A stretch of 64,000 nt of DNA from an uncultured Clostridia bacterium (lineage in GTDB: Bacteria > Bacillota > Clostridia > Christensenellales > Aristaeellaceae), in assembly GCA_946536315.1 (NCBI GenBank), contig CAMNEH010000001.1:98467-162466 (forward strand). Direction: 5' to 3'. The notes below the pieces were generated by a model. It was not told the DNA's origin. It searched no databases and worked only from the letters and a program-made list of their open reading frames with translations. The position numbers and the translations under genes are program-made. Below are positions 1 through 64,000 of this stretch, piece after piece (within the stretch, counting starts at the first letter, position 1; the number at the start of each line of letters is the position of its first letter).

Positions 1-1116
1 GTCGCGATCGGCCCTGACCATGCGGACTTCCTCGGCAAACTGTACGTCGATCCGGATGTGTTTGTCCTCGATCTGTGTTTCCTTGGTGATGATCACGCGG
101 CGGACGAGCTCGTTCAGGTCGAAGGCGGTATAGTTCAGCAGCACGTCCTCGCGCTCCATGCGCGACAGGCTCAGCAGTCCGCTCACCAGCTTGGACAGGC
201 GCTTGGTTTCGTCCAGCGCGATGCTCAGGTTTTGCTCCTGCTCCTCCGCGGGCAGGGTACCGTCCAGGATGCCCTGCAGATATCCCTGGATAGAGGTCAG
301 CGGCGAGCGCAGCTCGTGCGAAACGTTGGCGATGAAATCCCTGCGCGACATTTCCAGCGTCTCCATCTGTACGGCCATGTCGTTAAACGCGCGGGCGAGC
401 GCGCGCGTTTCACGGCTGCCCGATTCCGGCGCGCGGATCGAAAAGTTCCCCTGGGCGATGGCGTTGGCCGAGCGCTCCATCTGTGTCAGGGGCATCGTCA
501 GCTGCCGCGCGAGGGAAAGGAACAGGATGATCGCGAGCAGGGTCGCGACGAGCGCGGAAATCAGCACGTTCAAAAGCGTATTGTGATAGCTGGCGTTGAT
601 GACCTGCGCGGCCGTCTGGATGACCACCGCGCCCATGACGCGCCCGTCCTGCTGCCAGGGGATGGCGACGGTGAACATGGTGCCGGTTTCGGCGCGCGTA
701 AAAAACTCGACCTCCTCCCCGGCGGCGACGCGGGTCAGCGTGTCGCTGAGCTCCTCACTGTTGAGCGTGGACAGAATGTCCTGGTCGTTCAGCAGACTGG
801 GGTCGATGTATACCAGCACCCGGCCGGTGCTGTCCATGATGATGCAATAGGAGGAATACTGGCTATATATGCTCTGGATTTTCCATTCGATATACTTTCT
901 GGTCGTCTGGGAGTAATCGAACGTCATGGTGAAGGGGTTATACTTGGACTCGCTCGCCAGGTACGCCAGGTCCTTCGCTTCGTGCCGGAGCATACTCATG
1001 GTGCGCGTGCGGCCCTGGCTGATCGCGTTGTAGTAAAAAATCGCGAACAGCGTGAGCGCGAACACCACGATCGAGATCAGGAAAACGCTGATCAGCCGCG
1101 TGAACATCCGGCGCAT
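1..1116 (-). CDS. Sensor histidine kinase, partial (C-terminal end lies beyond the window start)
   Basis: Reverse-strand translation from ATG at 1116: MRRMFTRLISVFLISIVVFALTLFAIFYYNAISQ..., HAMP-like region, then H-box RRDFIANVSHELRSPLTSIQGYLQGILDG. Directly downstream of the response regulator. Confidence 0.93.
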   Translation of the reverse strand, partial: MRRMFTRLISVFLISIVVFALTLFAIFYYNAISQGRTRTMSMLRHEAKDLAYLASESKYNPFTMTFDYSQTTRKYIEWKIQSIYSQYSSYCIIMDSTGRVLVYIDPSLLNDQDILSTLNSEELSDTLTRVAAGEEVEFFTRAETGTMFTVAIPWQQDGRVMGAVVIQTAAQVINASYHNTLLNVLISALVATLLAIILFLSLARQLTMPLTQMERSANAIAQGNFSIRAPESGSRETRALARAFNDMAVQMETLEMSRRDFIANVSHELRSPLTSIQGYLQGILDGTLPAEEQEQNLSIALDETKRLSKLVSGLLSLSRMEREDVLLNYTAFDLNELVRRVIITKETQIEDKHIRIDVQFAEEVRMVRADRD

Positions 1117-1118
1117 AA

Positions 1119-1811
1119 TCAGGCGACCTCAAACTTATACCCGACACCCCAGACGGTTTTGATCTGCCAGCCCAGCGCTTCGCTGCCGGCCAGCTTCTCG
1201 CGCAGGCGTTTGATGTGCTGGTCCACGGTGCGGCTGTCGCCGTAAAAATCAAAGCGCCATACCTGCTCGAGCAGCTGCTCGCGCGTGAACACGCGGTTCT
1301 TATGGGAGGCCAGGTAATACAGCAGCTCCAGCTCCTTGGGCGGCATTTCAAGCACCTTGCCCTGGTACTGCACTTCGTACGTGCTGAGGCTGACGGTGAG
1401 CCCAGGCAGCGTGACGGAATTGGCCGCCGCCGTTTCAGCCGGCGCGCTGCGCCGCAGCACCGCCTTGACGCGCGCGATCAGCTCCTTGTTGTCGAAGGGT
1501 TTTGTGATATAGTCATCCGCGCCGAGCTCCAGCCCGAGCACCTTATCAAAGGTTTCGTCCTTGGCGGAAAGCATGATGATCGGAGTGGCACTCTGCTGCC
1601 GGACGGCGCGGCAGACCTGCCGGCCGTCCAGCCCTGGCAGCATGATGTCCAGCAGCAGCAGGTCCGGCTGCTCGCGCGTGAACGCGGCGAGCGCTTCGTC
1701 CCCGCGCCCGCAGACCGTGACCGCGTAGCCCTCTTTTTCCAGCAGCAGGCGGATGAGACGGGCGATATTCGGATCGTCGTCGACGATCATAATGGTTTGT
1801 CTGTCAGCCAT
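1119..1811 (-). CDS. OmpR/PhoB-family response regulator
   Basis: Receiver domain (IMIVDDDPNIARLIRLLLEKEGY, LLLLDIMLPGLDG, KPFDNKELIARV) plus winged-helix C-terminus (SRTVDQHIKRLREKL...VWGVGYKFE). Confidence 0.96.
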   Translation of the reverse strand: MADRQTIMIVDDDPNIARLIRLLLEKEGYAVTVCGRGDEALAAFTREQPDLLLLDIMLPGLDGRQVCRAVRQQSATPIIMLSAKDETFDKVLGLELGADDYITKPFDNKELIARVKAVLRRSAPAETAAANSVTLPGLTVSLSTYEVQYQGKVLEMPPKELELLYYLASHKNRVFTREQLLEQVWRFDFYGDSRTVDQHIKRLREKLAGSEALGWQIKTVWGVGYKFEVA

Positions 1812-1823
1812 ACGCGCCTCCCG

Positions 1824-4175
1824 TTATTTGAGTGTCACCAGCGTCACGCCGTCTTCGCCTTCGCCGTACTGGCCGAGGCGGTAGCTCTTCACCACGTGAT
1901 GCTTTTTCAGGTGCTGGTGAATGCCGGCGCGCAGCACGCCGGTCCCTTTGCCGTGCACGATCGTTACTTCGTGGTAGCCGGCCATGACCACCTGGTCCAG
2001 GTAGCGGTCCACTGCCTCCAGCGCTTCGTCAAGCGCCATGCCGCGCACGTCCACCTGCAGCGGGACGACGCTGTATTTGCTGTCGTGATGGGCCTGGACC
2101 TGCGTCTTCTTCGCCGGCGCGGGAGCGTCCTCAAGCACCAGCTGCTCCACGGGCAGCTTGCACTTGATGATGCCCGCCTGCACGAGCACTTCGCCTTTTT
2201 CGTCCGCTTCCTTGAGCACGGTGCCCTTGCTGTTCAGCGACAGGATCTGCACGATGTCGCCTTTGATCAGCGGGCGCTGGTTTTTGCGCACGAGCGGCGC
2301 GCTGGCGGTCTGGAGCCCTTCGGACAGGCTGTCCAGCGTTTTTTCCAGCCGCGTATTCAGCTGCTGCGCCTGGGCTTTATTCTCCGCCTTCAGGCGTTTG
2401 AGCTCGCTCAATACCTCCTGCGCCTCGCGGCGCGCGTTTTCCACGATGCGGCGGGCCTCCTCCTTGGCCCTGGTGTTGGCATTGCGGCGCTTCTCCTCCG
2501 TTTCCTGATAGAGGCGTTCCGCTTCGTCGCGCAGGCGCACGGTTTCCTTGCGCGCGTCTTCCGCCAGCTGCCGCTCGCGCTCGGCGACCTGCTGGTGGTA
2601 TTCGGCGCTGGCGATGACGTCCTCAAAGCGGACGCTTTCATGACTCAGCAGGTCCTTGGCGCTGTCGATCAGGGCTTCGCTCAGTCCGAGCCGCCTGGAA
2701 ATCTCAAACGCGTTGGACTTGCCGGGCACGCCGATGCTCAGCCGGTAGGTCGGGCGCAGGCTGGCGACGTCGAATTCCATGCTCGCGTTTTCCGCGTGCG
2801 GGGTCGTCATGGCGAACGCCTTGAGCTCGCTGTAGTGCGTGGTCGCCACCGTGCGCACGCCGCGGGACAGCAGCGCCTGCAGGATGGCCTGGGCCAGCGC
2901 TGCGCCCTCCGTCGGGTCCGTGCCCGCGCCGAGCTCGTCGAACAGCGTCAGGTCGCGGTCGTCCACTTCGTTCATGATGGACACGATGTTGGTCATATGC
3001 GATGAGAAGGTGGAAAGCGACTGCTCGATGGACTGCTCATCGCCGATATCGGCGAAAATATTGTGAAAAACGGCCACCTCTGTGCCGAGCTCGCCCGGCA
3101 CCTGCAGGCCGGCCTGGGCCATCAGGCTGATCAGGCCGACGCTTTTCAGGGTGACGGTCTTGCCGCCGGTATTGGGGCCGGTGATGATCAGGCTGGTATA
3201 GCTGTCGCCCAGCGACAGACTGAGCGGCACGACCCGGTCGGGATCGATCAGGGGATGCCGCACGCGCACGAAGTTCAGGTAGCCGCGGTCGTTGAGCTTG
3301 GGAGAGATCGCGCGCATCTGCCGGGAAAGCATGCCCTTGGCAAAGCAGAAGTCCAGATGCGTGAGAATGGCGATGTTGCGGGAGATCGCGTCCGCGTCCT
3401 GGCCGACCTCGGCGGAGAGCGCCGCCAGGATGCGCTCGATTTCCTGCTTTTCCTTCGCCTGCCATTCGCGGATGTCATTGCTGAGCTCCACCACGGCCAG
3501 GGGCTCGATGAATACGGTGGCCCCGGTGGAGGACTGGTCCTGCACGATGCCGGGGACGTTCGCGCGGAACTCGGCGCGGACCGGCAGTACATAGCGGCCG
3601 TTGCGCACGGTCACGATGCTCTCCTGCAGATATTTGGCGTAAGCGCTGCCGTGGGCCAGCGCGTTGAGCTTTTCGCGGATCCGGTCATTGGCGCGGGAAA
3701 TGTGCCGGCGGATGTCCAGCAGCTGCGCGCTCGCGTGATCGGCGATCTCTTCCTCGCTGAGAATGGCGTCGGTAATATCCCGCTCGAGGGCCTGGTTGGG
3801 GCGCAGCTGCGAGGCTTCGGCCGTGATCAGGGGCGTCTCCTCCCGGTCGGTGACCAGCTGCGCGCGCGCGTTCCGCGCGGCGCGGAGCGCCTCGGCCACC
3901 TGCAGCAGACGGCCGGGAGAAAGCACCGCGCCTTTTTCGGCCAGGCTCAGCGCGTCGTTCACGTCGCTGAAAGCGGTCAGCGGGTTGCCGCCCAGGCGGC
4001 TGAGCAGCACGACGGCTTCTTCCGTCTCGGCCTGCGAATGCGCGACGGCTTTCAGATCACTGTCCGGCTTCAGCTGCCGGCATACGTCCTTGCCACCGTC
4101 CGTCAGCGCGAAGGCCTCCAGCAGCTCCAGAATTTTGTTGAATTCAAGCACCCGAAGGGCACGCTCGTTGATCAT
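1824..4175 (-). CDS. mutS2: Endonuclease MutS2 (MutS ATPase + Smr domain)
   Basis: Walker A ITGPNTGGKTVTLKSVGL, FDELGAGTDPTEGAALAQAIL, C-terminal Smr domain (VDVRGMALDEALEAVDRYLDQ...VHGKGTGVLR). Confidence 0.96.
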   Translation of the reverse strand: MINERALRVLEFNKILELLEAFALTDGGKDVCRQLKPDSDLKAVAHSQAETEEAVVLLSRLGGNPLTAFSDVNDALSLAEKGAVLSPGRLLQVAEALRAARNARAQLVTDREETPLITAEASQLRPNQALERDITDAILSEEEIADHASAQLLDIRRHISRANDRIREKLNALAHGSAYAKYLQESIVTVRNGRYVLPVRAEFRANVPGIVQDQSSTGATVFIEPLAVVELSNDIREWQAKEKQEIERILAALSAEVGQDADAISRNIAILTHLDFCFAKGMLSRQMRAISPKLNDRGYLNFVRVRHPLIDPDRVVPLSLSLGDSYTSLIITGPNTGGKTVTLKSVGLISLMAQAGLQVPGELGTEVAVFHNIFADIGDEQSIEQSLSTFSSHMTNIVSIMNEVDDRDLTLFDELGAGTDPTEGAALAQAILQALLSRGVRTVATTHYSELKAFAMTTPHAENASMEFDVASLRPTYRLSIGVPGKSNAFEISRRLGLSEALIDSAKDLLSHESVRFEDVIASAEYHQQVAERERQLAEDARKETVRLRDEAERLYQETEEKRRNANTRAKEEARRIVENARREAQEVLSELKRLKAENKAQAQQLNTRLEKTLDSLSEGLQTASAPLVRKNQRPLIKGDIVQILSLNSKGTVLKEADEKGEVLVQAGIIKCKLPVEQLVLEDAPAPAKKTQVQAHHDSKYSVVPLQVDVRGMALDEALEAVDRYLDQVVMAGYHEVTIVHGKGTGVLRAGIHQHLKKHHVVKSYRLGQYGEGEDGVTLVTLK

Positions 4176-4184
4176 GCTATCACC

Positions 4185-6518
4185 TCATAATACGCCGGCG
4201 TCATAATTGCCGTGGATCGTTTTCAGCTTCAGGGGGCCGCCGGACAGGAAAGCCTGCATGATGCGCAGCCGGTCCCCGGGCGCTTCGTCCGTCAGGCTGA
4301 TCAGCCAGGACAGGGGCGCGGTCCGCAGCCGGTCCATCCGGTCCAGGAGCGAGGTCGGGGCGGACGCGTAGAGCCGCACCACGCAGCCGTCATCCGTCCG
4401 GTAGGGGATCAGCGGCAGCTGTTCGCCTTTCCGGTCGGTGAGCGCGTGGTTGGCGGCGCCGTCTCCGGCAGCGCACAGGCGGCACTGCGCGTGACCGGAC
4501 GTCAGACCGCGGTATACGCGCTCCGGACAATGGCGCAGCAGCATCAGGCGCCGGCGGCCGTAGACCGTCAGCACCCGCTCTGTGACCGGCGCGGGCAGGC
4601 GCAGAATCTCGTCCAGGGACAGTTCCGGGCTGAGCAGGCTCGCCCGTACGCCGTTCAGCGCGAGCAGCCGCTCCGTGTCCGGATTGAACACGGGAATGCC
4701 CTCGCCCGAGAAAGTGAAGGAGGAAGACAGTCCGAGCTGGCCGATATGATCGGCGGCGAGCGCCAGGCCGTGGCCGGATGCCCACGCGGCCAGGCGCGTC
4801 AGCGCGGCATCCTGCAGGAAGGGCGGCAGCAGCAGGCTGACCCGCTCCAGGGGCAGCCCTTCCGGAAGGGAAATGGCTTCAAGACCGGCTTCGGTCACGT
4901 CCGGCAGGGAGAGCAGCATCTGATCCGCGCCGGCGCGCAGCATCGGCGCAAGGTCCTCGACGCGCTCCGTGCGTACGAACAGCCGGCCGCGCGGGCATGC
5001 GCCGGGGACCGGCTGCGCCTGATGCGCGGCCTGGGGCGCGGCCGGGACAGGGCGCTGCCGCGCGATCAGCGCGTCCTCGAGCAGGGCCAGCCCGTCGCGG
5101 CGCAGGCGGTTCAGCTCGGCGCTGCTCAGGAAGGGCCGGCCCTCGATGGCAGCGTCCAGCGAGCGCAAGGTGAACGGCGTGCCGCCCGTCTTTTCAAACG
5201 CGCGCCGGACGCCATCCTCCGTCAGCGGCGCGCTTTGCGCGGGGGCGGGGGAGGGGCCGTTCAATGTGACCTCGGCACCGTCGGCACGCAGGCGGAGGAC
5301 ACAGGGCGTCCCCGTCCGCGCCGAAAACGCGATATCCGTCGGATAACAGAGCCTGCGCATGGCGCTGTCGTCATACATCGCGCGGGCGGCCTCCAGCTGC
5401 CGCGCGGATTCCGTACGCCGCACGGGTGTGCCCGCAGCCACATCGCGGTGCAGCCGCAGGACCGCTTCGCTGCCCGCGTCGACGTCCGGCCCTGTATAGA
5501 TGCACTGGTCCGGCCCGACCTTCAGGCCGTCCTGGTCGTGGAGCCCGGCGGTCATCGCGCAGTGCGCGAGCAGGGCATTTTTGCTGCGCGTGACGCGCGA
5601 AACCGTGCCGACCGGTATGCCCTCATGCGCGGTATGCGCGGGATTGAGGACGCCTGCGTCCTCCTGACCGAAGGCGTAGCCAGAGGTAAAACGGCCGCGG
5701 CAGAACACCTGGGTCAGCGCTTCCATCGCCCCGGGAACGTCCTTCGGCGGTATGGCATGGTCGAGCATGCGCCGGTAAGCGTCGGTCACGATATAGACAT
5801 ACTCCGGTCGCTTCAGCCGGCCCTCGATTTTCAGGGAGGCGACGCCGGCGTCCGCCAGTGCGGACAGCTGCGCGAGCGTGCACAGGTCCGCCGGCGAAAG
5901 CCAGGCCTGCGTCTGTCCGCGGTAGGAGTAGGGCAGGCGGCAGGGCTGCGCGCACCGGCCGCGGTTGCCGCTGCGCTCGCCGAGGCTGGCGGACAGCGCG
6001 CATTGACCGCTCATGCTCACGCACAGCGCGCCGTGCGCGAACACTTCGATCTCCGCCCCGGTCTGTACGGCGGCGCGGATGTCCTCCAGCGTGGCTTCCC
6101 GGTGCATCACGACGCGGCGGATGCCCTGAGCCATCGCCCAGCGGATGCCGGACGGCGCGTGCAGGGACATCTGTGTGCTCGCGTGCAGCGCGATTTCCGG
6201 GAATTCCTCCCGGCACAGGCGGAGCACGCCGGCGTCCTGAATGAGGATCGCGTCCGCGCCGAGATCGCGCAGCCGCCCAAGCGCCCGCCTGAGCGCTTCC
6301 CACTCGTCCGCCTTGACCAGCGTATTGACGGTCACATAGACCTTGCGGTGATACAGGTGCGCCAACCGCAGCGCGCTGTGCAGGCTTTCTTCGTCAAATC
6401 CGACCGTGGCGCGGGCGCCGAACAGCGCCGCGCCGAGATAGACGGCGTCAGCGCCGGCGCTGATGGCCGCGCGCAGCGCGTCCATGCTTCCGGCGGGCGC
6501 GAGCAGCTCAGGCGTCAC
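4185..6518 (-). CDS. Peptidase U32 family protein (large form)
   Basis: VTPELLAPAGSMDALRAAISAGADAVYLG start and U32 signature (EIEVFAHGALCVSMSGQCALSASLGERSGNRGRCAQPCRLPY). GTG start at 6518 preferred over the 6641 ORF start; overlaps the zapA stop. Confidence 0.92.
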   Translation of the reverse strand: MTPELLAPAGSMDALRAAISAGADAVYLGAALFGARATVGFDEESLHSALRLAHLYHRKVYVTVNTLVKADEWEALRRALGRLRDLGADAILIQDAGVLRLCREEFPEIALHASTQMSLHAPSGIRWAMAQGIRRVVMHREATLEDIRAAVQTGAEIEVFAHGALCVSMSGQCALSASLGERSGNRGRCAQPCRLPYSYRGQTQAWLSPADLCTLAQLSALADAGVASLKIEGRLKRPEYVYIVTDAYRRMLDHAIPPKDVPGAMEALTQVFCRGRFTSGYAFGQEDAGVLNPAHTAHEGIPVGTVSRVTRSKNALLAHCAMTAGLHDQDGLKVGPDQCIYTGPDVDAGSEAVLRLHRDVAAGTPVRRTESARQLEAARAMYDDSAMRRLCYPTDIAFSARTGTPCVLRLRADGAEVTLNGPSPAPAQSAPLTEDGVRRAFEKTGGTPFTLRSLDAAIEGRPFLSSAELNRLRRDGLALLEDALIARQRPVPAAPQAAHQAQPVPGACPRGRLFVRTERVEDLAPMLRAGADQMLLSLPDVTEAGLEAISLPEGLPLERVSLLLPPFLQDAALTRLAAWASGHGLALAADHIGQLGLSSSFTFSGEGIPVFNPDTERLLALNGVRASLLSPELSLDEILRLPAPVTERVLTVYGRRRLMLLRHCPERVYRGLTSGHAQCRLCAAGDGAANHALTDRKGEQLPLIPYRTDDGCVVRLYASAPTSLLDRMDRLRTAPLSWLISLTDEAPGDRLRIMQAFLSGGPLKLKTIHGNYDAGVL

Positions 6519-6792
6519 GGGAAGCGCCCTTCTCCGATGTGCTGCGCGCCATTTCGTACAGCTGATTCCGCAGGCGCTGCGCCTCGTCCTTGGCGTTGAA
6601 CAGTTCCTCCGTGACGGAAAGCCCGGCGATGACCGCGGCAATCTCGCCGCTCATCTGGGTATGCATGCTGGCCTCGCTCATCTTCCGGTCCAGATAATCC
6701 GCGATCCTCCTGAGGCGCTCCACGTCGCCTTGCGCGCTCAGCGTATAATCACGGCCGCCGATGTGGGCGGAAAAGGTCTGTGAGTTCATCAA
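6508..6792 (-). CDS. zapA: Cell division protein ZapA
   Basis: 94 aa: HIGGRDYTLSAQGDVERLRRIADYLDRKMSEASMHTQMSGEIAAVIAGLSVTEELF; position before U32 and mutS2 fits. Confidence 0.85.
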   Translation of the reverse strand: MMNSQTFSAHIGGRDYTLSAQGDVERLRRIADYLDRKMSEASMHTQMSGEIAAVIAGLSVTEELFNAKDEAQRLRNQLYEMARSTSEKGASRDA

Positions 6793-6853
6793 TGCGGTCC
6801 TGCCTTCCGGGAAGGCGGCGGACCCATCCGCCGCGCTCCCTTACTTCCGGCAT

Positions 6854-6882
6854 ATGATACCATAAAAGCGGGAATCTCACAA
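6854..6882 (-). promoter_or_regulatory. Predicted sigma-A promoter for the zapA-U32-mutS2-RR-HK operon
   Basis: Minus strand TTGTGA - 17 nt - TATCAT. Confidence 0.55.
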
Positions 6883-6908
6883 GCGGTTGATGGGCAGGAG
6901 GCAGGAAA

Positions 6909-7034
6909 ATGTCAAATGCCATCGAATACCTTGTTCTGAAGCGCATGGGGAGGGAAGTGAGGCAATCGTGGCGGAAATACAGGAGGGCTTTTTACCGAAC
7001 CGGCCGCGCCCGCTCGCGGAGGCGCAGCTGGTGA
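6909..7034 (+). CDS. Candidate small ORF (41 aa, basic)
   Basis: AGGAGG then 7 nt then ATG; MSNAIEYLVLKRMGREVRQSWRKYRRAFYRTGRARSRRRSW*; overlaps the 5' end of the DUF4364-like gene in another frame. Confidence 0.3.
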   Translation: MSNAIEYLVLKRMGREVRQSWRKYRRAFYRTGRARSRRRSW

Positions 7035-7522
7035 TCCTATACCTGCTCAGCAGGCTGGAATCGGCGACGGACGCGAACCTGCTGGATTTTCTGACGGAAG
7101 CCCGGCTGATGAATTATATGGAAATGATGCCCGCGCTGAAGCGACTGGTGCAGGAGGACGCGATCGGAGAAATGCCCGAGGGCGCCTTCAGGCGCTATGC
7201 GCTGAAGGCGGGCGGTACGGAGATGCTGTCGCTGTACGGCGCAAGGATCCCGATCAGCGACAGGGACGCGATCGACCAACGCACCGAAGCCTGGCGGGCC
7301 ACGCTGCGCGCCGAGCGCGATTATCAGGCGGACATGGCGCAGACGCCCCGCGGCGATTATGAGGTCAGCCTGCGGATGATGGAGCGCGGGCGGCCGGTGA
7401 TGACGCTTTCGGTGTGCCTGCCGTCCTCGGATATCGCGGCGCGGCTGGTGCGCCGCTGGCGGTCGGAAGGCGGACGGACATTCGAATCGGTGCTCGCGCC
7501 GTTGCTGGAGGAGGAGCCATGA
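6968..7522 (+). CDS. DUF4364-family protein
   Basis: FLPNRPRPLAEAQLVILYLLSRLESATDANLLDFLTEARLMNYMEMMPALKRLVQEDAI... typical of the DUF4364 family; GTG start at 6968 is a guess, open frame extends to 6887. Confidence 0.75.
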   Translation: MAEIQEGFLPNRPRPLAEAQLVILYLLSRLESATDANLLDFLTEARLMNYMEMMPALKRLVQEDAIGEMPEGAFRRYALKAGGTEMLSLYGARIPISDRDAIDQRTEAWRATLRAERDYQADMAQTPRGDYEVSLRMMERGRPVMTLSVCLPSSDIAARLVRRWRSEGGRTFESVLAPLLEEEP

Positions 7523-8658
7523 GCGTATTTGCGATTCTGGTGTGCGGCGGCAGCGGCACGCGCATGGGCGTGGACGGCAACAAAACCCTGCTGCGCGTCG
7601 GCGGTGTGCCATCCTGCGTGCGCGCGGCGCGCACGCTCCTAAAATCTGTGGACGGGCTGATCGCCGTGACGCGCGCCGGTGAGGAAGAAACATTTGAGGC
7701 CGCGTTCTCGGCGTTTGGCGTGCCGGTCGACCGAGTAACTGCTGGCGGTGCGACCCGCCAGCAGTCGGTGTTTCAGGGACTTCAGTGCTTGCCCGAGGAC
7801 TGCGGGGAAGTACTGATCCACGACGGCGCGCGGCCGCTGGTGGATGCCGCCACGGTGGAAAGGGTGCTGGCGAGCGTCCGTGAATACGGCACGGGCGTCG
7901 CAGCCATCCGGGTCACGGACACGGTCAAGCGCGCCGGGCCGGATGGTGTGGTCGCCGAAACGCTGGACCGTTCAGCGCTGTGGCGGATCCAGACGCCGCA
8001 GGGCTTCCGTCGGGACCTGCTGGAGCGCGCGCATGCGTCTGCGCGGGACGAGAGGACAGATGACGCGGGGCTGGTGGAGGCGCTCGGGGAGCCGGTGCGG
8101 CTGGTGCTCGGTTCGCCGGAAAACATCAAACTGACGCGGCAGGAGGATCTGGAAATGGCCGAAGCATTGGCGGCAGGCATGCCGCGCGTGGGGCTGGGTG
8201 TTGACGCGCACAGGCTGGTTCCCGGACGCAGGCTGGTGCTCTGCGGGGTGGACATCCCGTACGAGCTCGGGCTGGACGGGCATTCCGACGCGGACGTCGC
8301 GCTGCACGCGCTCTGCGACGCGCTGCTCGGCGCAGCGGCGCTGGGCGATATCGGGCAGCACTTTCCCGATACGGACGAGCGGTACCGCGGTGTGTCTTCA
8401 CTGCTGCTGACGGAACGGACGCGGGACCTCCTGGCGGACGCGGGCTTCGCACCGGTCAATGTGGATGTGACCATCGTCGCCCAGCGCCCGAAGCTCGCGC
8501 CGTATCGGGACGCGATGCGCCAGAACATCGCGCGGGCGCTGCGGATGTCCCCGGACGCCGTGAGCGTCAAGGCGACGACCACGGAGGGCATGGGCTACGA
8601 GGGCAGGGGCGAAGGCATCTCCGCCCAGGCGGTGGCCGCCATCCGGCGCGGGATTTGA
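7519..8658 (+). CDS. ispDF: Bifunctional IspD/IspF (2-C-methyl-D-erythritol 4-phosphate cytidylyltransferase / MECDP synthase)
   Basis: IspD (FAILVCGGSGTRMG, LIHDGARPLV) fused to IspF (VGLGVDAHRLVPGRRLVLCGVDIPYELGLDGHSDADVALHALCDALLGAAALGDIG). ATG at 7519 after gaggaggagcc. Confidence 0.96.
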   Translation: MSVFAILVCGGSGTRMGVDGNKTLLRVGGVPSCVRAARTLLKSVDGLIAVTRAGEEETFEAAFSAFGVPVDRVTAGGATRQQSVFQGLQCLPEDCGEVLIHDGARPLVDAATVERVLASVREYGTGVAAIRVTDTVKRAGPDGVVAETLDRSALWRIQTPQGFRRDLLERAHASARDERTDDAGLVEALGEPVRLVLGSPENIKLTRQEDLEMAEALAAGMPRVGLGVDAHRLVPGRRLVLCGVDIPYELGLDGHSDADVALHALCDALLGAAALGDIGQHFPDTDERYRGVSSLLLTERTRDLLADAGFAPVNVDVTIVAQRPKLAPYRDAMRQNIARALRMSPDAVSVKATTTEGMGYEGRGEGISAQAVAAIRRGI

Positions 8659-8666
8659 GAAATTCC

Positions 8667-8695
8667 TTGTAATTTTGGCAAATTTCATCTATAAT
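8667..8695 (+). promoter_or_regulatory. Predicted sigma-A promoter upstream of the HerA-like gene
   Basis: TTGTAA - 17 nt - TATAAT. Confidence 0.65.
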
Positions 8696-8779
8696 AAAAC
8701 GGATATGCGGCGATCCCCTGTCCCGGCGGCCGCGATAACGAATCTGAACTGAATTCACTTCATTCAAGGAGGATGAGAT

Positions 8780-10612
8780 ATGCTGTACGATCAAAAGATT
8801 TGGGTTGGCACCAGCGAAAACGGCGCGGTTTGCCTGCTGCCGCGCATGGCCAACCGCCACGGGCTGATCGCCGGTGCGACCGGCACAGGGAAAACCGTCA
8901 CGCTCCAGGTGCTGGCCGAGGGCTTTTCCCAATTGGGCGTGCCGGTGTTCATGGCCGACGTCAAGGGGGACCTGGCGGGCATGGCCAAGCCGGGCGAACG
9001 CAGCGAGAAGATCGACGACCGCCTGGCGGCGTGCGGAGTGACCAATTTCTCCTTCACGCAGACGCCGGTCGCGTTCTGGGATGTGTTCGGCGAGCGCGGC
9101 GTGCCTGTCCGTACGACCGTCAGCGAAATGGGTCCGCTGCTGCTTTCACGCATGCTCGGCCTGAATGATACGCAGTCCGGCGTGCTGCACCTGGTATTCC
9201 GCATCGCGGACGACGAGGGCATGCTGCTGATTGACCTGAAGGATCTGAAGGCGATGCTGGCCTATGTGGGGGACAACGCGCAGAAGTACGTCCTCAATTA
9301 CGGCAATATCACGAAGGCCTCCGTCGGCGCGATCCAGCGCGCCATCGCGATCCTGGAGGACCAGGGCGGCAATTTCTTTTTCGGTGAGCCGGCTTTGGAC
9401 CTGGCCGACTGGCTGACCCGTGACGAAAACGGCGCGGGCACGGTCAATATCCTGGCGGCGGAGCGGCTGTTCAGCAAACCGACCCTCTATTCCACGTTCC
9501 TGCTCTGGCTGCTCGGCGAGCTGTATGAGCTGCTGCCGGAAACCGGCGACAAGGAGCTGCCCCGCATGGTGTTCTTCTTTGATGAGGCGCACCTGCTGTT
9601 CAACGACTGCCCCAAGGCGCTCATGGAGCGCATTGAGCAGACCGTACGCCTGATCCGCTCCAAGGGCGTCGGTGTGTTCTTCGTCACGCAGAACCCGATG
9701 GATCTGCCGACGACGGTGCTCAGCCAGCTCTCGGCCCGTGTGCAGCACGCGCTGCGCGCCTTTACGCCCGCGGAGCAGAAGACCGTCCGCGCCGCCGCGC
9801 AGACCTTCCGCCAGAACCCCGCCTTTGATACCGAAACGGCGCTGACCGAGCTCAGGACCGGCGAGGCGCTGCTCTCTTTCCTGATGGAGGACGGCACGCC
9901 GTCGATCGTCCAGCGCGCGACCATCCTGCCGCCGCAGAGCTATATCGGCGCGATTTCGGATTCGCTGCGGGAGACCTTCGTCTCCACGAGCGTCTATGAG
10001 GAAAAGTACGGCGAGGCGTTCGACCGCGAGAGCGCGTATGAGGTGCTCGCCGCCCGGTATATGGGCCACGGCGTGCAGGAAACGCAGGTCGTACAGCCGA
10101 TTCAGCCGTCCGCGGCGGAGCCGGTGTACGCGCCGGAGGCCGCGCCGGCCGAGCCGCAGTATCAGCCGATGACCTTCAGCGTCTATAACCCGCAGACCGG
10201 GGCGTATGAGGTGCGCGAAATCGCCTCCATGCAGGCGCCCGTCGCCGCACAGCCTCAGATGCAGCAGGCGCCGCAGCCGCCGGCCGTGGCCGATGGTCAG
10301 CCGCCGGTGCTGGTATGGGATCCTGCCACTGGCCAGTACGTCCCACAGCAGGCGCAGCAGCAGGCACAGCCGCAGGCGCAGCAGAAGCCGTCCATCCTGC
10401 AGCAGGCGAAGGAGACGGTCGCCAACGCCGTCAGCGCCATGACGTCGGGCACACAGACCTCCGGCGGCAAGGCGCAGAAATCCTATGCGAAGCAGCTGCT
10501 CGATTCCTTTACGAAATCCGTGACGACCAGCGCCGGCCGCGAGACCGGGCGTACCCTGTCGCGCAACCTGCTGGGCGTATTCGGGCTCAGCTCCACCGGA
10601 AAGAGGAAGTAA
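8780..10612 (+). CDS. HerA-like helicase / DUF853-family NTPase
   Basis: Walker [67 protein letters not shown]; Pro/Gln-rich low-complexity C-terminus. Confidence 0.92.
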
Positions 10613-10625
10613 GGAGGAAATTCGC

Positions 10626-11699
10626 ATGAAACGCAGAATCGGCATCCTGACCAGCGGCGGAGACTGCCCCGGGCTGAACGCGGCCATCCGCGGCGTGGCC
10701 CGCGCGGCCTATGAAACGTTTGACGCTGAAATCATCGGCATCATGGACGGATACCGCGGCCTCATCGAGGGCGAATACCGCCTGATGTCCAAACCGGATT
10801 TTTCCGGCATCCTGACGCTGGGCGGCACCATCCTGGGCACCAGCCGCCGGCCGTTCCGCGAAATGCGGGTCATCGGGGATGACAATGTGGACAAAGTGGC
10901 CGCGATGAAGAAAACCTACGAAAACCTGAAGCTGGACTGCCTGGTGACACTGGGCGGCAACGGCACGCACAAGACGGCCAATCTGCTCAGCGAGGAAGGC
11001 CTGAACGTGATCGGCCTGCCCAAGACCATCGACAACGATATTTACGGTACCGATTTCACCTTCGGCTTTCATACCGCGGTGGAAATCGCGACGGATGTCA
11101 TCGACCGCCTGCACACCACCGCGGCGAGCCACGGACGCTGCATGGTCGTGGAAATCATGGGTAACAAGGCCGGCTGGCTGACCCTGTACGCGGGTATGGC
11201 CGGCGGCGCGGACGCGATCCTGCTGCCCGAAATCCCGTATGACCTGGACAAGGTCGCGAAAATGGTGGAAACGCGCGCGAAGAACAACAAGGCGTTTTCC
11301 ATCATCGCTGTCGCCGAAGGTGCGATGGACGAAAAGGAAAGCAAACTGAAACGCAAGGAGCGCGACGCCAAGCGCAAAGAACAGGGCTTCCACGGCATCG
11401 CCGACCGCATTGCGCGGCAGCTGACCGAGCTGGTCGGCGTGGAAGCGCGCGCGGTGGTGCCCGGCCATATCCAGCGCGGCGGTAGCCCCTGCGCGTACGA
11501 CCGTGTCCTGTCCACGCAGTTCGGCGTCCACGCGGCGGACCTGATCAAAAAAGGAAAGTACGGCGTGTCTGTGGCCCTGGTCGGCAATGAGGTGACGCAC
11601 AACAAGCTTTCTGATATCGCGGGCGTCGCCAAGCCCGTGCCCACCGACCACCAGATGGTGGACCTGGCGCGCAACATCGGTATCAGCTTCGGCGACTGA
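10626..11699 (+). CDS. pfkA: 6-phosphofructokinase (phosphofructokinase family; cofactor uncertain)
   Basis: MKRRIGILTSGGDCPGLNAAIRG, LVTLGGNGTHKTA, GLPKTIDNDI, VPGHIQRGGSPCAYDR. Confidence 0.93.
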   Translation: MKRRIGILTSGGDCPGLNAAIRGVARAAYETFDAEIIGIMDGYRGLIEGEYRLMSKPDFSGILTLGGTILGTSRRPFREMRVIGDDNVDKVAAMKKTYENLKLDCLVTLGGNGTHKTANLLSEEGLNVIGLPKTIDNDIYGTDFTFGFHTAVEIATDVIDRLHTTAASHGRCMVVEIMGNKAGWLTLYAGMAGGADAILLPEIPYDLDKVAKMVETRAKNNKAFSIIAVAEGAMDEKESKLKRKERDAKRKEQGFHGIADRIARQLTELVGVEARAVVPGHIQRGGSPCAYDRVLSTQFGVHAADLIKKGKYGVSVALVGNEVTHNKLSDIAGVAKPVPTDHQMVDLARNIGISFGD

Positions 11700-11721
11700 T
11701 GGAAAGTATAAAGGGAACATC

Positions 11722-12801
11722 ATGGCGGCAATGATTTTTTCATGGAAACGCGTTTCCTGCCTGCTGGCGCTGCTGCTCTGCCTGTGCGTGACCGCCCAGG
11801 CAGAGCCTGCCGATCCGGCGGAACCCGCCCCCCAGGCAGAGTCTGCCTCCCCGGCGGAGACCGATCCTTCCGCGGGCACGATCGGGAGAAATCCGTATCT
11901 GGACATCGCGCTGAGCGCGCTGGAGGAAGGCAACCCGATCCTGACGCGCTACAACGCGCTGACGGACGCGCAGATCACACCCATGCTGCCGACGGGCATG
12001 CCCTATTTTTTCGGCGGACAGAACTATGACCGCCTGCTGACGGTCGGCACCGTACAGGAGACGACCCGGTACGGCATCAAGGGCCAGAAGTATGTGTACG
12101 GCTTCGACTGCGTGGGATATGTGCGGTATATTCAGACACAGCTGGGCGACGAGCTGGTGCCCAGCCTGTCGGAAATGATCCTGAAACGCACCGGCGCCTA
12201 CAAGGATTATGTGCTCACCGAGCTGATGGAGCTGACCGCGCCGTTTTCCCTTTCGTGGAACAGCGATTCCATCATGGTCGCGCCGGACAAACGGGTGAAA
12301 AAGCCGAAGAAGTATCCTGACAAGGAAACGGAGCGCGAGACCTATGCCAGGGTCTCCTCGCTGCTGGAGCCCGGCGATCTGCTGACGGCCAATCATGGCG
12401 GGCGGCATGTGATGATGTTCATCGGGACGCTGCGCCAGTACGGCTTCAGCGCGGAGGAAGCCGGGGAAATGGCGGATTACCTGGATTATCCGCTGTTTAT
12501 CAACTGTGTGTGGAATCCGGATTATATCGAGCGCATGGCCGGCTATATCGCCGAACAGGGGCTGAAGGCCCTGCCCAACCGCGGCGGGGTCTGTGTGACC
12601 ATCGTCGGCCCGCGCACGGAGGACGCGCCGCACATGATTCCGGACACGGAGCGTGTGAAGCGGCCCAAGAATTTCTATTATTTTGATCTGCAGGGGTATC
12701 ACCTGTCCCTGCTGGACATGAGCACCGCCACATCCTACGTCTGGTGGCGCACCCCCGCGGAGAAACGCGGCATCAGCCAACAGAACGCAACCAACCAATG
12801 A
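11722..12801 (+). CDS. Secreted NlpC/P60-like protein
   Basis: Signal peptide (VSCLLALLLCLCVTAQA), Pro/Ala/Glu-rich linker, YGFDCVGYVRYIQ (Cys box) and GGRHVMMFIG (His box). Confidence 0.65.
   Translation: MAAMIFSWKRVSCLLALLLCLCVTAQAEPADPAEPAPQAESASPAETDPSAGTIGRNPYLDIALSALEEGNPILTRYNALTDAQITPMLPTGMPYFFGGQNYDRLLTVGTVQETTRYGIKGQKYVYGFDCVGYVRYIQTQLGDELVPSLSEMILKRTGAYKDYVLTELMELTAPFSLSWNSDSIMVAPDKRVKKPKKYPDKETERETYARVSSLLEPGDLLTANHGGRHVMMFIGTLRQYGFSAEEAGEMADYLDYPLFINCVWNPDYIERMAGYIAEQGLKALPNRGGVCVTIVGPRTEDAPHMIPDTERVKRPKNFYYFDLQGYHLSLLDMSTATSYVWWRTPAEKRGISQQNATNQ
11795..11866 (+). repeat. Imperfect 36-bp tandem duplication inside the signal-proximal linker
   Basis: cccaggcagagcctgccgatccggcggaac.../cccaggcagagtctgcctccccggcggag...; encodes QAEPADPAEPAP / QAESASPAETDP. 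Confidence 0.7.
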
Positions 12802-12816
12802 CAGGAGGGTACAGAC

Positions 12817-13377
12817 ATGACGATTGACAGCGTAATGGATCAGGCCAAGGAAAAAATGACCAAGACGCAGGAATTCTTCCGCCGCGATATGCAGTCGCTG
12901 CGCGCTGGCCGGGCCAATCCGCAGATACTGGACCGCATCATGGTGGACTATTACGGCACGCAGACGCCGCTCAAGCAGATGGGCAACATCATGGCGCCCG
13001 AACCCCGGCTGCTGACCATTTCACTCTGGGACCCCAAGGCCATCTCCCTGGTCGAGAAGGCGATCCAGAAGAGCGACCTCGGCCTGAATCCCTCCAATGA
13101 CGGGAAAATCATCCGCCTGGTGGTGCCGGAGCTGAATGAGGAGCGCCGCCGTGATCTGACCAAGGTGGTCCGCAAGGGGGCTGAGGAGGCCAAGGTCGCG
13201 GTGCGGGCCTCCCGCCGCGACGCGATGGAAAGCATCAAAAAGCTGAAGAAGGACAGCGAGATCACCGAAGATGATCAGTCCAAGGCCGAAAAGGACCTGC
13301 AGAAGGTGACCGATAACTATATCAAGGAGATCGACAAGATCGCCGCCGATAAGGAAAAGGAGATCATGGAGGTCTGA
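12817..13377 (+). CDS. frr: Ribosome recycling factor
   Basis: RRDMQSLRAGRANPQILDRIMVDYYGTQTPLKQMGNI...; 186 aa. Confidence 0.98.
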   Translation: MTIDSVMDQAKEKMTKTQEFFRRDMQSLRAGRANPQILDRIMVDYYGTQTPLKQMGNIMAPEPRLLTISLWDPKAISLVEKAIQKSDLGLNPSNDGKIIRLVVPELNEERRRDLTKVVRKGAEEAKVAVRASRRDAMESIKKLKKDSEITEDDQSKAEKDLQKVTDNYIKEIDKIAADKEKEIMEV

Positions 13378-13607
13378 TGCAGCCGGACGTGACCGGATTG
13401 CCCCTGGAGGAGGCGGAAGCGCTCCTCCGGGCGGCAGGCGAACACTATATTCTTACCAGGACCGAAGCCCCGTTTGCGCATCCGTCGGACGGCAGCCGTG
13501 GGCAACGGGACTATGCGCTGCGGTATGACCAGGGGGAGCTGACTTATGCCAGCTTCCCTGTTCTGTCAGTGACCGTACCGCCGCGGGAGGAAGAGCATGA
13601 CGTTTGA
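13377..13607 (+). CDS. Small PASTA-like protein between frr and uppS
   Basis: 76 aa; PDVTGLPLEEAEALLRAAG resembles one PASTA repeat; frr stop and this start abut; overlaps the uppS start. Confidence 0.6.
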   Translation: MQPDVTGLPLEEAEALLRAAGEHYILTRTEAPFAHPSDGSRGQRDYALRYDQGELTYASFPVLSVTVPPREEEHDV

Positions 13608-14310
13608 GCGATTGCCGAGGCATGTGGCCATCATTATGGACGGCAACGGCCGGTGGGCGCAGAAGCACAGCCTGCAGATCGCCATGGGCCACCAGGCCGG
13701 GGTCGAGTCTTTGCGCGCCATCATTCGGGAAAGCAGTGATTTAGGCATACACACGCTGTCCCTGTATGCGTTCTCTACTGAGAACTGGCGCAGGAGCGCG
13801 GCGGAAGTCAACGCGCTGATGGCGCTGCTGCTCAGGTATTTCTCATCGGAAATCGATGAGCTTGACAGGAAAAACGTGCGCATCCGCATCCTGGGCGATA
13901 AGCAGGGCCTGCCCGACGCACAGTGCCGCGCGGTCATCGAGGCGGAGGAACGGACGAAGAACAACACGGGGCTGAACCTGTGCATCGCGCTCAATTATGG
14001 CGGACGGCAGGAAATCCTTCGCGCGGCGGCCAGCATCGCGCGCAGGGTACGCGACGGTGAGCTGACGCCGGAGCAGATCAATGAGGATGTATTCAGCGCG
14101 GAGCTGTACACGGCGGGATTGCCGGATGTGGACCTGCTGATCCGCACCAGCGGAGAGGAGCGGCTGAGCGGGTTCCTGCTGTGGCAATGCGCTTATGCCG
14201 AGTTTGTGTTTCCGGCGACGCTGTGGCCGGATTTTACCCTGGACGATTATCACGCCGCGCTGCGCGAATATGAGCACCGTGATCGGCGCTACGGAGGACG
14301 GAAGACATGA
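13597..14310 (+). CDS. uppS: Isoprenyl transferase (undecaprenyl diphosphate synthase)
   Basis: PRHVAIIMDGNGRWAQKHSL...GHQAGVESLRAII...YAFSTENW; DLLIRTSGEERLSGFLLWQCAYAEFVF. Confidence 0.97.
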   Translation: MTFERLPRHVAIIMDGNGRWAQKHSLQIAMGHQAGVESLRAIIRESSDLGIHTLSLYAFSTENWRRSAAEVNALMALLLRYFSSEIDELDRKNVRIRILGDKQGLPDAQCRAVIEAEERTKNNTGLNLCIALNYGGRQEILRAAASIARRVRDGELTPEQINEDVFSAELYTAGLPDVDLLIRTSGEERLSGFLLWQCAYAEFVFPATLWPDFTLDDYHAALREYEHRDRRYGGRKT

Positions 14311-15128
14311 TGACGCGGATCCTGACGGGCGTTGGCCTGCTGGCGCTGCTCGGGTTTGCAGTGTACATGGGCGGCTGGGTCTTTTCCGTACTGTTCATCG
14401 TGTCCATGTGCATGTGCATCTTTGAGGTGTACCGCGCCATGCGGAACGCGGGCAACCGGCCGGTCGAATGGCCCGTGTGGCTGTGCGTGGCCATCAGCAT
14501 TCCCGCGTTTGTCATCTATAAGCAAAGCTACATCGTGCTGCTGCTGATGGGCTGCGCCTGCGTGCTGACCTGCGCCAATATCCTGTTCAGGCAGGAGCCT
14601 TCTCTGGAGGATCTGATGTTCTCCTGCCTGCCCATGTTTTCCGTGCTGCTGCCGGGCATGTGCATGCTCAGCTTTCAGCAGTATCCCCAGCGCATGATGC
14701 AGACCTATTTTATCCTGCTTTCCTTCGGCGTGCCGCTCATGGGCGATACGCTGGCGCTGTTTGTCGGACGGCGCTGGGGCAGGCGCAAGCTGTGCGTGCG
14801 CGTCAGTCCCAATAAGACGGTGGAAGGCGCGCTGGGCGGCCTGGGCGGCAGCATCCTGTTCGCGATGGCGCTGCACGCGGTGTACGCGATGTTCGGCGAC
14901 ATGCCGCCGCTGTGGCATTCGGTGGTCATCGGCGTGCTGGGCGGCGTCATGGGCCAGCTGGGCGACCTGTTCGCCTCGCTGGAAAAGCGGCACTGCGGCA
15001 TCAAGGACTTCGCGCATATTTTCCCGGGCCACGGCGGAATGATGGACCGGCTGGACAGCGTGTTTTTCGCGACGCTGGTCGTGTATCTGTATTCCCTGAT
15101 TTACAGCGCCAGTCTCGCCGCCGCGTAG
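14307..15128 (+). CDS. cdsA: Phosphatidate cytidylyltransferase
   Basis: Multi-TM protein with RVSPNKTVEGALGGLGGSI and GQLGDLFASLEKRHCGIKDFAHIFPGHGGMMDRLDS. Confidence 0.96.
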   Translation: MMTRILTGVGLLALLGFAVYMGGWVFSVLFIVSMCMCIFEVYRAMRNAGNRPVEWPVWLCVAISIPAFVIYKQSYIVLLLMGCACVLTCANILFRQEPSLEDLMFSCLPMFSVLLPGMCMLSFQQYPQRMMQTYFILLSFGVPLMGDTLALFVGRRWGRRKLCVRVSPNKTVEGALGGLGGSILFAMALHAVYAMFGDMPPLWHSVVIGVLGGVMGQLGDLFASLEKRHCGIKDFAHIFPGHGGMMDRLDSVFFATLVVYLYSLIYSASLAAA

Positions 15129-15193
15129 CGCGGCGCGCGTCGATGCGCATCCGGGGCGGACGCCCTGATGATATGAACAAAGGAACATTCATT

Positions 15194-16348
15194 GTGAGAA
15201 AAATTGCGATTCTTGGCTCGACGGGCTCCATCGGGCGGCAGACGCTGGACGAATGCGCCCGGCATCCGGAGCGCTTCCGTGTCACCGCGCTGACCGCGCA
15301 TCGCAGCCGCGACCTGCTGTTTGAGCAGGTGCGGCGCTTTCGTCCTTCGCTCGCCTGCCTGACCGGCGCGCCGGTGGGTGAAATTCCGGAGGACCTGCGC
15401 TTCTGCACGTTTTACGCGCCGGACCGGCTGGCAGACCTGGCCGCGGATTGCGACGCGGACGACCTGATGGTGGCGGTGGTCGGCATTGCCGGCCTGCGCG
15501 CGACGCTGGCGGGACGGAAGGCCGGCAAGCGCATCCTTCTCGCCAACAAGGAGACGCTGGTGGCCGGCGGCGCGCTGGTTATGCGCGAGTGCGCGGTGGA
15601 CGGCCCTGCGCCCACATTGCTGCCAGTGGACAGCGAGCACAGCGCGATCTGGCAGTGCCTGCAGGCCGCCGGACCGAACCGCCTGAAGACCATCCTGCTG
15701 ACCGCTTCCGGCGGCCCTTTCCGGTCCTGGGACAAAGCCGCGATCGCGCAGGCGACCAGCGCGCAGGCGCTCAGGCACCCGACCTGGAGCATGGGCAGCA
15801 AAATCACCGTCGATTCCGCGTCCATGTTCAACAAAGCGCTGGAAATCATCGAGGCCAAATGGCTCTTCGGAGTGACGCCGCAGCAGATACAGGTGCTGGT
15901 GCATCCGCAGAGCGTGGTACATTCCATGATCGTCTTTCAAGACGGCGCCGTGCTCGCCCAGCTGGGCGTGCCGGACATGCGCGTTCCCATCCTTTACGCG
16001 ATGACTTATCCTGAGAGGGTTGAGAGCGGCGTGCCCGCGCCGGATTTTCCCTCGCTGGCGTCGCTCACCTTTGAGGCGCCGGACCCGGACCGTTTTCCGG
16101 CGCTTGGGCTGGCCTATCAGGCCCTGGAAGCCGGTGGCGCGGCCTGCGCCGTGCTGAACGGGGCCAACGAGGTCGCCGCGCAGGCGTTTTTGCAGGACCG
16201 TATCCGCATGGGCGATGTCTACCGTACGGTGGCGGGAACGCTCGAGCGCGTGGGCAGTCTCCCGGCGGATACGCTGGATCAGGTGCTGGAGGCGGACCGC
16301 CTGGCGCGCGCCACGGCTGAAGAACTGTTACATCGGAGGACTACATGA
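15194..16348 (+). CDS. dxr: 1-deoxy-D-xylulose-5-phosphate reductoisomerase
   Basis: VRKIAILGSTGSIGRQTLDE, LANKETLVAGGALV, PVDSEHSAIWQCL, MGSKITVDSASMFNKALEIIEAKWLF. GTG at 15194 chosen; ATG at 15173 is an alternative. Confidence 0.95.
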   Translation: MRKIAILGSTGSIGRQTLDECARHPERFRVTALTAHRSRDLLFEQVRRFRPSLACLTGAPVGEIPEDLRFCTFYAPDRLADLAADCDADDLMVAVVGIAGLRATLAGRKAGKRILLANKETLVAGGALVMRECAVDGPAPTLLPVDSEHSAIWQCLQAAGPNRLKTILLTASGGPFRSWDKAAIAQATSAQALRHPTWSMGSKITVDSASMFNKALEIIEAKWLFGVTPQQIQVLVHPQSVVHSMIVFQDGAVLAQLGVPDMRVPILYAMTYPERVESGVPAPDFPSLASLTFEAPDPDRFPALGLAYQALEAGGAACAVLNGANEVAAQAFLQDRIRMGDVYRTVAGTLERVGSLPADTLDQVLEADRLARATAEELLHRRTT

Positions 16349-17445
16349 GCATCGTCTATATCCTTCTCGCCCTGCTGATGCTGTGTGTCATGGTGACCGT
16401 GCATGAGTGGGGGCACTTTATCGCGGCCAGGATCACAGGGATCCCGGTCCGTGAGTTTTCCATCGGCTTTGGTCCAAAGCTGGCGCAGTGGAAGAGCAGG
16501 AAGCATGAAACGGTATTCTCTGTCCGGGTGATCCCTGCGGGAGGCTACTGCGCGTTTTACGGCGAGGACGACCCCGATGAGAAGGCGGATGAGGATCCCC
16601 GCGCCATGCGCGGTTTTCCTGTGTGGAAGCGCCTGGTGACGGTCTTTATGGGGCCGTGCATGAATTTTATCCTGGCCTTCGTGGTCGGCGTCGGCCTGTA
16701 CACCCTGAGCGGCATCACCGAGGTGACCTACAGCGATTACGTGCATATCGACAGTGTGAATCCGGGCAGCGCGGCGGACCAGGCAGGATTTCAGGTGAAT
16801 GATGTGCTGAAGAGCGTCAACGGCGTGGACGCGGCGGGACAGACCGCGGACGGGGATTACCGTTTCCGCTCGCTGATCAACGAGCTCGGCCGCACCGGAG
16901 AACCGCTGGAGGTAACAGTGGAACGCGGGGAGGAGACTCTGACGCTCTCGGTCACCCCGCAAATGGACGCTACAGGACGGATGCTGATCGGCATCGGCAT
17001 CACGCCGGAAGTGCTCAGTGCCAAAAAAGTCTATCCGACTTTCTTCGAGGCTATTCCGCTCTCTGCGCAGCTGTGTGTGCGGGAGGGAACGCTGATCATC
17101 GAATCGCTGGGCAAGCTGTTCAAAGGTGAGGCCGGTATTTCCGATATGAGCGGGCCGGTCGGCGTGGTGCGCTATGTGGCGCAGGAAACACAGAGCAACG
17201 GGCCGGAGGCCTACTGGCTGCTGCTGGTATTCATTTCCGTCAACCTGGGACTGGTGAACCTGCTGCCGATTCCCGGACTGGACGGGGCGCAGATCATCCT
17301 GCTGATCGTCGAGGGCATCCGACGCAAGCCGCTGTCCCGGAAGGCTGAGGCGTATATCAAGCTGGTCGGCTTCGCCGCGCTGCTGCTGCTGTTTATCACG
17401 CTGACATATCAGGACATCGCGGGCATATTCGGGGGAACGAGATGA
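16345..17445 (+). CDS. rseP: RIP metalloprotease RseP (site-2 protease)
   Basis: VTVHEWGHFIAARI (HExxH), PDZ region, NLLPIPGLDGAQII. Confidence 0.96.
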   Translation: MSIVYILLALLMLCVMVTVHEWGHFIAARITGIPVREFSIGFGPKLAQWKSRKHETVFSVRVIPAGGYCAFYGEDDPDEKADEDPRAMRGFPVWKRLVTVFMGPCMNFILAFVVGVGLYTLSGITEVTYSDYVHIDSVNPGSAADQAGFQVNDVLKSVNGVDAAGQTADGDYRFRSLINELGRTGEPLEVTVERGEETLTLSVTPQMDATGRMLIGIGITPEVLSAKKVYPTFFEAIPLSAQLCVREGTLIIESLGKLFKGEAGISDMSGPVGVVRYVAQETQSNGPEAYWLLLVFISVNLGLVNLLPIPGLDGAQIILLIVEGIRRKPLSRKAEAYIKLVGFAALLLLFITLTYQDIAGIFGGTR

Positions 17446-18488
17446 AAAAAGCGGTATTCGCGCGCGGCCTGCAGATCGGCGGCGGCGCGCCTGTGTCCGT
17501 GCAGTCTATGACCAACACGCGGACGGAGGACATCGAATCGACCGCGGCGCAGATCCGCGCGCTGGCGGAGGCCGGCTGTGATCTGGTGCGCGTGTCGGTG
17601 TACAACGAGGCCTGTGTCGCCGCGGTGCGTACGCTGGTGGATTTGAGTCCGGTCCCCTTATGCGCGGACATCCATTTTGACGCGCGGCTGGCGGTCGGCG
17701 CGGTCGAGAATGGCATCGCCAAGCTGCGCATCAATCCGGGCAATATCGGCGGGGAGGACAACGTCCGCATGGTCGCGGACTGTCTGAAGCAGCATCAGAT
17801 CCCTGTACGCATCGGGGTCAATACCGGGTCGATCGAAAAGGACATCCTGGCCAGATACGGCGGCGTGACGGCACAGGCGATGTGCGAGAGCGCGCTCGGC
17901 CACGCGCGGCTGCTGGAACGCGCCGGGTATGACCGGATCGTGCTTTCTCTGAAGGCGAGCGACGTGCGCCTGACGGTGGACGCGTACCGCATGATCGACC
18001 GGCTGTGCGACTATCCGCTGCATGTCGGCGTGACGGAAGCGGGCCTGCCGGGCGACGGCACGCTGAAGTCTGCCATCGGCATCGGCGCGCTGCTGCTGGA
18101 TGGCATCGGTGACACGATCCGCGTTTCGCTGACCGGTGATCCGGTGCGTGAACCGCAGGCCGCGCTGGACATCCTGCGCGCGCTGTCGCTGCGCCCCGGC
18201 ATTCGCTGGACCTCCTGTCCGACCTGCGGACGCACGCGGGTGGACGTGGAGGGCATCGCGCGGGCGCTGAAAGCGCGGCTCAGCGACGTGACCGATGATC
18301 TGAGCGTTGCGGTCATGGGGTGCGTGGTCAACGGTCCCGGCGAGGCCCGGGACAAGGATATCGCGCTTTGCGGCGGCGACGGCTGTGCGGCGCTGTACAT
18401 CAGGGGCGAATATGTGCGCACGCTCCGCGGCGATATCGTCGGGGAAACGGAAAGCGCGATCAGGAAATATCTGCATGACAAAGGCTGA
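17442..18488 (+). CDS. ispG: 4-hydroxy-3-methylbut-2-en-1-yl diphosphate synthase
   Basis: PVSVQSMTNTRTEDIESTAAQI, RINPGNIGGEDNV, SCPTCGRTRVDVEG, VAVMGCVVNGPGEARD. Confidence 0.97.
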   Translation: MKKAVFARGLQIGGGAPVSVQSMTNTRTEDIESTAAQIRALAEAGCDLVRVSVYNEACVAAVRTLVDLSPVPLCADIHFDARLAVGAVENGIAKLRINPGNIGGEDNVRMVADCLKQHQIPVRIGVNTGSIEKDILARYGGVTAQAMCESALGHARLLERAGYDRIVLSLKASDVRLTVDAYRMIDRLCDYPLHVGVTEAGLPGDGTLKSAIGIGALLLDGIGDTIRVSLTGDPVREPQAALDILRALSLRPGIRWTSCPTCGRTRVDVEGIARALKARLSDVTDDLSVAVMGCVVNGPGEARDKDIALCGGDGCAALYIRGEYVRTLRGDIVGETESAIRKYLHDKG

Positions 18489-21400
18489 GCTTCTGCGGGA
18501 AATCAATCGCCAGCTGCCCTCGGTACGGGGGGAGCTGACGATTGAGCGCGTTTATTTCAATAAAACCGCCAACCACGCGGTGATCTCCTTCCTGTCCGGG
18601 AAGCTGCTCGGACAGGAGGATTTTATGCGCCTGAAGGCACTCCTGGAGAACACGTTCAGCCATATGCGCATCTCCCTGCGCGTGGCGTCGCCGGCGCTGG
18701 CGGACGAATTCCGCGCGGATCCGACGACCTATGGAAAGCCGGTGCTCGATTATCTGTGCCGCGAGTATCCGCAGTCGCAGGGCTGGCGGAGCTGGCTGCA
18801 TATGAGCATGGCGGGAGACCAGCTCAGGCTGGAGGTGCCCGACGACATCGCGCGCGCCTTTTTCGCGCAGCGCGAGGTGTCTGATCGCGTGGGGCAGGCG
18901 GTGCAGGACATCTTCCGTTTTCATCCGACCGTGGTCGTGGAAATCAGCGGCGAAAACGAGCGCCGCCTGCAGGAGGAGCTGGAGGCGCGCGTGCGCGAAG
19001 AGGAGCGGATGTTTGCCGCGAGCGCGGCGGTGCAGCCGGTGAAGGAAGAGCCTCAGGTCATCCGCGGCCGCCTGATCACCGCGCCGCCGGTGCCGATCGA
19101 CGGCCTGAATCAGGAAAGCGGCCGGGTCGTGATCCGCGGCAAGGTGCTGAGCATGGAAACGCGAGAGGTGTCCGGCGGCAGGACGCTGCTCGCGACCTTC
19201 GGCGTGACGGATTTCACCAGCTCGGTCAAGTGCAAAATGTTCCTGAATTACCGCCCGAGGACACGCCGGGGCGCGCCGGACGAGGACGAGCCGCCGATCA
19301 CGGCGGAGGAGAAAAAGGCCGCCGAGGACATTGTCAAAAAGCTGAAGCCGGGGACCGGTGTCCTGGTCCGCGGCAACATGACGTTTGACAATTTCCTGAA
19401 AGAGGCCGTGCTGATGGCGGACGACATCACGCCGGCCGAGCTGCCGCAGCGCCAGGATAAGGCCGAACAGAAGCGCGTGGAGCTGCACCTGCATACCAAT
19501 ATGAGTACGATGGACGCGATCTCGTCCGTCTCCGACCTGATGGCGCGCGCCGCCAAATGGGGACATACCGCCATGGCCGTCACGGACCACGGCGTCGTGC
19601 AGTCGTATCCGGAGGCGTACAACGCGGCCAAGAAAAACAATATCAAGCTGATCCCCGGGGTGGAAGCGTACCTGACGGACGACGAGACCATCGTGGAGGG
19701 GGCGAAAGGGCAGGCGATGGACGAGCCCATCGTCGTCCTGGACTTTGAAACGACCGGTCTCAACACGCGCAAGGACCGCATGATCGAGTTCGGCGCGGTC
19801 AAGCTGGCGCACGGACAGATCGTGGATTCCCTGGATTTGTTCATCAACCCGGGCTTCCCCCTGCCGCAGAAAATCAAGGAGCTCACGCACATCACCGATC
19901 AGGACGTGATGGACCAGCCGATGGCCGCCGAGATCCTGCCCAGGATCCTCGGCTTCATCGGGGACTGTCCCGTGGCGGCGCACAACGCGAAGTTTGACGT
20001 CTCCATCCTGCAGAACGAGCTCAAGCGCGTAGGCCAGACATTTGAGGGCACGGTGCTGGATACGCTCAGCTTTGCGCGCAAGCTGTACCCGGACATGAAA
20101 TCGCACAAGCTGGGGGCGGTGTGCAAAAAGCTCGGCGTTTCGCTCAAGGACGCTCACCGCGCCGTGAACGACGCGACGGCGACCGCGCACTGCCTCGCGC
20201 TGATGCTGGATGAGACGGCCAAGCGCGGCTGCCAAACCCTGGACGACCTGAACGACCTTTCCCATGCCTGCACGCTGGGCAGCTCCACGCATATCGTGCT
20301 GCTGGCCGCGACGCAGAAGGGCGTGGAAAACATCAACCATATCGTGACGGAGTCGCACCTGAATTACTTCAAGCGCCGCCCGCACGTGCCGCGCGCCATC
20401 CTGCAGAAGTACCGGGAAGGGCTGATCGTCGGCTCGGCGTGCATCGAAGGCGAGCTGATGCAGGCCATCGCCGCCGGTGAAAACGACGACAAGCTCAAAA
20501 AAATCGCGCGCTTTTACGACTATCTCGAAATTCAGCCGATCGGGAACAACGCGTTCATGCTGCGCGAGGGACTGGCGGACGATGAGGAAGCGCTGCGCGA
20601 TATGAACCGCAAGGTCGTCTGGCTGGGTGAAAAACTCGGTATTCCCGTCTGCGCGACCGGCGACGTGCATTTCCTCGATCCGGAGGACGCCATCTTCCGC
20701 ACCATCATCCAGAACGCGCAGGGCTTCAAGGACTGTGAGGAGCAGCCACCGCTGTACTTCCACACGACGGATGAGATGCTGGAGGAATTCAGCTATCTGG
20801 GCAGCGACAAGGCGTTCGAGGTGGTCGTGACCAACACCAACCTGATCGCGGACCGTGTCGAGAAAACCTTCTGGCACATCCCGCATCCGGAGGGAAAGGA
20901 GACCTTCTCCCCGTTCTGGGAGGAGGCCGCGCACGATATCGAAACCATGAGCTGGCAGACCGCGCACGAAATGTATGGTGACGAGCTGCCCGACATCATC
21001 ACCAAACGCCTGGAAAAGGAGCTTCACTCCATCATCGGCTATGGGTACGCCACGCTGTATTCCATCGCGAACAAGCTGGTGCAGAAATCCCTGCGCGACG
21101 GCTACCTGGTCGGCAGCCGCGGCAGTGTCGGCTCCTCCTTCGTGGCGTGCATGTCCGGCATCACCGAGGTCAACGCCCTGCCGCCGCACTACCGGTGTCC
21201 GAAGTGCCGCAAAGGCTATTTCGACATCCCGAAGGGGTACACGGTGGGCGTCGACCTCCCCGACAAGGACTGCCCGGTCTGCGGTACAAAGCTGTGCAAG
21301 GAGGGCTTCGATATTCCCTTCGAGGTATTCCTCGGCTTCAAGGGCGACAAGGTACCGGACATCGATCTGAACTTTTCCGGCGAATATCAGCCGCGCGCTC

Positions 21401-22782
21401 ACGCGTATATCGAGGAGCTGTTCGGCACAGGCTCGGTCTTCCGCGCAGGCACCATCGGCACGCTCGCCGAAAAGACGGCCTACGGTTATGTGCTGAAATA
21501 CCTGGAGGAGCACGGGAAAACCGTTTCCGACGCGGAAAAGGACCGCCTGGCGGCGGGCTGCGTGGGCGTCAAGCGCACCACGGGCCAGCATCCCGGCGGC
21601 ATCGTCGTCCTGCCCAAGAATTACGATATCTGCCAGTTCACCGCGGTGCAGCACCCGGCGGACGACCTGGAATGCGGGATCATTACCACGCACTTCGACT
21701 TCAACTCCATGCACGACGTGCTGGTCAAGCTGGACTGCCTCGGCCACGACGATCCGACCATGATGCACCTGCTGGAGGAGTTGACCGGCGTGCCTTTCAA
21801 GCAGATCCCGCTGGACGATAAAAACGTGATGAGCCTGTTTTCCAGCCCGGCGGCGCTGGGCGTGACCCGGGAGTCGATCGACTGCACGACAGGCACCCTG
21901 GGTGTACCCGAATTTGGCACGCCCTTCGTCCGCGGCATGCTGGATGAAACACATCCGACCACGATGGAGGAGCTGATCCGCATTTCCGGCCTTTCCCACG
22001 GCACGGACGTGTGGCTGGGCAACGCGCGGGACCTGATCATGAACGGCGTCGCCCCGCTGAAGGAGTGCATCTGCACCCGCGACGATATCATGAACGCGCT
22101 GATCGCCTATGGGGTGGAGAGCAAAATGGCCTTTACCACCATGGAGAGCGTGCGAAAGGGACGCGGACTGACCCCGGAGATGGAGTCCGCCATGGTCGAG
22201 CACAATGTGCCGCCGTGGTTCATCGACAGCTGCAAAAAAATCAAGTACATGTTCCCCAAGGGCCACGCGGTCGCCTATGTGACGATGGCGCTGCGCGTCG
22301 CCTGGTACAAGGTGTATCGCCCGCAGGCGTACTACTGCGCCTTCTTTACCATCCGCGGCGACGGCTTCGACGCCTGCACCATGCTGCTGAGCATGGACGA
22401 CCTGAACGCGCGCATCCGCGAATTCAAGCGCCTCAGCCAGGAAAAGAAGCTCTCCGCCAAGGAAGAAACGGAAATCACCGCCATGGAAATGGTCCGCGAA
22501 ATGATGGCGAGGGGCTTCAGCTTCCTGCCGGCGGACCTGTACAAGAGCGACGCGAAACGCTTCCTGCCGGAGGGAGAAACAGGCATTCGCGTGCCCTTCG
22601 TCGCCCTGGGCGGGCTGGGGGAGAGCGCGGCCCTGGGACTGGCGGAGGCGCGGAAGACGCCCTTTGTGTCCGTGGAGGACCTGAAGGCGCGCGCGCACGT
22701 GTCGTCCGCCGTGGTCGAGCTGCTGCGCGGTCACGGCTGCCTCAACCATCTGAGCGAAACCAGCCAGCTGTCGCTGTTCTGA
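18475..22782 (+). CDS. polC: DNA polymerase III alpha subunit, PolC type
   Basis: PHP domain (ELHLHTNMSTMDAISSVSDLM), 3'-5' exonuclease (IVVLDFETTGLN), polymerase (VPDIDLNFSGEYQPRAHAY). Start at 18475. Confidence 0.98.
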   Translation: MTKAELLREINRQLPSVRGELTIERVYFNKTANHAVISFLSGKLLGQEDFMRLKALLENTFSHMRISLRVASPALADEFRADPTTYGKPVLDYLCREYPQSQGWRSWLHMSMAGDQLRLEVPDDIARAFFAQREVSDRVGQAVQDIFRFHPTVVVEISGENERRLQEELEARVREEERMFAASAAVQPVKEEPQVIRGRLITAPPVPIDGLNQESGRVVIRGKVLSMETREVSGGRTLLATFGVTDFTSSVKCKMFLNYRPRTRRGAPDEDEPPITAEEKKAAEDIVKKLKPGTGVLVRGNMTFDNFLKEAVLMADDITPAELPQRQDKAEQKRVELHLHTNMSTMDAISSVSDLMARAAKWGHTAMAVTDHGVVQSYPEAYNAAKKNNIKLIPGVEAYLTDDETIVEGAKGQAMDEPIVVLDFETTGLNTRKDRMIEFGAVKLAHGQIVDSLDLFINPGFPLPQKIKELTHITDQDVMDQPMAAEILPRILGFIGDCPVAAHNAKFDVSILQNELKRVGQTFEGTVLDTLSFARKLYPDMKSHKLGAVCKKLGVSLKDAHRAVNDATATAHCLALMLDETAKRGCQTLDDLNDLSHACTLGSSTHIVLLAATQKGVENINHIVTESHLNYFKRRPHVPRAILQKYREGLIVGSACIEGELMQAIAAGENDDKLKKIARFYDYLEIQPIGNNAFMLREGLADDEEALRDMNRKVVWLGEKLGIPVCATGDVHFLDPEDAIFRTIIQNAQGFKDCEEQPPLYFHTTDEMLEEFSYLGSDKAFEVVVTNTNLIADRVEKTFWHIPHPEGKETFSPFWEEAAHDIETMSWQTAHEMYGDELPDIITKRLEKELHSIIGYGYATLYSIANKLVQKSLRDGYLVGSRGSVGSSFVACMSGITEVNALPPHYRCPKCRKGYFDIPKGYTVGVDLPDKDCPVCGTKLCKEGFDIPFEVFLGFKGDKVPDIDLNFSGEYQPRAHAYIEELFGTGSVFRAGTIGTLAEKTAYGYVLKYLEEHGKTVSDAEKDRLAAGCVGVKRTTGQHPGGIVVLPKNYDICQFTAVQHPADDLECGIITTHFDFNSMHDVLVKLDCLGHDDPTMMHLLEELTGVPFKQIPLDDKNVMSLFSSPAALGVTRESIDCTTGTLGVPEFGTPFVRGMLDETHPTTMEELIRISGLSHGTDVWLGNARDLIMNGVAPLKECICTRDDIMNALIAYGVESKMAFTTMESVRKGRGLTPEMESAMVEHNVPPWFIDSCKKIKYMFPKGHAVAYVTMALRVAWYKVYRPQAYYCAFFTIRGDGFDACTMLLSMDDLNARIREFKRLSQEKKLSAKEETEITAMEMVREMMARGFSFLPADLYKSDAKRFLPEGETGIRVPFVALGGLGESAALGLAEARKTPFVSVEDLKARAHVSSAVVELLRGHGCLNHLSETSQLSLF

Positions 22783-22807
22783 CGCTGGCCAAGTGAAAGG
22801 AGCGCCT

Positions 22808-23734
22808 ATGGCCTATGACCTGACGCAGCCGCTGGTGATCGGCATATCGTCCCGCGCGCTGTTCGATCTGGAGGAGGAAAACCGGATCTTTGAGGAGCGC
22901 GGGCTGAACGAATACGTGCAGTACCAGATGGATAATGAAAACGTCATCCTGAAGCGCGGGGTCGCGTTCCCGCTGATCCGCGCGTTTTTACGGCTGAATG
23001 CCCTGTCGAAGGAACGCCGGCTGGTGGAGGTCATCATCATGTCCCGCAACAGCCCGGATACCAGCCTGCGCATCTTTCGCTCCATCGCGCACTATGGGCT
23101 GGATATCAGCCGCGCGGCGCTGACCAGCGGCGCGCCGGTATCGCCGTATCTGAAGGCGTTCCAGACCGACCTGTTCTTGTCCGCTTATCCGCCGGATGTG
23201 CAGGACGCCATCGATGCGGGCATTGCGGCCGGCGTCCTGCTGACGGGGAGCAAGCCTCCGGCCACCGATCATGAGATCGGCCAGATCCGCATCGCGTTTG
23301 ACGGCGACGCCGTACTGTTCGGCGCGGAGGCGGAGCGCATCTTTCGCCATGATGGCATCGAAGCCTTCCAGACGCATGAGCGGGAGCATGCCAACGATCC
23401 GCTCTCGAAGGGTCCGTTCGCGAACTTCCTGATGACGCTGTCCAACCTGCAGGCGATGTTCCCTGACCGCGAGCAGGCCCCGATCCGCACCGCGCTGGTC
23501 ACGTCGCGCAGCGCGCCGGCGCACGAGCGCGCCATCAAAACCCTCCGGTACTGGCACGTGCGCGTCGACGAGGCGTTTTTCCTGGGCGGCGTGCGCAAAC
23601 GGGAAATCCTGGAGCAGTTTGGCGCGCATATCTTTTTTGACGATCAGCGCGTCCATACGGACCCCGCCAGCGAGGTCGCGCCATCGGCGATCGTGCCCTA
23701 CCGCCGTGGGGACGAGCCGGATACACAATCATAA
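22808..23734 (+). CDS. 5'-nucleotidase family protein (cytosolic NT5C1-like)
   Basis: MAYDLTQPLVIGISSRALFDLEEENRIFEERGLNEY...; FFDDQRVHTDPAS. Confidence 0.82.
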   Translation: MAYDLTQPLVIGISSRALFDLEEENRIFEERGLNEYVQYQMDNENVILKRGVAFPLIRAFLRLNALSKERRLVEVIIMSRNSPDTSLRIFRSIAHYGLDISRAALTSGAPVSPYLKAFQTDLFLSAYPPDVQDAIDAGIAAGVLLTGSKPPATDHEIGQIRIAFDGDAVLFGAEAERIFRHDGIEAFQTHEREHANDPLSKGPFANFLMTLSNLQAMFPDREQAPIRTALVTSRSAPAHERAIKTLRYWHVRVDEAFFLGGVRKREILEQFGAHIFFDDQRVHTDPASEVAPSAIVPYRRGDEPDTQS

Positions 23735-23752
23735 CACAATCAGGAGGCAGCG

Positions 23753-24814
23753 GTGATGCTGGACATGGTGGAACGCTTTCAGTTGGACGGTATGCCCATC
23801 GCGTGTGTCGAGTTCGGCTCGGGACATATCAATCAGACCTACCTGGTGGTGACGAACCGCCCCCACCTGTATATCCTGCAGCTCGTCAATACGCAGACCT
23901 TTCCGGACGCCGACGGATTGATGCGCAATGTGATCCTGGTTACGGAGCACCTGCGCAAAAAGGTGGACGACCCGCGCAAGGCGCTGCGGCTGGTGCCCGT
24001 GCGGGATGGCCGCATGTATATCCTGGAAGCGGGCAACCGCCTCTGGCGCATGTATGAGTATGTGACCTGCAGCGTCTGCCTGGACCGGGCGGAAAGTGCG
24101 GAGGACTTCCGCCAGAGCGGCGTCGCCTTCGGCACCTTTCAGCGGCAGATGGCGGATTTCCCGGCGGAGCAGCTGACGGAGGTCATTCCGTTTTTCCATC
24201 ACACGCCCAGGCGCTATCTGGCGCTCCGCGATGCCATCGCCCGGGATCCGATGGACCGTGTCCGTCTGGCGCGGCCGGAAATCGATTTTTATCTCGCCCG
24301 CGAGGAATCTGCGGGCGAACTGATCCGCCTGCTCGAAGCCGGCAGGCTGCCGCTCCGTGTGACGCACAATGATACCAAGCTGAATAACGTCATGATGGAC
24401 GAATTGACGCGGGAGCCGCTGTGCATCATCGACCTGGATACCGTCATGCCCGGACTGGCGGCGTATGATTTCGGCGACGCCATCCGGTTCGGCGCGTCGG
24501 AGGCGGCCGAGGACGAGCGCGACCTGAGCAAGGTGCGTCTTTCCATGGACATGTTCCGGGCATTTACGGACGGCTTCCTTTCGGTCTGCCGTGACAGCCT
24601 GCAGCCGCTGGAGCGGGAGACGCTCCCCGAGGGCGCGCGGCTGATGACGCTGGAGTGCGGGGCGCGGTTCCTGACGGATTACCTGATGGGGGATACGTAT
24701 TTCCATATCTCGCGGCCGGAGCATAACCTGGACCGCGCCCGTACGCAAATGGTGCTGGTCAGGGAGATGGAAGATAAGTGGGATCAGATGAAGTCGGTCG
24801 TTCGCGCGTACTGA
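23753..24814 (+). CDS. APH-fold phosphotransferase (N-acetylhexosamine 1-kinase-like)
   Basis: FGSGHINQTYLV, LRVTHNDTKLNNVMMDELTREPLCIIDLDTVMPGLAAYDFGDAIRFG. Confidence 0.8.
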   Translation: MMLDMVERFQLDGMPIACVEFGSGHINQTYLVVTNRPHLYILQLVNTQTFPDADGLMRNVILVTEHLRKKVDDPRKALRLVPVRDGRMYILEAGNRLWRMYEYVTCSVCLDRAESAEDFRQSGVAFGTFQRQMADFPAEQLTEVIPFFHHTPRRYLALRDAIARDPMDRVRLARPEIDFYLAREESAGELIRLLEAGRLPLRVTHNDTKLNNVMMDELTREPLCIIDLDTVMPGLAAYDFGDAIRFGASEAAEDERDLSKVRLSMDMFRAFTDGFLSVCRDSLQPLERETLPEGARLMTLECGARFLTDYLMGDTYFHISRPEHNLDRARTQMVLVREMEDKWDQMKSVVRAY

Positions 24815-24831
24815 AAGGGGAGAAAGCAACG

Positions 24832-25476
24832 ATGAAGCTGATCGCGCTGACGTTTGACGACGGGCCGAACACCTCCACCACGCCGCAGGTGCTGGACCTG
24901 CTGGCGCAGTATGGCATTCCCGCTTCGTTTTTCCTGATCGCGCAGAACATCTCTCACGCCAGCGCCGAAGTGGTGAAGCGGGCGGTCGGAATGGGCTGTG
25001 AGATCGAGAACCATTCGACCACCCACCGGCCGATGGACCAGATGTCAGCGGAGGAGATCCGGCGCGAGGTCGATCATTGCACGGAGAAAATCATTTCCCT
25101 GACAGGACGGCCGCCGCGTTTTTTTCGCCCGCCGTACATCGCGGTCAGCCGTGCGCTGATGCAGGCGGTCCCGCTGACCTTCATCTGCGGCTCCGGCTGC
25201 CTGGACTGGGAGCCGGAGGTGGACGCGGCGGAACGCGCCGCGCGGACGCTGGCCAATGCACGGGACGGGGAAATCATCCTGCTGCACGATTCCGCGGGAA
25301 ACGATCGGACCGTGGAGGCGCTCAAAACGGTGATCCCGGCACTGATCGCGCAGGATTACCGCTTTGTGACCTGTGGCCAGCTGTTTGACATGAGGCACGT
25401 GTCCCCGCGCAGGGGCTGGCTGTATTCCAATGTCCTGCAGAACGCGACGGGCGTGAATGAAGAAGGGGGGCAATGA
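24832..25476 (+). CDS. Polysaccharide deacetylase (NodB domain)
   Basis: ALTFDDGPNTSTTPQVLDLL, IENHSTTHRPM, FFRPPYI, ILLHDS. Confidence 0.92.
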   Translation: MKLIALTFDDGPNTSTTPQVLDLLAQYGIPASFFLIAQNISHASAEVVKRAVGMGCEIENHSTTHRPMDQMSAEEIRREVDHCTEKIISLTGRPPRFFRPPYIAVSRALMQAVPLTFICGSGCLDWEPEVDAAERAARTLANARDGEIILLHDSAGNDRTVEALKTVIPALIAQDYRFVTCGQLFDMRHVSPRRGWLYSNVLQNATGVNEEGGQ

Positions 25477-26363
25477 TCATGAAAAAGCGCATCGTTTCCA
25501 TGTGGCTGCTGGCAGTGCTGGCGCTGGCCGTCTGCGCGCCGATCCCGGCGTCGGGTGAGGGAGATTTGAATGTGCCTCTTGAGCAGTCAGAGCAGCAGAA
25601 GGCGCAGGAGGAGCTGAGCAGGGAGCTTTCCACGCTGCAGCCTCTGGCGCAGCCGCTGACGCTGTCTGTACGCCCGTCGCGGGCCTCCGGCTGGGTCAAT
25701 TTCCGCGTCGGTCCGGGTTCGGACGCTTCGCGTATCACTACCTACAGCATGGGCAAGCAGCTGGTGGCGATCGGTGAAACCAGTCTGTGGTATCAGGCGA
25801 GGGACCCTGAGTCTGGCAAGGTCGGGTTCATCAGTAAAAGCTATGTCAGCGTGATGCCGAGCCAGTCATTCACCTTTGCCAGGGGCAAGGAAAACCTGGG
25901 CACCCTGAATGTCGATGGCCGTTTTACCCTGCAGTGCAGGCTGCCAGAAGGCTATTCCCTGCAGGTCATCAACACGATGAACGCGAAGATCATCGCGTCG
26001 ATTACCCCGACTGACGCGGCCAGACCGGTCTTGTACCTGTCCATCGCCTATGATGAAAGGTATGCGGATGTCGAACGCATGAACGACCTGGGGCCGGAGG
26101 AGCTGGCTGCGCTCGAGCAGTCCTACACAGACATGAATGAGGTCGATATTTCGTACCGAGAGACCGCTTATGGCACGAAGCTGCTCGTGGCGCGCGAAAC
26201 CGGCAGCGACACGGATTTCGTGGATATCCTGACGGTGTATCAGGGCTATTCCATCGAATTCATTATGACGCCCGGCCGGGAGGCGGAGCAGAAGCTGACG
26301 GAGGCGCAGATCAGCATGTGCGTCGATTTCCTGAGCGATCTGGATTTTATCCCGGTGGAATAA
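25473..26363 (+). CDS. Secreted SH3-like domain protein
   Basis: Signal peptide (KKRIVSMWLLAVLALAVCAPIPASG) and SH3b-like segment (GWVNFRVGPGSDASRITTYSMGKQLVAIGETSLWYQAR...GFISKSYV). Confidence 0.7.
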   Translation: MIMKKRIVSMWLLAVLALAVCAPIPASGEGDLNVPLEQSEQQKAQEELSRELSTLQPLAQPLTLSVRPSRASGWVNFRVGPGSDASRITTYSMGKQLVAIGETSLWYQARDPESGKVGFISKSYVSVMPSQSFTFARGKENLGTLNVDGRFTLQCRLPEGYSLQVINTMNAKIIASITPTDAARPVLYLSIAYDERYADVERMNDLGPEELAALEQSYTDMNEVDISYRETAYGTKLLVARETGSDTDFVDILTVYQGYSIEFIMTPGREAEQKLTEAQISMCVDFLSDLDFIPVE

Positions 26364-26380
26364 TCACGAAACCGTCCATA

Positions 26381-26425
26381 CAAAGCGGCTGCCGCAGTGT
26401 GAAGATATCTGCGGCAGCCGCTTTG
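26381..26425. terminator. Bidirectional intrinsic-terminator-like hairpin between convergent genes
   Basis: Perfect 17-bp stem caaagcggctgccgcag / ctgcggcagccgctttg with 11-nt loop. Confidence 0.85.
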
Positions 26426-26435
26426 CATATGGGAA

Positions 26436-27953
26436 TCATTCTTCCAGCGCGGGCAGGATACTTTGATAGGAGCTCTCGTACGCGTGTGCGCGTTCTGAAA
26501 GCTTCTTGACCTTTTCGACCTCCTGAGCCGCCTTGGGAATCAGCTGTACGGTGCCCGCGCCGCCGATGCAGCCGCCGGGGCAGGCCATGCCTTCCAGCAG
26601 ATAGCCGTTCAGCTTGCCCGCCTTCGCGCGCATCAGCATCTTGCGGCAGTCGTTCAGGCCCTCCGCGCGCTCTACCGGGACTTCCCGGTCGGGTGCGAGC
26701 TGCCTGGCGCAGTTCACGACGGCCTGCGCCACCCCGCCGCTGATGGAAAACCCGCGCCCGTCGGCGCTGGCGGAGGAAGGCACCGGCATTTCCTGCAGTG
26801 TGGTAAAATCTACATTGCGGGCTTCAAACATGCCCATGACCTCTTCAAAGGTGAGCACAAAATCGACGTCACTGCGGATGGATTTCCGGCTGGCCTCCAG
26901 CTTCTTGGCCGCGCACGGCCCGATAAAGGCGACCTTGCAGCCGGGGTTTTCCTTCTTGATCAGGCGGCCGGTCAGCACCATCGGGGTCAGCGCCATGGAT
27001 ATGCAGTCGGCCTGTTGGGGAAACTCCCTTTTGGCCATGACCGACCAGGCAGGACAGCAGCTGGTGCCCATGAACGGCAGGCGCTGCGGCACCTCGCTGA
27101 GAAAGTCACGGGCCTCCTGCAGGGTACACAGATCCGCGCCGATCGCGACCTCGACGACGTCCGCGAAGCCCAGCTGCCGGAAGGCAGCGCGCATCCGCTC
27201 CGGGGTGCCCGCGGCGCCGAACTGACCGGCGATGGCCGGCGCGATCGCGGCATATACGGGTATCCCGCTGCGGATCGCCTGAATACACTGGAAAATCTGC
27301 GCCTTGTCCGCAATCGCGCCGAAGGGACAGTTGGCCAGACACATGCCACAGCTCACGCACTTTTCCTGATCGATGTCCGCGCGTCCGTACTCGTCGCTGC
27401 GGATGGCCTTCATGCCGCACGCGACAGCGCAGGGACGTTCCATGCGCAGGATGACGCCGTACTGGCATACCCCCATGCATTTGCCGCACCGTATGCAGTG
27501 ATTCCGGTCGATGTGGGCCTGGCCGTGTTCAAAGTAAATGGCGTCCCGCGGACAGACCTGCCGGCAGGGCTGGGCGAGGCATCCCTGACACTGGTCGGTG
27601 ATGACGACCTGGTTGTCCGGGCATTTATGGCAGGCAAATTTGATGATATTGATCAGAGGAGGCTGGTAATACTTTTCCGGGTGGACGCATTCCTGCGCGC
27701 CCTGGGACACCGGCGCGTGCTCGGTGACATCGCGGAGCGGGAGCCCCATGGCCAGACGCATCCGCTCCTTGACGATCGCGCGCTCCAGAAATACGCTTTC
27801 ACGGTAGGTGGATACTTCTCCGGGAATGATCCGGTAGGGAATGTTTTCCATATCGCTGAGGTCGCCGTCGTAGGCGTAGCTCAGGCGTGCGACTTCAGCG
27901 AAGACCTTTTTCCTGATATCGTTGATCGAGGTGTGTATTCCTCTCATCCCCAC
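26436..27953 (-). CDS. Monomeric [FeFe] hydrogenase-like protein with N-terminal 4Fe-4S clusters (group B-like)
   Basis: Ferredoxin motifs (CIRCGKCMGVC, CVSCGMCLANCPFGA) and H-cluster motifs L1 TSCCPAW, L2 GPCAAKKLE, L3 MACPGGCIGG. Confidence 0.88.
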   Translation of the reverse strand: MGMRGIHTSINDIRKKVFAEVARLSYAYDGDLSDMENIPYRIIPGEVSTYRESVFLERAIVKERMRLAMGLPLRDVTEHAPVSQGAQECVHPEKYYQPPLINIIKFACHKCPDNQVVITDQCQGCLAQPCRQVCPRDAIYFEHGQAHIDRNHCIRCGKCMGVCQYGVILRMERPCAVACGMKAIRSDEYGRADIDQEKCVSCGMCLANCPFGAIADKAQIFQCIQAIRSGIPVYAAIAPAIAGQFGAAGTPERMRAAFRQLGFADVVEVAIGADLCTLQEARDFLSEVPQRLPFMGTSCCPAWSVMAKREFPQQADCISMALTPMVLTGRLIKKENPGCKVAFIGPCAAKKLEASRKSIRSDVDFVLTFEEVMGMFEARNVDFTTLQEMPVPSSASADGRGFSISGGVAQAVVNCARQLAPDREVPVERAEGLNDCRKMLMRAKAGKLNGYLLEGMACPGGCIGGAGTVQLIPKAAQEVEKVKKLSERAHAYESSYQSILPALEE

Positions 27954-27968
27954 GGGCGCATTCCTCCC

Positions 27969-28373
27969 TTATCCGCAGATATCCTCCTCATTTGGCGCGG
28001 TGGACTGGCCGGCATCTTCCCCGGCGGCGGGCGCGGGCTGCTGGGCAGAGGCTTTTTTGACCGCCAGGGCGGCCAGCTCGGTCTGCAGCCAGAGGATGTC
28101 CTCCACGCTCAGGGCATCGGCCATGGTCAGAAGGTCTTCCTTTTTGAATTTGATGCCATGGTCAAACAGCTCCTGGATGCCACTCTCCTCATAGGCCTTC
28201 CGAAGCTTGTCCGCGGCTTCCTTTCCGGCGGACTTCGCCTGCTCATAAGCGCTTTCGCCCCGCTCGGCCAGCTTGTCAAGCACCTCCTGCGACTTTTCCA
28301 TGCCGGTGGATACGGCGCCGAAGCCGGCCATCAGAATCTTTTTCAGGCTGTCGGTCACATTGAAATCATCCAT
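27969..28373 (-). CDS. Hypothetical phasin-like / helical protein
   Basis: 134 aa: FNVTDSLKKILMAGFGAVSTGMEKSQEVLDKLAERGESAYEQAKSAGKEAADKLRKAYEES... Confidence 0.6.
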   Translation of the reverse strand: MDDFNVTDSLKKILMAGFGAVSTGMEKSQEVLDKLAERGESAYEQAKSAGKEAADKLRKAYEESGIQELFDHGIKFKKEDLLTMADALSVEDILWLQTELAALAVKKASAQQPAPAAGEDAGQSTAPNEEDICG

Positions 28374-29808
28374 CTGTGTTTCCTCCTTGTAATGGTTCTG
28401 TGGGGTGGTCCTCCTGAGTGTCCGCGGGCAGGGAAAAGAAATCGACCTGACCGACGGGCGGGAGTTCGTGAACGGGATCGGAAGGGACCTCCTGCGCCTG
28501 ACGCAGATGGGTCTCGATCACCCGCGTGCGCTGGGCGGCCTTGTCCAGGCTTTCCGCCGCCTGACGCAGGCGGTTCTGTGTCGCGGCGAGCAGCTCGTGG
28601 AATCGTCCGAAATCGGTGCGCAGGGTCGCGACCATCTTCCAGACCTCGACAGAGCGCTGCTGTACCGCCAACGTGCGGAAGCCAACCTGCAGACTGTTGA
28701 GCAGCGCCGCGAGCGTGGACGGCCCGGCGGGCAGGATGTGCCAGCGGTCCTGCATTTCCTGGGCGAGGCCGGGCGTACGGAGCGCCTCGGCGTAAAGTCC
28801 TTCCGTCGGTAAAAACATGACGGCGAAATCGGTCGTATGGGGCGGAACGACGTATTTGGCGCTGATGCGCTTCGCCTCCGTCAGCATCGCGTCACGCAGC
28901 GCTTTCTCCGCATCGCGCAGGGCGGGGGACGCGCCGGAGCCGCTCAGCGCCGTCAGGCGCTCGTACGGTTCCAGAGGGAATTTGGAATCGATCGGGAGAT
29001 AGACCGGCTGCGCGCCATGACCGGGCAGGCGCACAGCGAATTCCACGCGCTGCCCGCTGCCGGGCGATACCTCGACGTTTTCGGCGTATTGCCCGGGAGA
29101 CATGAACTGCCTGAGCAGCGCGCCGAGCTGAACCTCGCCCCAGATGCCGCGGGTCTTGACGTTGGTCAGCACGTTCTTCAGGTCGCCCACGCCGCTGGCC
29201 AGCGAGCGCATTTCGCCTAAGCCTTTGGCGACGGTCTCCAGCTGCGCGGATACCAGCTGAAAGCTCTCGTTCAGCCGCTTTTCCAGCGTGCGGTGGAGCT
29301 TTTCGTCGACCACCTGGCGCATTTCGTCCAGCTTCCGGCTGTTTTCCTCCCGCAGCGCGCCCATGCTGCGGTCGAGCACGGCGCGCATGTCGGTCAGCTG
29401 TCCGGTCTGCTGCGCCTGCTGTGCGGTCACCTGCGCGGTCAGCGCACTGAATTTCTCATCCAGGGCATGGGCAGCCTGGGCCTCGTGCAGGGCGGTCGCC
29501 TGGCTTTGCCGCAGCAGCCGGGCGTCCATCGTGTCAAATCGCGCTTCCTGCGAGCGGTTCAATTCATGGCCTTCGGTCACGATTTGCTGGCTGATGGCCT
29601 GCCACTGCGCCGCGTATTCTTCACGCGTGACGGTCTGGCGGCGGATTTCGGTCAGGGCGTCCATCATGAGCCGCTCGTGCTGGTCGAGCCGGCGCAGCAG
29701 CCGCTGCGAGCGCCGGCGAATGAGGATCATCAGGATCACCGAAAGCAGCGCCAGCGCGCCGCCAAGGGCGAGCGGGGCCCAATCCGGCCATGTGGAAATA
29801 CCGGGCAT
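28366..29808 (-). CDS. rmuC: DNA recombination protein RmuC
   Basis: N-terminal TM, coiled coil, then GDLKNVLTNVKTRGIWGEVQLGALLRQFMSPGQYAENV and YVVPPHTTDFAVMFLPTEGLYAEAL. Confidence 0.95.
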   Translation of the reverse strand: MPGISTWPDWAPLALGGALALLSVILMILIRRRSQRLLRRLDQHERLMMDALTEIRRQTVTREEYAAQWQAISQQIVTEGHELNRSQEARFDTMDARLLRQSQATALHEAQAAHALDEKFSALTAQVTAQQAQQTGQLTDMRAVLDRSMGALREENSRKLDEMRQVVDEKLHRTLEKRLNESFQLVSAQLETVAKGLGEMRSLASGVGDLKNVLTNVKTRGIWGEVQLGALLRQFMSPGQYAENVEVSPGSGQRVEFAVRLPGHGAQPVYLPIDSKFPLEPYERLTALSGSGASPALRDAEKALRDAMLTEAKRISAKYVVPPHTTDFAVMFLPTEGLYAEALRTPGLAQEMQDRWHILPAGPSTLAALLNSLQVGFRTLAVQQRSVEVWKMVATLRTDFGRFHELLAATQNRLRQAAESLDKAAQRTRVIETHLRQAQEVPSDPVHELPPVGQVDFFSLPADTQEDHPTEPLQGGNTDG

Positions 29809-29809
29809 G

Positions 29810-30409
29810 CTATACCTCTCGCCGGCCTTCCAGGGCCTTGGCGAGGGTGACCTCGTCGGCGTATTCCAGGTCGCTGCCCACGGGCACGCCGTGCGCGATG
29901 CGCGTGACCCGGACGCCGAGCGGCTTGATCAGCCGGGCGATATAGGCGGCGGTCGCCTCGCCCTCGATATCCGGATTCGTCGCGAGGATGACCTCCTGGA
30001 TGGGCTCTGAGGAGAGCCGCGACAGCAGTTCACGGATGCGGATCTGATCGGGACCGACGCCGTTCATGGGGGACAGTGTGCCGCCCAGCACATGGTACAG
30101 GCCCCGGTAATCGCGCATGCGCTCCAGCGCGGCGACATCCTTGGGGTCGCGCACGACGCATAACTGATCGGCGCGGCGTTCGGGATCGGCGCAGATGCTG
30201 CAGAGCTCGTCCTCAGTATAATTGCCGCAGCGCGCGCAGAAATGAATGGCCTTCCGCCCCTCCCACAGCGCCAGGGCAAGGTCGTGTACCTGCTCCTCGG
30301 GCAGGGAAACGATGTGATACGCCAGGCGCATCGCGCTCTTCTGCCCGATCCCGGGCAGGCGCGAGAGCTGCAGGGCGATGCGCTGGATCGGTGCGGACTG
30401 CTGGTTCAT
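29810..30409 (-). CDS. recR: Recombination protein RecR
   Basis: LSRLPGIGQKSAMRLAYH, zinc finger CARCGNYTEDELCSIC, Toprim EVILATNPDIEGEATAAYIARL. Confidence 0.97.
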   Translation of the reverse strand: MNQQSAPIQRIALQLSRLPGIGQKSAMRLAYHIVSLPEEQVHDLALALWEGRKAIHFCARCGNYTEDELCSICADPERRADQLCVVRDPKDVAALERMRDYRGLYHVLGGTLSPMNGVGPDQIRIRELLSRLSSEPIQEVILATNPDIEGEATAAYIARLIKPLGVRVTRIAHGVPVGSDLEYADEVTLAKALEGRREV

Positions 30410-30411
30410 GC

Positions 30412-30747
30412 TTACAGCAGCCCGCCCATGCCGGCCGGGGCCATGCGGTTCATGGTTTCCTCTCGGGTCTTTTCACCGGTGCGAAGGGCTTCATTGACGG
30501 CAGCCATGATCAGGTCCTGCAGCATCTCCACGTCGTCAGGGTCGACCGCCTCAGGCTTGATGGTCAGGCTCAGCAGCTCCCGCTTGCCGGACACCTTGCA
30601 GGTCACCGCGCCGCCGCCGCTGCTCGCCTCATACTCGCGGGCGTCCAGCGCCTCCTGCGCTTCAGTCAGCTGCTGCTGCATCTTCTGCGCCTGGCGCATG
30701 AGCTGCTGCATATTGCCGCCGGGGAAACCGCCAAAATTGTTACGCAT
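30412..30747 (-). CDS. YbaB/EbfC family nucleoid-associated protein
   Basis: [88 protein letters not shown]; start at 30747. Confidence 0.94.
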
Positions 30748-30767
30748 TGCAAATAACCTCCTCAGAT

Positions 30768-32582
30768 TCAGGGATTGTATGGATAGGTATACCGGCCGAT
30801 CAGCCATGGCTTGCCATCGTACGCACCATAGGCGTCGCCATATACGCGCAGGGAATCGCCGACTTCCCAGGTATCGTTGGACAGGTTGTCCAGCAGCACC
30901 TTGCGCGACGAAGTCTCCGTGCCGGTTTCCATCAGGGCGCGCTGGGGAGAATCAGATATGATCTCGGTAATCGTGCCCTTGCACACATAGATGGTCGTGG
31001 TACGGACACGGGTCGCCAGGGTATCCAGATACTGCGTATAGTTATACGCGTCCATCGGCCAGGCCCTTGGGGTATAGTTGCGGGCGGACGGCACGTGATA
31101 GACGTCGAAATTGACGACGGTCGTCTGCTTGCCGGGGTAGGAGGCCTCGATGGTGATGGTGTTGGTGCCGATGCGGTTGAATACCGCGGTAAAGCTGAAC
31201 GTGCCCGTAGACAGGAGCTTGCTGGTATCCAGGTCGCGGTGGTCGGACAGGACGCGGATGGTCGCCTTGTTCAGCGTAGTGCCGCTCACGGTCATGGTGT
31301 TGGTGTCGCCGCTCCAGCGCTCGGAGATGGAGGAATCCAGCTCCAGCAATATCGCCTGGGGCTCACGGTACAGCACCATCGTGACGGTATTTTTGCGGTA
31401 ATACTTGGTCTGACATTCGATGACAATGTTGTTTTCGCCGATCGCCTGAACGGTCGCGTTATAGGAAATGAGCCCGTCCTGGGACGAAACGAGGTCGGAG
31501 TAATTCTCGCCGTTGATCGTGACGGTGCTGCCGCGCTCCACCTTGAACTGGATCTGATACTTGGGCCGGCTGTTGACCTCCACGTACAGCACGTCCGGCG
31601 ACACCAGCGTGATCGGTGAGAGGGGAATCTCGATATCGAAGTGGATGGTATCCATCAGGCGCTGCTGTCCGGCGGTCTTCAGGTAAGGCGTCATCGTCAC
31701 GGTGAAGATTTCGTCTTCGATATCGGTCTGATTCTCATACCACTTGTAGTCAGGCACTTCGAAGGTCGCGTAGCCGCCGATGGCGATGCCGGTGGTATGC
31801 AGCTCCTTGATATAGATTTCGCTGCCGTCTTCGGCCGGGATGCGGATGATGTGCGCGGGCAGATCGTCATAGATGGAGGTGGAAATCTGCACGCGGTCCT
31901 GCAGCGGCGCGGTTTCGGCCAGGGAGAAGGGCGGAAGCTTGAAATAATACAGCCCGCCCAGCGTCAGGCCCGCTGCCAGCACCAGGAGGAAGACGATCCT
32001 GAACAGTCGGACCGGACGGAATTGCGGGTGCTGAAACCCGCTGACCGGCTGATCGTCGCTGTAGATGGAGCGCAGCGGCTTGCCGTCGACGCCCAGGGGC
32101 GTGTAGGCGGAGGTGTTCCCCGGCGGGCAGTCGTCATAGTCGATCGGACGCGCCGGCTCGCGCTGCGGCTGATGCTCGGCGAAATTGCCGCGCCGCTGCC
32201 GGCGCGTCGGCTGACGGAGCTCGTCAAGACTGTCGACCACGTAACGCCGGCGGGTGGTGGACTGCTGGACGCGGCCCGCGACCCTGGCGCTGTAGGGCTG
32301 AGTTTCCATGCTGCGCAGGCGGCGCTGCTCTTCCATGCCGCGCAGCTTGCGCGCGCGCAGCTGCTGCATTTCAATCGCGAGTTCGTCGCCTGAATCGGTC
32401 TCCGGCTGTGGTTTTTCAGCGGCGGCGTCAATATCGACAAAAACCTTTTCGCGCCCTTCGTCCTGCGAAAGCTCCTGCCGCCAGTCCGGGCCGGCGGCGT
32501 TATCCGGCGAAAGTGGCTGTCCGCAGCGGAAACACCTGGGCAATGAAGCCTGATTCCAGGCACCGCAACGAGGACACTTCAT
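30768..32582 (-). CDS. Zinc-ribbon, single-TM protein with large extracellular beta-rich (Ig-like) region
   Basis: [48 protein letters not shown], then repeated Ig-like segments. Confidence 0.7.
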
Positions 32583-32716
32583 GCAAACCTCCCAAATCAA
32601 TCCTTAGCGTCGTACATTCGGGAAGACGGGTGCGTCGTTCCCGTATGTATCTTTCGCTCCATGGGTCCGGGATTCCTGTCCGCAAAAATGTAACAAATGC
32701 GCCGGACACACCTTAT

Positions 32717-32745
32717 ATATTATCAAATCAGCCGAAAAACTTCAA
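32717..32745 (-). promoter_or_regulatory. Predicted sigma-A promoter for the zinc-ribbon-ybaB-recR-rmuC operon
   Basis: Minus strand TTGAAG - 17 nt - TAATAT. Confidence 0.5.
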
Positions 32746-32752
32746 GAATTAT

Positions 32753-32781
32753 TTGACAGTTTGTCCATCAGCGGTTAAAAT
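32753..32781 (+). promoter_or_regulatory. Predicted sigma-A promoter for the degV operon
   Basis: TTGACA - 17 nt - TAAAAT, 38 bp upstream of the ATG. Confidence 0.65.
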
Positions 32782-32818
32782 ATAGCGCGTATTTGTCAGA
32801 GGACAGGAGGGAAAACAG

Positions 32819-33694
32819 ATGGCCTTTTATCTGCTGACCGACGCAGCGTGCGATCTGGATCGCGCCTTTGTGGAAAAACAGGAAAACTTTTACGTGTTTC
32901 CGATGAACTATTCCATCAACGGCAAGGAGTACGAGTTTACGTCCTATGACGGCTCGCCGGCGCTCAAGCTGCTGTACGATCAGATGCGGGACGGCGCTGT
33001 GCCGACCACGGCGCAAATCAATCTGAACGATTACCTGGATGTGTTTACCAGGCTGGTACAGGAAGGGCATGAGGTGCTGTATCTCTGCTTTTCCTCCGGT
33101 CTGTCAGGCACTTACCAGACGGCGGTGCTGGCGCGCAGCATGGTGATGGAAAAGAACCCCGATGCGCGGCTGTACGTGGTGGACACGCTCTGCGCGGCCG
33201 CCGGACAGGGACTGTTGATCTATTTTGCGCTTCAGCAGCGCGACAATGGCATGGATGCCGCTACGCTCGCCGATTGGGTGACCGATAACCGTCAGCACCT
33301 GATGCACTGGTTCACCGTCGACAAGCTGGATTACCTGTATCGCGGCGGCCGCGTCTCCAGGTCCACGGCGCTGATGGGGGACATGCTGCGGATCAAACCG
33401 GTCATGAACGTCAATTTTGAGGGAAAGCTGGTCGCCCAGGACAAGGTGGCCGGCAGGAAACGGTCGCTGAAGGCCATGGCGGAACGCTATGAGCAGACGG
33501 CGGACCGCAGCCGGTGGAACACGGTGGCGATCGCGCATGGCGATTGCGAGGAGGACGCGGAATACCTCTGTGAAAAGGTCAGGCAGATCAATCCGGACGT
33601 ACAGATCCTACGGCTGCGCGTGGGCGCGATCATCGGCTCGCACACCGGTCCGGGCATCATGACACTGTTTTTCTGGAGCAATCAGCCCAGGTGA
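32819..33694 (+). CDS. DegV family fatty-acid-binding protein
   Basis: FYLLTDAACDLDRAF, TTAQINLNDYLDVFTRLVQEGHEVLYLCFSSGLSGTYQTAVLA, GAIIGSHTGPGIMTLFF. Confidence 0.94.
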   Translation: MAFYLLTDAACDLDRAFVEKQENFYVFPMNYSINGKEYEFTSYDGSPALKLLYDQMRDGAVPTTAQINLNDYLDVFTRLVQEGHEVLYLCFSSGLSGTYQTAVLARSMVMEKNPDARLYVVDTLCAAAGQGLLIYFALQQRDNGMDAATLADWVTDNRQHLMHWFTVDKLDYLYRGGRVSRSTALMGDMLRIKPVMNVNFEGKLVAQDKVAGRKRSLKAMAERYEQTADRSRWNTVAIAHGDCEEDAEYLCEKVRQINPDVQILRLRVGAIIGSHTGPGIMTLFFWSNQPR

Positions 33695-33717
33695 TCCGGG
33701 CAAGGGGAGAGAACGAA

Positions 33718-34701
33718 ATGAACATCAAACGCATTCTGGCCGTCCTCGGCGCGTGCCTGCTCTGCTTATCGATGGCTGCAGCGGAAACGCCGGAACTGAC
33801 GATGGAGACGTTTATGCAGGCGAACACGACCCAGGCGCTGCTAAATCGGCATTCCTCTGTGGCGCTGCTTCAGACGCTGAACGACCAGCAGGTCGCGATC
33901 TGGGTCAACCGGGATGTGCGCTACACCGCCTCCAGGTACAGTGCACAGGCGGCGTCGGAGGGCGATACCGAATCCCTGATGACTGCCGGACAGCGTCTGA
34001 TCGTCAGCTATATTCAGTTTGGCCGCGGCGTATACCCGGTGCCGATCCTGGTGCTGGACGCGGGTCTGGGTGAGCCGGTCACCTACAGCGTCGACGACGG
34101 ATACAATACCGATCTGCTGTATGATCCGGACGTGACTGCGAGAGAGACAGTGCAGTCCGTCACGGAGCAGGCGGGACAGCTGACGCTGACGACCAGGCTG
34201 ACCGGCCAGGATTTCATCGACGCCTGGGGGACGCAGCTGCCCGAGGGCAGCTATTGCGAGCTGGTGTATACGCTGGACGCGGAAACACTGGAGCTGCAGA
34301 AGGATACCGAAACAGTGCTTGACAGCGCGGGCCGTCCCCTGACTGAGCAGCCCTTCTACCGCCGCTATGAAGGCCTGCTTCAGAGCAGGCAGCAGGTACT
34401 GTATGATACGCCGATGCCCGAAGATACGGAAAACCTGCTCAAATTCCTGCAGGCGTACGTCAATCCGGCAGAGGGCGAGGGAAGGACCGTGACCTATGTG
34501 TTTGACGCCGGCACTGCCGGTGAACGCCGCGTGACGGCGTCGGTGCAGAAGGGGGTCGCGGTGCTGTTTGAAGCGGGGGACTACGGGTATGATCTTTACC
34601 AGGATCCGGAAATGACGATCCCCGCGCCCAATGATGACCTCGAAAGCGACCGTACGCTCTTCGTCAGGCTGACGAAGACGATGGAAGAGGAGACAGTATG
34701 A
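33718..34701 (+). CDS. Hypothetical secreted protein
   Basis: Signal peptide MNIKRILAVLGACLLCLSMAAAE; no family recognised; overlaps next gene start. Confidence 0.7.
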   Translation: MNIKRILAVLGACLLCLSMAAAETPELTMETFMQANTTQALLNRHSSVALLQTLNDQQVAIWVNRDVRYTASRYSAQAASEGDTESLMTAGQRLIVSYIQFGRGVYPVPILVLDAGLGEPVTYSVDDGYNTDLLYDPDVTARETVQSVTEQAGQLTLTTRLTGQDFIDAWGTQLPEGSYCELVYTLDAETLELQKDTETVLDSAGRPLTEQPFYRRYEGLLQSRQQVLYDTPMPEDTENLLKFLQAYVNPAEGEGRTVTYVFDAGTAGERRVTASVQKGVAVLFEAGDYGYDLYQDPEMTIPAPNDDLESDRTLFVRLTKTMEEETV

Positions 34702-35414
34702 TGCTGAAACGTGGACTGGCGCTGCTGACACTGGCGGTATGCCTGACGGTCGCGTCCGCCGCTGGCGCGGAAAAGGTGCGCACCAAATGGGCACATGCGT
34801 ATCGGTATGGCAACCGTGAGGAGCCGCGCGTGGCCATCACGGTGGATGACTGGATGTATCCGGAAACATGGCTGCCGCAGTTCCTGGAGGTGGCCGAGGA
34901 GTACAATGTCAAGCTGAGCCTGTATCCCAGCGGCTATAACCTGAAGGTGGAGGACCGGGAGATCTGGCAGGCGGCGCTGGATGCCGGGCATGTGATCGGC
35001 TGTCATTTTTTCCAGCACAAGCGCCTGACCCAGCAGAGCCAGCCCCAGGTGGAGAAGGACCTGAAGAAGTTCAGCGACGCGCTGGACGCGACGCTGGGAT
35101 ATCACTATGAGTTTCTGAGCGTTCGCCCGCCCTTTGGCGCCGGCATGGAGCACGGCGGCGGCGGCATGGTGGGCCGCTGGCTGCATCAGCTGGGCTTTGA
35201 CCATATCGTGCTCTGGGACATGGACAATACCGACAGCCTCGATTACGCGCTCAAGAACGTGAAAAACGGATCGATCGTGCTGATGCACGCCAACAGCGCG
35301 GATCTGAAGTTTTTCCGCAAGCTGATGGAGGGTCTCAAGGACCGGAACTATGAATATGTGACGGTCAACGAGCTGCTGAATATCACGGACAGGATGCTTT
35401 ACGTAGAGCAGTGA
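34698..35414 (+). CDS. Secreted polysaccharide-deacetylase (NodB-like) family protein, atypical motif 1
   Basis: Signal peptide; RVAITVDDWMYPETWLPQFLEVAEEYNVKLSLYPSGYNL, AGHVIGCHFFQHKRL, VRPPFGAGM, GSIVLMHAN. Confidence 0.8.
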   Translation: MMLKRGLALLTLAVCLTVASAAGAEKVRTKWAHAYRYGNREEPRVAITVDDWMYPETWLPQFLEVAEEYNVKLSLYPSGYNLKVEDREIWQAALDAGHVIGCHFFQHKRLTQQSQPQVEKDLKKFSDALDATLGYHYEFLSVRPPFGAGMEHGGGGMVGRWLHQLGFDHIVLWDMDNTDSLDYALKNVKNGSIVLMHANSADLKFFRKLMEGLKDRNYEYVTVNELLNITDRMLYVEQ

Positions 35415-35438
35415 CCGGCGGCGGAGCCGCCAAAAATG

Positions 35439-35472
35439 CCGGGACTGCCGCAGTACGCTGCGGCAGTCCCGG
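35439..35472. terminator. Bidirectional terminator-like hairpin
   Basis: Perfect 15-bp stem ccgggactgccgcag-tacg-ctgcggcagtcccgg then tttta; convergent gene boundary. Confidence 0.85.
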
Positions 35473-35474
35473 TT

Positions 35475-35822
35475 TTACGTGAGCCAGCCGGCCCAGACCG
35501 CTTCGTCGACGCCGATGGTGACCTTCTGTCCGTTGCGGACGATCGGCGCGCGCATCAGGGAGGGGTCCTCCATCAGTTCATCGATCAGGGCCTGTTCGTC
35601 ATGCATATAGGCGGCGTAGTGGGACAGGACCTTTGGACTGCTCCGGTCCAGCAGCGCGCCCACGCCGCCCGCGGCGCGGGCGAACAGCTCCAGCTCGCGG
35701 CGTCCCGGCGCGTGGCGGCGCATATCGACCGGTTGAAACGGCACCCGCCGTTCCTTGAAGTATCGCTCCGCCTTCTGTACGTCAAAGCTTCGCTTGACAT
35801 AATAGATCTGGATGTTGGGCAT
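35475..35822 (-). CDS. ArsC/Spx-like family protein lacking cysteines
   Basis: MPNIQIYYVKRSFDVQKAERYFKERRVPFQPVDMRR...LMRAPIVRNGQKVTIGVDEAVWAGWL. Confidence 0.8.
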   Translation of the reverse strand: MPNIQIYYVKRSFDVQKAERYFKERRVPFQPVDMRRHAPGRRELELFARAAGGVGALLDRSSPKVLSHYAAYMHDEQALIDELMEDPSLMRAPIVRNGQKVTIGVDEAVWAGWLT

Positions 35823-35826
35823 GGCG

Positions 35827-36207
35827 TCAGATCTGGTCCGCGCTGAGTACCTGACTCAGGTCGATCGCGTTGGTGCCGTCCGCCCACAGCCGTTCGAGGT
35901 GATAGTACTCGCGGGCTTCGGGGTGGAAGATGTGCACGAGCACCGTGCCGTAATCCATCACAATCCAGCGCCCTTCCTGATACCCCTCGCGCGTGCGCAG
36001 CGGAATGCCGAGCTCCGCCATCTTATCGTCCAGGTCGTCCGCGAGCGATTTGGTCTGCAGCACGCTGCGGCCGCTGGCGATCACCATGTAGTCGGTGATC
36101 ACCGTCAGGTGACTGACGTCGAGCGCGATGATGTCCTGGGCTTTTTTGTCGTCCAGCGCTTTGGCGATCTCTTTGACCAAGATGGGTTCTTCTGCCATGT
36201 TTTTCAT
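35827..36207 (-). CDS. rsfS: Ribosome silencing factor RsfS
   Basis: AKALDDKKAQDIIALDVSHLTVITDYMVIASGRS...WIVMDYGTVLVHIFHPEAREYYHLERLW. Confidence 0.96.
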   Translation of the reverse strand: MKNMAEEPILVKEIAKALDDKKAQDIIALDVSHLTVITDYMVIASGRSVLQTKSLADDLDDKMAELGIPLRTREGYQEGRWIVMDYGTVLVHIFHPEAREYYHLERLWADGTNAIDLSQVLSADQI

Positions 36208-36241
36208 CCTTTCTTCACGGTTTTCAGCTAACGTGCGTCGA

Positions 36242-37420
36242 TCAGGGCAGGCCTGCGTAAGTCAGCGGGAGCAATTCTTCGGGCACCAGCGGTGTGACCC
36301 AGCGCGCGGTCGCGTCCGAAATGGGGTTCAGGTGCTTGCCAGAGCTCAGTACGTACTGCTTGGTCAGGTTCAGGCTGAGCAGAACAGCCGCTTCCAGGCT
36401 GCGCTCCGCCAGCTTGCGCAGCCGTTTGAGGCCGGGATACTGGTCGCGGCCGGGCTCTGTGGCGTCGGCGACGAAAATGCACATTTCCAGCGGAGACATG
36501 CCCGCGCGTCCGACGGTATGGTAGGTGATGGCGTTGAGCACGTCCTGCTGGACGACGCCGAACTGGTTGCGCGCGATCACTGCGCCGACCGGTCCATGCA
36601 GCATGGCGGAACTGCTCAGAAAAGCCGGGTCCGTCATGCCGGCTTCATGCGCGATGCTTAACTGCGCTTCGAAGGGCAGGCATTTCGCGCAGTCGTGCAG
36701 CATGGCGGCCAGCGCGGCCTTGAGCGGATCGATGCCGAAAATGAGCGCCATGCGGACGGCCTGTGTCTTCACCCCGAGGGTGTGCTGCCAGCGCTTGGGG
36801 GTCATCATCTTTTCGACACTCAGGATCCGGCGGTCCAGGTACAGCCAGTGATCGGCGATATAGCCGGCCACGCGCGGGGATAATTCGGTGGGGACGGTAT
36901 ACTCGCGCAGCGCCGCCTGAATGTCGGCGGACGCGCCGGGCGCTTCGGGAACGTCCAGCGTGCGCACGCGCGCGCCGAGTGTGCGGAGACGTTCGAGGGA
37001 CGCGGCCATGTCCACGCCGTTGCGCGGACATACCAGAATGTCGCATAGCCGGAACAAATCCTGCGCCCTGACCCAGTCCGGCAGGGACGCCAGCTTGTCC
37101 GCGCCGACCAGCAGCGTCAGGCGGTCACGGCTGCACTGCTGTTTTTTCAGGCGCTCGACGGTGACAATGGTCGGGGTGCGCTCCTCACGGTGCGCTTCGA
37201 TGTCTGAAACGATGTATCTTGGCTCGCCGGCGAAGCAAAGGCCGCACATGTTGAGGCGGTCCGCCGGCGAAGCGACCATGCCGGGCTTCCGGGCGAGCGG
37301 CTGGGCTGACGGGATGATGAGGACCTGATCCAGCCCCGCGGTGCGCAAAGCGGCTTCCGCCACGGCGAGATGTCCATTGTGCGGGGGATCGAAGCATCCT
37401 CCGAAAATACCAACCTGCAT
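36242..37420 (-). CDS. nadD: Fused nicotinate-nucleotide adenylyltransferase (NadD) and YqeK HD-domain hydrolase
   Basis: MQVGIFGGCFDPPHNGHLAVAEAAL at 37420; C-terminal HD domain RWQHTLGVKTQAVRMALIFGIDPLKAALAAMLHDCAK. Confidence 0.95.
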   Translation of the reverse strand: MQVGIFGGCFDPPHNGHLAVAEAALRTAGLDQVLIIPSAQPLARKPGMVASPADRLNMCGLCFAGEPRYIVSDIEAHREERTPTIVTVERLKKQQCSRDRLTLLVGADKLASLPDWVRAQDLFRLCDILVCPRNGVDMAASLERLRTLGARVRTLDVPEAPGASADIQAALREYTVPTELSPRVAGYIADHWLYLDRRILSVEKMMTPKRWQHTLGVKTQAVRMALIFGIDPLKAALAAMLHDCAKCLPFEAQLSIAHEAGMTDPAFLSSSAMLHGPVGAVIARNQFGVVQQDVLNAITYHTVGRAGMSPLEMCIFVADATEPGRDQYPGLKRLRKLAERSLEAAVLLSLNLTKQYVLSSGKHLNPISDATARWVTPLVPEELLPLTYAGLP

Positions 37421-37446
37421 GGGCCTCACATCCTTCCTGCAAGGAT

Positions 37447-37475
37447 AGTATACCGAATTTTTCAAAGCTTTACAA
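37447..37475 (-). promoter_or_regulatory. Predicted sigma-A promoter for nadD-rsfS
   Basis: Minus strand TTGTAA - 17 nt - TATACT. Confidence 0.6.
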
Positions 37476-37483
37476 GCATCTTA

Positions 37484-37512
37484 TTGAAAAAGAGTCGGGG
37501 GCGGGATATAAT
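37484..37512 (+). promoter_or_regulatory. Predicted sigma-A promoter for the 775-aa secreted protein
   Basis: TTGAAA - 17 nt - TATAAT. Confidence 0.6.
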
Positions 37513-37559
37513 GAACAAAGCCGCGCATCCGATTTGCGCGGTGCGGAAAGGATCAGGTT

Positions 37560-39887
37560 ATGCGGCGTAACTGCGGAAGAACGATCATATATACATTGGT
37601 ATTCGCACTGCTCGTGAGCGGCTGGGCATGCGCCGGGGACGGCATCCGGCTCAGCGCCGAGCGCCTGACGGTCGGCGAAACGCTGATCATCGAGGTAGAG
37701 GATCAGGCCCAGCAGCGCGCGATGACGCTGCTGCGCGACGGGACGCAGGTCAATACCGGCGCGCTGACGCAAGCCCGGCACGCCGCGCTGTACGCGCGTG
37801 AGCCGGGACAATACACGCTCATCGTCCAGCCCGAGGGCGGGCAGGAGTCGCGCGCGGCATTTACCGTATATGAGGAGCTCGATGTCACGCTGAACCCGGA
37901 TCACATATCCGCAGGAATGGGGGAGCGGCTGACCGCCGTGGCGGCGGCGCAGGGCGGTGTTCCGCCGCTCAGGTACGAGTTTTCCGTCACCAGCGGCAGC
38001 CGGCGCGTCGCGGCGCAGAACGGGGACAGCGCCAGGTTTGAGTGGGTGCCCTTCGAGCAGGGCGATATGAGGCTGACGGTGACAGTCACCGACGCTGCGG
38101 GGCATACCGCTTCTGCCGCGGGCACGGTCGAGGTCAGCGATCAGGGCGGCATCGCCGTGACAGGCGACACGCAAACCGTATTGGGTCAGGGCGGCATCCG
38201 CCGGCTGACGGTCCAGAGCCCGGGTCCCTGGAGCGCGAAAACGGATGAGGACTTTATCACGCTGCTGAATGATTGTGGTGAAGCGGGCGATGAGCTGCGA
38301 TTCGCGGTCGGCGCGCTGAACGGAGACGCGCGGACGGGCCGCATCACCCTGAACAGCCTGGGCCTGAGCTGCGATGTGACCGTGCGCCAGGTGGCTGACC
38401 GCGAAGAGGAAGAGGAAGTATATCTGTTCAGCAGCGTCGGCGACCGGATCACGGTCAACGGACAGAGCAATGTTTCCTGGCTCTGTCCCGCGGACGGCGC
38501 CGGTACGCTGACGGTGGACATATCGGCCAGCGGAGAATGGACAGTGGCCTCCGATGCCAGATTCGTGCGCTGGGAGCGCGAGGGAGACCTGCTCCGGATC
38601 TACGCGGAGGCGAATACGTCCGCGCAGCCCCGGAACGCGAACCTGCTGCTCAGCTGCGGCCAGTCCGGCGCGGCGATCGGTATCGCGCAGCCCGGCGCTT
38701 CCGCCGGCGCAAGTGTGCGGGAGGTCATCCTCGACCGTGACCGCGGCGCGGCCTATATGGACCAGGTCAGCGCTATGGTCCTCACGGATGAGACGGCCAG
38801 CCGCGTCGGTGTGATCGTAGACCGGCAGGCGCCTGTGTGGACGGAGGCCGGCCGGGCGGAGCGCACGGAAAACGGGCTGCGCTGGCGATTGACGCTGCCG
38901 CTGACCGGCGCCGGCGCGCAGAGCTGGCTGTTTGTCGCCGCCAATGATCAGGGCAGCGCCGATAAGGCGCTGGCGGTCGTCAATGTCGAAGCCGAGGCGC
39001 CCATGGTAGTGGGCGATGTGGAATACGCGGACGACGGCCGGGGATTCAGCGTGTGGGCGACCAGGACTGTACAGAGCGTCGAAACACTGGATGAGCAGGG
39101 AGAGGTCATGCGGACCTACCGCGCCAGCCAGGCGAAGGTGGATGAAGCGGCCGATGTGAGCGGACGGTACGTCCGCTGGACGCTGACGGTGACTGGCAGC
39201 GCCCGGCCTTCCTCCGTGCGCGCGGGGGATACGCAGATCAGCCTCGATTGGCCTGAAAGGACGGCGGATGATGCCCCGGCGCAGGAGGAAAACGCTTTTC
39301 AGCTGTACAGCCAGGAGGACGGGACATGGCATGAAGTGCCCTACCGCAAAAGCACGCTGGAGCATTCGGGCTGCGCCATTTTCGCGCTCAGCCACGCCCT
39401 GCAGCTGCTGGGCCATACCGAGCCGGAAAGCCTCCCCGCGCAGCTGGCGAAAACCTATGCCTTCTGCCTGGTGGACGGCGGAACGCTGAATTCCACGCTC
39501 GTGGGCAACGCAGCGAAGGCGTTCGGCTTCAAAACCAAGTTCAACCTGTACAGGACGAAGGAAGAAATCGTCAGGTTTTTCAAACAGGGCGCGGTCTTTT
39601 CCTTCTCCGTCGCCAGAGGACATATCGCGCTGACGGACCGGCTGAGCGCGGATGGGAAAATGTGCCATATCATCGATTCCGCGCCGAGGGCGACGTTCAG
39701 CAAAATCAAAAACGAGACCCCGATGCTGTATGACGAGGCCTCGAAAAACTATGTACCGCTGTCGAGCCCGGCGGAGATTCCCGGGCTGCGCTACTATGTC
39801 GATACGGAAGGCTACGGCGCCGCGGAATACTGGCTGAGCCTGGACTATGTCACATCGCGGGGCGTGCGGCTGATCCTGCGGCAGTGA
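37560..39887 (+). CDS. Secreted multidomain protein: Ig-like/BACON-like repeats plus C-terminal C39-like papain-fold domain
   Basis: Signal peptide; BACON-like segments (GDRITVNGQSNVSWLCPADGAGTLTVDISASGEWTVASDARFVRWERE...); C-terminal Cys/His/Asp blocks EHSGCAIFALSHALQLLG, ARGHIALTDRLS, CHIIDSAP. Confidence 0.7.
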   Translation: MRRNCGRTIIYTLVFALLVSGWACAGDGIRLSAERLTVGETLIIEVEDQAQQRAMTLLRDGTQVNTGALTQARHAALYAREPGQYTLIVQPEGGQESRAAFTVYEELDVTLNPDHISAGMGERLTAVAAAQGGVPPLRYEFSVTSGSRRVAAQNGDSARFEWVPFEQGDMRLTVTVTDAAGHTASAAGTVEVSDQGGIAVTGDTQTVLGQGGIRRLTVQSPGPWSAKTDEDFITLLNDCGEAGDELRFAVGALNGDARTGRITLNSLGLSCDVTVRQVADREEEEEVYLFSSVGDRITVNGQSNVSWLCPADGAGTLTVDISASGEWTVASDARFVRWEREGDLLRIYAEANTSAQPRNANLLLSCGQSGAAIGIAQPGASAGASVREVILDRDRGAAYMDQVSAMVLTDETASRVGVIVDRQAPVWTEAGRAERTENGLRWRLTLPLTGAGAQSWLFVAANDQGSADKALAVVNVEAEAPMVVGDVEYADDGRGFSVWATRTVQSVETLDEQGEVMRTYRASQAKVDEAADVSGRYVRWTLTVTGSARPSSVRAGDTQISLDWPERTADDAPAQEENAFQLYSQEDGTWHEVPYRKSTLEHSGCAIFALSHALQLLGHTEPESLPAQLAKTYAFCLVDGGTLNSTLVGNAAKAFGFKTKFNLYRTKEEIVRFFKQGAVFSFSVARGHIALTDRLSADGKMCHIIDSAPRATFSKIKNETPMLYDEASKNYVPLSSPAEIPGLRYYVDTEGYGAAEYWLSLDYVTSRGVRLILRQ

Positions 39888-39893
39888 CCGGCG

Positions 39894-40577
39894 TTACGGA
39901 CTTTGGGAAAACAATACGCGGAATGAATCACGCAGCCGCTGATGCCGGATAGCGGTCGCGTCGAAATGCACGGTGCGGAAGGCCGCCTGCATAATGGGGC
40001 CGGCGCCGAAGGCGCAGATCAGGGTGCCGGGGCCCACGGGACCGCCGAGAAGCCAGCCGATCAGCGTCGCTGTGCTCAGCAGGGCGATGCTGATGACACC
40101 GATGGGAATCCGGCGGATCCGCTTGGCGAGGCCGACGAGCAGCGTATCGCGCGGTCCGCAGCCGAGGGAAGCGAGCATGTAGGTGTATTGGGTATAGGCC
40201 AGCACCACCAGGCCCAGCAGCAGCATCGGCACAGCGGTGAGCGGGGACCGCGCGGGTGGGACGATATTCAGCCAATTGAAGAAATCTACGGATTTGCCGA
40301 CCACGATGGCGTCAATGAACATCGACAGCCCGATGGGCTCCTTCAGCGCGATATCGATGGCCAGGATGGTCACAGATACGGCGATGGAAGCAGAGCCATA
40401 CAGAATGCCCAGGCTTTTTGACAGGCCCAGGTTCAGCACATCCCATGGCGCGGCGCCGATATTGGCCTGAATGGTCAGGTAGATGCCAAAGCCGTTGACA
40501 AACAGGCTGAGCGCCGACAGGACCATGTTCAGACAGATGGCGGTCGGTGTGCGGTTGCCCCGCAGATCATGTATCAT
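39894..40577 (-). CDS. YczE/YitT-like integral membrane protein
   Basis: Multi-TM; NGFGIYLTIQANIGAAPWDVLNLGLSK, LASLGCGPRDTLLVGLAKRI, GGPVGPGTLICAFGAGPIMQ. Confidence 0.82.
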   Translation of the reverse strand: MIHDLRGNRTPTAICLNMVLSALSLFVNGFGIYLTIQANIGAAPWDVLNLGLSKSLGILYGSASIAVSVTILAIDIALKEPIGLSMFIDAIVVGKSVDFFNWLNIVPPARSPLTAVPMLLLGLVVLAYTQYTYMLASLGCGPRDTLLVGLAKRIRRIPIGVISIALLSTATLIGWLLGGPVGPGTLICAFGAGPIMQAAFRTVHFDATAIRHQRLRDSFRVLFSQSP

Positions 40578-40618
40578 GGCGTTTGTACGCCCCCGCGGCG
40601 CGGGAGTGCCTTTCTCTG

Positions 40619-41245
40619 TTATCCCAGATAATGCCGCTTCTCATCGCCGACGGTCGTCGGCGATGAATGTCCGGAATACAAAACGGTGTTGTCCGGCAGC
40701 GTGAGGATCTTCCGGCGGATGCTGTCGAGCAGGACGCGGCCGTTGCCGCCGGGAAAGCGGTCGTTGCCGCGGCCGTTGCGGAAGATGGTGTCGCCGACGA
40801 ACGCAAGGCCCTGCGTCCCATCGTAATATATCACGGAATCCGGCGTGTGGCCCGGCGTGTGGATGACGCTGAGCGCGCGCGACGGGTCCGCTGCCAGCGC
40901 GATGCGGTCGCCGTCGCGCAGAGGTTGGAACCGGTCGACGGTGATGGGCGGGGGACACTGGCTGGACAGGTTGAGGCGAGGATCCTGGAGGTACGCGCCG
41001 CCGGCCTCGTGGATGAAAACGGGAATGTCGTTTTCTTCCCGGATGTCCGCAATGCCGCCGATATGGTCAAAATGGCCGTGCGTCAACAGGATTTTTTCCA
41101 CCGTCCAGCCGCGCTCGCGGACCGAGCGCATCAGCCGGTGCCCCTCCGCGCCAGGGTCGATCAGGAACGCGTGGCCGGTCATGTCGTCCACCCACAGATA
41201 GCAGTTGACTTCCATAAAACCCGTTACGGGCAGGCATACGATCAT
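40619..41245 (-). CDS. MBL-fold metallo-hydrolase (glyoxalase II-like)
   Basis: ILLTHGHFDHIGGIADI, VIHTPGHTPDSVIYY, LAFVGDTIFRNGRGNDRFPGG, LYSGHSSPTTVGDEK. Confidence 0.93.
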   Translation of the reverse strand: MIVCLPVTGFMEVNCYLWVDDMTGHAFLIDPGAEGHRLMRSVRERGWTVEKILLTHGHFDHIGGIADIREENDIPVFIHEAGGAYLQDPRLNLSSQCPPPITVDRFQPLRDGDRIALAADPSRALSVIHTPGHTPDSVIYYDGTQGLAFVGDTIFRNGRGNDRFPGGNGRVLLDSIRRKILTLPDNTVLYSGHSSPTTVGDEKRHYLG

Positions 41246-41254
41246 TGATTCACC

Positions 41255-42346
41255 TCAGAACGGGCGTTTTTTGGTATGCATCAGGTTCAGCTCCGTCATC
41301 GCGTTTTCGCGCCTGAACAGCACCACGTCAAAGAAACGCCAGAGGGGAAACAGCGGCAGGAAAATCCTGTGCCGATAGAAGAAGGGATACTGCGACTGAA
41401 TGCTGCTCATGGGCAAAAAAATCCGTCCCAGGAAGTATTTGAGCTTTCCCTGCTTCAGCACCTGGTTTTCAGCGCTGTGCTGAAGGGTGCCGAATGCGGA
41501 GGAGCTCAGCACATAATGCAGCATTTCCTTCTCGTCCTCCGGCAGCGGCTGATCGGTGAACAGCCGCTGGGCCAGATGGCGGGCGCGGCGTTCAAAGTCG
41601 TCGATGCCGAGCTTCCGCAGCTCCGCGTTCAGGTAGTCCAAATTCAGCGCGGACTGGTGCCTGTTCAGAAAAACATAGATGTCCAGGAACGACCTGAGCC
41701 CGGTTCCGTCGTTGTAGAAATGCTTGTAGGTATGCGCGAGCATATAAATGTAAAAATCCTCCGGGCTGAAGCGCAGCGCGGCGCCGTGATCCGGCAGCAG
41801 TCTGTCTTTGACGTTCCGGTAATAATCACGCAATCGGGCCGGATGCTGCGGCCCAAACAGGGCCGTATGCATTTCAAAGCTGACGATGGGCGGCCTGTGG
41901 TAAACATCGTGAATGCCGACGCCGAACTGATATGTGCTGAACCCGATGCTCTCCATGAACGCCTTGACGTCCGCTGCGCGGGTGGCGTCGAACAGAATGT
42001 CGATATCCGCCATCTCACGCATAAATGCTTTGGGGTAATCCGCTTTCAGCACATCGCCCTTGAGCGGCACGTACCAGATGCCGGCGTCGTTCAGGAAGCG
42101 CACCACCTGGGCGCGGGCGGCGTCAAACATGAGGTGCTTGCGCAGCGCATCGGCGATCACCATGGACGAACGCTTGTCCCTGAGACCGGCCGATTCCAGC
42201 GCGATGCTGACACAGGCGCTCAGCAGGTGAGCGGACGCCACCGCGTACACGGCGTCCAGATCCAGACCGGAGAGCCTGTCCTGATCCGGGGTGACGCCGT
42301 TGACGGCGCAACCGGCCAGGTAAATGATGGCCTCATCCGTATTCAT
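41255..42346 (-). CDS. Nucleotidyltransferase family protein (NTP_transf_5-like), part of the putative RiPP cassette
   Basis: YVPLKGDVLKADYPKAFMREMADIDILFDATRAADVKAFMESIGFSTYQFGVGIHDVYHRPPIVSFEMHTALF. Confidence 0.85.
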   Translation of the reverse strand: MNTDEAIIYLAGCAVNGVTPDQDRLSGLDLDAVYAVASAHLLSACVSIALESAGLRDKRSSMVIADALRKHLMFDAARAQVVRFLNDAGIWYVPLKGDVLKADYPKAFMREMADIDILFDATRAADVKAFMESIGFSTYQFGVGIHDVYHRPPIVSFEMHTALFGPQHPARLRDYYRNVKDRLLPDHGAALRFSPEDFYIYMLAHTYKHFYNDGTGLRSFLDIYVFLNRHQSALNLDYLNAELRKLGIDDFERRARHLAQRLFTDQPLPEDEKEMLHYVLSSSAFGTLQHSAENQVLKQGKLKYFLGRIFLPMSSIQSQYPFFYRHRIFLPLFPLWRFFDVVLFRRENAMTELNLMHTKKRPF

Positions 42347-42352
42347 CCCCTG

Positions 42353-42787
42353 TCACCTCCTCAGCCCAATGCGCCGGGCGATGGCGTAAAGCCGGCTGTG
42401 GGCGCGTATCACAAGTATCCTGAGCGGATAAATGAATGTCCAGAGCCGCGCGTACGCGCGATAGGCCCGGCTGGTTACGCTGTATTGCCTGCCGTTGCGC
42501 TGGAACCCGGTCAGCAGCCCGATGACCGCCTCATCCGGCACCCGCTCCAGCGCGTAGGTGTTGTCACCCCTGAACAGGTAGTAGTCCTTCCGCACCCGGA
42601 TGACCCGGTGCAGGACATAGCTGGCGCCGCGCCTGTACAGCGCGACGTCATATTTATGCAGACGCGAATCAGGGACCTGGAGTATGACCAGGTCCCTGTT
42701 CTGCCGCAGCATCGGCTCCATACTGACGCCCTTGGTTTTGTACACTAACTGGCCGTCCCGCGCGAGGAGCATCTCAAATGTGCTCAT
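42353..42787 (-). CDS. S24/S26 signal-peptidase-like protein, part of the putative RiPP cassette
   Basis: YKTKGVSMEPMLRQNRDLVILQV (Ser box), HKYDVALYRRGASYVLHRVIRVRKDYYLFRGDN; C-terminal hydrophobic segment. Confidence 0.83.
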   Translation of the reverse strand: MSTFEMLLARDGQLVYKTKGVSMEPMLRQNRDLVILQVPDSRLHKYDVALYRRGASYVLHRVIRVRKDYYLFRGDNTYALERVPDEAVIGLLTGFQRNGRQYSVTSRAYRAYARLWTFIYPLRILVIRAHSRLYAIARRIGLRR

Positions 42788-42797
42788 GCGGCTGAAC

Positions 42798-43058
42798 TTA
42801 TCCTTCGATAGCGCCGATGCCGCGAAGCGTGCTCACGATGCGCGCCACATCCTTGGCGATGGTGTCGCGCGGCGCGTCGTATTTGAGACACATCCGGTCG
42901 ACGATCGCGTCCTGCGTGGTCTCTTCTTTGAGGCAGTCCACGATGAACGCGGCCGTCCGGTTGCTGCGGACGACACCGCTGAAGGTTACAGTGCCGAGGG
43001 GCACCAGAAACTGAGTGTCGTCAATATCCTGTGTGACAAACTCTGGCTTCAGCTTCAT
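42798..43058 (-). CDS. PqqD-family / RiPP recognition element (RRE)-like protein
   Basis: MKLKPEFVTQDIDDTQFLVPLGTVTFSGVVRSNRTAAFIVDCLKEETTQDAIVDRMCLKYDAPRDTIAKDVARIVSTLRGIGAIEG; GTG at 43079 is an alternative start. Confidence 0.9.
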   Translation of the reverse strand: MKLKPEFVTQDIDDTQFLVPLGTVTFSGVVRSNRTAAFIVDCLKEETTQDAIVDRMCLKYDAPRDTIAKDVARIVSTLRGIGAIEG

Positions 43059-43103
43059 AGGAATACCGATCCTTACCACTCGTTGGCCAGCTTATGCGGG
43101 CTG

Positions 43104-43253
43104 TCAGTTGTCGCCACCGATGGAGGTGGTGTAGGTGTTTCCGGCAGAGTCCTGATAAGTGACGCTCATGCCGCTGATGAAACCGCTGGTCAGAATCACG
43201 TTGTCATTCGCGATATCGACCAGTTCCATGCTGGGGGTTACATACTTCTCCAT
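43104..43253 (-). CDS. Putative RiPP precursor peptide (49 aa)
   Basis: MEKYVTPSMELVDIANDNVILTSGFISGMSVTYQDSAGNTYTTSIGGDN; strong SD AGGAGG-6 nt-ATG; Y-x2-P-x-M leader motif; between HPrK-like and PqqD-like genes. Confidence 0.8.
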   Translation of the reverse strand: MEKYVTPSMELVDIANDNVILTSGFISGMSVTYQDSAGNTYTTSIGGDN

Positions 43254-43287
43254 GTCAATTCCTCCTGAAAAGAGCTTGAAGCTATAC

Positions 43288-44031
43288 TCAGCCTGCGCGG
43301 CCGGAGTGACGCTGCATATATGTCCGGGCAAAATACGCCGAGGAGATGTCCGGCGTGCAGCACAGGTGGTAAAAATCCGCCGAGTTGGCTACAGTACGCT
43401 CAATGGTCATAATGCGGAGCGATGTCGCTGGATGGACGGATGCATAAGCGGAGCTCAGCAGCGTCTGGAAGGCCTCAGCGCCGGACAGGACCGACATGCT
43501 GTTTTCCGTCGCGCGGTCGAGGAGGATGATGGCTCTGAGCGGCGCGTACGCGTTGCGGCTCAGGCGGTGCTTGCCGGCCCAGGGGGTACCGTAGACCCTG
43601 ACTTCGTCCGGGAGAATGCGCAGAAGCGGTTTGTCGTCGTTGATCATCCAGACCCGATCGCCGAAGGCTTCGCGCCACAGGCGGGCGTGGGTGCTTTTCC
43701 CCGTGCCGCTCCTGGCGGTGAATACATAGGCCTCGCCGTCCATGCACAGGGCGGAACCGTGCATCAGCAGCACGTCATAGGCCACGAGCGATTCGGCCAG
43801 CAGCGCATGGATCGCGTTGTTTTCCAAAAAAGCGGGGGGGAGGGGCTGCGGTTCTCCGCCGTTTAAGACGGCCACGCGGTCAAACCCCGACTGGATGCGG
43901 CGCAGATCTTCGTCGTCCGGCCGGATAGTGATCAGCGGGGGGCGCTCCGTCCGGTAATCGGACAGGAACACTTCATTCTCCGGATAGCGGCAGATGACCT
44001 CTGCCGGAATCCCTGCGAGTTCGATCAGCAT
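43288..44031 (-). CDS. HPr kinase/PEPCK-like fold ATPase, part of the putative RiPP cassette
   Basis: LMHGSALCMDGEAYVFTARSGTGKSTHARLWREAFGDRVWMINDDKPLLRI...VYGTPWAGKHRLSRN. Confidence 0.88.
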   Translation of the reverse strand: MLIELAGIPAEVICRYPENEVFLSDYRTERPPLITIRPDDEDLRRIQSGFDRVAVLNGGEPQPLPPAFLENNAIHALLAESLVAYDVLLMHGSALCMDGEAYVFTARSGTGKSTHARLWREAFGDRVWMINDDKPLLRILPDEVRVYGTPWAGKHRLSRNAYAPLRAIILLDRATENSMSVLSGAEAFQTLLSSAYASVHPATSLRIMTIERTVANSADFYHLCCTPDISSAYFARTYMQRHSGRAG

Positions 44032-44148
44032 GTCAGATGTTCCTTTATCGCGCAGCGGGTCCGGCGCAGCGTGTGCGTGTTCTGCCGCCGAAGCGGGAGA
44101 AGAAAGCCCGGAAAAAGCCGGATTTCTCGTAGAAACCAGAACGCTGTT

Positions 44149-44177
44149 ATCATATCACTTTAGTCCGCTCTTTGCAA
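44149..44177 (-). promoter_or_regulatory. Predicted sigma-A promoter for the RiPP-like cassette
   Basis: Minus strand TTGCAA - 17 nt - TATGAT. Confidence 0.65.
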
Positions 44178-44216
44178 GTAAAACATAATTATCGTGTAAA
44201 AATGCCGGGGCAGGGC

Positions 44217-44245
44217 TTGCAATTTGCGGGAAATTCGATTATAAT
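44217..44245 (+). promoter_or_regulatory. Predicted sigma-A promoter for SRP RNA
   Basis: TTGCAA - 17 nt - TATAAT, ending 6 nt before the RNA. Confidence 0.8.
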
Positions 44246-44251
44246 GGCTCT

Positions 44252-44364
44252 GCCGTTATGCGGATGGGCTCCGTGCGATGCAGCGGTGTGAACCCTGTCA
44301 GGTCCGAAAGGAAGCAGCAGTAAGCGCAAGGCGCATGTGCCGCGGTTCTGTCTGTCCGTATGGC
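44252..44364 (+). ncRNA. ffs: Bacterial small signal recognition particle RNA (4.5S-like)
   Basis: Conserved GGTGTGAACCCTGTCAGGTCCGAAAGGAAGCAGCAGTAAG apical domain; 5' gccgttatgcgga partly complementary to 3' tccgtatggc; followed by a T run. Ends approximate. Confidence 0.93.
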
Positions 44365-44452
44365 GGTATTTTTGTATCATTTTATCTTCGGATCTGATGT
44401 TTGCGGGGAGTCCTGCGCGACAGTGATCCCGGATACCGTGGGGAGGAAAAGA

Positions 44453-45691
44453 ATGCTGCAGATACCTGATTGCCTGAAGCAGACGGATGCGGAAATCGCG
44501 GAGGTCATCCAGGCGGAAAGCGAGCGCCAGCAGGCGCACCTTGAACTGATTGCTTCTGAAAACTTTGTATCTCCCGCGGTGCTGGCGGCGATGGGGAGCG
44601 TGCTGACCAACAAGTACGCCGAGGGCTACCCGGGGCACCGCTATTACGGCGGGTGCGCGTGCGTGGACCGCGCGGAGGATATCGCGCGGGAACGCGCGAC
44701 GCAGCTGTATGGCGCGGATCACGCCAACGTGCAGCCGCACAGCGGCTCACAGGCGAATATGGCCGTTTATTTCGCGCTGCTGAAGCCCGGCGACACGGTG
44801 CTGGGCATGAATCTGAACGCCGGCGGACACCTGACCCACGGGAGCCCGGTCAATATTTCCGGAAAATACTTTCATTTCGAAAGCTACGGCCTGAATCCTG
44901 AGACGGAGCGCATCGATTACGACGCGCTGCGCGAGCAGGCGCTGAGCGTCCGGCCGCGGCTGATCGTCGCCGGCGCTTCCGCGTATCCACGCACCATTGA
45001 CTTTGAACGCCTGCGCGCAATTGCGGATGAGGCCGGCGCGCTGCTGATGGTGGATATGGCGCATATCGCCGGCCTGGTCGCCGCGGGCGAACATCCCTCG
45101 CCGGTGCCGTACGCCGACGTAGTGACCACCACCACGCACAAAACGCTCCGCGGCCCCCGCGGCGGCATGATCCTGTGCCGTCAGGAATATGCCCGCGCGA
45201 TCGACAAGGCCATCTTCCCCGGCATACAGGGCGGGCCGCTGATGCACGTCATCGCGGCCAAGGCCGTCTGCCTGAAGGAAGCCATGAGCCCGGATTTCAA
45301 CCGCTACCAGCACCAGATCATCCTCAACGCCAAGGCGCTGGAGGATGGGCTGCGCAAAAACGGGGTGCGGATGGTATCGGACGGGACGGACAACCACCTG
45401 ATCCTGATCGATCTGTGCGATACCGAGATCACCGGCCTGCAGCTGGAGACCTGGCTGGGCGATGCCAATATCACCGTCAACAAAAACATGGTGCCTCGCG
45501 ACCGCAGGAAGCCGGCCGAAACGAGCGGTGTGCGCATCGGTACGCCGGCTGTGACGACCCGCGGCCTGATGGAAGAGGACATGCGCGATATCGCGGACGG
45601 TATCGCGAGGCTGATCCGGGAAGGCGAAGCGGCTATCCCGGACGTGCGGCAGATGACGGCGCGGCTGACGGCGAAATATCCCCTGTACTGA
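44453..45691 (+). CDS. glyA: Serine hydroxymethyltransferase
   Basis: [58 protein letters not shown]; start at 44453. Confidence 0.98.
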
Positions 45692-45702
45692 GAGGCTGAA
45701 CG

Positions 45703-46002
45703 GTGCGCTGCGGATGCCCGTCCTGCGGGGCGTACATGATTCAGCAGGAGGGCGGCCAGTACCTGGGCTGCCGCTGCCCCGAGTGTGACACGCGCTGCAA
45801 TGCCTGCATGGGCACGGACAGTGTGCTGAGCAGGGAGGATATTGCGCGTTTTCTGCGCACAGGATCAGGCAGGCTGGCCGGCCTTGAGCGCCTTCCGGAC
45901 GAAGACGCCGCGCTGGACCGGCCGGACGAGCTGCAGGAGGTGTCGGAGGAGCAGTGGACGGACAATGGAAACAGCGGCTGGCGCAACGGCTGTCAACGCT
46001 GA
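45703..46002 (+). CDS. Small cysteine-rich (zinc-ribbon-like) protein
   Basis: GTG start; VRCGCPSCGAYMIQQEGGQYLGCRCPECDTRCNACMGTDSVLSREDIARFLR; overlaps next gene by 49 nt. Confidence 0.55.
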   Translation: MRCGCPSCGAYMIQQEGGQYLGCRCPECDTRCNACMGTDSVLSREDIARFLRTGSGRLAGLERLPDEDAALDRPDELQEVSEEQWTDNGNSGWRNGCQR

Positions 46003-46979
46003 ACTGTTCCCTGACAATTGCCGACGCGCAGGGGAACGATATCCTCACCGGACGTCCGATGGCGGGGAAAGCGCTGAAGCGCTGCGAGGCGTTCGTCGAC
46101 TGGTACTGGATGTGCCCTGAGGATCAGACGGACGTTTCCCCGGACGTGCTCGCGCTGGCGGACGCGCTGCTGAGCGAAATGATCCGCCAGTCCCCAGAAG
46201 CGATGACCGTCGAAGGGGCGTACCGGCAAATGCTGACGGAAACGCTGGATGACTGGCAGCTGGATGAAATCCTCAGCCGTTTCCCCATTTCGAGGAAGCT
46301 GCCGCGGCACGTTCTGGCGATGGAATCGGCCGTAGACTGGCACGGCGCTTTTTTCGAAACCATGCGCGCGGTGCTTCCCGCGGGAGAAACGGACGTCATG
46401 GTCCCGATGGACGGGCATACGATCGCCTACCTGATGGACGCGAGCGCGGTCGACGATCACGATGATCTGCTCGAATTTGCCTATGCCGCCCAGGAATCCG
46501 CGCTGAGTGAGGCAGGCTGCGCGCTGCGCGTCGGCCTTGGCGGGTGTGCGTCCGACGCGGCCGAACTTCACGCCGCCTACGCCCGGGCGCTGCGTTCGCT
46601 GGCGCTTGGTAAGCGCTTTATGCCGGGACAGTCGGTGTTCGACGATCAGCGCATGCTGATGCAGCGCTTCCTGTCCGAGCTGCCTGTGGCGCTCGCGGAA
46701 AAATACCATGAGCTCCTCTTCAACACGGGCACGGCCAGGCTGTTTACCGACGAACTGCTGGATACGGTGAGCCTGTTTTTCGAAAAAGACCTGAACCTGT
46801 CGGATACGGCGCGCCAGCTGTATATTCACCGCAACACCCTGACCTACCGCCTGGATAAGATCAAAAAAGTGACCGGACTTGATCTGCGCACGTTTGACGA
46901 TGCTGTGACGTTCAAAATGCTGCTCGAAATGAAAAAGTGCTATTCGCAGATGGACGCCCGGACGCCGAAAGGAGAATAA
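45954..46979 (+). CDS. PucR/CdaR-type helix-turn-helix transcriptional regulator
   Basis: C-terminal LLDTVSLFFEKDLNLSDTARQLYIHRNTLTYRLDKIKKVTGLDLRTFDDAVTFKMLLEM; GTG start. Confidence 0.88.
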   Translation: MDGQWKQRLAQRLSTLNCSLTIADAQGNDILTGRPMAGKALKRCEAFVDWYWMCPEDQTDVSPDVLALADALLSEMIRQSPEAMTVEGAYRQMLTETLDDWQLDEILSRFPISRKLPRHVLAMESAVDWHGAFFETMRAVLPAGETDVMVPMDGHTIAYLMDASAVDDHDDLLEFAYAAQESALSEAGCALRVGLGGCASDAAELHAAYARALRSLALGKRFMPGQSVFDDQRMLMQRFLSELPVALAEKYHELLFNTGTARLFTDELLDTVSLFFEKDLNLSDTARQLYIHRNTLTYRLDKIKKVTGLDLRTFDDAVTFKMLLEMKKCYSQMDARTPKGE

Positions 46980-46980
46980 A

Positions 46981-48318
46981 ATGCTGCGTTTTCACCGTAT
47001 GTTCAGCCTGCTGATCGCCCTCACGATGCTCTGCTGTCTGCCGTTTTCCGCCCAGGCGGTCGGCGGCGGCCTGTTCAGCTTTTTTGATCAGAAGGACGAG
47101 GTCACCATCACCCAGGAGGAATACGACTCGCTCAGGCAATTCAGCAAGCTCGCCGAAATCATGGAAGTCGTCGATTCCTATTACTATGAGGAGCCTGACA
47201 AATCCGCCATGCTTGAGTATGCCATCTGGGGCATGCTGCAGGGACTGGGCGACAACTATACCTTCTATTACAATCCCACCCGCTGGAAGCAAATGTGGGA
47301 CGACGACGAGGGCAGCTATGCCGGCGTCGGCATCCAGATGATGGCTGACTATAATGAAAACAAGGTCACCATCAGCCGCGTGTTCAAAAATACGCCGGCC
47401 GAAGAGGCCGGCCTCAAGAAGGGCGATATCCTGATTCGTGTGGACGAGCTCGAGGTCAACGCGGATACGATGTCCGACGCGGCGACGCTGATGCGCGGCA
47501 AGGAGGCCGAAACGGTCGAAATCGAGGTCATCCGCCGCGGGGAAAACATCGTCTTCACGGTTGGACGGCGCCAGATCCTGGTGAACTGGGTCGAATCCAA
47601 AATGATGGACGACCAGGTCGGCCTGATCGCGCTGTACGATTTTGCCGGCGACTGCGTAGAGGGCTTTACGGCCGCGCTGAACGAGCTGATCGCGCAGGGC
47701 GCGACGTCGCTGATCGTGGACCTCAGGGATAACGGCGGCGGCTGGGTGGACGCTGCGGAGAAAATCGCGGACCTGTTCCTGGACGGGCAGCTGCTCTTCT
47801 ACGCGGAGGACCGCTTCGGCAACCGGAACGAGAATTACACTCAGGATGGCAAGGTGGATATTCCGCTGGTGATCATGGTGAACGGCAACTCCGCCTCGTC
47901 CTCCGAGATCCTGGCCGGCAGCCTGCAGAACGCGGGCCGTGCGACGCTGGTGGGCACTCAGACCTACGGCAAGGGCATCATGCAGTACGTCATTCCGCTG
48001 AGCGGCGTGGATGGCGAGGAGGACGGCATGCAGGTCACGTTCGCGCAGTACTTCATGGCCGACGGCACCGTGGTGCACAAGGTGGGCCTGACGCCGGACG
48101 TGGTGTCGGAGATGCCTGAGGAGCTGGTGGGTGAGTTCTTTGAGCTGGGCGATACCGCTGATCCGCAGCTGCTGAAGGCCTGGGAAGAGGCCGTCCGCAT
48201 CCGCAGGAACGAAGAACAGGGCCTGGAGGCGGCCGGTCAGGACCTGACCGGTACTGTGTCCGAGCCGGACTGGACCTTCACCGCCGAAGACCTTTTGCCG
48301 CTGATTGTGGAAATGTAA
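46981..48318 (+). CDS. S41 family carboxyl-terminal processing peptidase
   Basis: Signal peptide, PDZ (VTISRVFKNTPAEEAGLKKGDILIRVDE), catalytic NGNSASSSEILAGSLQNAGRATLVGTQTYGKGIMQ. Confidence 0.96.
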   Translation: MLRFHRMFSLLIALTMLCCLPFSAQAVGGGLFSFFDQKDEVTITQEEYDSLRQFSKLAEIMEVVDSYYYEEPDKSAMLEYAIWGMLQGLGDNYTFYYNPTRWKQMWDDDEGSYAGVGIQMMADYNENKVTISRVFKNTPAEEAGLKKGDILIRVDELEVNADTMSDAATLMRGKEAETVEIEVIRRGENIVFTVGRRQILVNWVESKMMDDQVGLIALYDFAGDCVEGFTAALNELIAQGATSLIVDLRDNGGGWVDAAEKIADLFLDGQLLFYAEDRFGNRNENYTQDGKVDIPLVIMVNGNSASSSEILAGSLQNAGRATLVGTQTYGKGIMQYVIPLSGVDGEEDGMQVTFAQYFMADGTVVHKVGLTPDVVSEMPEELVGEFFELGDTADPQLLKAWEEAVRIRRNEEQGLEAAGQDLTGTVSEPDWTFTAEDLLPLIVEM

Positions 48319-48324
48319 AAAGAT

Positions 48325-48354
48325 TTGACAAACCCATTGCGCTTGTGTTATTAT
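48325..48354 (+). promoter_or_regulatory. Predicted sigma-A promoter for rplM-rpsI
   Basis: TTGACA - 18 nt - TATTAT. Confidence 0.7.
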
Positions 48355-48359
48355 ATACC

Positions 48360-48472
48360 TTGTGCCAGACTGGCTCATTAGCCCCGAGCAGGTCCGGCAT
48401 ATCCCGGATATGCGACCATCATAGCCGGAAAACAACCAGTATTTGATCCGCAAACGAAACAGGAGGAAACTC
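48360..48472 (+). promoter_or_regulatory. Possible structured 5' leader of rplM (L13-leader-like)
   Basis: About 110 nt between promoter and SD; contains gcatatc-ccg-gatatgc hairpin. Family assignment not verified. Confidence 0.35.
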
Positions 48473-48474
48473 AC

Positions 48475-48915
48475 TTGAAAACCTACATGGCAAACGCGCA
48501 GGCCGCACGCGCCGAGCGCAAGTGGTATATCGTGGATGCGGATGGGATGGTCCTGGGCCGGCTCGCCAGCCAGGTGGCCAATATCCTCCGCGGTAAAAAT
48601 AAACCGATCTATACCCCGCATATCGATACGGGCGACTACGTGATCATCATCAATTCCGACAAGGTCCGCATGACCGGCAAGAAGCTGGATCAGAAGATTT
48701 ACTATCATCACAGCGGTTATGTCGGCGGCCTGAAGGAAACCAAGTACAAGGATCTTCTCAACAAGAAGTCAGATTTCGCGGTCCGTCATGCGATTGTCGG
48801 CATGCTGCCCAAGGGCCCGCTTGGCCGTCAGATGGCGAAGAAGCTGTATGTGTACAAAGGGGAAAGCTACGAACAGACTGCCCAGCAGCCCGAACAGCTG
48901 AACCTCATCAAGTGA
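48475..48915 (+). CDS. rplM: 50S ribosomal protein L13
   Basis: KTYMANAQAARAERKWYIVDADGMVLGRLASQVANILRGKNKPIYTPHIDTGDYVIIINSDKV; TTG start after aggagg. Confidence 0.98.
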   Translation: MKTYMANAQAARAERKWYIVDADGMVLGRLASQVANILRGKNKPIYTPHIDTGDYVIIINSDKVRMTGKKLDQKIYYHHSGYVGGLKETKYKDLLNKKSDFAVRHAIVGMLPKGPLGRQMAKKLYVYKGESYEQTAQQPEQLNLIK

Positions 48916-48939
48916 TTGGTACATAAAGGAGAGTAATTT

Positions 48940-49329
48940 ATGGCAACTGCTGATTTCCAAGCCGTAGGACGCCGCAAGTCTGCCGTTGCGCGGGTGCGTC
49001 TGGTGCCCGGCGAAGGCAAAATCGTCATTAATAAGCGCGATATTGACAATTACTTCGGGCTTGAAACCCTGAAGATGACCGTGCGGCAGCCGATGACGCT
49101 GTGCAACGTTTCCGGCTTTGACGTCATGGTCAATGTGAACGGTGGCGGTCTGACCGGCCAGAGCGGCGCGATCCGTCATGGCATCAGCCGCGCGCTGTGC
49201 AAGGCGAATCCTGAGCTTCGTGCCGCGCTGAAAAAAGCTGGCTTCCTCACCCGCGATCCGCGTATGAAGGAACGCAAAAAGTACGGCCTCAAGGCTGCCC
49301 GCCGCGCTCCCCAGTTCAGCAAACGCTGA
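48940..49329 (+). CDS. rpsI: 30S ribosomal protein S9
   Basis: [37 protein letters not shown]...[25 protein letters not shown]. Confidence 0.98.
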
Positions 49330-49365
49330 CGTTTTTCCTTACGATTACGAATTCGAGGTGCAATT

Positions 49366-49500
49366 ATGGGTCCTACATATCATCCTAAGAAGCGCCAGCG
49401 CAGCAAGGTGCATGGCTTCCGCGCTCGTATGTCCACCAAGAATGGCCGCCGCGTTCTGCAGGCGCGCCGCCGTCGTGGCCGCAAACAGTTGACTGTATAA
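49366..49500 (+). CDS. rpmH: 50S ribosomal protein L34
   Basis: [44 protein letters not shown] (44 aa; not in the supplied ORF track). Confidence 0.97.
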
Positions 49501-49512
49501 TTCCTGTGTTGT

Positions 49513-49544
49513 CTTAGGCAGCGGTGAAGCTGCCGCTGCCTAAG
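49513..49544 (+). terminator. Hairpin in rpmH-rnpA intergenic region (attenuator/processing site rather than strong terminator)
   Basis: 12-bp stem cttaggcagcgg / ccgctgcctaag, no T run. Confidence 0.5.
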
Positions 49545-49583
49545 CCCGCTCCGATTTGTCAGAACAAAGAGGAGCGGCTTTGT

Positions 49584-49934
49584 ATGTTTGAGGACAATAT
49601 GCAACAGCAGTATCGGCTCCGCAAAAACAGCCAGTTTCAGTATGTCTACCGCAAGGGGAAGGGGTTCGGGGCGAAGGAGATTTCCCTGATCTTCGTCCCC
49701 TCCAGACAGAAACTGGTCGGTTTTTCAGTCGGAAAAAAAGTCGGGAACGCTGTCACGCGCAACCGCGTCAAGCGCAGGCTGCGCGCCGCTTTTATCGGGG
49801 AGCTTCCCAAAGTCGGCCCTGGGCTGTACATCGTGGCCGCCCGCAGCGCGGCGGCGGACGCTTCGTTTCAGGACCTGCGGCGCTCCCTGCAGTATCTGCT
49901 GAAAAAGCATCGGGCATATGCCATACAGTCATGA
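49584..49934 (+). CDS. rnpA: Ribonuclease P protein component
   Basis: [61 protein letters not shown]. Confidence 0.96.
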
Positions 49935-50170
49935 AAAGTGTTTGTATTCAGGCGATCCGGTTTTATCAGAAACAGATCAGTCCGCTCAAGCCGTCGTGCT
50001 GCCGGTTTGTTCCGACATGCTCAGAATACGCGGCGGAAGCGATCGAGCGCTTCGGCGTGAGGCGGGGGACTGCGCTGGCGATGAAGCGGCTCAGCCGATG
50101 CCATCCACTGGGCGCGGGCGGATACGATCCTGTGCCCGAATTGCCTGATATGACCATCAAGAAGGGATGA
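49931..50170 (+). CDS. yidD: Membrane protein insertion efficiency factor YidD
   Basis: [61 protein letters not shown]. Confidence 0.97.
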
Positions 50171-50180
50171 ACGACGAAAA

Positions 50181-51200
50181 ATGACTGCATTGTTACGGTC
50201 AGTACTTGATTTTATCTACCGGCTCGTCGGCAATTACGGCTGGTCGATCGCCCTGTTCACCATTCTGATCCGCATGGTGCTGCTGCCGCTGGATATCAAA
50301 AACCGCAAGGGCATGATCCAGATGCAGAAAATGCAGCCCAAGATCAATCAACTTCAGAAAAAATACGCGAATGACCAGCAAAAGCTGCAGCAAAAGCAGA
50401 TGGAGCTGTTCAGGAACGAGCATTATAATCCCATGTCCGGCTGTCTGCCGATGCTGATCCAGATCCCGATACTGTGGATCATGTTCGCGGCGATGCGGTC
50501 GCTGGCCAATGAACAGATGGTGCGCCAGATCATCGAATACGTATGCGGCAATACGCCGAATCTTTCCGGCTGGCTCTGGATCAAGAACGTTTGGGCGGCC
50601 GATTCGCCATTTTCCGCAGTTGTCCCGACGCTGCAGAATCTGCAGATGGTCCCGGCCGACGTATGGAATACGGTCATTCAGTCCCTGCCGCAGGAAACGA
50701 TTGAGCTGCTGATTTCAAAAATCCCCAATTACACGGACGGCATGCTCGCCGTGGCCAGCAATACGGACGTTCAGACGCTGGCCAAGGCGCTTTATGACAT
50801 CGCCGCGCTGCAGCCGGCGTACCAGGCGGCGATGGAAACCTCCATTTCCGGACTGACGATCATCTTCTTCTCCGTGGACGTCTACAAGCAGTACAACGGC
50901 CTGCTGATCCTGCCGGTGCTGGCGGCCGTGACGCAGGTCATCATGACCAAGTACTCTTCGCAGCCGAGCGCGAACGATGGCAAGAACGATCAGAACCCGC
51001 AGTCGCAGAGCATGAACGCCATGATGAAGTATATGTTCCCGCTCATGTCCGTTTACTTCTGCCTCATTTCCAGCGCTTCCTTCGCGATTTACTGGGTCAC
51101 GTCAAACATTGTCGCCGGTATATCCAATTACGCGATCTCTCAATATTTCCAGTCCAGGGATGAACAACCCGCCCAAGATCAAGGAGTACTGAAAGCATGA
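50181..51200 (+). CDS. yidC: Membrane protein insertase YidC
   Basis: NYGWSIALFTILIRMVLLPLDIKNRKGMIQMQKMQPKINQLQKKY...NPMSGCLPMLIQIPILWIMF. Confidence 0.96.
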   Translation: MTALLRSVLDFIYRLVGNYGWSIALFTILIRMVLLPLDIKNRKGMIQMQKMQPKINQLQKKYANDQQKLQQKQMELFRNEHYNPMSGCLPMLIQIPILWIMFAAMRSLANEQMVRQIIEYVCGNTPNLSGWLWIKNVWAADSPFSAVVPTLQNLQMVPADVWNTVIQSLPQETIELLISKIPNYTDGMLAVASNTDVQTLAKALYDIAALQPAYQAAMETSISGLTIIFFSVDVYKQYNGLLILPVLAAVTQVIMTKYSSQPSANDGKNDQNPQSQSMNAMMKYMFPLMSVYFCLISSASFAIYWVTSNIVAGISNYAISQYFQSRDEQPAQDQGVLKA

Positions 51201-52231
51201 AAAGCATCGAAATGACCGCGAAAACGACGGAAGACGCCGTCAGCGCCGGTCTCGAACAGCTCGGTGTCAGCATCAGCGACGTCAAGGTGGATATCCTTGA
51301 GGAAGGCAGTAAGGGACTGTTTGGGCTGTTCGGCAGCCGTCCGGCCCGCGTGCGCCTGACGCTGATCGAAAGCGAGGACAGCGAGGACCCGGTCCACGAA
51401 ATCTTTGCGAACTCATTGGAAAAGTCCGTTCCCGCGCAGCCGGCCGCCGCGCCAGCGAAGGCGCCCAGGCCCGCGCCGGAAAAGAAGCCCGTGCAGAAGG
51501 AGCGGCCTTCCAGGGAATCTGCCGCGCAGCCCGCGCCGGCCGCACAGCCTGCGCCGGCAGAGAAGGCGGCGCAGGCGCAGATCGCGGCTGAAACGGCGGG
51601 CGAACAGCCGGCCGTCGGGTCGGAGACATCAGCGTCTTCTGAAGCGAAGCCTGCGCGCCAGCCCGCGCGCGCCAAAGCGCAGAGCAGGAAGAACGCGGCA
51701 GCGGAGCCTGCCCAGCACAGCGAGCCTGTTCCCGTGACGCCCGCCGAAATCCTTGACCCGTCGACCATGGCCGGCAAGGCACAGGATTTCCTCAGGCATG
51801 TCACCCAATACATGGGCGTTCCCTCCGAGGTGGATGTCAGGACGGATGAGGAAGGCTATCTGCACGTTGACCTTCGCGGGGATACCTCCGGCATCCTGAT
51901 CGGCCGCCGCGGCGAAACGCTGGATGCGCTGCAGCATCTGACGAGCCTGTACATCAACAAGGGCAACAGCGAGTATACGCGCGTGACCCTGGATACGGAG
52001 AATTACCGTGCCCGCCGCGAGGATACGCTGATCCGGCTGGCCAACCGCTATGCGAGCCGCGCGGTCAAGACGGGCCGCCGCGTCTCTGTGGAGCCCATGA
52101 ACCCCTACGAGCGCCGCATTATGCACAGCGCGCTGCAGGACAATGAGCTGGTGGATACCCATTCGGAAGGCGAGGAGCCGAACCGCCACATCGTCATCAC
52201 GCCACGCAAGCCCGCTTCGCAGGCAGAATAA
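51197..52231 (+). CDS. jag: Jag-type RNA-binding protein (Jag-N, KH, R3H)
   Basis: Jag-N DAVSAGLEQLGVSISDVKVDILEEGSKGLFGLFG; Ala/Pro/Lys/Glu-rich linker; KH GILIGRRGETLDALQHLTSLYIN; R3H PYERRIMHSALQDNELVDTHSEGEEPNRHIVITPR. Confidence 0.95.
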   Translation: MKSIEMTAKTTEDAVSAGLEQLGVSISDVKVDILEEGSKGLFGLFGSRPARVRLTLIESEDSEDPVHEIFANSLEKSVPAQPAAAPAKAPRPAPEKKPVQKERPSRESAAQPAPAAQPAPAEKAAQAQIAAETAGEQPAVGSETSASSEAKPARQPARAKAQSRKNAAAEPAQHSEPVPVTPAEILDPSTMAGKAQDFLRHVTQYMGVPSEVDVRTDEEGYLHVDLRGDTSGILIGRRGETLDALQHLTSLYINKGNSEYTRVTLDTENYRARREDTLIRLANRYASRAVKTGRRVSVEPMNPYERRIMHSALQDNELVDTHSEGEEPNRHIVITPRKPASQAE

Positions 52232-52235
52232 TCCC

Positions 52236-52652
52236 ATGCGGACACGGGTGGGAAAACGGAATATCATCGTCATCGCGTGCTTGGCGGCAGTCGTTCTTTG
52301 TGTGGGCGCTGCCGCCCTTTTTCTGCGTCCATCGGGCCAGAAGCAGACCGCGACGCGTGAGGTGCGCGTATACCTGAACGGCGCGCTCTGCGCGACCGGC
52401 CACCTTGGCCAGCGGGACGATCTGGTCGTTCACGGCGAAAACGGGGAAGAAAACGTGATCGCGTTCACGGAGGACGGGGTATACATGAAAAGCGCCAGCT
52501 GCCACAACCAGCTTTGTGTGCAGCAGGGCGAGGTGACCGCGGACAATGTCGCCACGCGCTTCTATCGCAATCAGATCATCTGTTTGCCCAACCGCGTGAC
52601 GGTGGAGCTGGTGCTCACCGATGAGGAAGCGGCAGATCTGCCGGACGTATGA
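52236..52652 (+). CDS. NusG domain II-containing membrane-anchored protein
   Basis: MRTRVGKRNIIVIACLAAVVLCVGAAALF TM; REVRVYLNGALCATGHL...CHNQLCVQQGEVTADNVATRFYRNQIICLPNRVTVEL. Confidence 0.8.
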   Translation: MRTRVGKRNIIVIACLAAVVLCVGAAALFLRPSGQKQTATREVRVYLNGALCATGHLGQRDDLVVHGENGEENVIAFTEDGVYMKSASCHNQLCVQQGEVTADNVATRFYRNQIICLPNRVTVELVLTDEEAADLPDV

Positions 52653-52669
52653 GATTCGGAGGTGCTTCA

Positions 52670-53854
52670 ATGGACTTTTATCAATGGATGCGGGACCGGC
52701 AGGACGAACTGACCGCTGTGCGCCGCTGGCTCCACAGGCACCCGGAGCTGTCCGGACAGGAGTTTGATACCGCGCAATATATCGAGCGCCGGCTCGGTGA
52801 GTGGGGCATCGCGCATGAGCGCGTGGGGGAAACGGGCGTATACGCCGAAATCCAGGGCGCGCTGGGGCCGGGCCGCACCGTGGCGCTTCGCGCCGATATC
52901 GACGCGCTGCCCATCGCGGAAGAGAACGAAGTGGATTACCGCTCTGAACGTCCGGGCGTGATGCACGCCTGCGCGCACGACGTGCAGACGACGTCGCTGC
53001 TGTTCGCGGCGCAGGCGCTGCAGATGGCCAGGGAGGGCTTTGCCGGCTGTGTGCGGCTGATCTTTCAGCCGGCGGAGGAAATCGGCGGCGGCGCGCGGGC
53101 GTTTATCCGGGCCGGCAAGCTGCGCGGAGTGGAGCGGGTATTCGGCATCCACTGCGCGCCGGACCTCGAAGCCGGCACGGTCGGCGTGAAAACGGGGCCG
53201 AACAACGCCTCCGTCGACTGCTTTAAGATCACGGTACACGGGCGGTCGGCGCACGTCTCCACCCCGCACCTGGGCGTGGACGCGCTCTATGCCGCGGCTC
53301 AGATCGTGGTTGCGCTGCAGGCGCTGGTCACCCGGCGCACTTCGCCGACCGACGCGGTGATCATCGGGGTCGGCAGGCTCAACGCGGGAACGGGCTACAA
53401 CATCATTGCCGATACGGCGACGCTGGAAGGCACGACGCGCCTGTTCACGCCGGAAATGCGGCGCTACGTCAATCAGATGGTGGCGCAGACCGTGCAGTCC
53501 GTCGCTGCGCTCTCCGGCGCGACCGCGGACATCGAATGGCAGGATTACGCGATGCCGCTGGTCAATCCGGAATCCGTCTGCCGTGAGGTGCGTCCCGTTG
53601 TCACGGAGCTGCTGGGCCCGGACGCGCTGATCACCGACCGCGCGCTCTCCTGCGCGGGGGACAACTTCGCCGACCTGCAGAATGAAGCGCCCGGCGTATA
53701 CGCCTATCTCGGCGTGCGCAGCGACAGCGTTCCCGGCTCAGAAGGGCCGCAGCACTCCTGCCGGTACAATATCGACGAGCGCGTCCTGCCCATCGGCGCG
53801 GCGCTGTATGCGCAGATGGCCTGGCGCTGGCTCACCGGCGACCGGGAAAATTGA
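52670..53854 (+). CDS. M20-family amidohydrolase/carboxypeptidase
   Basis: LRADIDALPIAEENEVDYRSERPGVMHACAHDVQTTSLL, LIFQPAEEIGGGARAFI, GIHCAPDLEAGTVG. Confidence 0.95.
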   Translation: MDFYQWMRDRQDELTAVRRWLHRHPELSGQEFDTAQYIERRLGEWGIAHERVGETGVYAEIQGALGPGRTVALRADIDALPIAEENEVDYRSERPGVMHACAHDVQTTSLLFAAQALQMAREGFAGCVRLIFQPAEEIGGGARAFIRAGKLRGVERVFGIHCAPDLEAGTVGVKTGPNNASVDCFKITVHGRSAHVSTPHLGVDALYAAAQIVVALQALVTRRTSPTDAVIIGVGRLNAGTGYNIIADTATLEGTTRLFTPEMRRYVNQMVAQTVQSVAALSGATADIEWQDYAMPLVNPESVCREVRPVVTELLGPDALITDRALSCAGDNFADLQNEAPGVYAYLGVRSDSVPGSEGPQHSCRYNIDERVLPIGAALYAQMAWRWLTGDREN

Positions 53855-53878
53855 TTCAGCTGATCCGGATTATATCTA

Positions 53879-53908
53879 CGGCGATGGCGCTTCAAAGGCG
53901 CGTCGCCG
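53879..53908. terminator. Convergent terminator-like hairpin
   Basis: cggcgatggcgc-ttcaaag-gcgcgtcgccg (imperfect stem) followed by tgttttatt. Confidence 0.65.
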
Positions 53909-53912
53909 TGTT

Positions 53913-56900
53913 TTATTCTTCTCTGATTTTTTCGATCAGCTCCGGGAGCGTCATTTTGACGGCCTCGCGCGGCTGGATCGCGGTATTGGGCGCGTTCCGC
54001 CGGCAGATGTGGTAGGCTTCGCAGGACGCGCAGGGACTGTTTTCATTGGGGAATTCGAGAGGGGATGCGGCAATTTCTCCGGTATTGATGCCCTCCGCCA
54101 GGTGGCGGGCGACATTTTCGGCGTGCTGAATGAGCAGCCGCATTTCTTCCAGCGTCGCCAGCGGCTTGCCCTGGGCGAAATCCCCGTCGGCCTTCAGCAG
54201 CGGCGGCATGGACAGCGGCGGCTTGCCGTCGTCCATCAGGCGGATGATGGACGCGTCCCGCAGCGTCAGGCCCTTCAGGCTCAACGCCTTGGCAAGCTGG
54301 CTTTCGATATCCGCCTTGGTGTCCGGGTCAGTGAGCAGCGGGTCGTCCAGATGAAAATAGTACATCCCAGCGGGAATGCCGTTCGGTTCGGCGTTCATGA
54401 TGGCCAGCATATAGATCAGCAGCTGAAGCTGCGCGCCCCAGAAGATTTTTTCCGGCTGCAGGGAGAGGTTCGGGGTCTTGAAGTCGATCAGCCGGATCGC
54501 GAGGCCCTCGTCGCCCTGGTAGCGCTCAACGCGGTCAATGATGCCGCGCACGTAGACCTGGCTTCCGTCAGACAGCGTCAGCGGAACGGCCGGCAGCCCG
54601 CCGTCGTTGAAGCCGAAGCGCAGCTCGCTGTCGCCCTCGCGCGCGCGGAAGGCCGAATGCCGGGCGATCAGCGTAAACGTCCAGCCGACGCGCTGGAGCA
54701 GCCGTTTGTATTGCTTATATTCGCGGCGCTGTACGGCGGATTCGCCGATCACCCCGCTGATCAGCTCGTCCAGCGCGCCTTCGGCGGCGGCATCCATCAG
54801 CCGCGCGACCTCGGCGCGCGTGACGTCCGGCCAGGCGGGCAGCGCCTGCAGCCCGCGCGTGAAGCCCTCCAGCGCCCGGTGATAGAATGAGCCGGCGTCG
54901 GTGCGGTTGATCTCCCATGTTCCGCGCTCGACGGGCTTGAGCGCGTAGCGGAGAAAATGCCGCCAGGGGCAGACGGCGAATGCTTCCAGGCGATGGACGG
55001 AGGTGACGCGCTCCAGGTACAGGCTGTGCACCAGCTCCGCCGGCAGCGGCGCCGGAAGCGCCTCAGGCTGATACGCGTCACAGAGCGCCTGCGCCTGCCG
55101 GGGTTGCCGCGCGCACAGATAGCGCCACGCGTGGCGCCAGTCATCCGGCATATCGGACGCGCGCAGCCGCTGGCCCATCCCGTCCATGGCCGGCAGCAGC
55201 GCATAGGGGTGCGCCGGGCCCTGGGATGCGGTGACGCCGCCCTCCTCGACCAGCGCGGAAAAAATCCGCCGTATGCGCGTGAGCAGGTCCAGCGGCCGCA
55301 GCGCGGATCCGTCCTGCAGCGCCTGCGCGTGGGAAAGGTACAGCTTTTCGGACGGCGAGGCGCACACCTTCAGCACGTCCAGACGTTTCAGCTGCAGGCG
55401 CTCGTCCTGGCTCAGCACGGAGGCGGCCTGAAAGGACTTGTTCAGCGCTTCCTGCTCCTCATCGGTGATCAGTCCGCGCTCTCCGGCGGTCAGCGCCCCG
55501 TCGTTCAGCGCCATCAGGAACGTGACGCGCGGCTTCTGGATGGCAATGTTGCCCAGCAGCCCGCAGGAAACGGAATCCGCGTCCTGCGGCAGCGCGGCGA
55601 TTTCCATGGCGCCGAGCCCGGCTTCCAGCATCCGGCAGATCTCGTCAGCCGTCGGGTCGTCTGACCTCGCGATGTCGTGCGCCTGGTCCAGCAGGTTCAT
55701 CAGCGCCTGCCAGACCTGGCGCAGCTGGGCGGCTTCAGTCAGCCGGCCCTCGGTTTCCAGGCGTTCGGCCTCGCGATTCATGCGTTCGAACGCTTCCGTG
55801 GCGTCCAGAAAGGCCACCAGGCTGTTCAGCGCCTCGGCCATTGTTCTGGCGTCCCGGATCCCGCTTTCAAGCGCCGTCAGCGGCGACATCATCCGCTGCC
55901 GCGCGTCCTCCAGGAGGACGCCCTCTTCCTTCGCGGTGACAAAGGGGCGGTGGAACTTCCAACCGCTGACGCCATATTGCACGATCAGGTTCTCCAGCCG
56001 GAAACGCTCATCCTCCGACAGCGGAAGGTATTGCGTTTTCAGCAGCTGCAGCATCTCCTCCTGCCGGTAATGGCGTGAGATGACACGCAGCGCGGCCAGC
56101 ACGAACCGCGCGGCGCCAAGCTGCGCGGCGACCGCCTTGCGCGCCAGGTGGTGCGGCACCCGGTAGATCCGCAGCGCATGCCCGAGCGCGGAAAAATAAT
56201 GCGCCTCGTCCGCGCAGATCACCTGCATATCCTGCCAGTCCACGCCGCGGGCATGGAGCAGGATTAATTCTTCGGCCACATGGCAGGCCTCGGCGTAGGG
56301 CGTCGGCGCGGCGTACAGGCGGATGCTGTTCGGCAGCGCGTCAGTGGGTCGCGGCTGAGGGGCCAGCAGCTGACCGGCCAGATAGCGGATGTCGTCAGGC
56401 CGCGCAAAGGCGGCTTTCAGCGAATGAAACTGTACTGGCCGCCCTGTTTCCCGCAGCCGGCGCTCAAAGCGCCGCACGCTGTCGTTCGCGGGCGCGAAGG
56501 CCGGGTCCTCCAGGTCGGCGCACAGCAGCACGTGAATGGATTCCGCCCGCGGCTGCAGCGCGGTCAGCAGGCGCGCGTTTTCCTCGGTCAGCAGGTCAAA
56601 CCCGGCGGCAATGACGCGCGCGCCGTTCGTCATCTCCGCCTGCGCGACGCGCGCGAGCAGTTCGTCCTGCACGTCCTCGCCGTCCACAAACTGACCGCCC
56701 AGCAGCGACTCGTAGGCGGAATAGAAGCGGCACAGATCGCTGAATTTATCTGCCAGCGCGCCCTCAGGCAGGCCCTCCTGATAGTCGGCGAGCCGCTCCG
56801 GCGTGATGTGCGCGCGCTTCATGTCGGCAATCATCTGGCTCACGCTGTCGATGAAGCCCTGGCGCTCCAGCGCGCTTTCATAATAGCGCAGGTGCTCGCG

Positions 56901-57194
56901 CTCGCCGAGCGCGGCGCGGCTCACCGCCATCATCTTTCCCTGCGCGTCGATGCGCGTCCGATCGTCTCCGCCAGCCTGCGCGAACACACGCTGGCTGAAC
57001 CGCAGCGGCGACACCACGTCCACGTCAAAAAAACCGCGCACGCCGAGCGCCCGGATGAGCGCGCGTTCCGCGGTGAGCGTATACTGCTGCGGCACGATCA
57101 CGATCACTGGGACGCCGTGTTCCCGAGCGTCCCGGGTCAGCGCCGCGGCCTGGGCCCAGGGCTGGGGTTCTCTGCCGGTATAGATATGGAACAT
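53913..57194 (-). CDS. addB: AddB-like ATP-dependent nuclease subunit B / PD-(D/E)XK nuclease
   Basis: VIVIVPQQYTLTAERALIRALGVRGFFDVDVVSPLRFSQRVF; RLIDFKTPNLSLQPEKIFWGAQLQLLIYM nuclease motif; Fe-S Cys set CPWRHFLRYAL ... CASCEAYHIC. Confidence 0.9.
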   Translation of the reverse strand: MFHIYTGREPQPWAQAAALTRDAREHGVPVIVIVPQQYTLTAERALIRALGVRGFFDVDVVSPLRFSQRVFAQAGGDDRTRIDAQGKMMAVSRAALGEREHLRYYESALERQGFIDSVSQMIADMKRAHITPERLADYQEGLPEGALADKFSDLCRFYSAYESLLGGQFVDGEDVQDELLARVAQAEMTNGARVIAAGFDLLTEENARLLTALQPRAESIHVLLCADLEDPAFAPANDSVRRFERRLRETGRPVQFHSLKAAFARPDDIRYLAGQLLAPQPRPTDALPNSIRLYAAPTPYAEACHVAEELILLHARGVDWQDMQVICADEAHYFSALGHALRIYRVPHHLARKAVAAQLGAARFVLAALRVISRHYRQEEMLQLLKTQYLPLSEDERFRLENLIVQYGVSGWKFHRPFVTAKEEGVLLEDARQRMMSPLTALESGIRDARTMAEALNSLVAFLDATEAFERMNREAERLETEGRLTEAAQLRQVWQALMNLLDQAHDIARSDDPTADEICRMLEAGLGAMEIAALPQDADSVSCGLLGNIAIQKPRVTFLMALNDGALTAGERGLITDEEQEALNKSFQAASVLSQDERLQLKRLDVLKVCASPSEKLYLSHAQALQDGSALRPLDLLTRIRRIFSALVEEGGVTASQGPAHPYALLPAMDGMGQRLRASDMPDDWRHAWRYLCARQPRQAQALCDAYQPEALPAPLPAELVHSLYLERVTSVHRLEAFAVCPWRHFLRYALKPVERGTWEINRTDAGSFYHRALEGFTRGLQALPAWPDVTRAEVARLMDAAAEGALDELISGVIGESAVQRREYKQYKRLLQRVGWTFTLIARHSAFRAREGDSELRFGFNDGGLPAVPLTLSDGSQVYVRGIIDRVERYQGDEGLAIRLIDFKTPNLSLQPEKIFWGAQLQLLIYMLAIMNAEPNGIPAGMYYFHLDDPLLTDPDTKADIESQLAKALSLKGLTLRDASIIRLMDDGKPPLSMPPLLKADGDFAQGKPLATLEEMRLLIQHAENVARHLAEGINTGEIAASPLEFPNENSPCASCEAYHICRRNAPNTAIQPREAVKMTLPELIEKIREE

Positions 57195-57197
57195 AGG

Positions 57198-57914
57198 TTA
57201 TCCTTCGTCAAAGGTCTTTCCGCGCAGCAGGTTGACCGCGCGCTCGAGCGCGAGGTGGATGCGCGGATTGTTTTTCTGTTCTGACCCGTAATGGAAGCTG
57301 GAGCAAAGGGCGTCCAGGTCCTGCTGCGCCGTGGCCAGGCTTTGCTTGAGCTGCGCGGACAGCGTGGACAGAAACTGCGCGCGCTGCGAGGGGGAAAGCT
57401 TGCCCTGCGACGCGGCGACGACCATGGGCAGGTCGCGCAGGCAAAGCCTGGCGCCTGCCTCAAAGTCCTTGCGGAAGGCGGCGTCCTCCCGGTAGAGCTT
57501 TAACAGGATGTCGATATAGCGGGCCACTGTGCTGTCCATGTTTTCGCAGATCAGGCAGCGCTGGGTTGCCGAGCGGACCTGCGCGCAGGCATGATCGGTT
57601 TTCTTTCGCCCCAGCATGCCTGCGCCGGCCAGGTCGTCCGCGGCCTGGCGCAGGTCATCCGCCACCTGCCTGAGCCTGGTCTGCATCATCAGCGCGTAGC
57701 CGTGATAATCCTTCTGCTGCATCAGCAGGATATGATGCTGGCGGCAGAATCCGGCGGCGTTGGTCATCAGGCGGATCTCCGGCTCCATCACCGCGCCGCC
57801 GAGAAAACGTTCGACCGACTGCTGCTCGATCATCTGCCGCAGCTGGCAAACGGGACAGCCGTCTCCGCGCCTGAGAGCGTCGATGACCGGCGCGGTTTCA
57901 AGGTGATCACGCAT
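57198..57914 (-). CDS. DUF6062-like family protein
   Basis: HLETAPVIDALRRGDGCPVCQLRQMIEQQSVERFLGGAVMEPEIRLMTNAAGFCRQHHILLMQQKDYHGYALMMQTRL; paired CxxC / CxxH motifs. Confidence 0.75.
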   Translation of the reverse strand: MRDHLETAPVIDALRRGDGCPVCQLRQMIEQQSVERFLGGAVMEPEIRLMTNAAGFCRQHHILLMQQKDYHGYALMMQTRLRQVADDLRQAADDLAGAGMLGRKKTDHACAQVRSATQRCLICENMDSTVARYIDILLKLYREDAAFRKDFEAGARLCLRDLPMVVAASQGKLSPSQRAQFLSTLSAQLKQSLATAQQDLDALCSSFHYGSEQKNNPRIHLALERAVNLLRGKTFDEG

Positions 57915-57946
57915 TGGCTTGCTCCTTCCGGTGTTCTTCTGCCAGT

Positions 57947-57975
57947 ATTGTATGATGAGTTCAATCAGAAGTCAA
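57947..57975 (-). promoter_or_regulatory. Predicted sigma-A promoter for DUF6062-addB
   Basis: Minus strand TTGACT - 17 nt - TACAAT. Confidence 0.6.
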
Positions 57976-57985
57976 TCTTTTTTGG

Positions 57986-58014
57986 TTGATCCGGGGCTGC
58001 GCATCGTGTATACT
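57986..58014 (+). promoter_or_regulatory. Predicted sigma-A promoter for the secreted hydrolase
   Basis: TTGATC - 17 nt - TATACT. Confidence 0.6.
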
Positions 58015-58165
58015 GTTCCAGGGTTTACGTGGCTGCCGGGGAACCCTGTGAGGATACGGAACGCGCCGGCGTCCGGATCAGCACGCTTCGTTTCCCGGCT
58101 GTATGATCCCATTCCGGCCGGGGGAGCGTCCGGTTCCCCGGCTTCGCTGCAGGGAGGAGCGCAGG

Positions 58166-59683
58166 ATGATACGCAGAGCATGGTTCGTTCTGTTTTGGGT
58201 GATCCTGGTCATGGCGGCCATATCCGCCGGAGCGGAACACGAGATTCTGATCAATGGCGATCAGCCGCCTCTGACCTGGGAGGAATCGCTGGACATGGTC
58301 CAACAGGCGTCGGACGCCTACCTCCGGGACAGCGCTGTCGCCGCGGAGCTGGAAAACGAGCTTCACAGCGAAACACTCATCTTTGAGGATGAGGATGACG
58401 GCGGGGAGGCCGACGAGCTGATCATCCATACTCTGACGCACGACGGCCAATCCATGCAGTTCCTGATGGAGATCATGGGCGAACCGGGGGAAAACGGCTA
58501 TCCGCTCTATCTGACCCTGCACGGCGGCGGCTCCTGCCCACAGGAGCAGAACGACGCGGAATGGAGCATCATGTTTTCCTACTACAAGGCGGCCGTCCGC
58601 AGCGGGATTTACATCGCTGTCCGCGGTATCACAGACACCTGGGATATGCACTTCCGGCCGGAGTCCTATCCGCTGTACGACCGCTTGATCCAGGCAATGA
58701 TCCGTCTGTATCACGCGGATCCTGACCGCGTGTACCTGCTGGGCTTTTCCGCCGGCGGGGACGGGGTGTACCAGATCGCGCCCCGGATGGCGGATCGCTT
58801 CGCGGCGGCCAACATGTCCTCGGGCCATCCGAACGGCGTCAGCCTGCGGAACCTGGCCAATCTTCCCATCAGTATCCAGGTGGGCGTGCGGGATTATTAT
58901 TCGGAAGACGCGCTGCGCTGCGTGCGCGCGGCGGAATTCGATCAGGTCCTGAACGATGACCATGCCACGAACGGCTACGGCTACGCGCATCAGGTGCTGA
59001 TCCGGGTACCCGCAGGGCACAATTTTGACGACGTCACCGATGCCGGCGCGGCGCAGGGGGACGAATGGGCGCTGGCAGAGGTGCTGGCGGACCCGGCCGC
59101 TTACGCGAATCCGGAGGTCGTGACGCCGCTCATGCGCCGCTTCCGGCAGGCGTGTGAGGAAGCCTTCGGCGTGGACAGCGTGGAGGACATGTCCTATGTC
59201 CCGGAGGGGATATCGCCGGCGTTCGACAGCGCGGTCCGGAGGATCGTGACGGAGGAGTTCTATTTGGCGACGAAACTTGTCAATGGCAGCGCGGCCCATT
59301 ATGTGAGTCAGTTCACGCGCAACCCGACCCCCGCCCTGATCGAATGGGAACTGGACACCCGCGCCGATACCAGAAACGTGCAATGCTTTTACTGGCTCCG
59401 GGCGGAACCCTCTGTGAATCAGGGAAGGATCCAGGCCATGGACCTGGGCGACAACCGGCTCGCCATCACGCCGGACGGGCTGAACGGAGACTTTTCCATC
59501 CTCGTCAATCCCCGGATGCTGGATGTCTCCCGGCCGATCCGGATCTCGACGCCGGACGGGGAATTCACTGTCCGGGTCAACCCATCGAGCGCCACGCTGC
59601 GATCTGCCCTCCGGGAAACCGGCGACCCCGCCTTGGCCTGGGTGGCGGAAATCCCCTACAGCCTGCTGAGCAGCGGAAAGTAG
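58166..59683 (+). CDS. Secreted alpha/beta-hydrolase (esterase-like)
   Basis: Signal peptide MIRRAWFVLFWVILVMAAISAGA; LTLHGGGSCPQEQNDAEWSIM; nucleophile elbow YLLGFSAGGDGVYQIAPRMADRFAAANMSSGHPNG; SD gggaggagcgcagg. Confidence 0.8.
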   Translation: MIRRAWFVLFWVILVMAAISAGAEHEILINGDQPPLTWEESLDMVQQASDAYLRDSAVAAELENELHSETLIFEDEDDGGEADELIIHTLTHDGQSMQFLMEIMGEPGENGYPLYLTLHGGGSCPQEQNDAEWSIMFSYYKAAVRSGIYIAVRGITDTWDMHFRPESYPLYDRLIQAMIRLYHADPDRVYLLGFSAGGDGVYQIAPRMADRFAAANMSSGHPNGVSLRNLANLPISIQVGVRDYYSEDALRCVRAAEFDQVLNDDHATNGYGYAHQVLIRVPAGHNFDDVTDAGAAQGDEWALAEVLADPAAYANPEVVTPLMRRFRQACEEAFGVDSVEDMSYVPEGISPAFDSAVRRIVTEEFYLATKLVNGSAAHYVSQFTRNPTPALIEWELDTRADTRNVQCFYWLRAEPSVNQGRIQAMDLGDNRLAITPDGLNGDFSILVNPRMLDVSRPIRISTPDGEFTVRVNPSSATLRSALRETGDPALAWVAEIPYSLLSSGK

Positions 59684-59715
59684 CAATCAGTCAATATCCT
59701 GCAAGGAGCGTAACG

Positions 59716-60627
59716 ATGTATTATCTGATCAAGGAAACCTTAACCCCGTGCAAACCGGACGATATCCGCGGCAGCGACGCGCAGTATGCGGCGGCGCTGA
59801 GCTGGGAGGAATGGCAGCGCCAGCGGGACCGCTTTGATATGCTGATCGACATGGACATGGATTCCCCGCAGGAGACGAAGGCAGTGGTCAACCTGGACTC
59901 GCTGACGGGGTCCCTGTCGATCCCGGACCGTTCGAACATCAGCGGGCCGCCGCATCGCTTTGCCTTCGCGCTGGACGAGAAGGGCATGGTGCTGGTGGAC
60001 GACAGCGGCTATGCCGATGAATTGCTCGCGGCCATCAGCCGGACCAAGAAGTGGCGGCTGCCGGGGCTGGAGCGCTGCCTGTACGACCTGCTCGAGCTGA
60101 CGATCGCGCAGGACCTGACGCTGCTGGAAGCGTCCGAGCACCGGCTGAACCGGATCGAGGAGGAGATCCTGCGGGGCGGGATCGAGCGCTACCCGCAGGA
60201 AATGAACGATATCCGGGGCGACCTGCTGGACCTGCGCGTGCATTATGAGCAGCTGATCGACCTGGGGCAGGAGCTGGAGGAAAACGAGAACGGCTTTTTC
60301 CGGGAGGAAAACCTGCGCTATTTCCATATGTTTACGGAACGCGTCATCCGCCTGCAGGACCTGGTCACCGGCCAGCGGGAGTATGTGACGCAGCTGCGCG
60401 ACCTGCTGCAGTCCCAGATGGACGTGCGTCAGAACCGCATCATGACCCTGCTGACGGTGATCACCTCGATCTTTCTGCCGCTGACGCTGATCGCCGGCTG
60501 GTACGGCATGAATTTCCGTTACATGCCGGAGCTTGAGTGGCGGTACGGGTACCCGGCGGTCATCGCGATTTCGGTCATCATCGTGATCGTCTGCCTCATC
60601 TGGTTCAAGCGGAAAAAATGGCTGTGA
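59716..60627 (+). CDS. CorA-family divalent-cation transporter
   Basis: C-terminal two TMs with AGWYGMNFRYMPELEWRYGYP (GMN motif). Confidence 0.93.
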   Translation: MYYLIKETLTPCKPDDIRGSDAQYAAALSWEEWQRQRDRFDMLIDMDMDSPQETKAVVNLDSLTGSLSIPDRSNISGPPHRFAFALDEKGMVLVDDSGYADELLAAISRTKKWRLPGLERCLYDLLELTIAQDLTLLEASEHRLNRIEEEILRGGIERYPQEMNDIRGDLLDLRVHYEQLIDLGQELEENENGFFREENLRYFHMFTERVIRLQDLVTGQREYVTQLRDLLQSQMDVRQNRIMTLLTVITSIFLPLTLIAGWYGMNFRYMPELEWRYGYPAVIAISVIIVIVCLIWFKRKKWL

Positions 60628-60735
60628 GCAAGCAGTGCTCAGCATGTAAAAGTGGTTTTGCGCGCCTTGACAAACGCCGGTCATCCATGTACCATGTCGG
60701 GTGATCATCCGGCCAGACAGGCCGCAGCGCGGGGG

Positions 60736-61542
60736 ATGGAGCAGATGGAAGTGTGGAATCGGATCAACGATCCCGGTTACCGGGGGTACCGTACGGCGGG
60801 CAACGAGCGCACGGCGTTTTTGAAGACGGTCGCGCTGGCGCTGATGGTCGTCGACCATTTCGGCGTCGTGTTTTTCCACAACGCGGTGGAATGGCGGGCC
60901 ATCGGTCGGCTGGCGTTCCCGATTTACGCGTGGTGCCTGGTGGTGGGCATGGGCTATACGCGCAACCCCATCCGCTACAGCGCGAGGCTGCTGTTCATGT
61001 GCGCGGTATCGCAGTACCTGTACATGACCGCGATGGGCCATAGCTTGAACGACCTGAATGTGATGATGACGCTGCTGCTGGGACAGCTGGCCATTTACGG
61101 CATGCAGCGCAGATGGGCGCACAGCGAAATCTGGGCGCCCGTCCTCACGGTGCTTGTGACGATGCTGGTGAACGTGGACTACGGGTTCCGCGGCGTACTG
61201 CTGATCATTCTGCTGTACCTGGCCAAGGACCGCAAACGCTCGCTGATCGCGGTGATGATCGCGTACTGCTTTTTCTGGGGAGAGGGCACGTCCCTCGTCA
61301 CCACCCTGTTCGGCATCCCCCTGAGCGCGCTCAGAAACCTGACCCCCCGGACGCCCGGACTCTATCAGGCCATTTTCCGGCTGCAGAATTTTGCGGTCTT
61401 CAGCCTCTTTTTGACCGTGCCGTCCGTCGGCTGGAAATGGCGGCATCCCGCCTGGCTCAGCTATCTGGCGTACCCGGGGCATTACCTCATCATTATCCTG
61501 CTGAAGACGCTGCCGGTCTGGCAGAGCGCGGTGATCCGGTGA
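60736..61542 (+). CDS. TraX family membrane protein
   Basis: NERTAFLKTVALALMVVDHFGVVFFHNAVEWRAIGRLAFPIYAWCLVVGMGYTRNPIRYSARLLFMCAVSQYLYM. Confidence 0.88.
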   Translation: MEQMEVWNRINDPGYRGYRTAGNERTAFLKTVALALMVVDHFGVVFFHNAVEWRAIGRLAFPIYAWCLVVGMGYTRNPIRYSARLLFMCAVSQYLYMTAMGHSLNDLNVMMTLLLGQLAIYGMQRRWAHSEIWAPVLTVLVTMLVNVDYGFRGVLLIILLYLAKDRKRSLIAVMIAYCFFWGEGTSLVTTLFGIPLSALRNLTPRTPGLYQAIFRLQNFAVFSLFLTVPSVGWKWRHPAWLSYLAYPGHYLIIILLKTLPVWQSAVIR

Positions 61543-62498
61543 TGGCGGCGCTGATCGCCGAGGGCCTCGGCAAGCGCTATGGCGAGCGGCAGGCGCTCAC
61601 GGACGTTTCCTTCAGCCTGAGCGGCGGGGAGCTGGTCGGGCTGATCGGACAGAACGGCGCGGGCAAAACGACGCTGCTGCAGCTGCTGGCGGGCCGCCTC
61701 GCGCCGAGCGCGGGCCGGGTGACGCTCGACGGGCACGACGTGCTGTGGGAGCCGGAGCACTGCCGCGCGCAGATCGGCTACCTGCCTGAAAAGCCGGGTC
61801 TGTACGACGAAATGACGGTTGAGGCGCATCTGCGCTTTCTGTGCAGGGTGCGCGGCGTCGTGCCGGAGGACATCGCGCCGCACGTGGCGGAGATCGCTGA
61901 GCGCACCGGCATTCAGGATGCGCTCGGGCGGCGCGTCGGCAACCTGTCCAAGGGCTTCCGTCAGCGCGTGGGGATCGCCTCCGCGCTGGTCGCGCATCCG
62001 GCGGTCATCCTGCTGGACGAGCCGACGTCCGGTCTTGATCCGGTGCAGATCCACGAGGTCCGCCAGCTGGTCAGCGAGCTTTCCCGGGACCGGCTGGTCA
62101 TCCTGTCCACGCATATCCTGCGCGACCTGGACGGGCTGTGCTCCCGCGCGCTGATCCTGCATGAAGGCCGGCTGATCCGCGACCTGCGCATCCGTGAGGA
62201 GGCGCTGCGTTACCGTACGCTGCGCGTGGAGCTGGCGATGGGGAAGGAAGCGGCGATGAAGCTGCTGGCATCGGTGCCCTCGGCCGAGCGCGTGGAAGCG
62301 CTGGATACGGCGGTCCCCGGGCAGACAGCGGCGCTGCTGACCGGCCCGCACGACGCGCCGATAGAACGGCAGCTGTTTGAGCTCGCGAGCCGGCACAGCG
62401 CGCCGATCCTCGCGCTTCATCCGGTCCGCAGCGAGCTGGAGGAGATTTTTCTGTCCGCGATTGGAGGCGAAGCGGTTGACGCTCATCTGGAAGCGTGA
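61542..62498 (+). CDS. ABC transporter ATP-binding protein
   Basis: Walker A GLIGQNGAGKTTLLQLLAG, NLSKGFRQRVGIASALVAHPAVILLDEPTSGLDP. Confidence 0.97.
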   Translation: MAALIAEGLGKRYGERQALTDVSFSLSGGELVGLIGQNGAGKTTLLQLLAGRLAPSAGRVTLDGHDVLWEPEHCRAQIGYLPEKPGLYDEMTVEAHLRFLCRVRGVVPEDIAPHVAEIAERTGIQDALGRRVGNLSKGFRQRVGIASALVAHPAVILLDEPTSGLDPVQIHEVRQLVSELSRDRLVILSTHILRDLDGLCSRALILHEGRLIRDLRIREEALRYRTLRVELAMGKEAAMKLLASVPSAERVEALDTAVPGQTAALLTGPHDAPIERQLFELASRHSAPILALHPVRSELEEIFLSAIGGEAVDAHLEA

Positions 62499-63180
62499 AA
62501 TGGCCGGCTACCTGTATACGCCGGTCATGTATATCTTTTTGTCGGTCTATCTGGGCATGAGCGGCGTGTTTTTCGTCATCGGGAACCTGGCGGCGCGGTC
62601 GGCGAACGTGCTCACCCTGCTGTCCAATATGAGCTACCTGTGGATGCTGCTGACCCCCGTGCTGACCATGCGGCTGCTGAACGCCGCCGGCGGCGATCAG
62701 TGGCTTTACGGCGCGCCGCTGTCGCTGGGCGCAATCGTCGCGGGCAAATACCTGGCCGCGCTGACCGTGCTGCTGGCCGCGATCGCGCTGAGCCTGCTGT
62801 ACCCGGCGCTGATCAGCCTGTACGGCACGCTGTACGTGAAGGAGGCGCTGGCGGGATACCTGGGGTTTTTCCTGCTCGGCGCGTCCTTCCTGGCGCTGGA
62901 TATGCTGATTTCGGCGCTTTCCCGGACGCCGATTGTCGCGCTGGTGGCGTCGTTCGGCGTCAATCTGTTCGTCTGGCTGTATGACCTGCTGATGAAGGCG
63001 GTCAGCATTCCCGGGCTGAGCGCCGTCGCGGGCGACATCAGCCTGTACAGTCACCTACAGCCGTTCCTGAGCGGGCGGATCGGGCTGAGCGACGTGGTCT
63101 TCAGCCTGAGCCTGATTCCGCTGCTCCTGTTTTTGTGCGTCCGCGCGCTCGAGGCGCGGCGCTGGAAGGATGGCCTATGA
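62476..63180 (+). CDS. ABC transporter permease (GldF-like)
   Basis: LTLIWKREMAGYLYTPVMYIFLSVYLGMSGVFFVIGNL...LWMLLTPVLTMRLL; TTG start overlapping the ATPase gene. Confidence 0.85.
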   Translation: MTLIWKREMAGYLYTPVMYIFLSVYLGMSGVFFVIGNLAARSANVLTLLSNMSYLWMLLTPVLTMRLLNAAGGDQWLYGAPLSLGAIVAGKYLAALTVLLAAIALSLLYPALISLYGTLYVKEALAGYLGFFLLGASFLALDMLISALSRTPIVALVASFGVNLFVWLYDLLMKAVSIPGLSAVAGDISLYSHLQPFLSGRIGLSDVVFSLSLIPLLLFLCVRALEARRWKDGL

Positions 63181-64000
63181 GACAGAAAATCCCTCACGGG
63201 CCGTCCCCGCGCAAGGGCGGGCGGGTCGCCTCGTCGGTCGCGCTGACGGCCGCGGTCATCCTCATTTTCCTGGGACTCAACGTCCTGGCCGGGCTGCTGG
63301 AAAAACGGTACGCGCTGAGCGCCGACTGGTCCTTCAACGCGCTGACCATGCAGTCCGCGGTGACGGAGGAAAGCCTGAAGGCGCTCGACCGGCCGGTGGA
63401 GATGTATATGGTGACGGTGGGCATGGCTGACACCGTCGGCGACAGCACGCTCCTGCGGCGCGACCTGCTGACCGTGCTGGAACGCTATCGGGCGATGAAC
63501 GGACAGCTGCGCCTGTATGAGGAGAACCTGCTGAGCCACCCGACCTGGGCGAAGCGGTTTACGGAGCTGCTGAACGGCGAAGCCGTGACGACCGACGGCG
63601 TGATGATCTTCTGCGAGGACACGCAGCGCGCGCGCTGGCTGACTGCGGAGGACTTTGTCAGCTACCAGTATGACCTGGACAACGACCGTTTCGTCATTTC
63701 CGCCTACGCGATCGAAAAGGCGCTGACGGAGGCCATCGTATATGTATCCGCGGCGAGGACGCCGGTCGCGCAGCTTCTGACCGGCCATGGCGAGCTGACG
63801 GCCGCGGAGACTGATGTGCTGGAGCAGCACCTGAACGCCGCGGGCTACCAGGTGGAGCGCGTGACCCTGCACGGGGCGGACAGCCTGGATCCGCTGCAGC
63901 CGCTGCTGATCCTGTGTCCGCGGTTTGACCTGACGGCGGAGGAAGCGGGGTGGATCGGGGAATACCTGCTGGCAGGCGGGGGGCTGATCTGCGTATGCGG
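63177..64000 (+). CDS. GldG-like ABC-system auxiliary protein, partial (runs off window end)
   Basis: ATGA overlap with permease; one N-terminal TM (SSVALTAAVILIFLGLNVLAGLLEKRYALSADWSFNALTMQSAVTEESLKAL) then extracytoplasmic domain. Confidence 0.82.
   Translation, partial: MRQKIPHGPSPRKGGRVASSVALTAAVILIFLGLNVLAGLLEKRYALSADWSFNALTMQSAVTEESLKALDRPVEMYMVTVGMADTVGDSTLLRRDLLTVLERYRAMNGQLRLYEENLLSHPTWAKRFTELLNGEAVTTDGVMIFCEDTQRARWLTAEDFVSYQYDLDNDRFVISAYAIEKALTEAIVYVSAARTPVAQLLTGHGELTAAETDVLEQHLNAAGYQVERVTLHGADSLDPLQPLLILCPRFDLTAEEAGWIGEYLLAGGGLICVC

Follow-up and report, generated by a model that had tools for sequence, protein, structure and literature searches.

The stretch of DNA analysed here (64,000 nucleotides, hereafter the window) contains a compact cassette of five genes, all on the minus strand, in the order HprK-like kinase, precursor peptide, PqqD-type RRE, SipW/LexA-fold S26 peptidase and NTP_transf_5 protein (Table 1). 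The intergenic gaps are short, with 34 bp between kinase and precursor, 45 bp between precursor and PqqD, 10 bp between PqqD and peptidase and 6 bp between peptidase and NTP_transf_5, and the five ORFs are all intact with conserved catalytic motifs. The second gene (window:43104-43253, minus strand) translates to the 49-aa sequence MEKYVTPSMELVDIANDNVILTSGFISGMSVTYQDSAGNTYTTSIGGDN*. With its strong ribosome-binding site, its place in an operon-like cassette and its homologues, this small ORF is a genuine gene. The peptide has no direct match in Pfam, NCBIfam or PHROGs, and a PDB sequence search gave no meaningful match. The translation agrees with the residue positions given in an initial annotation of this ORF (Y4, P7, M9 and T22-S23-G24), to which E10 can be added, and with its statement that Cys is absent. 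It also agrees that a count beginning at G24 gives S, V and T for positions 7-9 and puts the first Asp at position 12; if this Gly opens the core, there is no Asp or Glu at core positions 7-9 and the classical ring acceptor is missing. The kinase gene and glyA flank a bacterial small SRP RNA (RF00169, 59.4 bits; 44262-44360, plus strand), immediately upstream of the cassette. On the downstream side, positions 37560-39887 of the opposite (plus) strand encode a protein of 775 aa that carries BACON and PKD-like domains and has a signal-peptide-like start.

Table 1. Features of the cassette, in window coordinates.
Feature	Coordinates	Strand	Basis
HprK-like peptide kinase, 247 aa	43288..44031	-	P-loop SGTGKST and NDDKP intact; homologue alignment; AlphaFold fold
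AGGAGG Shine-Dalgarno of precursor	43261..43266	-	7 nt 5' of ATG
RiPP precursor peptide, 49 aa	43104..43253	-	Translation, homologues, leader profile
Conserved N-terminal leader region, residues 1-23 (YxxP, residues 4-7; T22-S23 terminal)	43185..43253	-	Ungapped family alignment
S23, candidate kinase target, putative counterpart of LPP core S3	43185..43187	-	Ser in 52/72 members and LPP precedent (PMC13381572)
Variable core, residues 24-49, Cys-free	43107..43184	-	Homology to cores G003:C37 (L065) and G132:C35 (L117)
PqqD-type RRE, 86 aa	42798..43058	-	PF05402, 1.8e-13; TbiB1 structure match; conserved in 16 cassettes
SipW/LexA-fold (S26) serine peptidase, 144 aa, candidate leader peptidase	42353..42787	-	Homologue alignment, AlphaFold fold
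NTP_transf_5 nucleotidyltransferase, 363 aa	41255..42346	-	PF14907, 3.2e-39

The kinase has no match in Pfam, nor in the PDB when searched as a single sequence; profile and fold searches lead to PEPCK/HPr kinase, and its AlphaFold model (pLDDT 96) matches the PEPCK/HPr-kinase fold with a probability of 1.00. Sixteen columns are invariant across 23 homologues, in which the P-loop, HGS, NDDKP and GxPWxGK motifs show little or no variation. The protein encoded beside the precursor, for which the initial annotation had suggested a binding test, is the RRE: it belongs to PF05402, and its best solved-structure match is the lasso RRE TbiB1, followed by TfuB1 and, weakly, LppB (9x8z). In the peptidase, S22, H60 and D75 are invariant in 20/20 homologues. 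Its model (pLDDT 95) matches the folds of LexA and signal peptidase I and has no N-terminal membrane helix; the match to TIGR02228 (3.3e-6) is below the cut-off. Many related cassettes carry an exporter gene between S26 and NTP5. No ABC transporter or MsbA-like exporter was matched between 37.5 and 52 kb of the window, and the only weak match (61587-62114) lies about 18 kb away. In another locus of the same genome (L002, 1489-2574), a single ORF combines an HprK-like kinase with a C-terminal PqqD domain.

Kinase homologues are found in 61 of the 201 genomes of the taxonomic family, and a scan of named genomes returned more than 580 relatives, mainly from gut and rumen Bacillota. Using profiles for the five proteins on 120 loci, we observed that HprK-PqqD-S26-NTP5 cassettes recur in Bacillota of gut and rumen, with precursors of the same leader type adjoining them. 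A leader profile searched against 5132 small ORFs (E up to 0.05) recovered 78 distinct precursors, nearly all near HprK/PqqD genes. Among the 233 small ORFs of the 64-kb window preceded by a Shine-Dalgarno sequence, the precursor obtained a leave-one-out leader score of E = 8e-11, the runner-up being at E = 1.5; a leader score of at least 6 was reached by 38 ORFs in the real sequence versus none in reversed sequences taken as a null. The leader consensus reads Y-x-x-P-x-[M/L]-E-[I/V]-[V/I]-x-[F/I/L]-x-x-[E/D]-[D/N]-[V/I]-I-[T/L]-[T/A]-S. The spacing between the Pro and the Ser is fixed at 16 residues in most precursors, and variability starts directly past that Ser. The alignment of homologous small ORFs, suggested as a check in the initial annotation, recovers a conserved leader at the Y, P and [M/L] positions in the 78-precursor family; invariance of Y and P in the first 39 leaders is by construction, because these were gathered by requiring Y..P, and the later profile search also returned relatives lacking the Pro. 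The same leader type is common to kinase-only cassettes and to cassettes with radical-SAM enzymes. The ORF is, as first annotated, an RRE-dependent RiPP precursor with a YxxP leader of the kind bound by PqqD-type RREs.

This organization can be compared with that of the linear polyphosphorylated peptides (LPPs), described for the lpp cluster of Paenibacillus alginolyticus (Popov et al., Nat Commun 2026; PMC13381572). In that system the RRE recognizes YxxP and assists the SipW-like LppS in removing the leader, and LppK adds several phosphates to one conserved Ser, its sole site, which neither Thr nor Tyr can replace; deletion of lppK abolishes phosphorylation and deletion of lppS abolishes leader removal (PMC13381572). 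No activity of LppN was seen in the host used for that work, and the final products of the LPP system have so far not been identified (PMC13381572). Like the lpp cluster, the window encodes a co-located HprK-like kinase, a discrete RRE, a SipW-like peptidase and an NTP transferase, with no cyclase, and its precursor likewise has YxxP (Y4-x-x-P7), a conserved N-terminal region and a variable C-terminus. Both also have a conserved Ser at a similar distance past the Pro, 16 residues here (S23) and 15 for the phosphorylated Ser of LPPs (PMC13381572). In a weak profile alignment to 9x8z (E 0.16), N33, Y60 and D70 of the window RRE coincide with three LppB residues in contact with the leader Tyr and Pro (contacts from PMC13381572).

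The two systems also differ. The leader consensus here is Px6[F/I/L]x2-3[E/D][D/N][V/I]I-T-T-S instead of Px9Fx[T/A]xxS. The LPP motif (Px9Fx[T/A] / YxxPxVLxHQxIxFETxxS) was found in 0 of 72 family members, the window included. Unlike the LPP core cluster, the window has no adjacent MsbA-like exporter, and radical-SAM enzymes accompany many of its relatives, whereas the term radical SAM is absent from the LPP paper (PMC13381572). Because Px9Fx[T/A] and an adjacent exporter gene are missing, we call the system LPP-like and do not file it as a proven LPP; by analogy, it most likely works in the same way.

We consider it likely that the 49-aa peptide is matured by the cassette in which it is encoded into a linear RiPP of the LPP kind, modified by the kinase. 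In this pathway, the 86-aa PqqD-type RRE would bind the leader through Y4 and P7, and the HprK-like kinase would phosphorylate a conserved Ser, with S23 as the most likely site. The leader would then be cut off near I20-G24 by the SipW-like S26 peptidase, to which the RRE would present it. We propose that leader removal takes place somewhere in residues 20-24; by analogy with LPPs, cleavage could occur three residues before the putative TS|G site. The phosphate may receive a sugar or a nucleotide through the NTP_transf_5 protein; in pseudomycoidin, a nucleotidyltransferase adds a hexose to the phosphorylated peptide (PMC8498205). The product would be released by an exporter encoded elsewhere. 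The cassette itself would descend from a clostridial branch whose radical-SAM/SPASM enzyme also modifies a Cys-containing core.

The choice of S23 comes from the comparison of cores. The initial annotation had pointed to the Ser/Thr/Tyr-rich core as a phosphorylation target, a rationale that we rejected because it fails as a family feature: radical-SAM-free relatives have short acidic cores, 4/31 of them without any S, T or Y, and the hydroxyl residue common to most of these relatives is S23, which the initial annotation had placed at -1. A Ser occupies this position in 52 of the 72 members (26/41 maturase-linked and 26/31 maturase-free precursors). Since S, T and Y are all missing from four maturase-free cores, a core hydroxyl is not the general target of the kinase, which leads us to propose S23 as its site; short cores of this sort would favour the conserved Ser where leader and core meet.

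Two cores from related genomes are homologous to the window core, GCIIVSSSVSWEDGSGNRYTTQGTGF (G132:C35) and AGCIIVSQTVNWSDGAGNSYSTTVHE (G003:C37); in comparisons of the window core with these two, only 0-1 of 20,000 shuffles scored equally high. Both have Cys and Trp where the window core has Phe and Tyr (C to F, W to Y), and their W-x-D corresponds to Y33-x-D35. The G003 peptide adjoins a radical-SAM/SPASM enzyme. In the closest cassettes a radical-SAM gene usually lies between precursor and PqqD, where the window has only its 45-bp gap. Neither of the features of a radical-SAM/SPASM RiPP of the sacti- or ranthipeptide type, a maturase in the cluster and a core Cys, is present in the window, and the best match to such a maturase in its own assembly is 24% identical.

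About half of the clostridial relatives carry a radical-SAM maturase, and its presence is tightly associated with that of Cys in the core. Of the 41 cores that have a radical-SAM gene at most 2.5 kb away, 40 contain Cys, versus 2 of the 31 without, and at the loci of both these Cys cores a radical-SAM gene is located 3-4 kb away. Counted by HprK row, maturase and Cys agree in 51/52 cases. The Fisher test (p 1e-16) takes no account of relatedness and is not to be interpreted on its own; a tree-based test gave 5 independent pairs, with a mean of 4.7 concordant and 0 discordant and p = 0.0625 at best. The single exception to the rule is a precursor from a Muribaculaceae MAG (L155, 5477-5578), with adjacent radical-SAM genes and a core, GGGDMQAEH, lacking Cys. 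The HprK of the window falls inside a clade of 22 rows (support 100/99) in which 17 loci are maturase-bearing. The same genome (G000) encodes three more precursors of this leader type (L221 8784-8954, L222 13672-13854 and L225 7030-7191), each with a radical-SAM neighbour and a core Cys. On the simplest reading, this looks like a secondary loss of the maturase and of the core Cys in the window lineage. The cassette being without maturase and the core without Cys, the window product is probably uncrosslinked.

A maturase could also act in trans. Because the assembly is only 83% complete and the cassette parts are split in G003, an enzyme from the unassembled part of the genome might crosslink the core, for example at Y33-x-D35, the Y-x-D position being kept in the window. 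In G003, which belongs to the same genus, precursor, radical SAM and PqqD (L065) are on one contig and HprK and S26 (L071) on another, and in G132 the homologous precursor has no adjoining enzymes and a full cassette lies on a different contig. Nevertheless, the best match in the assembly is only 24% identical and 40/41 maturase-linked cores have the Cys that the window core lacks, so we regard this explanation as unlikely. Still less probable is a decaying remnant, in which the maturase has been lost and the precursor and tailoring genes persist without a product. The cassette is indeed nested among maturase-bearing relatives, and its core has lost both Cys and Trp; against this stand five intact ORFs with their catalytic motifs, the strong ribosome-binding site and the complete maturase-free cassettes that are common in other genomes.

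The initial annotation had described the precursor as lasso-like, an assignment with some apparent support: the YxxP leader, a Thr at -2 and a Gly at +1 if cleavage occurs at TS|G, the structural match of the RRE to TbiB1, and the lasso clusters of paeninodin and pseudomycoidin, which resemble the window in having an HPr kinase homologue, a PqqD-type B1 protein and, in some, a nucleotidyltransferase (PMC8498205). Unlike these clusters, the window has no B2 protease, no macrolactam synthetase and no Asp/Glu acceptor, and its leader motif carries Tyr, not Trp. In the assembly, which is 83% complete, nothing matched the B2 transglutaminase-like leader peptidase (PF13471) above the cut-off. The cassette encodes neither a lasso peptidase nor a cyclase, and the cluster has no PF00733 protein; Asn-synthase matches are on contigs C68 and C17, off the window contig, and the sole clear protein of this type in the assembly is a separate gene on another contig. 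Close cassettes elsewhere also have no cyclase, the leader type is shared by kinase-only and radical-SAM cassettes, and the cores of relatives are incompatible with a macrolactam. With B2, cyclase and ring acceptor all missing, we reject the lasso assignment, and a lasso precursor, even with an unusual ring, is highly improbable.

The SynChlorMet (Scm) cassette includes a PqqD-like protein. It also brings together the HprK-related ScmC and radical-SAM proteins (NCBIfam TIGR04249/TIGR04250), unlike the window, which has no radical-SAM gene in its cassette. The window kinase matches ScmC weakly (E 4e-4), with 19.8 of 125 bits, far under the curated cut-offs.

These loci may form a large, undescribed branch of LPP-like RiPPs in Clostridia of gut and rumen, marked by a leader consensus of its own, in which about half of the members would undergo both phosphorylation by HprK and radical-SAM/SPASM crosslinking of a Cys core, making hybrid phosphorylated and crosslinked peptides, and in which the window would record the joint loss of the radical step and the Cys. 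A search of the open-licence literature found nothing linking HprK or HPr kinase, radical SAM and a precursor peptide or RiPP, which is no proof that none has been published; a clostridial branch with its own leader and a coupled maturase-Cys trait appears to be new. A kind of RiPP reported in 2026 in Bacilli is extended to many Clostridia of gut and rumen, in which the leader consensus differs and a radical-SAM enzyme is often present as well. From the almost perfect coupling of maturase and core Cys one can predict the residue on which the radical-SAM enzyme acts, and the window cassette provides a natural comparison without maturase and without Cys. At four loci (L179, L212, L218 and L175), giant secreted proteins of 1168-1703 aa are encoded directly upstream of the precursor. 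They were considered as possible partners; Pfam gave only LRR or transglutaminase-core domains, in three of them, or weak repeat matches. At three of these loci a small lipoprotein is encoded between precursor and kinase.
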